The translations under genes and the position numbers were made by a program. 46,069 nt of DNA from an uncultured Bacteroidales bacterium (GTDB taxonomy: Bacteria; Bacteroidota; Bacteroidia; Bacteroidales; Paludibacteraceae): the NCBI GenBank assembly GCA_900319035.1, contig ONMU01000021.1:1-46069 (forward strand). The letters run 5' to 3'. Below the pieces are notes generated by a model. That model had not been told where the DNA came from and searched no databases. It was given only the letters and a program-made list of their open reading frames with translations. Positions 1 to 46,069 of this stretch are shown piece by piece; within the stretch, counting starts at the first letter, position 1, and each line of letters opens with the position of its first letter.

Positions 1-2468
1 GGGCTTGCCCATTGCTGACCATAGGCGTCGGCAACCCAGAAATAGGAGTTGACGTTCTTCCAACCGACGAGGTTGAAGACCTCGAACTGCAATGCCCACT
101 GTTTCACATGTTTGGCGGAGGGCTTGCGCATGAACTTCGCCGTTTGGGCATTGAAGACATATGTGGCTCCTAAGTCAATACGTTTATAGACCGGCATTCG
201 TCCCCAAGCTTGCTGGTTGCGCGGAACGTAGAACGGCTGTCCTTCGGCAAACTGCATCTTAAGGTGGAACTTGAGTTGCGGTAACTTAGGGATGTAGTCT
301 TGGAAGAGCATGGAGAAGTTCCACCGTTGCTCTGTTGGAGAGGGGATCCAATCAGATTTCAGATTGGAGATTTCAGAGTTCAGATTTCTCTGCCGTGCAG
401 TCATGGTGGAGAAAGAGATCCACGAGTCTGCTCCCGGAACCAGTTCGCCGTAGAGCTTGAGATCCAGTCCTGCAGCATAGCCCTTGGAGTCGTTCTGACC
501 GGAGTAACGAACGCGCACATTATCAACGGTATAGCTCTCCATTCGGTCGATGTGTTTATAGTAGGCTTCGGCGGTGAGTTTGAAGGGTCGTCCCCATGCG
601 CGGAAATAGTAGTCTCCGCCAAGTACCACATGCACGGAACGTTGCGCCTTGAGGTTTTTGTTGAGCAAGATACGGGTCACGCCGAGATCGTCTGTGATGG
701 TGTCACGCAGCTCTTTGTAGAACGGCGCTTGGTAGTAGAGACCTGTTGCCACACGGAAACAGAAATCGCGTTTCCAACCCGGTATCCATTCCAAGGAAGC
801 ACGGGGAGAAGGCAGCACTTCGTTGTTCCAGCTCCACCATTGGAGTCGTCCGCCGACGGTTAAGATCCACTGACCGCTGGTGGTGTTCCATTTATGCTCG
901 TTCTGCACATAGGCTTGCAGTCGTGCGGAGTGCATGTCACTGTTGCCTCGCAGGGCGTACCACAGCTCCATCGACTTGCTGTTGTCTGGCATGGAGTAAC
1001 CGGCACTGTCTCGCCATTCCCATTCGCTTATCTGGTCTTTGATGAGTTCGAACTGTCCGCTCACGCCCCATGTGAGGGTGTTGGAGCCATGTTTCCAGTT
1101 GCCGTTATGCGCGAGTGTGATGACGCTTGCCTGAAGGGTGTTACGCGCATGTTGGTGGAAGATACCGGTTCCGAGCACGGCTGTCTGTCCTTCCGAAGGG
1201 TCGATCTGCTCGGAGTGTACGTTACCTGCCGAGCCGCCGCCTGCAGGGGCATTGGAAAGCACGTATTCGCCGGTGATGTCGAAGTTCTCACGCTCGTTGG
1301 TATAGAAACCCGAGAGATCAAAACCTATCTCCACTTCCTTGCTTACTTTGCCTTTCGCGCTCAGGGCAGCGAAGGCGGTCAGGAACTTATCTTTCTCCTT
1401 GCCGTCATAGTAGATGGATAGGTTCTTGGCATCCTGACCTCCGAACGATTCCGAGAGGCTGTCGGGCGTGAAGCGGTAGTCGTTCTGGCTGATATTACCA
1501 AGGAATGACATCTCCCAAGGCGTGTTAATTTTTAATGTTGAATTTTTAATTTTCCAAGTGATGTACGTCTGGTAGTCGATATAAGTGGGCTGATAATTGC
1601 CGGCAGTAGAAAGTCCTCCGAGCATGTATTTGCTGGTCTTGTATCGGAAGCCGTGCATCATCGAGTACGTGCTGTCTCCATGACCGACATAGACGTTTGC
1701 GCCAAGGAGGCTTGCACTCAAGCTGGCTTCAAAAGCCTGCGGTTTTTTATAGCTGATGTCCAGCACAGAAGCCATCTTATCGCCGTACTGTGCCCCGAAA
1801 CCTCCTGCCGAGAAATGGACGTTCTCCACCATCTCGGGGTTCACGAAACTCAGTCCTTCCTGCTGTCCGCTGCGGATGAGCAGAGGACGGTGCACCTCAA
1901 TGCCGTTGACGTACACCGAGTTCTCGTCAAAAGAGCCGCCGCGTACGTTGTACTGGCTACTGAGTTCGTTGGTTTGGCTCACACCGGCAAAGGTGATAAG
2001 CAGGCTTTCTATTGATCCTCCGGTAGCATCCGGCATGACGCGTGTAGTGGAGGCATCAATGCGATCCATCGTACCCTTGGTATGCTTGATTCCGCGTATC
2101 TCTATCTCGCTGAGAACCTGTTCGTCCGTAAGCATCTGGACGTTGACATTCAGCACTTCGCGGAAGTCGATGATTCGTTGCTGCACGCTGGTGTAGCCTA
2201 TCATCGAGTAGATGAGTGTGATGGTGTCCGCTTCGTCTAAAACGAGTTCGTAGAAACCATTTTTGTTGGTTGACGTGCCGCCTAATAGCACCCTTTCTTC
2301 TCCCCCTTCAGAGGGCAGGGGGGCTCGCCATGCCGCTATGTTGACCAGCTCGATACCTATATTGTCCTGATCCACCACGTATCCGTACACACGGGCTGTA
2401 CGTGCGTAGCAAGAGAGGCTGCATGCGAAGAGCAGACAAAAGTTTACTATTTTTAAGATTTTACTCAT
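1..2468 (-). CDS. TonB-dependent outer-membrane receptor, 3' end outside window
   Basis: The reading frame opens at ATG 2468 and stays open to the window edge (about 822 codons). It starts with a signal peptide. A carboxypeptidase-regulatory-like beta domain follows (about residues 25-115, with GGTSTNKNGFYEL). Then comes a plug domain (about 130-230, with YNVRGGSFDENSVYVNG) and the start of the beta-barrel. Family knowledge: such receptors take up large substrates across the outer membrane using TonB energy. No SusD partner is visible, so the substrate is unknown. The frame holds three low-complexity insertions that look like intergenic repeats: about residues 47-58 (2293-2328), 304-313 (1528-1557) and 692-708 (345-392). 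The last reads [12 protein letters not shown], nearly the same peptide as the insertion in engB next door. Confidence 0.9.
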   Translation of the reverse strand, partial: MSKILKIVNFCLLFACSLSCYARTARVYGYVVDQDNIGIELVNIAAWRAPLPSEGGEERVLLGGTSTNKNGFYELVLDEADTITLIYSMIGYTSVQQRIIDFREVLNVNVQMLTDEQVLSEIEIRGIKHTKGTMDRIDASTTRVMPDATGGSIESLLITFAGVSQTNELSSQYNVRGGSFDENSVYVNGIEVHRPLLIRSGQQEGLSFVNPEMVENVHFSAGGFGAQYGDKMASVLDISYKKPQAFEASLSASLLGANVYVGHGDSTYSMMHGFRYKTSKYMLGGLSTAGNYQPTYIDYQTYITWKIKNSTLKINTPWEMSFLGNISQNDYRFTPDSLSESFGGQDAKNLSIYYDGKEKDKFLTAFAALSAKGKVSKEVEIGFDLSGFYTNERENFDITGEYVLSNAPAGGGSAGNVHSEQIDPSEGQTAVLGTGIFHQHARNTLQASVITLAHNGNWKHGSNTLTWGVSGQFELIKDQISEWEWRDSAGYSMPDNSKSMELWYALRGNSDMHSARLQAYVQNEHKWNTTSGQWILTVGGRLQWWSWNNEVLPSPRASLEWIPGWKRDFCFRVATGLYYQAPFYKELRDTITDDLGVTRILLNKNLKAQRSVHVVLGGDYYFRAWGRPFKLTAEAYYKHIDRMESYTVDNVRVRYSGQNDSKGYAAGLDLKLYGELVPGADSWISFSTMTARQRNLNSEISNLKSDWIPSPTEQRWNFSMLFQDYIPKLPQLKFHLKMQFAEGQPFYVPRNQQAWGRMPVYKRIDLGATYVFNAQTAKFMRKPSAKHVKQWALQFEVFNLVGWKNVNSYFWVADAYGQQWAS

Positions 2469-2546
2469 TCTGTGCGTGTGCTGTTAATTACGGAGTTTGG
2501 TCGGAGGCAAGTCGGAGTAATTACGGATGCAAAAAATGTACGATTT

Positions 2547-3227
2547 TTAAGATTGCACGCTTTCATTCAGTTCTTCTATGTATGCGGTCAGCTCTTCACC
2601 GCCAAGACCTGTCTCGGACGAGGTGACAAAGACCGGCGGCAGTTCTTCCCAGTCTTCTAAAAGGCGCGTTTGATAGGCTTCTACATTCTCTTTGAGACGC
2701 ATTCTGCCGAGTTTGTCGCCTTTGGTGAAGACGATGGCAAAAGGCACGCCGTTCTCGCCTAACCAGTTGATGAACTCCAAGTCTATTTTCTGCGGTTCAT
2801 GTCGGCAGTCGATGAGCACAAACAGACAAACTAACTGTTCGCGCATCAGACAATACCGCTCAATCATCCGTTTGAGTGCCTCACGTTGTTTCTGTCCTGC
2901 TTGCGCATATCCGTAACCGGGCAGATCCACAAGATGCCATTCTTGAGATTTCAGATTTGAGATTTCAGATTTCAGATTTGAGATTTCAGATTTCAGATTA
3001 TTTGTCTGATGTCTGACGTCTGAAGACTGAATTCTAAAATGGTTGATCAGCAGCGTCTTACCGGGTTTCTGGCTCGTCTTTGCCAACTTAGGGTCATGAC
3101 AAATCATGTTGATAAGACTGGACTTACCCACATTACTGCGTCCGATGAAAGCATATTCCGGCAGTTGACTTTGCGGACAGTCTTTCACATCCGGAGAGGA
3201 GATAATATATTGTGCTGATTTAATCAT
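2547..3227 (-). CDS. engB: Ribosome-biogenesis GTPase EngB/YihA with in-frame repeat insertion
   Basis: This is a TrmE-Era-EngA-EngB-Septin-like GTPase that acts in large-subunit assembly. Visible motifs are G1 GRSNVGKSS (residues 29-37), G2 PGKT (55-58), G3 DLPG (101-104) and G4 FTKGDK. I place the start at ATG 3227 (MIKSAQYI), because homologues begin with this motif. The upstream ATG at 3245 overlaps cstA and adds only repeat-like codons. Residues about 66-95, between the strands flanking G2 and G3, hold an extra ~30-residue stretch with NLKSEIS repeated. Family members normally have a tight hairpin there. The insertion is in frame and the catalytic motifs are intact, so the protein may still work. 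It follows cstA by 7 nt and is probably cotranscribed with it. Confidence 0.92.
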
Positions 3228-3234
3228 TTCACCT

Positions 3235-4737
3235 TCACTTTTCACTTTTCACCTTTCTTGCCCATACGCTGAATCCGACCAAACTGCCGAGTGTAACGAT
3301 ACCGGCTAAGAGATAGCAAACCCAATGCCATGCAAGATGGAAGCCCTCCGGGGCAATGAGAATATAACTGCTGCATACCATCGTCATGAACAGCGCAGGA
3401 ATGAGTGCTATCAGGTATCCGAAACGATAGGGGTTGTCATGGATATTCGCTTCATGCCGGTAGAGCCACACGGTGCCCGTCCAGAGCGTGAAGACCGCCA
3501 GCGTCTGGTTGGTCCATGCGAAATAGCGCCATACCACGTTGAAATCCACAAAAATCATTCCGAAGACGCAGAAGAAAAGCGGCAATGCAATCAGCAATCG
3601 CTTGCGCGACGGCTTCTGGTCCATACCCAGGTAGTCCGCTACGATGAGTCGCGCGGAACGGAGGGCTGTGTCTCCGCTGGTAATCGGCGCGGCTATGACA
3701 CCTATGATCGCCAAAATACCGCCTACGATGCCCAGCCAGGAACGACTCACTTTATCTATGACGAGCGCTGCGATATTCTCTCCCGGGTGCTCCGCCGCAA
3801 AAGCCTGCAGGCCGTCAATGCCATACAGACCCTTTTCCGGATCAGCGAAGAAAGTACCTGCGGCTGCTGCCCATATGAGCGCTAAGATGCCTTCAGCAAC
3901 CATCGCGCCGTAGAAGATCCAACGTCCCTGACGCTCGTTGGTCACACAACGCGCCATGATCGGACTTTGCGTGCCGTGAAAACCCGATATAGCACCGCAA
4001 GCAATAGAGACGAACATCATCGGGAAGAGCGGCAGACCATTCGTCTGTCTGTTCTGCAATCCGTCGAACACTTCCGGCATTTCGGCGCTATGCCATCCCA
4101 GCATCACTACCATGATACCGATGCCCATGAAAAGCAACATCGCGCCGAAAATAGGGTAGAAACGACCGATGAGTTTATCTACCGGCAGCACGGTTGCCAA
4201 CGCATAATAGCCGAAGATAATCAGTACCCACGAGATAGGAATAGTGGATAGGTGAAAGTGGATAGTGGAAAGGGGACAAAGACCTTGCAGTAACGTAGCA
4301 GGGCCGCTCAGGAAAGTAGTGGTGAGTAAGATCAGCAATACCAGACTCAGCGCACGCATAACCGTCTTCACGGCATGACCCATTTCATCGCCGATGATAT
4401 CCGGCAACGAATAACCTAACTTGCGGATAGAGAGCATGCCGCTTAAGTAGTCATGTACACCGCCGGCGAAGATCGTTCCGAAGACAATCCACAGGAAGGC
4501 GGCGGGACCGTAGAAAATACCCATAATTGCACCGAAGATAGGGCCAAGTCCGGCGATGTTCAGGAATTGTACAAGGAAGATGCGCCACGGGGCCATCGGT
4601 ACAAAATCCACACCGTCCGTCTTTGTCAATGCCGGAGTCTTACGATCCGGCTCTACTCCAAAAATCTTCTCCACCAATACGCCATAGGTAAAGAACCCGA
4701 CTACCAGCAGAATCAATGCAATAATAAAAGTGACCAT
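3235..4737 (-). CDS. cstA: Carbon-starvation protein CstA family transporter
   Basis: This 500-residue multi-span inner-membrane protein is of the short CstA form common in Bacteroidota. Characteristic stretches are [43 protein letters not shown] and [14 protein letters not shown]. CstA proteins import peptides or pyruvate; which one applies here cannot be told. Residues about 152-167 (4238-4282) contain [14 protein letters not shown] between two membrane helices. It is encoded by a repeated CACTATCCAC-type sequence absent from normal family members. The C-terminal KVKSEK is also encoded by repeat-like DNA shared with the start of engB. A Bacteroidota promoter lies 25-56 nt upstream. Confidence 0.92.
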
Positions 4738-4761
4738 AACAAGCCTAATTTAATTTGGCTG

Positions 4762-4793
4762 CAAAGGTACAAAAAAATTTTGACATATGCAAA
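4762..4793 (-). promoter_or_regulatory. Bacteroidota-type promoter for cstA-engB
   Basis: On the minus strand TTTG (4793-4790) and TACCTTTG (4769-4762) are separated by exactly 20 nt. This fits the -33/-7 consensus. It lies just upstream of the cstA start. Confidence 0.8.
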
Positions 4794-4995
4794 TAAATCA
4801 CCCTTTTTATTGATATTTATTTCCTCTCATCCCCTCATCCCCTCATCCACTATATGGACATTCGGATTCGAAAATTGTGAAATATGCGTATATGCTACCC
4901 ATAAGCGTCAAGGACGATTATGGCTTGTAGCATAACGCAGATGAGCAATAATCGACAGAGCGAAGCGGCGGAGAACCCAGACCGGTCTGCGGAGA
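4794..4995. other. Intergenic stretch with short tandem repeat, no gene seen
   Basis: No convincing gene is visible between the cstA promoter and the tRNA terminator. The stretch includes three 8-bp CTCATCCC units (4826-4849, the last imperfect). Confidence 0.5.
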
Positions 4996-5021
4996 GAAGG
5001 CCGTAGCGCCTTCTAAAAGAA

Positions 5022-5045
5022 AAAGGTCACCATTTGGTGACCTTT
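5022..5045 (-). terminator. Intrinsic terminator downstream of tRNA-Val
   Basis: A perfect 10-bp stem (AAAGGTCACC and its complement) closes a 4-nt loop. On the minus strand a T-rich tract (TTTTTCTTTT) follows. It lies 9 nt past the tRNA 3' end. A second, shorter hairpin sits at 4996-5013. Confidence 0.75.
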
Positions 5046-5054
5046 CCTTTTAAG

Positions 5055-5129
5055 TGGGCGTTTACGGATTCGAACCGCAGACCCTCTGCTTGTAAGGCAG
5101 ATGCTCTAAACCAGCTGAGCTAAACGCCC
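5055..5129 (-). tRNA. tRNA-Val (anticodon UAC)
   Basis: This is a 75-nt cloverleaf on the minus strand. The acceptor stem GGGCGTT pairs with AACGCCC. The D-arm contains TAGCTCAGCTGG, the anticodon loop is CTTACAA (anticodon TAC), and the T-arm contains GGTTCGAATCC. The discriminator base is A and CCA is not encoded. It has its own promoter and terminator, so it is a single-gene transcription unit. Confidence 0.96.
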
Positions 5130-5171
5130 GTCGTTTTACCGACTTTAGAGCTCTTTTTCAAAAGCGAGTGC

Positions 5172-5203
5172 AAAGGTACTGCTTTTTTTTGACATGTGCA
5201 AAT
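5172..5203 (-). promoter_or_regulatory. Promoter for tRNA-Val
   Basis: On the minus strand TTTG (5203-5200) and TACCTTTG (5179-5172) are spaced by 20 nt, about 43 nt before the mature tRNA 5' end. Confidence 0.8.
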
Positions 5204-5231
5204 TTTTTGGCAAAAAAATGCACTTTACCCC

Positions 5232-5939
5232 TCATTTTTTTTGAAAAACGCGATAATTGTACCATTTTTGACCCTCAAAACGGAAAAATATGACATAACA
5301 GAGGAGTGTAATCAGAATTCCGACCAAGATGCCTCCGGCTACGTCTTCCGTGAAATGTTGGCTCAAATAAATGCGGCTATAACCTCCTACTGCGGCAGCG
5401 ATGAATAGCAGCACTTGGATTGCTACGCTGATAGATCGCTGCGCTGAGAGACCGTTGGCACTGTTAGACTGCTGCGCTGAGAGACTTTTAGTAGCGATGA
5501 TGCAAAGCACGAAAGCGAGAGCAAAGAAACTGGTGGTATGACCGGAGGGGAACGAGTAGTACTTACTCATTCGTACGCCATCTACCAGCGGGAGAGTGAT
5601 GTCCTGGAAGTTATTCTCAAACCATTTATAGGGTCGGTCGGTATCTACGAGGTACTTGAGTCCCTGCGTAGCCAAACCGGAGATGGATAGAGCAGCGGTT
5701 GCCAGAACACCGTCTCCTATGCGGCTGAAAATGAGCAGAAGCACGCACACTACGTATGGAAACCACTCCGCTACTTGCGTGTAGTACTTATAAAATATAT
5801 CACGCGCGTACGTGTGGCGGTCGCACAAGAGGAGATGTAGTTCGTTTTTAGGGATATACAAAAGGGCTAAGCCCAATACTACGACGAGTATCAGGCTTAG
5901 CGAAATGAAAACTGCATTTTGTTTGAAGAGTTGCTTCAT
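5232..5939 (-). CDS. PAP2-family membrane phosphatase
   Basis: This 235-residue membrane protein has all three PAP2 signature motifs: KYLVDTDRP, FPSGHTTSF with the catalytic-pocket His, and SRIYLSQHFTEDVAGG with the second His. About five or six membrane helices are visible. Members remove phosphate from lipids such as undecaprenyl pyrophosphate, lipid A or phosphatidic acid; the substrate cannot be told here. Residues about 149-170, in the loop before motif 3, hold the repetitive insertion SLSAQQSNSANGLSAQRS. It comes from a duplicated CTCTCAGCGCAGC sequence, while normal family members have a short loop. It lies 14 nt after the preceding secreted-protein gene and is likely cotranscribed. 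Confidence 0.9.
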   Translation of the reverse strand: MKQLFKQNAVFISLSLILVVVLGLALLYIPKNELHLLLCDRHTYARDIFYKYYTQVAEWFPYVVCVLLLIFSRIGDGVLATAALSISGLATQGLKYLVDTDRPYKWFENNFQDITLPLVDGVRMSKYYSFPSGHTTSFFALAFVLCIIATKSLSAQQSNSANGLSAQRSISVAIQVLLFIAAAVGGYSRIYLSQHFTEDVAGGILVGILITLLCYVIFFRFEGQKWYNYRVFQKK

Positions 5940-5953
5940 CTGTTTCGTTTTAC

Positions 5954-8710
5954 TTATTTGACACGCAGACCATATGCGTCATACATGCGGTTGTCGATGA
6001 CGATGTACATATGGCGGTTAATGAGTTTTTTCTCAGCCGACGGCGCTTTATTGACGTTGTAGTCCTCTACATCCTGCGGAATGGTCAGCGGGCAAGCGGG
6101 CAGGGGAGTAGCAACACCATCGCTGAGCTCTACGTAATACGTGTCACCCGGTTTGAACGGTGCGTCCGTATGATAGACAGCGGATGTTGCACCCGGGATC
6201 AAAGCTCCGTTGTGGTACCACTGGAAGGAGGTGAAGTTGCCATACGTATTGCCTCCATAGCCACTGGCATATACCGCAAGCACGTTATTATACTTGAGCG
6301 AGAAGATATCCTGCGGATAATAGATCTTGAAATCGATGTCGAACTTGAGCAAGTCGCCGCAGTTCTCATCCTTGATCTGCAGTTGTGCCTTATATACGCC
6401 CGGTTTGGTCATTTCACTAATAGGAATGGTCAGCCATGCGTCTTTGATATTATCGTTTGAGATATAGATCTCCTTGTCTTGCGTTCCCGGAATCTTGAGC
6501 TTAGCCATACCTTCTATATCACCCTTGTTCTTGGTATAGGAAACCGAGAAGTCCTCACCCGGGCACACATGCTGCGTGGCAGGATTATTATTAACGGTGA
6601 TGTCGAGACAAGTGATGACCTTGACGTAATACCGTACGAAATGATCACAACCGGCAGCGTTTTTGTACACCTCTACTACGTCTTGCGAAGCATAATAGGG
6701 CGTGCCATCATAGCCGTAAGCGATGTCACGACCAACGATGGTATCGCGGTACTCTTCCGTCTCGCGGTTATAGATGATATAATTGAGTACAACAGTATCG
6801 TAGCAGTTCTCTTGCACAGTATCAATTCTTGGATGTGCGATCGAGTCGTCCCAATAAGCAGGATCAGACTTGTATTCATCCAGCGAGATACATTTCGGAA
6901 TGACAGATCCGAAGACGGTATCCGGTCGAACGATGCGGAAGGAGAAGGAGACGGAACCTAAGTACTGGTCGGACTCCGAGGTACATACTTGGTGACCGTA
7001 CAGCGCTGCGGTTACGTCATACCAACCCGGCGAAGTATAAGAGTGCGAAGTAATGGATTGACCGTAATTCTCCGATGTACCATCGCCGAAATTCCAGTCC
7101 ACACGAGTAATTTCATCCGTTCCGCCTTGGGCATCAAATGTCATCATTTCTCCCAAGCAGTATTTCTCATCGCTGCGATAACCATCGGTAAAGGGCTTTG
7201 GATCTCCATTCACTTTCACACCTTGTTCCACAGCAGATGAACCTACTGAATAAGCATATGATTCATCGGATCCGTTACCATAAACTGTGGCGATAAATCC
7301 TCCTTTACACTGCAAATAGTAGGTAGGGTTTGTCTGCCCCGTGGAAGTGGTGGCCAGTTTAATCCGGGCGTAGGAATAGGTGGGATTACTCTCTACAGGG
7401 ATGAACCGATCCGCAATAGAGGCATTTCCTAACATCGCAGTAGATACATGATTGGTGGGAACGATAATATTGACAAAGTGATTGTGTGTATTATTGGTTC
7501 CCATCACACCGAAGACTACTTCTTTCATCATCTGTTGAATCGGGCTAACCCAAGTCATAGCCGGAGCGCCATCACTGGAAGGCATTTCTGAACCGGTTTT
7601 GCACTTATAACTGTTGCCGACATCGAACGACAACACTGCTGCTGGACACGACGTGTGAATATAAGAACTCTTATCCACAACATTTATTCCAGTCAAGGTA
7701 GCCCGTTTGTTATCGTCCCATTTTCCATCTGCATAACCCTCAGAAAGCTCATATTCGTATGTTTCTCCGGCATTCAGTGTAAAAGAATAACTACCGTTCG
7801 GAATAATGGTGGCTGAAGTGGATGAAGCCTGATAAGAACCGTTGATGGTGACTTCGGTACCATTCATAAGTGCAATGATTTGTACACGGTTGGCATCTTT
7901 CTCCAGAGAACGAGTGACTACGAAATCTGTTCCCCAATAATTAATAGGGAAAAGTTGTTCGTACAACAAGTCACGATCGGCTACTGTGGTAGGAACATTA
8001 CCCAGAATACATCCAGAGAAAATAGCTATCTTCTTATCATTTTTTGCATGCACCGTCGTACCACTGATAGATTGGTCGGTTGCACTGACAATGTGATAAA
8101 CCTGGCCTTTTTTCAGGTTTACGTCGAAAGGCACATTGGCAGGTTTGTTTTTATCGGTAGGAACGGAGGGAGTGATGGTGACAGTGCAATCCTCAGCCGC
8201 AAGGACTGTAAAAGTATTGTGATGGTCTCCGTCTTTTGCACTCGGTGAATAAGTGAGCACTACGTAATCGCTTTGCAAGGCATTGATAGGTAGCACGTTG
8301 GTAGCATCCATACTCTTTCCCCATCGCAGACAAGAATATACTGACACAATCTCCGTCGATTCTATTTTTATACCGTTGTCGTAGGTTGTTTCAGAGTTGG
8401 GAATGGTATTTTGATACCATTGAGCTAATGGTATCTGTTGCTCAACCCAAGGGCTATTAGCCGGAATCTGTATTGTTTTCGACCAATTGGTGTTCGGGTT
8501 GCTAATTGTTACTTGGCACGCTTTTGATGCGCTAATAGCAATATAAGGCTGGAACTGATTTGTGTTTGTCGGATCAGAACTGTCGGGGCCTTTACTTGGG
8601 ATTAGTGCTACCCAGAATTCTTTTCCCTGCGTGGAAGATTGCGCCCATGATGGAAGAGAAATCATTGTGAATAACGCTACCAGCAATACTAATTTGATTT
8701 GATTTTTCAT
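5954..8710 (-). CDS. Secreted IgGFc-binding-like/PKD surface protein
   Basis: The 918-residue protein has a signal peptide (cleavage near residue 23, SWAQ). An IgGFc-binding-N-like region follows, to about residue 500 (GKEFWVAL, NVLPINALQSDYVVLTYSP, EQLFPINYWGTDFVV). Then comes a PKD domain at about 515-590 (VDWNFGDGT). The tail, with MYIVIDNRMYDAYGLRVK, matches short C-terminal tails common in exported Bacteroidales proteins. The role is presumably surface adhesion or matrix. It is a paralogue of 11144-13810, and the OmpA protein lies between the two. All three run in the same direction, suggesting one envelope module. No enzyme motif is seen. Confidence 0.75.
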   Translation of the reverse strand: MKNQIKLVLLVALFTMISLPSWAQSSTQGKEFWVALIPSKGPDSSDPTNTNQFQPYIAISASKACQVTISNPNTNWSKTIQIPANSPWVEQQIPLAQWYQNTIPNSETTYDNGIKIESTEIVSVYSCLRWGKSMDATNVLPINALQSDYVVLTYSPSAKDGDHHNTFTVLAAEDCTVTITPSVPTDKNKPANVPFDVNLKKGQVYHIVSATDQSISGTTVHAKNDKKIAIFSGCILGNVPTTVADRDLLYEQLFPINYWGTDFVVTRSLEKDANRVQIIALMNGTEVTINGSYQASSTSATIIPNGSYSFTLNAGETYEYELSEGYADGKWDDNKRATLTGINVVDKSSYIHTSCPAAVLSFDVGNSYKCKTGSEMPSSDGAPAMTWVSPIQQMMKEVVFGVMGTNNTHNHFVNIIVPTNHVSTAMLGNASIADRFIPVESNPTYSYARIKLATTSTGQTNPTYYLQCKGGFIATVYGNGSDESYAYSVGSSAVEQGVKVNGDPKPFTDGYRSDEKYCLGEMMTFDAQGGTDEITRVDWNFGDGTSENYGQSITSHSYTSPGWYDVTAALYGHQVCTSESDQYLGSVSFSFRIVRPDTVFGSVIPKCISLDEYKSDPAYWDDSIAHPRIDTVQENCYDTVVLNYIIYNRETEEYRDTIVGRDIAYGYDGTPYYASQDVVEVYKNAAGCDHFVRYYVKVITCLDITVNNNPATQHVCPGEDFSVSYTKNKGDIEGMAKLKIPGTQDKEIYISNDNIKDAWLTIPISEMTKPGVYKAQLQIKDENCGDLLKFDIDFKIYYPQDIFSLKYNNVLAVYASGYGGNTYGNFTSFQWYHNGALIPGATSAVYHTDAPFKPGDTYYVELSDGVATPLPACPLTIPQDVEDYNVNKAPSAEKKLINRHMYIVIDNRMYDAYGLRVK

Positions 8711-8736
8711 ATATATTCTATTTTATCTCTCGAAGA

Positions 8737-8780
8737 TGGACCGATATTGGACTGATGTTGGACCGATATCGGCCCGATCA
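8737..8780. repeat. Four 11-bp tandem units between ompA-like and secreted-protein genes
   Basis: The units TGGACCGATAT, TGGACTGATGT, TGGACCGATAT and CGGCCCGATCA follow each other without a gap. The third and fourth units together form the palindrome CCGATATCGG. Confidence 0.8.
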
Positions 8781-8832
8781 TTCCTCGAAAGGTATTACAA
8801 AATTTCGATATGCTTAAAAGCGGTTCTCGATA

Positions 8833-11121
8833 CTAGAGTATCTCGATCTCTACACGACGGTTGTTCTGACGACCTTCCTCAGTGTCGTTGGTGTCAATCG
8901 GTTGTGTCTCACCACGACCTTCGGCTTGCAGTCTCTCAGGAGCTATACCACGCTCGATGAGGTCTTTCATCACCTCGTTTGCACGACCGTCAGACAGTTT
9001 CTGGTTAGCTGCATCCTTACCTACGCTATCGGTGTGGCCGACGATCTTGATACGTACTTGCGGGTTACGGGCAAGATACATATACAGGTCGTTGAGTGCT
9101 TCTTCCGAACGAGAGAGGATACGTGTCTTGTTGGTCGCGAAGAAGAGGTTCTTGACGATGAAGACTTCACCCTTCTTGATCGGCGTCAGAGCGATATTGA
9201 GCGAGTCGCCGATGTTCGCAATCACCATGTCGAGGGTGTCGTAACCCATCTGTGCAATATGCAGTTTGTATTGCGGACCCTCTGCTAACATCTGCTTAGC
9301 CTCTCCGTTGACGGAATCGGTAGCAAGGTTGTACGCCGGTTCGGTAGCACCGTTGGCGAGGATCTGTACCGTAGCAGGAACCACGAGACCTGTCTCCTTA
9401 TTATATACACGTACGCGAAGAACAGGACGCGGCTGCAGAGCGATGGTGACGTATTGGGTCGTACCTACTTTCTCTACGGTGAACTGCTGCTCAGCAGGGT
9501 AGTAGTTCTCTGCCTTAGCCGAAGCGGTGAAGTTACCCACTGCATGTTTCTGACGGAAGCCCTTCTTCGGGTTGATCTGTTTCTCACGCAGGGCGATCTT
9601 GCCGGACTCGGTACCACGGGTCTCCACGAAAGCCACAGGAATAGGCTCGTTGGTAACAGCATCCACTACGCTGTAGATGGCATAGGCAGGAGGAGGCGGC
9701 ACAGGACGTGCGGTCTTACCCGGAACCTCGAATTGAATAGTGAACTTAGCACCTACAAAGAGGTTGTTCAGTTTGGTGTTGCCGTTCAGGGCAAGCATAG
9801 TATTTGACTTCTGTACTTCCACTTGGTTGCCTGCGAACTCAACCGGCAGAGCTGCCGGAGTGCCATTGGAATTGAGTACACCGTATTCAGCGAAGAGCGA
9901 CACGCGGTAGTGAACATGCTCCGGACCGAACGGCAGACGTTGACCGGGTTTCAACTGCTGTTTTTTCTTCTTGGCGTCTTTGTCCGTACGCGGTTGTTTC
10001 TGCAACCACTCATCCAGATCGATACCAAACTCAGCAGCTACGCTTACATCCGGCTGATTGAACTTAATGGCTTTGTTCGTCGTCTTGTTCAACTCATAGA
10101 TACCCATACCGTAGGGATCAATGAAAGCGGGATCATCCACGGTAACATCATATTTGCCTTTCTGCGAATAGGGAGCAGCAATCGAGTAATGGATCTTCGC
10201 TCCTAAGAGGAAATAATAACGGCTAAACTGAGCACCGAACATGACCGGCACGCCTACTTGCATCAGATGACGCATTTCCGTCATGCGGTCGAAGAGATAG
10301 TTGTACTTCGCATTGTATCTCAAATCGGTACGCTCTGCATTGAATCCATAGATCGAGGTGGAGTTCAGATAGCGGAAATCAAGACCTGTCTCGAAGAGGA
10401 AATGTCCGTATTCGAGGCTGTAAGTGAGATCAATACCGGCTCCGGGACCGCCTTTGAGTTGCTGAAGCGCGTTCTTCTGGTTCAGCGTTCCGGCTCCCAT
10501 ATATACATCCTTGAATTTATCCATCATAGCCGCATAACCTACGCGGAAACCAAGGTTGAAGTACGAGATCACCTCTTTCTTGGGGTTCTCCAAACTCTCT
10601 TGGTATTTCTCGTAATCGCGAATAGCTTTCTCTTCTTTGGCTTTCTCAGCTGCTTCTTTCTTAGCTTTGTCCGCCTCACGTTGAGCTGCTATTTTAGCGC
10701 GCTCTGCTGCCTCTTTCTCACGCTGAGCCTGTGCTTTGGCTGCTTCTTTCTGTGCCTCCTCGCGTTTCTTCTCGTTCGCTTTGGCTTGAGCAGCACGTTG
10801 TTTCTCTGCTGCTTCTTTCTTCTCAGCAGTAGCTTTAGCGTTAGCAGCTTTCTTCTTCTCAGCTTCTTTCTTCTTAGCTTCAGCAGCTTTCGCTTTTGCC
10901 TTGGCTGCTTTCGCTTTCTCAGCTTCTTTCTTTTTCTTCTCTGCCTCTTTCTTCTTGGCAGCAGCAGCTTTTTCTTTATCGTTTTGCGCAGCAGGAACAG
11001 GTTCCGGCATTGCGTAAGCGGCTATAGGTGCGCAGTTCAAACTAAGAACAACACTGGCAATCAAAATGTTTTGCAAAAAGTTTTTCTTAGCCGCAAGGGC
11101 ACGATTAACTCCGTTTTTCAT
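8833..11121 (-). CDS. OmpA-family protein with TolA-like helix and barrel
   Basis: The 762-residue protein has a signal peptide (to about residue 38). A long Ala/Lys/Glu-rich helix follows (about 47-185, repeats of the AAEKAKKEAE type). Then comes an outer-membrane barrel-like region (about 190-480), two short carboxypeptidase-regulatory-like beta domains (about 485-640), and a C-terminal OmpA peptidoglycan-binding domain. The OmpA domain shows FFATNKTRILSRSEEAL, VGHTDSVG and NNRRVEIEIL. OmpA domains bind peptidoglycan, so the protein should tie the outer membrane to the wall. The position of the charged helix before the barrel is unusual. The gene lies 22 nt after one IgGFc-like paralogue and upstream of the other. 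Confidence 0.85.
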   Translation of the reverse strand: MKNGVNRALAAKKNFLQNILIASVVLSLNCAPIAAYAMPEPVPAAQNDKEKAAAAKKKEAEKKKKEAEKAKAAKAKAKAAEAKKKEAEKKKAANAKATAEKKEAAEKQRAAQAKANEKKREEAQKEAAKAQAQREKEAAERAKIAAQREADKAKKEAAEKAKEEKAIRDYEKYQESLENPKKEVISYFNLGFRVGYAAMMDKFKDVYMGAGTLNQKNALQQLKGGPGAGIDLTYSLEYGHFLFETGLDFRYLNSTSIYGFNAERTDLRYNAKYNYLFDRMTEMRHLMQVGVPVMFGAQFSRYYFLLGAKIHYSIAAPYSQKGKYDVTVDDPAFIDPYGMGIYELNKTTNKAIKFNQPDVSVAAEFGIDLDEWLQKQPRTDKDAKKKKQQLKPGQRLPFGPEHVHYRVSLFAEYGVLNSNGTPAALPVEFAGNQVEVQKSNTMLALNGNTKLNNLFVGAKFTIQFEVPGKTARPVPPPPAYAIYSVVDAVTNEPIPVAFVETRGTESGKIALREKQINPKKGFRQKHAVGNFTASAKAENYYPAEQQFTVEKVGTTQYVTIALQPRPVLRVRVYNKETGLVVPATVQILANGATEPAYNLATDSVNGEAKQMLAEGPQYKLHIAQMGYDTLDMVIANIGDSLNIALTPIKKGEVFIVKNLFFATNKTRILSRSEEALNDLYMYLARNPQVRIKIVGHTDSVGKDAANQKLSDGRANEVMKDLIERGIAPERLQAEGRGETQPIDTNDTEEGRQNNRRVEIEIL

Positions 11122-11143
11122 ATCTGTGTTCTCCTATATTTGA

Positions 11144-13810
11144 TTAGTGGTTAATGAAGAATTTGAAACTACGGTTCTTACCGTCTGTGCGAACACGCAG
11201 CAGATAGAGACCGTTCTCTGCTGGAACAGGTATTGTGCAACCGCCGTCGGGGATATTGAATTTCAGATCCTGATAGATGTCTCCGCTAACGGTGATCCAT
11301 TGTGCGTAGCACTCGATATCCGTTTTGCCGTTCCAATCTGCATTTACAAATATGTTATCGCGTCCGTACACGTAATAAGCGGTAACGGAAACGGCATCGG
11401 GATTCATGTCAAACTGCGGATCTGAGCTGTCTTTGATGAACTCTTTGGCGCAAGCACAGGAACGACGTTGGTCTGCCTTGCCTTTGTTGATCGTATAGCA
11501 TACATAGAACGCATCCTTCTCATAGAGTTCTGCCGGCAGATCGTACATGTTCAGGTTAGACGATACCTGACCTGCCAAAGCCGTACTGTCGCTCTTACGA
11601 TACCATTGGAAATCACTCAGTTCCATTCCTTCCAGATCCTTATGATCTTTCAAGATACCGAGCACGTTGCTGTAACGCTGGTCGATGACATCATTACCAA
11701 CAGGCAGGCTAAAGAGCATCGTAGCGGTGGTGTCGCCGCAACTGGACTCGATCTTAATCGTGATACCATAAGGTACGCCCGTTTGCGCCTCTTTAGGTAT
11801 AGTGATTAGGAAATCAGTCGGAGTGATGCCGATAGTGGTGGAATCGAATCCTGCGGCTTGCGCGTCTGCATCGAAACCAACATGTACATGATCACCCGTC
11901 AGGTCAATCGTACTGGTGTAAGGAATACGTCCCGGAGCTTGTACGCCGCCTTCCGGACAAGGAATATCCGGATCTCCGATGGAGAAAGTATAACGTCCGA
12001 TAATAACGGTAATAGGAATAACGCTCTTTGCTGATTGTCCTACGCAGATATTGCTGCTGCTGCGATAGATAGTACAAGAAGCATCGTATGTACCACCGTT
12101 CTGATAGTAGTGAGGTACAACGGTTGTAGTGTCCTGAATCAGTTTCACATCCGGTGTTTTATCTCCGAAATGCCAAACTACGCTATCCGGCATGAAGTCC
12201 GGCTTGCAGGCAAAATGGACAGTGTCAATACCGCAGAGTTTGTTCTCTTTGTCCGGTGAGAACTCCTCACCATTGATATAAATCGACTGAGACAGCGGAA
12301 CGGTTGCACCTCCGGCAGAATAACCGTAGGACTCGTTGGAGGTAAATCCATAAACGTGTGCGATGAAATTCGATCCGTTGCTCTTGAGCGTATAGGATGT
12401 TGCTTGACTTCCCAACGACACTTGTGCGTAGCTATATGTAGTTGAACCATCTACAGGATTGAACGTCATGGCTACCGGAGTGGTTCCGTTCGTCAGGGTC
12501 ATTAAATCCGGTTGATCAGTTACAACGTTTACGTAGTGTGCCGTTGTACCGTTCTTACTCGAGTAAGTAGCAAAAGTAACCTGATCAATCTGTTGCTCAA
12601 TCGGGTTTACCCACAACATTGCCGGGTCACCGTTATCTACGTTATCCGCTTTCTTGGAAGCAAGGAACAAGTGTGTTGCGCAAGGACAAGAGGTCGTTAC
12701 GACGCAGCTTCCGTTTTGTGCATATGTACCTTGATCACCGATAGTGAACTCCCAATATTGTTTTTTGTCGGTGTTCGCAAAGTCAAAGGTGTGTACCAAG
12801 TTTCCGTTGATACGCACTTCTGTCCCGTCGTTGAGGGCAAGGATACGAACGAAATCTTTGTGTCGGCCTGCAGAAGCGGTCAGCACGAAGGTGTTTCCCC
12901 AATATTTGGTAGGCATAGCCTGCGAGAAAATATGGTCACGCTCTTTGGTCTGATAGGGGATATTGGTGTGCGGACAGCCTTGGAAAACAGCAATCTTCTT
13001 GCCGTCGCGAGCCTTGACATAGGTACCGGAGAGGTCACCTTCTTCCTTATCTTTTTTTCCTGTCCACACATAATAAACTTGGCCTTTCATCAGTACCGGA
13101 GAATGGAGAGTATCGCCCGGCTGGAATTGCGCCAGAATTTTCTCTTCATTCGAAAGTGTGTCAATTGTATATGGATCATTTTGTTTTGCAACAATATCAT
13201 TTATGATTTTAGTCCGTACCGTAGGGCAATAATCCACGATGGTGTTATCCTCCGCTGCGATGATTGCGAAATGGCTACCCTGCGTCTTCTCGGTACCTCC
13301 GTGATCAGACGGTGTATAGGTCTGAATGATATATTCGTCCAAGAGAGAAGGGGTCGGCAATACGTTTGTTGCATCGAAGGTAGCTCTCTTGTAGTTCGTA
13401 GCAAATAATGAGATTTTGGCAGTGGATGTCACATGCAAAGCACAAGTATCCACCTGCTCCGAGTTGACTGCGTAGCAAACTTTACCTGTAGTCTCCATTA
13501 CCGAACGGGCATTGTTTACCAATACATTACCGTTGTACAGCTCCACCGGTTGCATGACGTTAGCAGTAACGGAAATGGTAGTGTCAAATTGTGTGAACGG
13601 GTTCTTGATTGTTACCTGGCAATCCTCGCGAGAAGAGATAGAGAGTGAGAGCGTCAAGTCATTGTTCGGATCTTGGTCCGCTTGCATGAACGTAACCCAG
13701 AAATCTTTACCTTCGGTCGTTTGACCTTCGTCGATAACATCTGCCCGAGTGCTTATTGCAGGCATCGCCAGCAAGCCAATGAGCAGCGCATTGAATAGTT
13801 GTTTTTTCAT
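11144..13810 (-). CDS. Secreted IgGFc-binding-like/PKD surface protein (paralogue)
   Basis: The 888-residue protein has a signal peptide (to about 23). Its IgGFc-like region has the same landmarks as 5954-8710: GKDFWVTFM, NVLPTPSLLDEYIIQTYTPS and AMPTKYWGNTFVL. A PKD-like domain follows, with VWHFGDKTPD. The C-terminal region ends GLYLLRVRTDGKNRSFKFF, resembling type IX secretion C-terminal domains (PAGxYxxRV.. then KxxxN). It differs from the short tail of its paralogue, so the two may be anchored differently. The likely role is a cell-surface or matrix component. The stop lies 22 nt before the OmpA gene start, consistent with one transcript. The upstream gap has a good TAACTTTG -7 element (13882-13875) but the TTTG spacing is too long. 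Confidence 0.72.
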   Translation of the reverse strand: MKKQLFNALLIGLLAMPAISTRADVIDEGQTTEGKDFWVTFMQADQDPNNDLTLSLSISSREDCQVTIKNPFTQFDTTISVTANVMQPVELYNGNVLVNNARSVMETTGKVCYAVNSEQVDTCALHVTSTAKISLFATNYKRATFDATNVLPTPSLLDEYIIQTYTPSDHGGTEKTQGSHFAIIAAEDNTIVDYCPTVRTKIINDIVAKQNDPYTIDTLSNEEKILAQFQPGDTLHSPVLMKGQVYYVWTGKKDKEEGDLSGTYVKARDGKKIAVFQGCPHTNIPYQTKERDHIFSQAMPTKYWGNTFVLTASAGRHKDFVRILALNDGTEVRINGNLVHTFDFANTDKKQYWEFTIGDQGTYAQNGSCVVTTSCPCATHLFLASKKADNVDNGDPAMLWVNPIEQQIDQVTFATYSSKNGTTAHYVNVVTDQPDLMTLTNGTTPVAMTFNPVDGSTTYSYAQVSLGSQATSYTLKSNGSNFIAHVYGFTSNESYGYSAGGATVPLSQSIYINGEEFSPDKENKLCGIDTVHFACKPDFMPDSVVWHFGDKTPDVKLIQDTTTVVPHYYQNGGTYDASCTIYRSSSNICVGQSAKSVIPITVIIGRYTFSIGDPDIPCPEGGVQAPGRIPYTSTIDLTGDHVHVGFDADAQAAGFDSTTIGITPTDFLITIPKEAQTGVPYGITIKIESSCGDTTATMLFSLPVGNDVIDQRYSNVLGILKDHKDLEGMELSDFQWYRKSDSTALAGQVSSNLNMYDLPAELYEKDAFYVCYTINKGKADQRRSCACAKEFIKDSSDPQFDMNPDAVSVTAYYVYGRDNIFVNADWNGKTDIECYAQWITVSGDIYQDLKFNIPDGGCTIPVPAENGLYLLRVRTDGKNRSFKFFINH

Positions 13811-13941
13811 ATGATTTGATAGTTAAATGATTTCGTGTTTTGGTGGTCGCACTGTTTGCGTTTGATTTCGGGTGCAAAGTTACTACTTTTTCCTTACGCG
13901 CGCGTTCACAAACTCGCGATAAATGTGTAAAAATTGACACA

Positions 13942-15774
13942 TTAACGAATTTCTTGTCCAAAAATGGTGTAAATTGACGCATTTCGTATGATGACGATGC
14001 GTCCGTCGCGTATTTCTTTGCGCGTACCGCCTTTTTCAGCCTGCGTACGATCAACGCCGGTATGGGCGTCGTCATAGGCGTCTCCGTAACTCTGCGTGAG
14101 TTGTCTAAAGTCCACAATCTGCCCCTGTTTATTGCCCCAGATATACTCCGCCAATTCGGGGTAGTCGATAAACGGATTTCGGTTGCCTTGGATCTTATTG
14201 ACCTCGATAGCACGGGCTAACTCTTTCTCGCTCACCGGATCCATGCGATGCCATGAGAGAAGTAAATCTCGCAACCATGGGCGGAACTCTTGCCATCCTT
14301 CATTGGTCATCGCTACAGCCGGTTCTCCCGAACTAAGCCATTCTAACGAATCTCCGTAGCAGGCTGCGATATAGAAATAGGCACGTGCAAAATCGCCTTT
14401 GTATTCATCCGCAGGGCAGAAGACACGCGTCAGCCCATATGCCTCTCCGCTACCGGTGACAAACGAACCGTTGTTAAACGTGCTGTCCGAAGGAATACCC
14501 GGAGCGTGATTCGATTTGCTGCGGTTTGCCGAATAATCACCCGGCACTAAATGAAACAGATCGCAATACGCCGGATTGACATCACCTCCCCACCAGCTCT
14601 TGGGCAACATATGTTCTATATCAAAACCCGCCACACTTGCTGTCGGCTTTTCGGGGTTGAAGTAGCGTACCTCATTCGAGTACATATCTAATACTTGATT
14701 CGTATTCGTATCGCGGTCGGTGTAGTAGAAGGCATCCCAAGTCTTTTTGCTTCCGCTGCCGTACCGATACCTTTTGCCGCAACAGATGATGTAGCCGATA
14801 TGATTCTTAAGGGTGGAGTCGGCGGTTCCTTGTGCGAACTTGTAATAATCGCCCGGCATGGCTCCGATGGACATACGCGTGGTATCTAGATTGAATGTAC
14901 TGGCACCGCCGGAACCCGGAGGCACAACGGTCAGCTGAATAGGCAACTCCCGCGTGCGTTCAATGCCGTCCAAACCGGTCGCTTTCGCTACCACCACATT
15001 ATTAAACGGAATCGCTTTGGCTACGGTGTCCAAGGTGATGCTATAGAAAATATCCACTTCTCCGCCATCTGCCGGAAGAACAGCCTGCGAAAGCGTAAAA
15101 ATAGTACTGTGGCTCTTTAGTGAAACGGAGATGTTTCCGTTGATATGTTTGCCTGCAATCTCAAAACTAAGGATGTCCTCCATCGGCTCATCGGGGCTTG
15201 TCCATTTGACGCCTCCGAAGTCCATGGTAGGGTATTGCATCTCCAGAATAGCTTGCGTCGGATGTGGATCCGCAGCCTCAAACTCGATCTTCTGTACGTA
15301 CCAGCGGTTGTTGGAAGCCACTTTCGCTCCGATAAAAATTGAATCTACATCGGCGTTCACGGTGATCTCATACGGACGAAGCTCCGCACGGTGACCGGCT
15401 TGCCAAGCTATCTCTTGATCATAAACTAAAAGACGTTTGTTGGCTGCTGTGTCTGCGCCGTTAGCAGGCACATAAGCTGCCGCATAGACGGTCATTGTGG
15501 TAATATGATACGTGTCGTCCAAGCCAAGGGTCAGCTCACCTTTGGCTGAACCGGTTCCGCCCTTGAGGCCAAAACCTTCTTTGGCACGGTAGATCCTATT
15601 GGCTGTCAGGATTGAATTGACGCAGTTATTGGTAGCACTCAGCACAATATTGGTCAGTTCGCTGGTGGGCGAACTCGAATCTGCGTTTCCGCTGTTGAAA
15701 ACGATGGTGTATTTCTCCGCCATCATTCCGATAGCGAAAAAGATTGCCAATAATAGAATTATGCGTCGTTTCAT
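13942..15774 (-). CDS. Secreted endonuclease I family nuclease
   Basis: The protein has about 610 residues, starting at MKRRIILLL (ATG 15774), with a signal peptide ending near MMAEK. The N-terminal half holds beta-rich domains. The C-terminal half is an endonuclease I (EndA/Vvn type) domain, recognised from DIEHMLPKSWWGG, YCDLFHLVPGD, NRSKSNHAPG and GNRNPFIDYPELAEYIWG. These nucleases cut DNA and RNA without sequence specificity outside the cytoplasm, for nutrition or biofilm turnover. The His of EHMLPKSWW is the catalytic-type residue. The extreme C-terminus, RIVIIRNASIYTIFGQEIR, is the short sorting-like tail seen on other exported proteins in this window. Confidence 0.88.
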   Translation of the reverse strand: MKRRIILLLAIFFAIGMMAEKYTIVFNSGNADSSSPTSELTNIVLSATNNCVNSILTANRIYRAKEGFGLKGGTGSAKGELTLGLDDTYHITTMTVYAAAYVPANGADTAANKRLLVYDQEIAWQAGHRAELRPYEITVNADVDSIFIGAKVASNNRWYVQKIEFEAADPHPTQAILEMQYPTMDFGGVKWTSPDEPMEDILSFEIAGKHINGNISVSLKSHSTIFTLSQAVLPADGGEVDIFYSITLDTVAKAIPFNNVVVAKATGLDGIERTRELPIQLTVVPPGSGGASTFNLDTTRMSIGAMPGDYYKFAQGTADSTLKNHIGYIICCGKRYRYGSGSKKTWDAFYYTDRDTNTNQVLDMYSNEVRYFNPEKPTASVAGFDIEHMLPKSWWGGDVNPAYCDLFHLVPGDYSANRSKSNHAPGIPSDSTFNNGSFVTGSGEAYGLTRVFCPADEYKGDFARAYFYIAACYGDSLEWLSSGEPAVAMTNEGWQEFRPWLRDLLLSWHRMDPVSEKELARAIEVNKIQGNRNPFIDYPELAEYIWGNKQGQIVDFRQLTQSYGDAYDDAHTGVDRTQAEKGGTRKEIRDGRIVIIRNASIYTIFGQEIR

Positions 15775-15800
15775 GGTAAGCAATTTTCAAATCTCAAATC

Positions 15801-16502
15801 TCAATTTCTTTTTGCTACCGCTAAAAGAATATTGAGTAGCACGTACCAAAGAATGCAGGCTGTTCCGCTGAAGAGAGCGAACTCAATATGTTTGGTGGTA
15901 ATCGCTTTTGCAACGCAGAAACCGATGAGAATAAGGCAGCCGATGAGGAAACAGATGATAATCAGTTTCTCTTTTTTGAACGACTTAAAGCTGAAGAACG
16001 GAATCTCAGCGTTCAGCAGCCAGCAGCTGACAAACGACAGACCTATCAACGTCCACGCAATCCAGTCGTACGCGATGATGGAGATAGGCATACTGCATAA
16101 ACCGCCCCAGAAAATAGCGTTTGCCGGTGTTGCCAAACCGATAAACGACTCGTGTTGGCGTTCATCGACATTGAATTTCGCCAGACGGAGAGCTGAGAAA
16201 GCCGCCATGATCAGTGCCAGACCTGCCCACCAACCGAGTATAGGTCTCAGATAGCAGAACAAAAGCATCGAAGGAGCCAAACCGAACGTGATATTATCTG
16301 CCAGCGAATCCAACTCTACGCCTATCGGGCTCGGGGCGTTCAACGCACGTGCGCTCAGACCATCGAAGAAATCGAAGAATGCGCCCGCTAAGATAAACAC
16401 AAACGCCCACGAAAAGGCATCTTGCGTAGCCAGAAAAACGGCTATACACCCACAGAGCAGGTTACAACTGGTGATTGTGTCCGGAATAATTCGTTTCGTC
16501 AT
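15801..16502 (-). CDS. pssA: CDP-diacylglycerol-serine O-phosphatidyltransferase
   Basis: This 233-residue integral membrane enzyme makes phosphatidylserine, the precursor of phosphatidylethanolamine. The CDP-alcohol phosphotransferase signature is complete: DG, then AR two residues later, then G (PIGVELDS) and two spaced Asp residues (ELDSLAD). About six to eight membrane helices follow. Length and motif position fit the bacterial PssA type of Bacteroidota. It lies 38 nt after the transporter gene and just before the secreted nuclease, on the same strand. Confidence 0.9.
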   Translation of the reverse strand: MTKRIIPDTITSCNLLCGCIAVFLATQDAFSWAFVFILAGAFFDFFDGLSARALNAPSPIGVELDSLADNITFGLAPSMLLFCYLRPILGWWAGLALIMAAFSALRLAKFNVDERQHESFIGLATPANAIFWGGLCSMPISIIAYDWIAWTLIGLSFVSCWLLNAEIPFFSFKSFKKEKLIIICFLIGCLILIGFCVAKAITTKHIEFALFSGTACILWYVLLNILLAVAKRN

Positions 16503-16540
16503 AGTATTTTCTTTTTTATCAAATTTACTGGTCTACCAGA

Positions 16541-17920
16541 TTACTGGTTCTCTAATCTTTTCCACACAAAGTACGTTACCGCGAACGTGGTGATACTGAA
16601 CGCGTTAGCGATCCAGAAGAACGCCGAGTAACCTACTGATTCTTGAATGAAACCGGCTACAAATCCCGGGATCATCATACTCAATGCCATGAAAGCGGTG
16701 CAAATAGCGTAGTGTGCGGTCTTGTACTCGCCTTCCGCAAAATACATCATATACAGCATATATGCCGTAAAACCAAAGCCGTAACCGAACTGCTCAAAGC
16801 TGACGGCCGTTCCGATGATCCAGAGCGACTCCGGTTGCGCCATACTCAGGTAGCAATACACGAAACTGGGCAGCGTCAGAGCTGCTGCCATCAGCCAAAT
16901 AGAGCGTTTCAGACCTCGTCTGGAAATATAAATACCGCCTAAAATGCCACCGATAAGCAGACCTATTACGCCTAAAGTGCCGTACATAATTCCCACTATA
17001 TCAGTTCCTAACGCTAATCCACCTCCTACATGCAGGGTGTGATGAACGCTGAAGAGATCCATTCCGAAGAGGGAGAAAGTCGTCTCTCCTTGTCGCAGTT
17101 CTTCCACCGCGTGGTCAAGCAGGAACGGCTGACACAGCTTCACCAAGAAACCTTCGCTCAAACGGTAAAGCAGCATGAAAGCAATCGCCAAACCCACACC
17201 GGGCTTGGTAAAGAACGTTCCGAACGCTTTGCCTAACTCCTTCCAAACACCTTTTGCCTCTAACCTTTCGTCTTTCGCCTCTGTTTCCACTTTCGGCAAT
17301 GCAAAACAGTGGTAAATAGTGACGAGCAGCAAGATTATGCTTGTAGCGCTTAAGGTCACTTGCCATGACAGCGGAATATTGCCTGTCTTGTTCTCAATGT
17401 ATCCGGCGATATACACCAATACACCTTGTGAGAACACGGACGCGATGCGGTAGAACGTAGACCGAATACCCACAAAAGCTGCTTGGCTACGCTCGTCATG
17501 AGCAAGCATATAATAGCCGTCGGCTGCGATGTCATGCGTCGCAGAAGCAAAAGCAGCGATGATGAAGAAGATCAGACTCCACCTGAAAAGACCTACAGAA
17601 GTGGTCTTGGCGGCAATCTGTTCCGCTTCCGGAGAGGGTAGTGTGACGGTCAGTAAAATGCACAAAACGGTCAGCAGACCTTGCATCGACAAGATCCACC
17701 ATCTTTTTGTGCGAAAAATATCTACGAAAGGTCCCCAAAGACCTTTCAAAAACCAAGGAAAATAGAGCAATGTCGTGAAGAACGCCAACTGCCCGTTTGG
17801 CACTCCCATTTTAGCAAACAGCATCACTGAGATGCTGTTTACTAAGAAATAGGGGATACCTTCTGTGAAGTATAGGGTTGGTACCCATACCCATGGTGAT
17901 ATAGATTGATTCGTTTTCAA
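16541..17920 (-). CDS. AmpG-like MFS transporter
   Basis: The 459-residue protein is of the major facilitator superfamily with about 12 membrane helices. The N-terminal stretch VPTLYFTEGIPYFLVNSISVMLF and FLKGLWGPFVDIFRTKRWW resemble AmpG-like muropeptide permeases of Bacteroidota. The likely cargo is anhydro-muropeptides recycled from the wall, but this is inferred from family resemblance only. The central loop (about 210-222, 17256-17290) contains KVETEAKDERLEAKG. It is encoded by a repeat-like GAAAGACGAAAGG sequence and may be another in-frame insertion, though this loop is naturally variable. Confidence 0.8.
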   Translation of the reverse strand: MKTNQSISPWVWVPTLYFTEGIPYFLVNSISVMLFAKMGVPNGQLAFFTTLLYFPWFLKGLWGPFVDIFRTKRWWILSMQGLLTVLCILLTVTLPSPEAEQIAAKTTSVGLFRWSLIFFIIAAFASATHDIAADGYYMLAHDERSQAAFVGIRSTFYRIASVFSQGVLVYIAGYIENKTGNIPLSWQVTLSATSIILLLVTIYHCFALPKVETEAKDERLEAKGVWKELGKAFGTFFTKPGVGLAIAFMLLYRLSEGFLVKLCQPFLLDHAVEELRQGETTFSLFGMDLFSVHHTLHVGGGLALGTDIVGIMYGTLGVIGLLIGGILGGIYISRRGLKRSIWLMAAALTLPSFVYCYLSMAQPESLWIIGTAVSFEQFGYGFGFTAYMLYMMYFAEGEYKTAHYAICTAFMALSMMIPGFVAGFIQESVGYSAFFWIANAFSITTFAVTYFVWKRLENQ

Positions 17921-17981
17921 ATCTCAAATTTCAAATTTCAAATCTGAAATCTCACCTTATATAATAACGCGCGCGCACGTA

Positions 17982-19982
17982 TTATTGGAAGTTAGCGCGG
18001 TTATCGGTTACTTCGGCTTTGTCCTCAACCAGCTGCAATGCTTGATAGGGCAGGTAAGCGAAGCGGGAAGCCAACTGTGCTTTCTCAGCATCCACGTTCA
18101 GCTCCTCTACGAGGTTGTTAGCTGCGCCGGTCTTGATTACGAACACACCCGTGTTGCCTTGGATCGGCTCGCTCAGTTTGTTCTCGCCCTGTGCGATAGC
18201 TGCGCCGATGACAGCAGGCTCCATACCTGCGTTACCCAGACGGCTGTCAGCCAATGCTACGCGCTCTACGCTCTGAACCGGCTGACCCATGATCTGAGCA
18301 GCTGCTTCCAAGCTCTCTGCGCCCTTGAGCTGTTTCTTGATATACTCAGCTTTAGCGTTGTTGGTAGCCTCGTAGGTCAACTCAGCGCGTACATCGTCCA
18401 ACGAACGGTACTCACCGTCGTTCACCTCTGTCAGAGCAGCTACGATGAACTGCTGACCGCACTCGAACACGTCAGATACCTGGCCCTCTTTGGCTTCAAA
18501 TGCCCAACGAACGATAGGACGGCTGCTCTTGAGCTGACCGATCTTATCGGTGGTTGAAGTGAGGTTGTATTGCGGCACAACTGCCATACCTGCCTCTTGA
18601 GCAGCTTTCTCCAATGCCTCGGCGTTGCTGTTATTCACAATGAACTGCTTAGCGTTGTTGTAAATAGCCGAATAGGTCTTGCTCGACGGAGTTACCTCAC
18701 GCGCCAAGATAGCCAATTTTACTTTCGGAGTAGCTTTGCCGACCTCCAAGATCTCGTAGGTCTGCTCGCCCATACCTTGAGCTACGGTGAACTTATCGCC
18801 GCGTTTGCCTGCAAATGCCGGTTCTGCGATGTTTTTCGGCAGGTCTGCTGCTTTGAACCAACCTAACTCCTGATCCTCACCGTCCTCTACGATCGCTTTC
18901 AGCTCTACGGAATCCGGCAACGAATAACCGGCTTTCATGATACGAGCCATTGCGTACGTGTTGTTCTCGAAAAGGATCTCGGTGCAATCGCCTTCCTTAG
19001 CACCCTTTGCGAATGCAAACTCTTTGAACTGAGCCGGAACGGTCTCCTCCGAGTAGTCGCGACCGTCGTACATAACGTCCGAATTGGTGTTCACAACGAG
19101 GCTTACGTCCTCGGTTGTCTTGAACTCCTCTTGCAGGTTAGTCAGCAGGTTCTCTGCTGCTTTGAAATCTGCCTCGCTCGGTACGATGTCAAATGCAACG
19201 TACTTGATAGCGCGGTTCGGAGTCTGTTTGTACTGCTCTTTGTGCTGCTTGTATAATTTCTTGAGGTCGCTGTCGCTCACTTTCACGAGGCTGTCTGCTA
19301 CCGTGTAGTACGGTTTCATTGCGAACTCAGCGCTCAGACCGTTCTTACGAGCGTTGAATGCGAACTCAGCGTCCAGCGAGTTAGCCTTGAGAAGGTGTTG
19401 GAAGAGGCTCGTGTATTTCTCTTGCAGATAGCTGATACGAACAGCTTTCTCCCAGTACAACCAATAGGTCTTAGCCTGCTGCAGGTTTGCGTTCTGAGCT
19501 GCGTCTTCGCTCTCGTTGTTGATTGCCTGAATCAGGTTGATGACAGCTTGGCGGTTGAACTGACCGTTCTCGTCCGCAAAAGCACGACGGCCACGGATGA
19601 TCTGGTGAACGTTCTCGCCGATGCAAAGCTCGCTCAGCTCGTCGGTGGTGATGTCCATACCGATCTCATTAGCCTGTGCGCGGAGCGTGTAGTCCATCAT
19701 CAGCATGTTCCATACCTGATTGCGAATCTGTGCGTGCGTGTCTTCGTCAAAATCCGTACGACCGCTCTCAATCTTGTACACTTCTGTCAATTGTTCTTTT
19801 GCTGCCTCGTACTCCGTGTAGTGTACTTTCTGACCTTCGATCACGCCGACGTTCTCGCGGCTACGGTTGAAGAAACTGCTACCGGAGTTCAAAAAGTCTC
19901 CGAGGATAAATGCCAACATGGCGAGACCGACAATTGCGATCAACAATGCGCCATGATTTCTAATTCTTTGTAAACTTGCCAT
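17982..19982 (-). CDS. PpiD/SurA-type periplasmic folding factor
   Basis: The 666-residue protein has an N-terminal membrane anchor (about residues 12-32, GALLIAIVGLAMLAFILGDF). A SurA-N-like chaperone region follows (VGVIEGQKVHYTEYEA, MDYTLRAQANEIGM). PpiD homologues help fold exported proteins at the inner membrane. A parvulin domain is normally found in the middle. Here the corresponding segment (SVELKAIVEDGEDQELGWFKAADL) is shorter, keeping only the last strand and the GWF region. A second, partial parvulin-like segment may follow. Isomerase activity is therefore doubtful, while the chaperone role is plausible. Confidence 0.82.
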   Translation of the reverse strand: MASLQRIRNHGALLIAIVGLAMLAFILGDFLNSGSSFFNRSRENVGVIEGQKVHYTEYEAAKEQLTEVYKIESGRTDFDEDTHAQIRNQVWNMLMMDYTLRAQANEIGMDITTDELSELCIGENVHQIIRGRRAFADENGQFNRQAVINLIQAINNESEDAAQNANLQQAKTYWLYWEKAVRISYLQEKYTSLFQHLLKANSLDAEFAFNARKNGLSAEFAMKPYYTVADSLVKVSDSDLKKLYKQHKEQYKQTPNRAIKYVAFDIVPSEADFKAAENLLTNLQEEFKTTEDVSLVVNTNSDVMYDGRDYSEETVPAQFKEFAFAKGAKEGDCTEILFENNTYAMARIMKAGYSLPDSVELKAIVEDGEDQELGWFKAADLPKNIAEPAFAGKRGDKFTVAQGMGEQTYEILEVGKATPKVKLAILAREVTPSSKTYSAIYNNAKQFIVNNSNAEALEKAAQEAGMAVVPQYNLTSTTDKIGQLKSSRPIVRWAFEAKEGQVSDVFECGQQFIVAALTEVNDGEYRSLDDVRAELTYEATNNAKAEYIKKQLKGAESLEAAAQIMGQPVQSVERVALADSRLGNAGMEPAVIGAAIAQGENKLSEPIQGNTGVFVIKTGAANNLVEELNVDAEKAQLASRFAYLPYQALQLVEDKAEVTDNRANFQ

Positions 19983-20021
19983 TTTTGTATTTTAATTGTT
20001 TTTAATTTTGTTTCGTTGGTT

Positions 20022-20981
20022 TTACCAAAGAGGGTTGGTGGAGTAGTAGATATACGATGCTCCCTTGCCTACGGTCTCTGCCGTTCCGCTGTAGTTCGTC
20101 AGTTTACCGCGAAGGACTACGAAATCGCCTACTTGTACCTGATTCGGGTTGGTCAGCTTCTGTTTGTCCTTGCCGTAAACCTGATAAGCCTCGAACGAGA
20201 AGCCGTCGGTTGTACCATCGTTGGTAGCGGCAATATAGAACGTACCGTTGCCGTATTGCTGAACACCGCTCTCATGCTTGCTGTCCAAACGGCAAACCCA
20301 GCCTTTCACGTAGTACTCTTCCGTGGTCGTCTTGCCCGAACCGATAGAATCGCAAATATGACGTGCCTCGTAAACATTCAGCGTTCCTACCGGTACATCT
20401 GCGCCTTCCGGATCGGGAGTGATCTTCGTCGGGTCTTCCTTCGGATCAAACTTCGCATTCGTGGATGCGTAGATATACGCAGCTCCCTTGCCTACCGTCT
20501 CTGCCGTTCCGTTATAAAGCGTCAACTGACCATAGATAACCACGAAATCGCCGATTTGCACCTGATCAAGGCTTACCAGCTTCTTTCCGTCTTTGCCATA
20601 TACTTGGTACGCCTCGAACATCTTTGCATCCGAACTACCGTCTTTCGTAGCTGCGATATAGAACGAACCGTTTCCGTAGTCCTTCACGCCGCTCTCATGT
20701 TTGGAGTCGAAACTGCGAACCCAGCCTTTCACGTAGTGCTTCTCCTGAGTTGTACCTCCGTTCGGCAAACGGCGGCATGAATCAACCGCTTCGTACACGT
20801 TCAAGCAGCCCGCAGGAATCTCAAATCCCACTGGATCCGCATCCGGATCAGGAAGGGCTACAACCGGAATCGAATCGTAGTTGTACTTGTTGTCTCCCGG
20901 CTCGTTGATGTACGGCGTTTCCTTACATCCGAATAGTACCATTGCGACCATTGAGGTCAAAACTAAAATGCTCTTTTTCAT
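20022..20981 (-). CDS. Lipoprotein with two tandem OB-like (DUF6359-like) domains
   Basis: The 319-residue protein starts with a lipoprotein signal peptide (lipobox LFGC at about residues 16-19). Two near-identical ~120-residue domains follow. Each contains LNVYEA, HYVKGWV or YYVKGWV, SKHESGV, GNGTFYIAATxDG, FEAYQVYGKD, QVxxGDFVVxxG, and GTAETVGKGAxYIY. The repeats indicate an internal duplication. This type of domain resembles the OB-fold modules at the N-termini of secreted Bacteroidota nucleases and surface proteins; no catalytic motif is seen. It has its own promoter (21047-21078), and the gene is monocistronic or leads into 17982-19982. Confidence 0.72.
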   Translation of the reverse strand: MKKSILVLTSMVAMVLFGCKETPYINEPGDNKYNYDSIPVVALPDPDADPVGFEIPAGCLNVYEAVDSCRRLPNGGTTQEKHYVKGWVRSFDSKHESGVKDYGNGSFYIAATKDGSSDAKMFEAYQVYGKDGKKLVSLDQVQIGDFVVIYGQLTLYNGTAETVGKGAAYIYASTNAKFDPKEDPTKITPDPEGADVPVGTLNVYEARHICDSIGSGKTTTEEYYVKGWVCRLDSKHESGVQQYGNGTFYIAATNDGTTDGFSFEAYQVYGKDKQKLTNPNQVQVGDFVVLRGKLTNYSGTAETVGKGASYIYYSTNPLW

Positions 20982-21046
20982 TGCTTTTATATTTTATGAT
21001 ATTAGACTCAACTGTCTTTTTATACACTTTTATTCAAAATAGCGTG

Positions 21047-21078
21047 CAAAGTTACAAAAAATATTTCACGCGCGCAAA
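21047..21078 (-). promoter_or_regulatory. Promoter for the two-domain lipoprotein
   Basis: On the minus strand TTTG (21078-21075) and TAACTTTG (21054-21047) are spaced 20 nt. It lies 66-97 nt upstream of the start. Confidence 0.78.
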
Positions 21079-21114
21079 TAAATTAGGAAAAAAGTGAAAA
21101 AAAATTCATTTTTC

Positions 21115-21145
21115 TTGCATATGTCAAAAAATTGTTGTAATTTTG
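21115..21145 (+). promoter_or_regulatory. Promoter for infC-rpmI-rplT
   Basis: A TTG element at 21115-21117 and TAATTTTG at 21138-21145 are spaced 20 nt. Transcription should start near 21152, leaving a leader of about 57 nt before infC. Confidence 0.75.
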
Positions 21146-21208
21146 CACGCTTTTTCGATGGTAGGGTATTTTGTCCCCGCACGAAAAGCAGTTTATTAAC
21201 CCTAAATA

Positions 21209-21775
21209 ATTAAAGCAATAGCTACTATTACTCCCAGACCGCGTGGCGGTCGTGTTATCAAAGAGGACCCGCATCGTATCAATGATAAGATCCGCGGTGT
21301 CCGTGAGGTGCGCCTCGTAGGCGACAATATTGAACCGGGGATCTACTCCTTCCAGCAGGCAATGAAAATTGCCGATGAGCAGAACCTCGATTTGGTTGAG
21401 ATTGCAGCAACGGCTAACCCGCCTGTCTGCCGCGTTGTGGACTACCAGAAATTCCTCTACGCGCAGAAGAAAAAGCAGAAAGAGGCGAAAGCTAACCAGA
21501 AAAAGCAGGAAGTGAAGGAAATTCGTTTCGGTCCCCAAACCGATGACCACGATTACAACTTCAAGCTCAAACACGCTATTGAGTTTCTGAAAGAGGGTAA
21601 CAAGGTCAAATCCTATGTCTTCTTCCGCGGACGTTCCATCGTCTTCAAGGAGCAAGGTGAACTCCTTCTCGCCCGTTTTGCTGCCGACCTCGCTGAGTAT
21701 GGCAAACCCGATAATGTGCCAAACCTCGAAGGCAAACGAATGATCATGTTCGTCAGCCCTAAGAGCCAGAAGTAA
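21209..21775 (+). CDS. infC: Translation initiation factor IF-3, non-AUG start
   Basis: IF-3 binds the 30S subunit and checks the start codon. The full conserved protein is present ([74 protein letters not shown]). No ATG, GTG, TTG or CTG lies in frame between the stop at 21203-21205 and the conserved RINDKI (21275 on). The first GTG, at 21308, is inside the conserved core. The start is thus probably ATT at 21209 (or ATT 21227, or an ATA). This recalls E. coli infC, which uses AUU for autoregulation. rpmI follows. Confidence 0.9.
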
Positions 21776-21868
21776 GAATATAACAAGTCGTAGGGCCTAC
21801 CTTATTTGCGCGCCGAGTGCGCGTGGCTGCCCGAGACTTTATTATTAACAATTAAATATTTATACAAA

Positions 21869-22066
21869 ATGCCTAAGGTAAAAACGAACTCCGGTGCTAA
21901 AAAGCGTTTCACGCTTACCGGAACCGGTAAAATTAAGCGTAAGCACGCTTACAAAAGTCACATTCTGACGAAGAAGACTAAAAAGCAAAAACGCAACTTG
22001 ACCCATGTTGCGCTCGTAGATCAAACGAACCTGCGTTCCGTTCGCGAAATGCTGTTGCTTCGTTAA
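21869..22066 (+). CDS. rpmI: Ribosomal protein bL35
   Basis: This 65-residue basic protein begins [20 protein letters not shown], the classical bL35 start, and continues [24 protein letters not shown]. The start is ATG 21869; a longer frame from 21806 has no homology. It lies 93 nt after infC, in a gap with a short palindrome (GTAGGGCCTAC) that could belong to a leader. The order infC-rpmI-rplT is the usual one. Confidence 0.95.
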
Positions 22067-22097
22067 GTACTAACCATTAAAGTGAAAGGACAGAAAC

Positions 22098-22454
22098 ATG
22101 CCAAGATCAGTAAATCACGTTGCTTCGCGCAACCGTCGTAAGAAGATCATGTCGCTCACCCGTGGTAACTTTGGTGGTCGTGCTAATGTATGGACCGTAG
22201 CAAAGAACACATGGGAGAAAGGTTTGCAGTATGCTTACCGCGATCGTAAGAACAAAAAACGTACATTCCGCGCTCTCTGGATCCAGCGTATCAACGCTGC
22301 CGCTCGCCTCGAAGGTCTGAGCTACAGCCAGTTGATGGGCTGCCTCAAGAAAGCAGGTATCGTCATCAACCGCAAAGCGCTTGCTGACCTCGCTATGAAT
22401 CAACCCGCTGCTTTCAAAGCAGTTGTTGATCAGGCTAAGAAAGCTTGCAAGTAA
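22098..22454 (+). CDS. rplT: Ribosomal protein bL20
   Basis: The 118-residue protein starts [18 protein letters not shown] and contains [47 protein letters not shown], the expected bL20 core. L20 binds 23S rRNA and represses its own operon in several bacteria. The gene is 31 nt after rpmI. Two hairpins follow the stop (22466-22485 and 22505-22526). Confidence 0.95.
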
Positions 22455-22465
22455 TTGCGGCATCT

Positions 22466-22485
22466 ATCCGCCAATCTTGGCGGAT
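22466..22485 (+). terminator. Hairpin after rplT (first)
   Basis: A perfect 8-bp stem ATCCGCCA/TGGCGGAT closes a 4-nt loop. The same stem recurs at 41974-41993. It may be a processing or weak termination signal, because no T tract follows it directly. Confidence 0.5.
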
Positions 22486-22504
22486 CAGTTCTTACAAACA
22501 AAAT

Positions 22505-22530
22505 GAGCTCGCATTCCTGCGAGCTCTCTT
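22505..22530 (+). terminator. Intrinsic terminator after rplT
   Basis: GAGCTCGCA and its perfect complement form a 9-bp stem with a TTCC loop, followed by TCTTTGT. It ends the infC operon and lies close to the stop of convergent dapA. Confidence 0.8.
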
Positions 22531-22543
22531 TGTATCTTATCCC

Positions 22544-23422
22544 CTAATCCACTAACCCACTAATCCTCTCTTTCAGTTCTTCGCTTGCGGGAACAAGCGG
22601 TAATCGTAAGTAGTTCTGTATGATGCCCTTCTGTGCCAAAACGGCTTTGATGCCCACCGGATTACCTTCCGCAAACAGCAGTCTGACCATCTCTTCGTAC
22701 TTCGCCTGCAATGCACGATCCTTATCATGCACGATGTGCCAGAAGTCCTCTGCAAACGCATTGCTTGCCACACTTATCAATCCTGCTCCTCCGGCTTCCA
22801 TGATCTCACACGCAATACCATCATCCCCTGAAATAACCAGAAATGGTAATTGTGAATTATTAATTGTGAATTGTGCTTTTGCAAGAGCGATCAAATCTTT
22901 GATTTGAGCGATATTGCCTGACGCCTCTTTGATGCCCACGATCTTATCCGGATGAGCTTCATGGATCCGCATAACTGTTTCCGGCAGCAGGTTCACGCCC
23001 GTGCGCCCGGGTACGTTATATAGTATCACAGGAATAGGACTTGCCTCCGCCACTTTGCAGAAATGTTGGTACAATCCCTCTTGATTAGGCTTATTGTAGT
23101 ACGGACAAACGGAAAGGATAGCAGCAAAACCGGATAGATCTATCGTTCGCAAACTCTCACAAACCGCAGCGGTGTTATTACCTCCGACACCTAAAACCAA
23201 AGGCAAACGACCATGCACATATTCGCGAATGAATGTGCGCACTTCCTTTTTCTCGTCTTCCGTCATCGTAGCGGCTTCGCCGGTAGTACCAAGTACCACG
23301 ATGTAATCCACAAAACCTTTTAGCTGTGTCTCTAACAGCCGTTCGAGTGCCTCGTAATCCACCTTGCCGTTTGCATCAAACGGCGTAATCAACGCTGTGC
23401 CAAGTCCTTTAAGTTCGTTCAT
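22544..23422 (-). CDS. dapA: 4-hydroxy-tetrahydrodipicolinate synthase
   Basis: DapA condenses pyruvate and aspartate semialdehyde, the first committed step to diaminopimelate and lysine. Expected motifs are all present: GTTGEAATM, the Tyr of YYNKPNQEGLYQHF, and the Schiff-base Lys in VGIKEASGNI. Its length of 292 is normal. Residues about 180-192 (22846-22882) contain QFTINNSQLPF just before VISGDD. They are encoded by two AATTCACAATTA repeats of intergenic type, whereas homologues have a short turn there. The insertion is in frame, and the fold motifs on both sides are intact. Confidence 0.93.
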   Translation of the reverse strand: MNELKGLGTALITPFDANGKVDYEALERLLETQLKGFVDYIVVLGTTGEAATMTEDEKKEVRTFIREYVHGRLPLVLGVGGNNTAAVCESLRTIDLSGFAAILSVCPYYNKPNQEGLYQHFCKVAEASPIPVILYNVPGRTGVNLLPETVMRIHEAHPDKIVGIKEASGNIAQIKDLIALAKAQFTINNSQLPFLVISGDDGIACEIMEAGGAGLISVASNAFAEDFWHIVHDKDRALQAKYEEMVRLLFAEGNPVGIKAVLAQKGIIQNYLRLPLVPASEELKERISGLVD

Positions 23423-23441
23423 TCGTTCACTCCTTCACTCG

Positions 23442-23990
23442 TTAATCGTTACTTTTAATGGTTGTGATAAAACTCATGATTTGGTCATAGAGCCATGACG
23501 CTTCTATATTGACGTTCTCTCCTTGTTCCGGCGAGAAGTCCGGTAGCGAGATAAGCATATCATGTAATCCTTCACCTAAATTGAGCCCCACTTTGAAATC
23601 CGCATCGGTGTACATCGCTATATACCGTAACGGCAGTATCGGGCGTGTGGTAAGGTCTATCATCAGCTCGTAGTGCTCTGCACGCAGGTCATCCAAGACA
23701 TCTTTCTTTGGCGTGCCCCACCAGTTGTAATCATTCAAACCCAAAATACGGCTCTGCGGCAGAATGAGCGTAGAGATTTCTTTTTTCGCTACGTATCCCC
23801 ACATCGTCACGTCCATTTGACGACGCAAGAGATCCTGTCGGATTGACTTAATCGCGTCATTGCGTTCCAAGATATCGCTCTCGTAGATAAGAAGCACCTT
23901 CAGCGGTTTGTCCAGATGCGGAAAACGCGGATCACGTGCGGGCTGCTTCTTGAGCAGGTAATCAAAGATGAACTGATATAATTTTCTCAT
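23442..23990 (-). CDS. DUF6913-like conserved protein
   Basis: Start is placed at MRKLYQFIFDYL (ATG 23990); the upstream ATG at 24005 adds repeat-like codons only. The 182-residue cytoplasmic protein contains LKVLLIYESD, MWGYVAKKE, LNDYNWWGTPKKDV, YELMIDLTT and KVGLN. These match a Bacteroidota-specific conserved family (DUF6913-like, by memory). No catalytic motif is evident and I cannot give it a function. It lies between ligA and dapA on the same strand, with short gaps (45 and 19 nt). Confidence 0.6.
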   Translation of the reverse strand: MRKLYQFIFDYLLKKQPARDPRFPHLDKPLKVLLIYESDILERNDAIKSIRQDLLRRQMDVTMWGYVAKKEISTLILPQSRILGLNDYNWWGTPKKDVLDDLRAEHYELMIDLTTRPILPLRYIAMYTDADFKVGLNLGEGLHDMLISLPDFSPEQGENVNIEASWLYDQIMSFITTIKSND

Positions 23991-24035
23991 AAATCCATTT
24001 ACCATTTAGTCATTTACAATGTACCATTTATTGAG

Positions 24036-27676
<3,641 letters not shown>

Positions 27677-27730
27677 GGGCTGTGTACCTGTTTTTTCAGT
27701 TTTTACCATTCAGTTTCATAAAATCGGCTA

Positions 27731-27762
27731 CAAAAGTACAAAAAAATTTTGATATATGCAAA
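27731..27762 (-). promoter_or_regulatory. Promoter for secreted nuclease and ligA
   Basis: On the minus strand TTTG (27762-27759) and TACTTTTG (27738-27731) are spaced 20 nt. It overlaps the plus-strand promoter. Confidence 0.65.
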
Positions 27763-27778
27763 AAAAAGTGTATCTTTG
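27748..27778 (+). promoter_or_regulatory. Promoter for FtsB-like gene and ruvC
   Basis: TTTG at 27748-27751 and TATCTTTG at 27771-27778 are spaced 19 nt. The same 48 bp holds the divergent promoter. Confidence 0.75.
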
Positions 27779-27821
27779 CACCAAAAATCGTCAAATCATT
27801 AATTATCGAGTCGTCAATCTC

Positions 27822-28124
27822 ATGTCTTTTTCTGAGTTTTGGACACATATTAAAGTGCGTAAATGGGGCAAATACGTGGTCACCTGTCTGGCTTTTCTGG
27901 TCGTCTTTCTGTTTGTAGGCGACCAAAGTCTGCTGCGTTCGTGGCATCGTTGGCGTGAGATTGTCCATTTGGAGGAACAGCGGGATATGTACCGCCAAGG
28001 AGCAGAGAAAGCGCAGCAGGAGATGTTACTGCTGCAGAATCCCGACAGCTTGGAGCAGTACGCGCGCGAACATTATTATATGCACACGCCTAACGAGGAC
28101 ATCTTCCTCGTAGAGGACGATTAA
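27822..28124 (+). CDS. FtsB-like septum formation initiator
   Basis: The 100-residue protein starts at ATG 27822 (MSFSEFWTHIKVRKWGKY). One membrane helix (about 18-36) is followed by a coiled coil (about 45-75, WREIVHLEEQRDMYRQGAEKAQQEM) and a conserved tail (NPDSLEQYAREHYYMHTPNEDIFLVE). This is the FtsB/DivIC layout. FtsB links early and late division proteins at the septum. The neighbouring ruvC and small membrane gene form the same short operon. Confidence 0.85.
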   Translation: MSFSEFWTHIKVRKWGKYVVTCLAFLVVFLFVGDQSLLRSWHRWREIVHLEEQRDMYRQGAEKAQQEMLLLQNPDSLEQYAREHYYMHTPNEDIFLVEDD

Positions 28125-28140
28125 GAATTAAAAATTGAAA

Positions 28141-28302
28141 ATGCGAAAATCATCTATACTATTGATCATCGGTTTGGTTATCTTGGCAGTAGGAGCTGCC
28201 TTGAACGTAGCTAAAATAGAACCGTGGGGAGATTACGTCCTTATCTCCGGAGCAGTCGTCGTCGTCATCCGTGGTTTCATTAGAAACCATGAGAGGGATT
28301 AA
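28141..28302 (+). CDS. Small two-helix membrane protein
   Basis: A 53-residue protein with two hydrophobic stretches (about 5-23 and 32-44) and a charged tail (RNHERD). It starts 16 nt after the FtsB-like gene and ends 20 nt before ruvC, so it is part of that operon. The pattern (WGDYVLISGAVVV) faintly resembles the membrane part of gliding protein GldL, but the similarity is too weak to name it. No known function. Confidence 0.6.
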   Translation: MRKSSILLIIGLVILAVGAALNVAKIEPWGDYVLISGAVVVVIRGFIRNHERD

Positions 28303-28322
28303 TTTTTAATTTTTAATTTTGA

Positions 28323-28955
28323 ATGATCGATTCGGTACGAAGCGAACATATCATCTTAGGAGTAGACCCGGGAACGTTGTTCATGGGTTACGCCTTGCTC
28401 AAGACCGTCGGGCAGAAGGTCGAGATCCTTGAGTTTGGTGCCTATGACGTGCATAAACTCGAAGGACAATATCCGCGTCTCCAAAAGGAGTTTTTCTTCT
28501 TGCAGGAGATTATCGATAAGTATCATCCTACCTGTTTGGCTATCGAGACGCAGTTCGTGGACAAGAACCCCCAGACGATGATCAAGATCGTTCATGCACA
28601 AGGCGTGGCGATCGCTGCAGCACTCTCCAAAGACGTGCCGATCTACGAGTATTCGCCGATGAAGATCAAGATGGCAATCACCGGCAACGGACACTCCACC
28701 AAACAGCAAGTGGCAGGCATGTTACAGCGTTTTCTGCATATCCCGGACGATGAGATGCCTAAGAAACTCGATGCTACCGATGCCCTCGGTATCGCCTACT
28801 GTCATTTCCTGCAATTAGGCTTGCCCGTCTCCGAAGGAGGTGCCAAAGACTGGACTACCTTTGCCAAGCGGAAAGGACTGACCGACAGCGGATTAACCGG
28901 TCCGGCTGCCAAACTCGCAGCAGTTCTGGCAACGGTAAATAAGAAAAAAAAGTAA
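28323..28955 (+). CDS. ruvC: Holliday junction resolvase RuvC
   Basis: RuvC cuts Holliday junctions in homologous recombination. The RNase-H-like fold has its acidic residues: Asp in ILGVDPGT, Glu in AIETQFVDKNPQT, and Asp in DATDALGIAYCH. The 210-residue length is normal for Bacteroidota, with a Lys-rich tail. It is the last gene of the FtsB-like operon. The start follows a repeat-rich AATTTTTAATTTTG spacer. Confidence 0.93.
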   Translation: MIDSVRSEHIILGVDPGTLFMGYALLKTVGQKVEILEFGAYDVHKLEGQYPRLQKEFFFLQEIIDKYHPTCLAIETQFVDKNPQTMIKIVHAQGVAIAAALSKDVPIYEYSPMKIKMAITGNGHSTKQQVAGMLQRFLHIPDDEMPKKLDATDALGIAYCHFLQLGLPVSEGGAKDWTTFAKRKGLTDSGLTGPAAKLAAVLATVNKKKK

Positions 28956-28971
28956 AAATCTTTCCCTAAAA

Positions 28972-29003
28972 TTTGGTAGTCTCAAAAAAAAGTAGTAATT
29001 TTG
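28972..29003 (+). promoter_or_regulatory. Promoter for the ferredoxin gene
   Basis: TTTG at 28972-28975 and TAATTTTG at 28996-29003 are spaced 20 nt. The leader to the ATG (29168) is about 158 nt and contains tandem repeats. Confidence 0.78.
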
Positions 29004-29021
29004 CAACCGAATTGAAATATT

Positions 29022-29053
29022 GTTGATGAGTTGATAGGTTGATGAGTTTATAC
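29022..29053. repeat. Two 16-bp tandem units in ferredoxin leader
   Basis: TTGATGAGTTGATAGG is followed directly by TTGATGAGTTTATACG. It precedes the four-unit array at 29092. Confidence 0.7.
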
Positions 29054-29091
29054 GTGGTTTAAATAGTTTAAACAAGTTAACTTATTCAACA

Positions 29092-29155
29092 ACGCATAAA
29101 CTGATAAACGCATAAACTGATAAACGCTTAAACTGATAAACGCTTAAACAAATAA
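29092..29155. repeat. Four 16-bp tandem units in ferredoxin leader
   Basis: ACGCATAAACTGATAA occurs twice, then ACGCTTAAACTGATAA, then ACGCTTAAACAAATAA, all in phase. There are no spacers, so this is not a CRISPR array. Confidence 0.85.
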
Positions 29156-29167
29156 ATAAATTATCTT

Positions 29168-29332
29168 ATGGCTTACAAAATTTCAACTGATTGTATCGCT
29201 TGCGGTACGTGTATCGATGAGTGCCCGATGGGCGCTATCTCGGAAGGCGAACACTATTCCATTGATCCGGACGTTTGCACTGAGTGTGGAACTTGCGCAG
29301 ATGTTTGCCCAAGTGGAGCTATTAGCCTCTAA
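29168..29332 (+). CDS. 2[4Fe-4S] ferredoxin
   Basis: This 54-residue ferredoxin has two CxxCxxCxxxCP clusters (CIACGTCIDECP and CTECGTCADVCP). It is a low-potential electron carrier. A pyruvate:ferredoxin oxidoreductase lies 1.6 kb downstream, so it is a likely partner. It has its own promoter and a short T-rich end region. The start is ATG 29168. Confidence 0.95.
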   Translation: MAYKISTDCIACGTCIDECPMGAISEGEHYSIDPDVCTECGTCADVCPSGAISL

Positions 29333-29419
29333 AAAGTGTTTTTTTTTACAAAAAATGTGTGTTTTTGAGGGTTCACTGCCGTGAATCCTCATTTTTTTAT
29401 TAAAAAATGTAAGGTAAGT

Positions 29420-29451
29420 ATTGCAAATATGGATTTTTTTTTGTAATTTTG
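29420..29451 (+). promoter_or_regulatory. Promoter for the AAA ATPase gene
   Basis: An ATTG element at 29420-29423 and TAATTTTG at 29444-29451 are spaced 20 nt. The gene starts 28 nt beyond it. Confidence 0.75.
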
Positions 29452-29478
29452 CAGCGAATTTGAGAAAAAAGTTGTTAA

Positions 29479-30744
29479 ATGGATAAAAAACAGCAAAATA
29501 TGACCATGTTAGACGCATTTTTTAGGATTCACGATTTCCTGGTGGAGCATAGCTCGATGCCTATCAGACGGTTGCTAATGGACGAAATCAATTGGGAGGA
29601 TCGCCTCATCGCTATCAAGGGCGGTCGTGGAGTAGGTAAGACCGACTTCTTGCTCTCCCGTGCGAAGGAAATCGAGCAGCAATGGAAAGAAGCAAGGCAG
29701 CAGGAGGAGTTTACGTCTAAGAAAAAACGTAAGGAAGCAGAAGAAGTTCGTCCTTGTTTGTATGTCAACTTGAACGATTTCTTCTTTACCGATCATTCGC
29801 TGGTTGAGTTTGCCGGTAAGTTCGCTAAAGCGGGCGGCAAGTATCTGTTTATCGACCAGATTTTCAAGTATCCCACTTGGTCGAGAGAACTCAAACGCTG
29901 TTACGCCAAGTACAAAGACCTGCATATCATCTTCTGTGCTACGCCGGTCATGCCGATTGATGAAGAGAATAACGACCTCAAGGATATCGTTAAGACCTAT
30001 AACTTGCGTGGGTTCTCCTTCCGTGAGTATCTGAACTTGCAAACAGGTCTGCGGCTCCATTCTTATACCCTCGAGGATATTATCCAGCATCACTCCTCTA
30101 TCTCTCGCGAGATATGCGAGCGCGTGCAGCCTTTGAAATATTTCAAGGCCTATCTCGATCACGGCTACTATCCTTCTTATCTGGAGTCCAAGTCGTTCGA
30201 GGCAGCGCTGCTGAAGGTGATGAACAGCCAGTTGGAGGTGGATGTACTGATGATCAAGCAGATCGATGTGGCTTGCCTGCATAAGTTGCGCAAACTGCTC
30301 CATATTCTGATGAGAGATGCACCGTGTGCGCTTAACATAAGCAGTATTTCCGAGGAGATCGGTCTCAGCCGTGCGACGACCATGAACTATATCAAGTATC
30401 TCAAGGACTCGCGTCTGATCAACCTCCTCTATATGGAGAATAAGAACTTCCCGATGAAGCCTACGAGGGTCTATATGCATAATACCAACGTGGCAAAGAT
30501 GATCTTCACTCGTGAGGTGAGCCCGGAGGATCTGTACGAGACTAATTTCTATACCGCTATTCATGGCTCACATAAGGTCAACGCTACTGACCGCAGTGCG
30601 ATGTTCGTGGTGGACGGTAAGTACTATTTCGACGTACGCGAGAAAGCCTCCGTCAGGGACACTATCCGTCCCACAGCGGTAGCAGAACTCGAAACCGGAC
30701 GCGGTAACCAAATCCCGTTGTGGCTCTTAGGGTTCCTCTATTAA
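29479..30744 (+). CDS. AAA_14/DUF4143-type ATPase with altered Walker B
   Basis: The 421-residue cytoplasmic protein has an N-terminal P-loop (GGRGVGKTDF, about 49-58), an AAA_14-like core, a winged-helix-like region (ISEEIGLSRATTMNYIKYLKDSRLI), and a C-terminal DUF4143-like region (FDVREKASV). The usual acidic pair of Walker B is here LFIDQ, with Gln replacing the catalytic Glu. Family knowledge: these are common in Bacteroidota and archaea, and their role is unknown. It has its own promoter and stands alone before nifJ. Confidence 0.75.
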   Translation: MDKKQQNMTMLDAFFRIHDFLVEHSSMPIRRLLMDEINWEDRLIAIKGGRGVGKTDFLLSRAKEIEQQWKEARQQEEFTSKKKRKEAEEVRPCLYVNLNDFFFTDHSLVEFAGKFAKAGGKYLFIDQIFKYPTWSRELKRCYAKYKDLHIIFCATPVMPIDEENNDLKDIVKTYNLRGFSFREYLNLQTGLRLHSYTLEDIIQHHSSISREICERVQPLKYFKAYLDHGYYPSYLESKSFEAALLKVMNSQLEVDVLMIKQIDVACLHKLRKLLHILMRDAPCALNISSISEEIGLSRATTMNYIKYLKDSRLINLLYMENKNFPMKPTRVYMHNTNVAKMIFTREVSPEDLYETNFYTAIHGSHKVNATDRSAMFVVDGKYYFDVREKASVRDTIRPTAVAELETGRGNQIPLWLLGFLY

Positions 30745-30886
30745 ATCGGGATAGTATCGGGAGCGCCTCGAGAGCACCTCGAGATTATGTCGTATCCTAC
30801 CACACCCTATATATACGTAGTATATATCCTGTGATTTTAAAAACAGCCAATTTTTAATTCGTAATTTTTAATTTTTAATTTAATAA

Positions 30887-34365
<3,479 letters not shown>

Positions 34366-34368
<3 letters not shown>

Positions 34369-34572
34369 TAAGGAACGCGTACACACGCGCGAATATAGCA
34401 AAGCGGACACTTCGGTGTCCGTTTTGCTTTGTTTATACATTCTGTCCTCTGTCGTTTCATGCGTGCCCGCTTCCTTCTATTCAAGACATGTCTCTTTCTT
34501 CTTTCGCTTCGCTCTTGTTCTTTCTCTGCTTCGTTTCACTCCGCAAAATTAAAGGGGGAAAAACTCTTTTTT
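34366..34572. repeat. Left arm of imperfect inverted repeat around the island
   Basis: Starts at the nifJ stop codon and continues through the terminator. The best block (34467-34495, CCGCTTCC...TCTCT) is a 29-bp exact reverse complement of 41315-41343. TTTGTTTATACAT...CCTCTG (34428-34451) matches 41358-41381 with one mismatch. ATTAAAGGGGGAAAA also recurs in the other arm. Confidence 0.85.
34398..34430 (+). terminator. Terminator after nifJ
   Basis: GCAAAGCGGACAC and GTGTCCGTTTTGC form a 13-bp stem (one G-T pair) with a TTCG loop, followed by TTT. It starts 29 nt after the nifJ stop. Confidence 0.85.
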
Positions 34573-34681
34573 ATATCATGTCTCGTCTCTAGTAGTGTTC
34601 TGTTCTCGGCGGTATTCCGCCGCCTATTATATCCTATAGCCTCCTATTTCTACCTAGTTTTGCGTAAAAATGCATTTTTCT

Positions 34682-34713
34682 CTTGCATATGTCCGAAAAA
34701 AGCAGTACCTTTG
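34682..34713 (+). promoter_or_regulatory. Promoter upstream of the 34843 gene
   Basis: CTTG at 34682-34685 and TACCTTTG at 34706-34713 are spaced 20 nt. The leader holds repeated TTAGATATACGATA-like units (34740-34780). A short hairpin GGCGG/CCGCC is at 34608-34621. Confidence 0.7.
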
Positions 34714-34842
34714 CAGCCATAAATCCGCTATAAATCACGTTAGATATACGATACATATACGTTAGATACACGATAGATATACATTATATTATGCTGCTTT
34801 CGTGCTGAGAATGTAATAATGTGACCCCAATTTGTTAGACAT

Positions 34843-35229
34843 ATGGCACATGTAGAACCCGCTCTTCCGTTTGACCATTTTAGTGGCAAACTCTCCCGTA
34901 AAGAACGCATCGTCATGCGCACTCGCAACGGCCGCACGCACGCTTATGCTATCCAGAACCCGTATACAGGACCTCTCGCTGAAAGCCGCAAACGCGCTAT
35001 CAGCACGTTCTCCGAAGCCGTGCGCCTCTGCAAAGCTGAGATGTCCGATTCCGACCGTCTCGCCTATTGGCAGGATCGTTACATCCAATACTGCAAAGCT
35101 GCTAACAAGCACGTCGGACGTGCGAATTCCAAATTCCTCGGCACAACATCCGACAAGCTCTATAGTACTCTTCGTGGTTTCATCATCGCTTTTCTTTCTG
35201 CTCTACTAAGGGCTAATATACAAGAATAG
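34843..35229 (+). CDS. Small conserved Bacteroidales protein, family member A
   Basis: The 128-residue basic protein contains IVMRTRNGRTHAYAIQNPYTGPL, ESRKRAISTFSEAVRLCKAEM and YWQDRYIQYCKAA. The same layout (short beta segment R..GK/RT..., NP.T.P, K..F..V/A...) occurs in 42262-42645 and 42921-43256. The function is unknown. It has a good upstream promoter and stands first in the island. The C-terminal FLSALLRANIQE looks like an extension past the family core and may reflect a local frame change. Confidence 0.6.
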   Translation: MAHVEPALPFDHFSGKLSRKERIVMRTRNGRTHAYAIQNPYTGPLAESRKRAISTFSEAVRLCKAEMSDSDRLAYWQDRYIQYCKAANKHVGRANSKFLGTTSDKLYSTLRGFIIAFLSALLRANIQE

Positions 35230-35279
35230 TGTTAAATTTGTGACAAAATATACAAATTCTGTACTTTTCTTTTTGTAAA

Positions 35280-35311
35280 TTTGCATATATCAAAAAAAAA
35301 TAGTAATTTTG
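35280..35311 (+). promoter_or_regulatory. Promoter for ATPase/DUF4435 operon
   Basis: TTTG at 35280-35283 and TAATTTTG at 35304-35311 are spaced 20 nt. Transcription starts near 35318, which rules out the in-frame ATG at 35309 as the start of the ATPase. Confidence 0.78.
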
Positions 35312-35329
35312 CAAGCAAAATTGTACGCT

Positions 35330-36115
35330 ATGAGTTACATACAATCTTTTACAATTGAAAATCTTTGGGGCTACAAGAATATCCACTGGAGAAATATTAA
35401 TCCGGATGTGAATATCATTGTAGGCATCAATGGTAGCGGCAAAACCACATTGCTGAATCTTATGTATGGCTATTATTATGGTCATTCTCGTTCACAAGGA
35501 ACTTGGCAAAACGGGAAGTCAATTGTTACCGAATATTATGGTATTCCGGAAAGATTAGAAAACGAAGTTCCTGTATTATATCTTCGCTCATTGGATAATG
35601 TGCCTTTGCGCGATAAACGTAAAAGCGAAAGCCAGTTATTGCAAGAACTAAACGCAGCAGTCTATCAAAACGCGGATGGGACTCCGTCTTTCTTTGGATA
35701 TAGAATGCGTATGTTGGACTACGCAAACGAAGCGGAAAAAATACAAAGTAGGATAAATAATTATTTAAGCATCATTAATAGATTGTTTGCAGACTCTCAG
35801 AAAAGAGTAGAGATTCAAGATAGTAAACTTGTAATTGTTCAAAGAGAAGGGGTTATTTCACTTGATAAATTATCTTCAGGTGAAAAGCAAATGCTTCTTC
35901 TAACTATGCGGGTATTCTTGACGAATGAGCAACCGGCTGTTATTTTCATGGACGAACCGGAGATTTCAATGCATATCAGTTGGCAAAACCAATTGATAGA
36001 TGTATTGCGAGAGTTGAATCCAAGCGCACAGTTGTTTATTACTACTCATTCTCCAAGTGTGTTGAGTAAAGGCTGGGGTGATAAGATTACTTATATGGAA
36101 GATGTCACAATGTAA
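35330..36115 (+). CDS. ABC-type ATPase of PARIS-like defence pair (AriA-like, short)
   Basis: The 261-residue AAA_21/AAA_15-type ATPase shows Walker A GINGSGKTT (32-40), signature LSSGEKQ (about 180), Walker B AVIFMDEPEISMH, and an H-loop THSPSVLS. The start is ATG 35330, since the promoter's expected transcription start is about 35318. In PARIS, AriA is an ABC-type ATPase that holds the effector AriB until it senses a phage anti-restriction protein. This one is short and lacks an obvious coiled-coil insert (only a brief helical segment near 130-160). The effector gene follows 9 nt downstream. Alternative: an unrelated OLD-type ATPase. The AT-rich composition suggests transfer. Confidence 0.82.
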   Translation: MSYIQSFTIENLWGYKNIHWRNINPDVNIIVGINGSGKTTLLNLMYGYYYGHSRSQGTWQNGKSIVTEYYGIPERLENEVPVLYLRSLDNVPLRDKRKSESQLLQELNAAVYQNADGTPSFFGYRMRMLDYANEAEKIQSRINNYLSIINRLFADSQKRVEIQDSKLVIVQREGVISLDKLSSGEKQMLLLTMRVFLTNEQPAVIFMDEPEISMHISWQNQLIDVLRELNPSAQLFITTHSPSVLSKGWGDKITYMEDVTM

Positions 36116-36124
36116 TTTGAAAGC

Positions 36125-37012
36125 ATGCTGGTAGATTCAAAATACATAGAAGCACGAGCCCTTGATTACTCCAATGTACCGCTAATAGATAGAAGAATAG
36201 TAGCGAGTGTACATTTAGAGAATAGGGATGACGAATTATTCTGGGATACGTTGTTGCAACACAACAAACCGGGGAAATACAACTATATCTACGAGAGCCG
36301 AGTAGAGAAGGACGGAAAACCGAAAAGTGGTGTTGATCAATGTTTGCGTTATAAACCATATCTAACCCCAACATTCTTTATTTGTATTGATAGCGATTTG
36401 CGCTATCTGCTTCAAGAACCGGACATTGACGCGCAGCATTGTATTTTACAGACATATACATATTCCTGGGAACAACATTATTGCATAGCAGAGGAAATAC
36501 AGACGCAATTAGCAAATATATCCTCAGAAGCGGCTACGAAGTTTGATTTTCCACTCTTTCTCTCAAAACTGTCGCAAATAGCTTATGAGCCATTATTGTG
36601 CTTATTAGTATCGCTCAATAATAAGCCGGAGACAAATAATATTATAGGAGAATTCCACGATTGTTTTCCTTCACAATGTTTGGCTTCTGTTTTTGTTGAT
36701 AATGGAGAACAACTACTCCGGCAAATTGCGCAAAATCTGCAACAATTTATGAGCAAGCCGATGTTCTCGTCAATAGATTTGTCTGCTGTGAAAGCGAAGT
36801 ACAACGTACTTGGATTAAATGAGACCAACACCTATCTGCATCTTAGAGGACACAATGTATGGGGATTAGTAAATCATATTGGTAATATGCTCTGTCGCCC
36901 ACACAGAATAAACTTTAAGCAGCAAATTTTATTGCCATCATTGCAATTATCTGGTTATTGGGAGATAGAAAAAGTCACGAATGATGCTCATCAAATCTTG
37001 AGACTCATTTAG
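36125..37012 (+). CDS. DUF4435 (Toprim-like) effector, AriB-like
   Basis: The 295-residue protein matches the DUF4435 pattern: ENRDDELFW (Glu 32 and Asp pair), FICIDSDLR (Asp 89 and 91) and YTYSWEQHYC (about 111-120). DUF4435 is a Toprim-like fold. In PARIS, AriB is a DUF4435 nuclease that cleaves tRNA. The acidic residues expected for metal binding are present. The gene is 9 nt after the ATPase and so translated from the same message. The pair may be PARIS-like, but the ATPase is shorter than AriA as I know it, and this needs a structure search. Confidence 0.75.
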   Translation: MLVDSKYIEARALDYSNVPLIDRRIVASVHLENRDDELFWDTLLQHNKPGKYNYIYESRVEKDGKPKSGVDQCLRYKPYLTPTFFICIDSDLRYLLQEPDIDAQHCILQTYTYSWEQHYCIAEEIQTQLANISSEAATKFDFPLFLSKLSQIAYEPLLCLLVSLNNKPETNNIIGEFHDCFPSQCLASVFVDNGEQLLRQIAQNLQQFMSKPMFSSIDLSAVKAKYNVLGLNETNTYLHLRGHNVWGLVNHIGNMLCRPHRINFKQQILLPSLQLSGYWEIEKVTNDAHQILRLI

Positions 37013-37051
37013 TGAGTTGATATAGTATGTTTTGCAGAAAAAAATGTGAAC

Positions 37052-37369
37052 ATGAATGACCTTATTGAATTTTTGGTAAAAGCTTCTTTGCTACAAGATA
37101 GCAGGACAAGGGAGATGACAGAGTATTTGTCTCGGCTAAAGGCAGCATCTGATGTTAGCTCTATTATGCAATACAGAACGTATTGTTATAACTTTCTGCA
37201 AATGCTTGAAGCAAATCAGATACCTTTTCCTATAGAAGCCCAAAGGCTGCAGTACATAATGTTGTGCCGCAAAGAGATTAATCGTTGTAACTCAGAGTTG
37301 CAACGACTGCAAGGGAAAGCAATTATTGATGTTATGCTCTCACAGATAACAGAACCACATCGTCAATAG
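37052..37369 (+). CDS. Unknown 105-residue third gene of the defence operon
   Basis: The protein, mostly helical and predicted soluble, begins MNDLIEFLVKASLLQD and contains TREMTEYLSRLKAASD and EINRCNSELQRLQGKA. No known domain is recognised. It lies 39 nt after the DUF4435 gene in the same direction, so it may be a third component, for example an inhibitor or trigger. The start at ATG 37052 is preferred over GTG 37046. Confidence 0.55.
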   Translation: MNDLIEFLVKASLLQDSRTREMTEYLSRLKAASDVSSIMQYRTYCYNFLQMLEANQIPFPIEAQRLQYIMLCRKEINRCNSELQRLQGKAIIDVMLSQITEPHRQ

Positions 37370-37380
37370 TGTAGAACCTA

Positions 37381-37412
37381 TTTATTACACACTTTTTAAA
37401 GTAGTAACTTTG
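37381..37412 (+). promoter_or_regulatory. Possible promoter of the 37523 gene
   Basis: TAACTTTG at 37405-37412 is a good -7. The -33 is TTTA (37381-37384), one base off TTTG. Spacing is 20 nt. Confidence 0.6.
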
Positions 37413-37522
37413 CCACAACACGAAGTTGCAGATACAAAAAATGCTGCAAAATCAAGAAATCCCTAATGCAGAATCTGCTAACAAGAAAACTAAAACTTTA
37501 CATATAATAAATTCATTTTATC

Positions 37523-39220
37523 ATGGACACAAGAGCTTCTTTCTTTTTATTACTTGATTATAAAATATATTATGGCGAAGAAAAGTCGTTAGATCAAGTT
37601 GTAAGTTTAATCAACGGTATACCATCTCTAACCTTGATAAACTATTTGTCTGGATTTAATGTTAATCTATATTTACATGATAATGATGGTGACACAGGGA
37701 AAATACAGTTTCAATTAGTTAATAGTTTGCTTTGCAAGTGTGATGATTGGGTTCAAGCACATTGGGTAGAAGTCGTACGTAGAGAGGGGAATAATGGGTT
37801 TAAACCTATTATGTTTTACAACTATTCAAATTTGATATTTTATAATATTGTATTTAAAAACTTCAACGACCTCCCTTGTCGAGATTTGACTTCAGAAGAA
37901 GCAAGAAGATTCTTTGATGCATATCTTATTATCAATAGTGCGGTTAATAACAAATATGATATTGATTATTCAAAGTGTAAAGAAGAAATAAGAAGTGGAC
38001 ACATTGAAAATGTTACTATTACCAATTTCATATATCAAAGGGATTATACTTCAACTCTAGATTTTTCAAATCAAATTATTCGAGGAATAGAATTCTTCAA
38101 ATATTTAGAAAATGACCCTATTTATGGTCCCTATGTCCCTGATTATTACAAAAATAAAAATGTTAATGGATACCTTGATATGTTTAGAAGTTTAGGGGCA
38201 CTTGTTTGTTATATAGGTATCCCTAATGAGCGGAGGTGTCAATTAGCAATTTTGGAAAATGAAATAAACGCTAATATAGTTAATGAAGAGTATTTAGAAT
38301 CTTTAAGTATAAATAAGAAAATAGGCAATTATGTCGAAGATATTAGTTTTAAAAATCTTCGTGAAAGACCTCTATATAGATTTGATAGATATAGATTCTT
38401 TATTTTAGATATTAATTTCCTTTTTGACCAATTTTATAAAGCACAAGTTTTTTCATTTAATTCATTTGTAAAACTGAGAGGAGGCTTGGACAACTTTCTG
38501 TCAGATAAAGGCAAACATTTTATTGAAGAAAAATATATGCCAAAGATTATCGATAAATGTTTCACTAACTATGTCAGGTTTTACGGTGATAGTTGTAAAG
38601 ATTCTAATAATGAAGAACTTTGTGATGCATACATTAGAGAGAAAAATAGGATTTGTATTATAGAATGTAAAGATGTTATACTCAATGCTGGAATTAAGAA
38701 TAGTGGAGATAAAGCAAAGTTGTTTGAAGAATTTGATAAAAAGTTTGTTAAAAACGAAAAAGGCAAACAAAAAGGTATAACACAATTATATAATGCAATA
38801 ATTGACATTGATAGTCATTCGGTTTCTTTTGATCCTTTTATTGACAGTGATATAGAGTTATATCCAGTCGTGTTATATACTGATAATTCCTTTGGAATAG
38901 ATGGACTTAACAAATATTATAGAGAGTTATTTGAACATAGACTCAATGGCGTAAAACTAAAAATTTCAGTGAAGCCTATCATATTTATTAATTTGAACTA
39001 TTTTGAAATGCATTGTGAGTATTTTGCCAACAATCGTTTGGACATTTGGAACTTAATAGATGAATATAACCGTTATATTGAAAAACCAAATTATGAATTA
39101 ACGCCATTTGAAATATACTCCAGATGGTATATGAATAAATATGTACCTGAAGATTTTAATTCCAATCTACTTTCACAAGCATTAGCATTAATATTTTGTT
39201 TGAAAAATAGTTCTCATTGA
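37523..39220 (+). CDS. Unknown 565-residue protein with C-terminal PD-(D/E)XK-like motif
   Basis: This is a strongly AT-rich gene, unlike the core genes. The N-terminal two thirds match no family I know. Near residues 369-383 are DAYIREKNRICIIECKDV and following residues: an Asp, about 10 residues, then ExK on a hydrophobic strand. This is the usual PD-(D/E)XK nuclease core. No helicase or methylase domain is seen. The place in a defence-like island and foreign composition suggest a stand-alone anti-phage nuclease, which is inference. The leader holds a 38-codon reading frame (37441-37557) overlapping the start. Confidence 0.6.
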   Translation: MDTRASFFLLLDYKIYYGEEKSLDQVVSLINGIPSLTLINYLSGFNVNLYLHDNDGDTGKIQFQLVNSLLCKCDDWVQAHWVEVVRREGNNGFKPIMFYNYSNLIFYNIVFKNFNDLPCRDLTSEEARRFFDAYLIINSAVNNKYDIDYSKCKEEIRSGHIENVTITNFIYQRDYTSTLDFSNQIIRGIEFFKYLENDPIYGPYVPDYYKNKNVNGYLDMFRSLGALVCYIGIPNERRCQLAILENEINANIVNEEYLESLSINKKIGNYVEDISFKNLRERPLYRFDRYRFFILDINFLFDQFYKAQVFSFNSFVKLRGGLDNFLSDKGKHFIEEKYMPKIIDKCFTNYVRFYGDSCKDSNNEELCDAYIREKNRICIIECKDVILNAGIKNSGDKAKLFEEFDKKFVKNEKGKQKGITQLYNAIIDIDSHSVSFDPFIDSDIELYPVVLYTDNSFGIDGLNKYYRELFEHRLNGVKLKISVKPIIFINLNYFEMHCEYFANNRLDIWNLIDEYNRYIEKPNYELTPFEIYSRWYMNKYVPEDFNSNLLSQALALIFCLKNSSH

Positions 39221-39419
39221 CGAGAAGAATATAACGGTCTGCTGATAACAGAAAACAGAATAATTATTAAGAAGTATATCCATGTACATACCTTCATTTA
39301 CCATAAATGATGAGATATTAGGTCTGGTGTGCGCACAAAGGCATTTTTGCCTAAGACAAGAAACAAAATCCCTTTATCTGTATCAAAATTAATAAATATG
39401 CACGAAAAGTGTAGATTTA

Positions 39420-39451
39420 TTTGTATATGTGTAAAAAAAGTAGTACCTTTG
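39420..39451 (+). promoter_or_regulatory. Promoter upstream of structured leader
   Basis: TTTG at 39420-39423 and TACCTTTG at 39444-39451 are spaced 20 nt. Transcription starts near 39458, 356 nt before the LRR start. Confidence 0.8.
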
Positions 39452-39457
39452 CACTCG

Positions 39458-39738
39458 CAAAGGTTTTTTGCAATTTATGCGCAAAGCGTTGCGCGTACAT
39501 ATTGACATACTAACAGCGTTTATTACGCTTTGTACTTGGCATATCCTGAATCTCGCAAATTCAAATAATTAACTGTCAAGGCATAGCAACAATAGATGCC
39601 TATAATGTATATTTGTACACACATTTATGCGTGTGTTGTATCAATATACGGCGAGGCTTCGTGTTGCTTGACCTACAGTTAATGGCAATGCGAGAGCCAA
39701 GGATATGCGGGACAAGTAACATTGAAGCCCGCTTTTTT
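39458..39738 (+). ncRNA. Candidate structured leader or small RNA
   Basis: Four stems are visible: GCGCAA/TTGCGC (39479-39494), GGCAT/ATGCC (39580-39600), ACACAC/GTGTGT within 39616-39640, and GCGGG/CCCGC (39707-39732) followed by TTTTTT (39733-39738). The last one looks like a terminator before the LRR gene start (39814). So the RNA could be a small RNA, or a leader that attenuates the LRR gene. No family could be named from sequence alone. Confidence 0.45.
39707..39738 (+). terminator. Terminator-like hairpin before the LRR gene
   Basis: A 5-bp GC stem (GCGGG/CCCGC), long loop and six T residues. It is weak, but lies between promoter and start codon. Confidence 0.45.
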
Positions 39739-39813
39739 GTGCGTATAAACAAAATATCAAACGGAGTAAGCCGAAAATCCGTAGAAGAGTAGGCAAAACT
39801 AAAATCACGTATT

Positions 39814-41166
39814 ATGAAAAAAATAATTTCCATTTGCATTGCGTTTCTGTTCGCAATGACCGCATCTGCTGACCTTATTAAGGAAGGTTTTGTAGAGTAT
39901 GTCCCAAACTTCGTGAAACACACGGCAACTATTACTTTCATGGACTTTCTTGAAGTAAAGCAAGAAGTGTACACAATTCCTTCTTCCGTCCAATATGAAG
40001 GCGAAGAGTATGTTGTTACTGCTATTGCCGAGAATGCTCTTAAAAACGGAAGAAGAAATACTACTTGTAAAAAAATCATAGTTCCTTCTTCTATTACTGT
40101 TATTGGGAAAGGTGCTTTTAGAGAGTTTATGAATATACAAGAAATTGAATTACTATCGAAACTAGAAGCAATTCCTAGTAGCACATTTGCACAATGTCAA
40201 TCTTTGGAAACCATTACCCTTCCAGAGGGAGTAAAAGAAATCGGAAGTAAGGCATTTTATGGTTGCAAAGCTCTAAAATCGGTTAATATACCTAGCTCCG
40301 TAACAAATATCTATGATCAAGCTTTTAGCCAAACATTGATAAAAGAAGTCGTACTACCAGAAGGGATGACAATAATTAATGATGGCGCCTTTGAAAACAT
40401 GAGAAGGCTGCAAAAGGTAACTATTCCTTCGACAGTAACGCAAATTGGAAATTATGTGTTTAAATATTGTGAGCGCTTGTCTGATATTGTTCTACCGCCA
40501 CACTTACAATCCATTGGAGATGGTACGTTTGAACAATGTAATTCATTAGTGCAAATCACGATACCGTCGGAAGTAACTTCAATTGGCGCATATGCATTTC
40601 GTAGCTGTCCTGAACTAACGAAGATCAGCTTACCTGGCGGCATGCGTTTTATTGGCCTCGAGGCTTTTAAAGGAGCTGAGAATTTTGAAACAATTACATT
40701 TACGGGTGCCATTCCTCCTAGGATTAGTTTCTCGACATTTGATTTTACAAAGTTGAGTACTGTATATGTTCCTCGCGGATGTGCTAAAAGTTACAAAGAA
40801 GGTGCTGGAGACGGTGCATATCGGCCATTCCTTGAAAATGTGAATGTCGTAGAAATGGATCAAGATCCAGATGTAACTCTTATGCTTTTAGTTGTGGAAG
40901 ATATTCACAAGAAACTCTCAGCTCCATACGATGGACCTCGTGAGGAAGCATTGATTATTCAGAAGTATGTAGAATTATATAATGCTTTATCTCCTAATGC
41001 TAATTCTGCAGAGAATGTAATGACTATCTATCGTATACAGAAACTCTTCAATCGTAATCCTCTGGAGGCCATTAAGAAGCCATTAGCCAAAGAACTGAAA
41101 GGCGCAAAGACTACAGAAAGCATACTTGCCGTATTCTCGAATTATCTTCAATATGTTAGAGAATAG
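39814..41166 (+). CDS. Secreted BspA-type leucine-rich repeat protein
   Basis: The 450-residue protein has a signal peptide (about 1-19, cut near TASA). At least eight LRR_5 repeats follow (about 60-310), each of the form xxIxIPSSVTxIGxxAFxxCxxL. A helical C-terminal domain of about 100 residues begins near VTLMLLVVEDIHKKL. BspA-like repeats mediate adhesion or host binding. The C-terminal domain is not one I recognise. A long leader (356 nt) with terminator-like hairpin precedes the gene. It is in the island, so it may be cargo. Confidence 0.82.
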   Translation: MKKIISICIAFLFAMTASADLIKEGFVEYVPNFVKHTATITFMDFLEVKQEVYTIPSSVQYEGEEYVVTAIAENALKNGRRNTTCKKIIVPSSITVIGKGAFREFMNIQEIELLSKLEAIPSSTFAQCQSLETITLPEGVKEIGSKAFYGCKALKSVNIPSSVTNIYDQAFSQTLIKEVVLPEGMTIINDGAFENMRRLQKVTIPSTVTQIGNYVFKYCERLSDIVLPPHLQSIGDGTFEQCNSLVQITIPSEVTSIGAYAFRSCPELTKISLPGGMRFIGLEAFKGAENFETITFTGAIPPRISFSTFDFTKLSTVYVPRGCAKSYKEGAGDGAYRPFLENVNVVEMDQDPDVTLMLLVVEDIHKKLSAPYDGPREEALIIQKYVELYNALSPNANSAENVMTIYRIQKLFNRNPLEAIKKPLAKELKGAKTTESILAVFSNYLQYVRE

Positions 41167-41200
41167 TTAGTGGAATTTTAATCAGAATGATTTTATTTCT

Positions 41201-41229
41201 AGTGCACTCATAAAATGGGTGCACTTTTT
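41201..41229 (+). terminator. Terminator after the LRR gene
   Basis: AGTGCAC (41201-41207) pairs with GTGCACT (41219-41225), followed by TTTTG. It starts 35 nt past the LRR stop. Confidence 0.8.
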
Positions 41230-41234
41230 GCTTT

Positions 41235-41448
41235 TATTGAGCTTTTCCCCCTTTAATAAGGTGTTCGTTTTACTCACGGCTGGTTTAGCTCGCTACTCTC
41301 GCGTTTTTCTTTTTAGAGACATGTCTTGAATAGAAGGAAGCGGACACGTATAACCGCCAGAGGACAGGATGTATAAACAAATCATAGCGGAAAAAGATTC
41401 CCGCCATGCTTTCTATACGCGTATGTGTTTACGTGTCCCTTATTACCC
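41235..41448. repeat. Right arm of island inverted repeat
   Basis: Reverse complement of the left arm (34366-34572), imperfect overall but exact in blocks (41315-41343 and, with one mismatch, 41358-41381). The reverse strand reads GGGTAATAAGGGACACG next to the nifJ-like stop, close to GGTAATAAGGAACGCG after nifJ. Confidence 0.8.
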
Positions 41449-41600
41449 ATTTGCGTGCCCGAGCCTGCGTAGGGTAGTCTTTCCGCCCCTGTGCCATTCT
41501 CCTGTGCGGCGGCTCCGAGCCCCTCTGCCTCTTTGTCGGGAACTGCGTTTGCTACTTAATCGAAGCGCTCCCCTTGAGGTATTCTCGAAACAGGGTGGGA
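41443..41600 (-). pseudogene. Decayed inverted copy of the nifJ 3' end
   Basis: On the minus strand the order CTCAAGGGG, GCTTCG, CAGTTCCCGA, AAGAGGCAGA, GCCGCCGC, CAGGAGAA, GGGTAATAAGG matches the last ~150 nt of nifJ, with many small indels. There is no open frame. The stop-equivalent is at 41445-41443. It continues into the right inverted-repeat arm. Confidence 0.75.
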
Positions 41601-41774
41601 ACCTCGCAAACGAGTTGCGAGGACGCGCCCGCCCACCCAAGTTCCAGACTACCCAAGGGTAATAAGGAGTTCTATGTCCTTGCAGCGGTGAGGGCTGCTA
41701 CGGACTCGCGCGGCGTACTTACTCCTCATACCGTCCCCCGGACGCTATTTCGGTACGCCTGTTCCGCTTCATGT

Positions 41775-41890
41775 TTCGCTTCTGTGCAAAACAGTTCCCG
41801 AAAGAGGCAGACGAGCTCTTCGCCGCCGCTCAGGAGAACGCTCAGTGGCGTTACAAGAGCTACCTCCGCATGCTCGGCACTGCTTGGTAA
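41775..41890 (+). pseudogene. Direct copy of the nifJ C-terminal coding end
   Basis: Encodes KQFPKEADELFAAAQENAQ and then WRYKSYLRMLGTAW with stop at 41888-41890, identical to the last residues of NifJ. Against 34252-34368 the bases differ only at synonymous sites (CAA/CAG, GCT/GCC, GAA/GAG, AAA/AAG, TCC/AGC, TAT/TAC). So it descends from a functional nifJ allele, not from a freely decaying copy. It has no start of its own. Confidence 0.92.
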
Positions 41891-41933
41891 TAAAATCCCG
41901 TTCGTAATTACGTAATTACGATCATCAAATAAG

Positions 41934-41964
41934 GAACGCGCGTACGTATGTATGCGCGTTCTTT
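41934..41964 (+). terminator. Terminator after direct nifJ fragment
   Basis: GAACGCGC (41934-41941) pairs with GCGCGTTC (41954-41961) with a T-rich tail (TTTATT). It begins in the same AAGGAACGCG that follows the intact nifJ stop. Confidence 0.7.
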
Positions 41965-41973
41965 ATTAAATGT

Positions 41974-41993
41974 ATCCGCCAAGTTTGGCGGAT
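41974..41993 (-). terminator. Hairpin just past the small membrane/lipoprotein stop
   Basis: ATCCGCCA/TGGCGGAT with a 4-nt loop, 3 nt past the stop of 41997-42197. It has the same stem as the hairpin after rplT (22466-22485). Confidence 0.55.
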
Positions 41994-41996
41994 CTC

Positions 41997-42197
41997 CTAC
42001 AGTTTCTTGCTTGCGTCATACGTCTCCACCGTCTTGGTCTGAATAACCACGCTGGTGTCGCCTTTCTGCCATGCTTCGCTTCGGGTTGTCACCGTCCGTG
42101 TCACGTTGCAGCTCTGCAACCCCAACGCAATCGCCACACAAGTTACGATGGCGGTAGCTATCGTCGCTACCATTTTATAGATTTGGTGTTTATTCAT
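41997..42197 (-). CDS. Small membrane/lipoprotein-like protein (smalltalk-like)
   Basis: A 66-residue protein with one hydrophobic N-terminal helix (about 8-27) ending LGLQSC, a lipobox-like Cys, then a charged tail with TVTTRSEAWQ and VIQTKTVETYDASKKL. It resembles the smalltalk-type or lysis-associated proteins seen with small Bacteroidales phage-like modules. That resemblance is by pattern only. It is the last gene of the minus-strand module. Confidence 0.5.
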   Translation of the reverse strand: MNKHQIYKMVATIATAIVTCVAIALGLQSCNVTRTVTTRSEAWQKGDTSVVIQTKTVETYDASKKL

Positions 42198-42239
42198 AAC
42201 AATTTAACAATTTAACAATTTAACGGTTTAACGTAAAAG

Positions 42240-42257
42240 AAGTGCCCGAAGGCACTT
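42240..42257 (-). terminator. Terminator after 42262-42645
   Basis: AAGTGCC and GGCACTT with a TTCG loop (minus strand) and CTTTTAC after it. It begins 4 nt past the stop. Confidence 0.75.
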
Positions 42258-42261
42258 TCTT

Positions 42262-42645
42262 TTACCCGTTATGCTCGGCATCGTAAGCCTCTTTCTCCAG
42301 CTTCCAGAGATAAGCCTTCATGGTTTTTACACCGCCCGGCTGATCCTTCTGAGCGGCGAAAGCGGCTTGGTCTGCGGAGATCTTCATGAGGTCTTTGGAA
42401 CGAGCGGCTACTGCTGCTGCCACCGCCGAGAAGCGGTTACGCTGTCTTACCTCGTTGGTGGTTACCGGAGTCGAGCGCTCCACTTTCTTGCGCAGGAACA
42501 AGCGGTTACAATTAGGGTTAGTGGTAGCTGCCGTTCGGTGCGTGCCAAGCAGCATCTTGTTGCAGCTGTGTTGCGGGTTCTTACCCGGTTTACTCAATGC
42601 GCCGGACACATGATCAATACCGGCACTCCATTCTACTTTTGCCAT
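42262..42645 (-). CDS. Small conserved Bacteroidales protein, family member B
   Basis: Start is ATG 42645 (MAKVEWSAGIDHVSGALSK); a longer upstream frame is not supported. The 127-residue protein has RLFLRKKVERSTPVTTNEVR, RNRFSAVAAAVAARSKDLM and YLWKLEKEAYDAEHNG. The mid and end regions align with 42921-43256 (ERFAKVSAAVRAILAG; YAMHKLNDQYDENG). The function is unknown. A family member also sits in the island (34843-35229), so the two regions share a gene pool. Confidence 0.6.
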   Translation of the reverse strand: MAKVEWSAGIDHVSGALSKPGKNPQHSCNKMLLGTHRTAATTNPNCNRLFLRKKVERSTPVTTNEVRQRNRFSAVAAAVAARSKDLMKISADQAAFAAQKDQPGGVKTMKAYLWKLEKEAYDAEHNG

Positions 42646-42718
42646 TCGCGTTCGGCAATCGGTTCGCATTGGTCCATACCGCTCCGCTAAATGGAGGGGG
42701 GACCGATGTCTCCGCTCT

Positions 42719-42886
42719 CCCCACAAATTAAAATTTGCGGGGACCCTCTATGCCGATTGAGAGGGGTTAAGGTTGGTTAATACTTTGTTGTTTGACCCGG
42801 CATTGAATGCCGGTTTTGCATTTTGCATTTTTGTCTCATATTTGAGACAACTTTTCTTTGTCCCTTGTCCCGGCATCGAATGCCGG
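42719..42886. repeat. Cluster of four palindromes between small genes
   Basis: 42719-42742 is CCCCACAAATT with its near-complement. 42797-42813 and 42870-42886 are CCGGCATTGAATGCCGG and CCGGCATCGAATGCCGG. 42833-42848 is GTCTCATATTTGAGAC. Each has a T-rich flank on the plus strand, but the genes are on minus, so a role as a simple terminator of these genes is uncertain. Confidence 0.85.
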
Positions 42887-42920
42887 TTTCCTTTCCCTTT
42901 CAGGGAGCCGCAGGGGGCTG

Positions 42921-43256
42921 TTAGATCGCGTCGCCGTTCTCGTCGTACTGGTCATTGAGCTTGTGCATCGCATAGCCGAACAAACTGCCGTACTTGTGCT
43001 GAGCCTTGTACTCCGCCTCCAGTTGAGTCTTCTGCTCGCTCGTTCCTGCGAGGATAGCTCGTACCGCCGCTGATACCTTCGCGAAACGCTCTTTCGCCTT
43101 GATCTGAGCCGCGCTCGGCTCTTTGGTACTCGGGTTACACAACTTGCCGGTTGTCACTTTTCCGGTTTTCTTGTTCGTGCGGAAGTACACATCGCTGTGC
43201 TCGCACACTTTCTTTTTCATGCTCTCAATGAGCGCCATCGGCTTAATCTCTGCCAT
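42921..43256 (-). CDS. Small conserved Bacteroidales protein, family member C
   Basis: The 111-residue basic protein contains VYFRTNKKTGKVTTGKLCNPSTKEPS, then AKERFAKVSAAVRAIL and AEYKAQHKYGSLFGYAMHKL. It is related to the products of 42262-42645 and 34843-35229. It may bind nucleic acid, judged only by its basic charge. The upstream gap has palindromes at 43350-43369. Confidence 0.6.
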   Translation of the reverse strand: MAEIKPMALIESMKKKVCEHSDVYFRTNKKTGKVTTGKLCNPSTKEPSAAQIKAKERFAKVSAAVRAILAGTSEQKTQLEAEYKAQHKYGSLFGYAMHKLNDQYDENGDAI

Positions 43257-43349
43257 AATAGTTAAAGTTTAGGTTTGCGACCGCCCCTTCTTGGTCTCCT
43301 TTCTATCGACCAATCTTGGGCGATCTGGGTTAATAATATTTGTTATGTG

Positions 43350-43369
43350 CTCGGGACGTCAGGCCCGAG
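43350..43369. repeat. Palindrome between members C and D
   Basis: CTCGGG and CCCGAG around an 8-nt loop, T-rich on the plus side. Another, GCCGATTGGTAATCGGC (43390-43406), overlaps the 3' coding end of the next gene. Confidence 0.7.
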
Positions 43370-43385
43370 GTTTCTTTTCTTTGTA

Positions 43386-43595
43386 TTACGCCGATTGGTA
43401 ATCGGCATCCTTCTTCTTCCTATATCGTTCGATGAATCGCTCCTGATTTGCCTTCTCGCCATCCGTTTTAACATGTCCGCTCCTGTTTGGACACCGCTGC
43501 ACAATCTGCTTCCCGCGATACATACGGAAGTAATATCCGTCTTTCCGCAGCATACCTCGCAGGCTATCAATGGGTAGTATCAAATCCGCTTTCAT
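43386..43595 (-). CDS. Small conserved Bacteroidales protein, family member D (short)
   Basis: The 69-residue basic protein has MLRKDGYYFRMYRGKQIVQR and CPNRSGHVKTDGEKANQERF. It has the N-terminal half of the family layout (beta segment with FR..xGK, then P..., then K..xxxF). The coding end contains a palindrome (43390-43406). The function is unknown. Confidence 0.55.
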   Translation of the reverse strand: MKADLILPIDSLRGMLRKDGYYFRMYRGKQIVQRCPNRSGHVKTDGEKANQERFIERYRKKKDADYQSA

Positions 43596-43627
43596 ATATT
43601 CAAAATTTTGGTCTCAAACTTTGGGGT

Positions 43628-43651
43628 CCCCGCAAATTTTAATTTGTGGGG
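43628..43651. repeat. Palindrome matching that at 42719
   Basis: CCCCGCAAATT and AATTTGTGGGG: the reverse-complement relation of 42719-42742. Both copies border a gene of this module. Confidence 0.85.
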
Positions 43652-43865
43652 AGAGGAGGAAGCACAACCATTACATTTGTTGCGTAGCAACTTAATCATG
43701 GATTGTCGCTTCCGACGACGCGACCATTTCGCGATCATCGCGTACGTCCCTGTACCGTGCTGCGCTGCTTTTTTTCGCGACGCCGAACTATAATATAAAC
43801 AGCCGCAAGCGGTACTGTCCGCTTACGACCGTTTTTCGTGTATTTTTTTGCAAAAATCTGCATTT

Positions 43866-44303
43866 TTACCTGTACAGAGGTTCAATTTCCGGATCTTCGA
43901 GCTCATAACTCGGCTCTTCCGTTACCTCATTCTCATCCAAATCGTCAATCAGCACGACAGGGAAATCATCAGGATGATAGTCCACCTCGGGATATCCCGG
44001 TAACTCAGGCTTCGGTCTGCAAACCTCAATCCGGATCTCTTCGCGGCTTCTCTGAATACCCAGCAGGTAATTCTCCACCACTTCCTGTTCTTGCTGAATC
44101 TTCCACATCCATCCGCACTGCCTTCCGGAAAAGCAGATTCCGACACGCGTCACCGTCAACCGATAAATCAATTCCAACGGCAGGTGCTCGTTCAGCACAA
44201 ACACCTCAGCCAAAAGGCGGTCGCCTAACACAGGATTCACTTCCCAAACTTCGCAATGTGCACCCGATATAAACTCACGGGTTTTTATAAGTTTTAGTAA
44301 CAT
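43866..44303 (-). CDS. Unknown acidic-tailed 145-residue protein
   Basis: The protein starts MLLKLIKTREFISGAHCEVW and has a Cys-rich central part (RVGICFSGRQCGWMWKI) and an acidic tail (DDLDENEVTEEPSYELEDPE). No family is recognised. It may be a phage or plasmid-type accessory protein. It precedes family member D on the same strand. Confidence 0.5.
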   Translation of the reverse strand: MLLKLIKTREFISGAHCEVWEVNPVLGDRLLAEVFVLNEHLPLELIYRLTVTRVGICFSGRQCGWMWKIQQEQEVVENYLLGIQRSREEIRIEVCRPKPELPGYPEVDYHPDDFPVVLIDDLDENEVTEEPSYELEDPEIEPLYR

Positions 44304-44331
44304 TTCTTTAGTCCTTTCTTTTTTTTAGGGT

Positions 44332-44362
44332 CCCCGATGTAACTCTCAGAGTTGCAGTGGGG
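44332..44362. repeat. Palindrome before 43866-44303
   Basis: CCCC...AACTC/GAGTT...GGGG with small bulges. It lies in the 5' leader of the unknown gene. Confidence 0.6.
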
Positions 44363-44420
44363 AAAGCGTAGATCAAAACGTAGGCGTAATCGAGCGGCTG
44401 TGCTGCGAGTCACGCGCAGT

Positions 44421-44470
44421 TTTAGATCAAGCTATGTCAATAACATTTAGATCAAGCTATGTCAATAACA
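44421..44470. repeat. Exact 25-bp tandem duplication at gene end
   Basis: TTTAGATCAAGCTATGTCAA and the next 5 nt occur twice (44421-44445 and 44446-44470). One copy codes for the end of the HTH protein (with its stop) and the other lies just past it. Confidence 0.9.
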
Positions 44471-44640
44471 TAATGTTCTGTAATTATTTCTACCACTTCC
44501 GGCGGCAGGATATGTTGCTGTTTCTTCAGTCCAAACGGCTTCAACCGTTTTCGCATATAAGGTGTCGCCAACCAACGCCTAAACGTCCGAGCACTCACAC
44601 CTGCTGCCTTCACCAGTTCTTTTTTAGTTAAACTTCTCAT
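44452..44640 (-). CDS. Small helix-turn-helix protein (DUF4248-like)
   Basis: The start at ATG 44640 gives MRSLTKKELVKAAGVSARTF, a 62-residue protein with an HTH (about 6-25) and a second helical stretch (LPPEVVEIITEHY). It resembles the DUF4248 family found with Bacteroidales phage and mobile modules, and is probably a DNA-binding switch. It begins 1 nt after the stop of the gene upstream (TGAAATG), so the two are coupled. Confidence 0.6.
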   Translation of the reverse strand: MRSLTKKELVKAAGVSARTFRRWLATPYMRKRLKPFGLKKQQHILPPEVVEIITEHYVIDIA

Positions 44641-44641
44641 T

Positions 44642-44986
44642 TCAATTAAACGCTTTGCGGTCTTCCATCTCAAAAGCTTCCGTATCAAGTTTGCTATAAA
44701 CCCCGTAGTGTTCTCCGTACTTGGCTATAAACAGCTTCGTGTCATTCGGCAAACCTACATTCGACCCGTTGTAGTTGAACGGTCGCGGATTGCAATGGGA
44801 GATGGCGAAATAAGGATTTTCCTCAATCTCAATCCGTTGCTCCCTTTGCCAGACGAACGTCGCGTAGATCTGCCGCTGCTTCTTTAAGGGCAACCCTTTC
44901 CACAACCGCTCACACGCCTCCCGCCTGTTCAGGAATTGTTCCGCCGGAGCCAAAAACTCCCAGATTATTTCAAAAGACGTTTTCAT
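44642..44986 (-). CDS. Unknown 114-residue module protein
   Basis: The protein has LNRREACERLWKGLPLKKQR and NPYFAISHCNPRPFNYNG. No family is named; similar small proteins occur near DUF4248-like genes (by memory). It is translationally coupled to the HTH gene. A hairpin (45019-45040) is in its leader. Confidence 0.5.
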   Translation of the reverse strand: MKTSFEIIWEFLAPAEQFLNRREACERLWKGLPLKKQRQIYATFVWQREQRIEIEENPYFAISHCNPRPFNYNGSNVGLPNDTKLFIAKYGEHYGVYSKLDTEAFEMEDRKAFN

Positions 44987-45018
44987 AAAAATCTTCTTTT
45001 AATTCTCCCCCCCCCTCT

Positions 45019-45040
45019 CCTATACCACGATGGGTATAGG
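45019..45040. repeat. Hairpin upstream of 44642-44986
   Basis: CCTATACC and GGGTATAGG around a 5-nt loop, in a C-rich run, with T residues downstream on the plus strand. Confidence 0.6.
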
Positions 45041-45072
45041 GGGAAGGAGTTTTTCTTTATAATTCTTTTTGC

Positions 45073-45534
45073 TTACTTTTTCTTATCGGCTTTCTTTTTG
45101 AGCACTTTAAAGGTGTACGAGATGCTGTCCGGTACACGCTTCGGGTGCTGCAAACGCCACGACTTAAGCAGGCCTTTCATCTCGCTTGTCAGTGCCGAAA
45201 CACTCGCCTTGAGCGTCCTTTGCTCCTCAGCTTTCGCACGCCATTGAGCGGCGATTGCATCGTTGTACCGTTCTTTCTGGTCAACAAACTCAAACGTCTC
45301 ATCTACCTGTAACTGGTAGAACTTACCTTTGTGCTCAAACTCGCTACCAACAACACCTTGTTCGGCCATGAGTTTTTGCGCCAACTCGACCGCGTCCGGC
45401 TTGATCTCTGCCATCCGCTCTTTGCAAGCGTCGATGAGTTCCGACAGTGCCCGAGTCTCCTCGATAGCATCTACATGGTTCAATACTGCGTCATTTGCGT
45501 TAATAAACGCCTGTGTGAATTCATATGTACTCAT
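45073..45534 (-). CDS. Unknown 153-residue helical protein
   Basis: The protein begins MSTYEFTQAFINANDAVLNH and is mostly helical, with a basic Lys-rich C-terminus (KVLKKKADKKK). A middle segment (EFEHKGKFYQLQVDETFEF) looks like a small beta hairpin. This pattern is seen in phage-type host-interaction proteins, but no family could be fixed. It sits between the HNH gene and the 44642-44986 gene. Confidence 0.5.
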   Translation of the reverse strand: MSTYEFTQAFINANDAVLNHVDAIEETRALSELIDACKERMAEIKPDAVELAQKLMAEQGVVGSEFEHKGKFYQLQVDETFEFVDQKERYNDAIAAQWRAKAEEQRTLKASVSALTSEMKGLLKSWRLQHPKRVPDSISYTFKVLKKKADKKK

Positions 45535-45553
45535 AATTCTTTCTTTGTTTTGT

Positions 45554-45644
45554 GCGAGATTTGATCTCGCTGATTATTAGCTTTGTTAATTGTTAGGGAT
45601 ATTATCCCGTTTTCTTTGTCAATTAGTCCGACATCTGATGTCGG
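45554..45644. repeat. Three palindromes between HNH and helical gene
   Basis: GCGAGATTTGATCTCGC (45554-45570), GGGATATTATCCC (45596-45608) and CCGACATCTGATGTCGG (45628-45644). The last starts right after the HNH stop. Confidence 0.85.
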
Positions 45645-45645
45645 T

Positions 45646-46069
45646 TTAGCACTCCATGTGATGCGTCATCTCATATTCCATCCGCTTTGCCGGATCTTCG
45701 AACTCGTACTTGCTGAAAATCGTCAGCAGCTCTTCACGTCCCATCTTGCGTGGGTCACGTCCGATACTCCGCAGCACGCTCAGCAGCCTCGCTCGTTTGA
45801 CATTCTCGGCAACGGTCACCCATTGCAGGTTTTCCACGCGACAATCAAGGATATTGCCATTGATGTGATCCAGAACATAATCCGGTCCGGGTTTGGGACC
45901 AAGCCAAGCTTTGGCGACAAGCAGGTGACAATAGGGGTTGCCTACGAATGCACACAATCGCGGGTAATTGGAATGGACGTTCGGCTTATACCGAAAGTTC
46001 TTGGTCACAAAGGGCTTAATCTGGTTCAGCCCTCGACGGGAGTGCGTGAAGAACAGACCTTGAATGGAG
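45646..46069 (-). CDS. HNH homing-type endonuclease, N-terminus outside window
   Basis: The frame is open to the window end, so the GTG at 46008 need not be the start. Visible are NPYCHLLVAKAWLG, DYVLDHINGNILDCRVENLQ and WVTVAENVKRA, the HNH_3 motif with DH, N and the final N. These nucleases often come with phages and introns. The C-terminus is helical. No intron is visible around it. Confidence 0.85.
   Translation of the reverse strand, partial: SIQGLFFTHSRRGLNQIKPFVTKNFRYKPNVHSNYPRLCAFVGNPYCHLLVAKAWLGPKPGPDYVLDHINGNILDCRVENLQWVTVAENVKRARLLSVLRSIGRDPRKMGREELLTIFSKYEFEDPAKRMEYEMTHHMEC

Follow-up and report, generated by a model that had tools for sequence, protein, structure and literature searches.

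Translated heptanucleotide repeat tracts, including an insertion in EngB, in a rumen Paludibacteraceae clade

The GTPase EngB of an uncultured Bacteroidales bacterium carries an in-frame insertion that belongs to a large set of translated repeat tracts, most of them tandem heptanucleotides, in a clade of cow-rumen Paludibacteraceae. Here, we report the analysis of this insertion and of similar tracts in a 46,069-nucleotide stretch of DNA (the window; contig ONMU01000021.1, assembly GCA_900319035.1), in its genome (G000) and in related genomes. The tracts are probably expanded by slippage, dispersed by template switching, and kept only where frame, stop codons, and protein fold allow, a reading in which we infer the dispersal route and any function.

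An initial annotation had placed the same repeat peptide in frame in EngB and in a TonB-dependent receptor and had noted further copies between genes. Translation confirmed one peptide family in frame in both proteins (receptor, 352-388), and the copies at 15787-15804 and 17915-17954 do lie outside the long open reading frames (ORFs) checked. Long ORFs in the window hold more in-frame tracts that the annotation had not listed (1525-1553, 2285-2327, 4238-4276, 5422-5485, and 25841-25868). The features are given below, L126 being the matching locus of sister genome G125.

6..2468, minus strand: TonB-dependent receptor gene with in-frame tracts, running off the window (Pfam Plug domain above cut-off; translation)
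352..388, minus strand: receptor heptamer array of the EngB repeat family, in frame, outside the stretches that differ in L126
1525..1553, minus strand: receptor TTAATTT heptamer array (KIKNSTLKIN), in frame, outside the stretches that differ in L126
2285..2327, minus strand: receptor GC-rich in-frame tract RAPLPSEGGEERVLL; L126 has GTACAAA heptamers instead
2550..3245, minus strand: engB (YihA/YsxC GTPase), carrier of the insertion (TIGR03598, 194.7 bits; cut-off, 124.45; alignment with relatives)
2940..3035, minus strand: whole EngB tract, replaced in L126 by TTAGTCG and CAATGAC/CAACGAC heptamers
2946..2999, minus strand: EngB heptamer array AGATTTC/AGATTTG (coding strand, CTGAAAT/CTCAAAT), encoding NLKSEIS × 2.6 (TRF; translation)
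3003..3031, minus strand: second EngB heptamer array, TGTCTGA type, in frame (11-residue peptide), ahead of the NLKSEIS array in the protein
3234..3257, no strand assigned: TTCACTT heptamer array upstream of engB (tandem-repeat scan)
4238..4276, minus strand: CstA degenerate heptamer tract, 14-residue reading, within a low-identity stretch of the 86% match to L126
5422..5485, minus strand: PAP2-family gene with a 16-nt repeat family (GACCGCTGCGCTGA type) in frame, read as SLSAQQSNSANGLSAQRSISVA
15787..15804, no strand assigned: copy of the EngB-family repeat, TCAAATC units
17915..17954, no strand assigned: copy of the EngB-family repeat, TCAAATC units
25841..25868, minus strand: NAD-dependent DNA ligase (LigA) heptamer tract, 10-residue reading, between the N-terminal and adenylation domains
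28299..28324, no strand assigned: TTAATTT heptamer array, no frame open across it
30855..30881, no strand assigned: AATTTTT heptamer array, no long frame open across it

The start of engB is probably the ATG near 3227. The main EngB array (54 nt) comprises 7.7 copies of a 7-nt unit; the 11-nt unit proposed initially was abandoned, as a period of 7 fits. The array also forms a perfect 21-nt super-unit in 2.6 copies (TRF) and, read from the minus strand, gives an in-frame 19-residue peptide. With a unit length not divisible by 3, an array is read in all three frames in turn and yields the same heptapeptide in any phase. Together, the two arrays lengthen the EngB loop from 5 to 32 residues. In an AlphaFold model (mean pLDDT, 85; pTM, 0.84; core confident), the insert sits between strands 67-75 and 100-107, with pLDDT below 50 at insert residues 79-97, and solved EngB chains align on both sides of it with 0 and 3 residues facing it (two alignments inspected). 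For EngB, the protein modeled, the insert is predicted to be a surface loop compatible with the fold. A coiled-coil role, considered from the heptad spacing of I and L in NLKSEIS, is unsupported, as the model is of low confidence in this region and forms a helix of only 4 residues; a strong hairpin in the array is likewise unsupported (DNA folding z, -0.84).

The receptor tract at 2285-2327 is a GC-rich inverted repeat and was rejected as a dispersed family, no second copy being found in ~498 kb of this genome (at most 6 errors). Other repeats in the window include a 16-nt tandem repeat of another period class, AACGCATAAACTGATA (29091-29156; 3.7 copies, 97% matches), a perfect 20-nt tandem duplication within overlapping long ORFs (32486-32525), and two copies of a perfect 25-nt direct repeat (44421-44471).

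With at most 2 mismatches, GATTTCAGATTTGAG has 10 matches in the window, some of them overlapping, against a mean of 0.19 and a maximum of 2 in 100 shuffles. The search for further genome copies that had been proposed with the annotation found them in number: a three-unit pattern matched 229 times (overlaps counted), and its reversed control matched 38 times. A lag scan of 398 kb, a sample picked around pattern matches, returned 117 period-7 arrays (1 in one Markov shuffle) and, at other periods, 39 arrays (period 21, coding and noncoding), 20 (period 8), 10 (period 9), 8 (period 11), and none at periods 2 to 6. In 100 kb taken from this genome without such selection, 9 period-7 arrays were present, in 3 of 5 stretches (control, 0). 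Shuffles, reversed control, and lag scan rule out a chance origin of the repeats. Many different units are present (AAATCTG, AAATCTC, AATAATT, AAAAATT, AATTCAG, and dozens more). The 398 kb also contain 14-mers such as AGCAGTACCTTTGC at 10 to 12 loci, which resemble the Bacteroidetes promoter element TAnnTTTG.

Heptamer arrays are mainly outside coding sequence: of 127, 59 are intergenic, 48 lie wholly in genes, and 20 sit at gene edges, in DNA of which 86% of bases are coding (gene calls outside named families follow rough codon scores). Among the host genes, prmC, coaE, ribBA, and lpxB reach the NCBIfam cut-off, trmN-like and tcdA/thiF-like genes fall below NCBIfam equivalog cut-offs and have the Pfam domains, and one gene encodes a DAHP synthase-chorismate mutase fusion. 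The ribBA array lies between the two domains of the protein, the fusion has one array mostly between domains and another inside the first domain, and the LpxB array is at the N-terminus. Placement on the fold covers EngB, PrmC, CoaE, TcdA-like, RibBA, the DAHP fusion, LigA, and LpxB, a minority of the 48. A GACCGCTNCGCTGA family with ~16-nt spacing also occurs in called genes (L086 1240-1298, 2405-2492, and 7155-7210; L090 6765-6819).

Every 21 nt of a pure array in the CTGAAAT orientation include one TGA. Five coding arrays have at least one G at the TSA site; in these, the in-frame site is C in 7 of 7 cases, and 18 of 19 sites in the other phases are G. When all coding arrays are taken together, phase 0 holds 21 C and 0 G at this site, and the other phases 32 C and 18 G. 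Base choice in coding copies avoids in-frame stops, an observation that is partly circular, as open ORFs are stop-free by definition. Outside coding sequence, 24 of 25 arrays with at least three sites are uniform (18 all G, 6 all C, 1 mixed); such uniformity is the picture of unselected arrays. The pure unit is open on at least one strand for 44 of 48 arrays in genes versus 44 of 59 between genes (Fisher P = 0.024). For 11 coding arrays of the 48, the consensus unit in pure form would be closed on the coding strand, and variant units keep the frame. Selection appears to act on frame and stops.

A 39-nt core, CATACGGCGAAGCAGATCGTTCGACCGGAGGGAGATAAG, recurs with at most 3 differences in 8 copies in 3 of 14 genomes (4 in G000, 3 in G125, 1 in G018), flanked by similar heptamers on both sides, mostly AAATCTG and elsewhere of AAATGTC or ATGGTAA types. 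Seven of the copies lie in same-strand ORFs (261 to 802 residues) of different proteins and in three frames, opposite-strand ORFs over the core (L315, L317) being excluded from this count; one is intergenic. All four frame-0 copies (HTAKQIVRPEGDK) have A at position 37, where T would make TAG, and both frame-1 copies, one at an uncertain N-terminus (L314), have T, where A would make TAA; the frame-2 copy is open with either base. In a DUF4857 gene, G125 has the cassette and G000 has plain heptamers between the same protein flanks. A hairpin in the core is unsupported (DNA folding z, -1.94). A related core, AATAATCGTTCGAGCGAAGCGAGATAAGA, with AATTCTG- or AAATCTG-like heptamers on at least one side, was seen at L033 4733, L034 6723, L038 9673, and L043 9798, outside called genes in all four cases.

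L126 matches window positions 6-3227 with 94% identity over 3.2 kb, and identity is under 60% in only two stretches, namely the tract in EngB and that in the receptor at 2285-2327, both of which hold unrelated heptamers in the sister and are still in frame. Two further regions of the G000/G125 pair were compared (BLAST, 93 to 95%), bringing the DNA compared to ~22 kb. Across the three regions, 10 low-identity stretches lie wholly in genes, and 9 of them, judged by eye, consist of repeats in one or both genomes, a count that includes two only loosely repetitive stretches (L093 3674-3733 and 4981-5009) and omits the CstA 86% match (three low-identity stretches) as well as gene-edge and intergenic stretches. 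One of the nine differs in copy number (L033 6990-7033), and the tenth is plain substitution. Changes in copy number between the sisters include steps of 21 nt and 24 nt. Several coding arrays are the same in both sisters; five coding heptamer arrays of the two further regions, as well as those of the receptor (352-388 and 1525-1553), fall outside the low-identity stretches. The AACGACC pattern has 141 matches in G125 and 24 in G000 (controls, 0), and AGATTTS has 60 in G125 (control, 6) and 101 in G000 (control, 10). L126 1-1666 matches window 3227-4883, and this CstA side is 86% identical where the engB side is 94%; the gap perhaps reflects recombination.

Alignment of EngB with relatives, also proposed initially, found the insert absent or replaced in them. 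Outside the clade, the loop has 5 to 6 residues between two strands and is longer in 0 of 32 readable loci (of 34; L184 and L188, which did not fit the loop pattern, were left out). In rumen Paludibacteraceae, it exceeds 6 residues in 32 of 46 loci and reaches up to 29, that of the window having 32, and the enlarged loops comprise 30 distinct peptides. Loops clearly derived from heptamers include SVSNQQSAISNQK and that of L126; KMVNGKMVN comes from mixed 7- and 8-nt units, and still others are GC-rich or without a clear repeat. At the PrmC site, G000, G001, G015, and G003/G006 (those two identical) have heptamers, G018 repeats a unit of 8 nt, and G022 shows a GC-rich inverted repeat. The loop is about as long in most of the other species aligned, where it is free of repeats, and a tract may thus replace sequence instead of adding to it. 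Heptamers are also clear in G000 in CoaE and in the TcdA-like protein, in each case at a position of variable length, and the PrmC site is likewise length-variable.

Near engB, heptamer arrays are ~12 times more frequent in rumen Paludibacteraceae than in other Bacteroidales (50 period-7 arrays in 288 kb, 24 of 46 loci, versus 3, one of them a run of N, in 219 kb, 3 of 34 loci). The contrast is weak in random 20-kb stretches, with 4 arrays in 2 of 8 stretches of the genus versus 2 in 1 of 7 of other families. Words of 14 nt common to at least 3 loci make up 0.65% of the genus set versus 0.03% of the others. The AGATTTS pattern occurs in 46 of 101 genus genomes, that of the window included, often in few copies, and several other genus genomes match the reversed control instead, i.e., other heptamers. 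Unit sharing within versus between the genomes of relatives was not significant (8 of 59 pairs with one mismatch, 0 of 59 exact; 86 of 1,000 permutations as high), arrays of identical letters in one genome being counted once. Dominance of one unit in each relative was rejected as not significant (permutation test).

In the reading we favor, replication slippage in 7-nt steps would give new units, and short-homology template switching or gene conversion would copy tracts and whole cassettes to new sites. Existing arrays would act as landing pads, as suggested by a core flanked by similar heptamers whose type differs between loci. Purifying selection would discard outcomes that shift the frame, make stops, or hit the folded core, and the survivors would be nearly neutral, fast-changing filler of tolerant places. 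No copying intermediate or enzyme was seen in the genomes compared. The weak contrast in random stretches and the repeat-free PrmC loops lower our confidence in slippage with copying and raise it in local slippage, and a local origin is favored for many arrays because unit sharing within genomes is not significantly above that between genomes. Local replication slippage as the sole process, each array growing from a local seed without copying between sites, would also suit the dominance of period 7, the 21-nt and 24-nt copy-number differences between sisters, the diversity of units within genomes, and the nonsignificant same-genome sharing. We nevertheless hold it unlikely, since 8 sites share a heptamer-embedded 39-nt core, seven of them within ORFs for different proteins, orthologous tracts are exchanged for another family and not merely lengthened, and sisters amplify different heptamers. 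A tentative extension of slippage with copying, less likely than not, is that the arrays form a genome-wide exchange system, in which three-frame cassettes are copied from locus to locus and overwrite tracts from a species-specific pool; if so, loops and linkers of housekeeping proteins would be continually rewritten from a shared repeat pool.

Movement of a palindromic or MITE-like element through a transposase, the mechanism put forward for Rickettsia palindromic elements, would explain one cassette standing in frame in unrelated genes and the GC-rich inverted repeats among the inserts (2285-2327; the G022 PrmC site). We consider it improbable, as the EngB array and the core are weakly or not self-complementary, array length varies, and no target-site duplication caught the eye at the swapped sister sites inspected; the same sites, none of them a clean empty one, showed no terminal inverted repeats by eye either. 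That the tracts are adaptive, each selected in its host protein as a linker with a function, a coiled coil, or a tuning module, is very doubtful: NLKSEIS puts I and L in heptad (a/d-like) spacing, and frame and stops appear selected, but the peptide is swapped wholesale between sisters, the loop takes 30 distinct peptides, other relatives have a short loop, and the model offers low confidence and only a 4-residue helix. An assembly or binning artifact, which the initial annotation had named as one of its possible refutations, has a negligible chance of being the cause. The draft genomes are fragmented (97 contigs in G000) and repeats are open to misassembly, but separately assembled genomes of many species have different in-frame inserts in the same loop, and a 54-nt array should be short enough for single reads.

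Rickettsia palindromic elements, as described in PMC10969869, are ~150 bp long, form ten families, and stand in frame in unrelated genes at sites predicted to be compatible with the fold. The likeness to them noted initially is borne out in the result (dispersed repeats, in frame, in genes for unrelated proteins) and fails for the anatomy, which here is tandem with folding z of -0.84 and -1.94. The present tracts are tandem 7-mers with optional cores and many units, swapped between sisters in a Bacteroidales clade. Membership in the Rickettsia family is not supported, because diverse units are swapped between sister genomes and because the EngB array and the core lack the palindromic stable hairpin.

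The cyanobacterial STRR are heptanucleotide simple-sequence repeats of prokaryotes. Like such repeats, the arrays are 7-nt tandem units beyond chance, mostly intergenic, and in many copies. The TAACTGA repeats are tandem 7-nt repeats, mostly intergenic and many per genome, which also occur in five Bacteroidetes; few are in ORFs, mostly near protein ends, and forward repeats stop all frames (PMC4679880). Unlike those repeats, which have one motif with related heptamers rare, the present arrays have many units per genome, and dozens are inside genes, conserved enzymes included. Borg tandem repeats are fast-evolving and found in and between genes; those in genes lead to disordered regions and have units whose length is a multiple of three, almost without exception perfect and nearly all unique (PMC9879509). 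The present repeats are similarly fast-changing within and between genes, but with a 7-nt unit (a 21-nt super-period also occurs), imperfect, recurring, and in bacterial chromosomes. PARCEL is a 25-residue palindromic amphipathic motif in ORFs without assigned function, many of which carry membrane-targeting sequences (PMC2996958); repeat coding sequences are dispersed within genomes in both cases, but here their sites include loops of housekeeping enzymes. According to one survey, short tandem repeats are dense in Bacteroidota, coding sequence included (PMC12699852). Among the literature matches listed, which lay mostly outside subscription journals and preprints, no paper describes these in-frame heptamer tracts.

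The findings suggest that in uncultured rumen bacteria many genes turn repetitive DNA into protein sequence, at sites that evolve much more rapidly than the remainder of the gene. Such sites, EngB included, are natural experiments on the acceptance of foreign loops by proteins, and they make the origin and spread of heptanucleotide repeats testable. Loop differences between such species may reflect repeat turnover and not adaptation.
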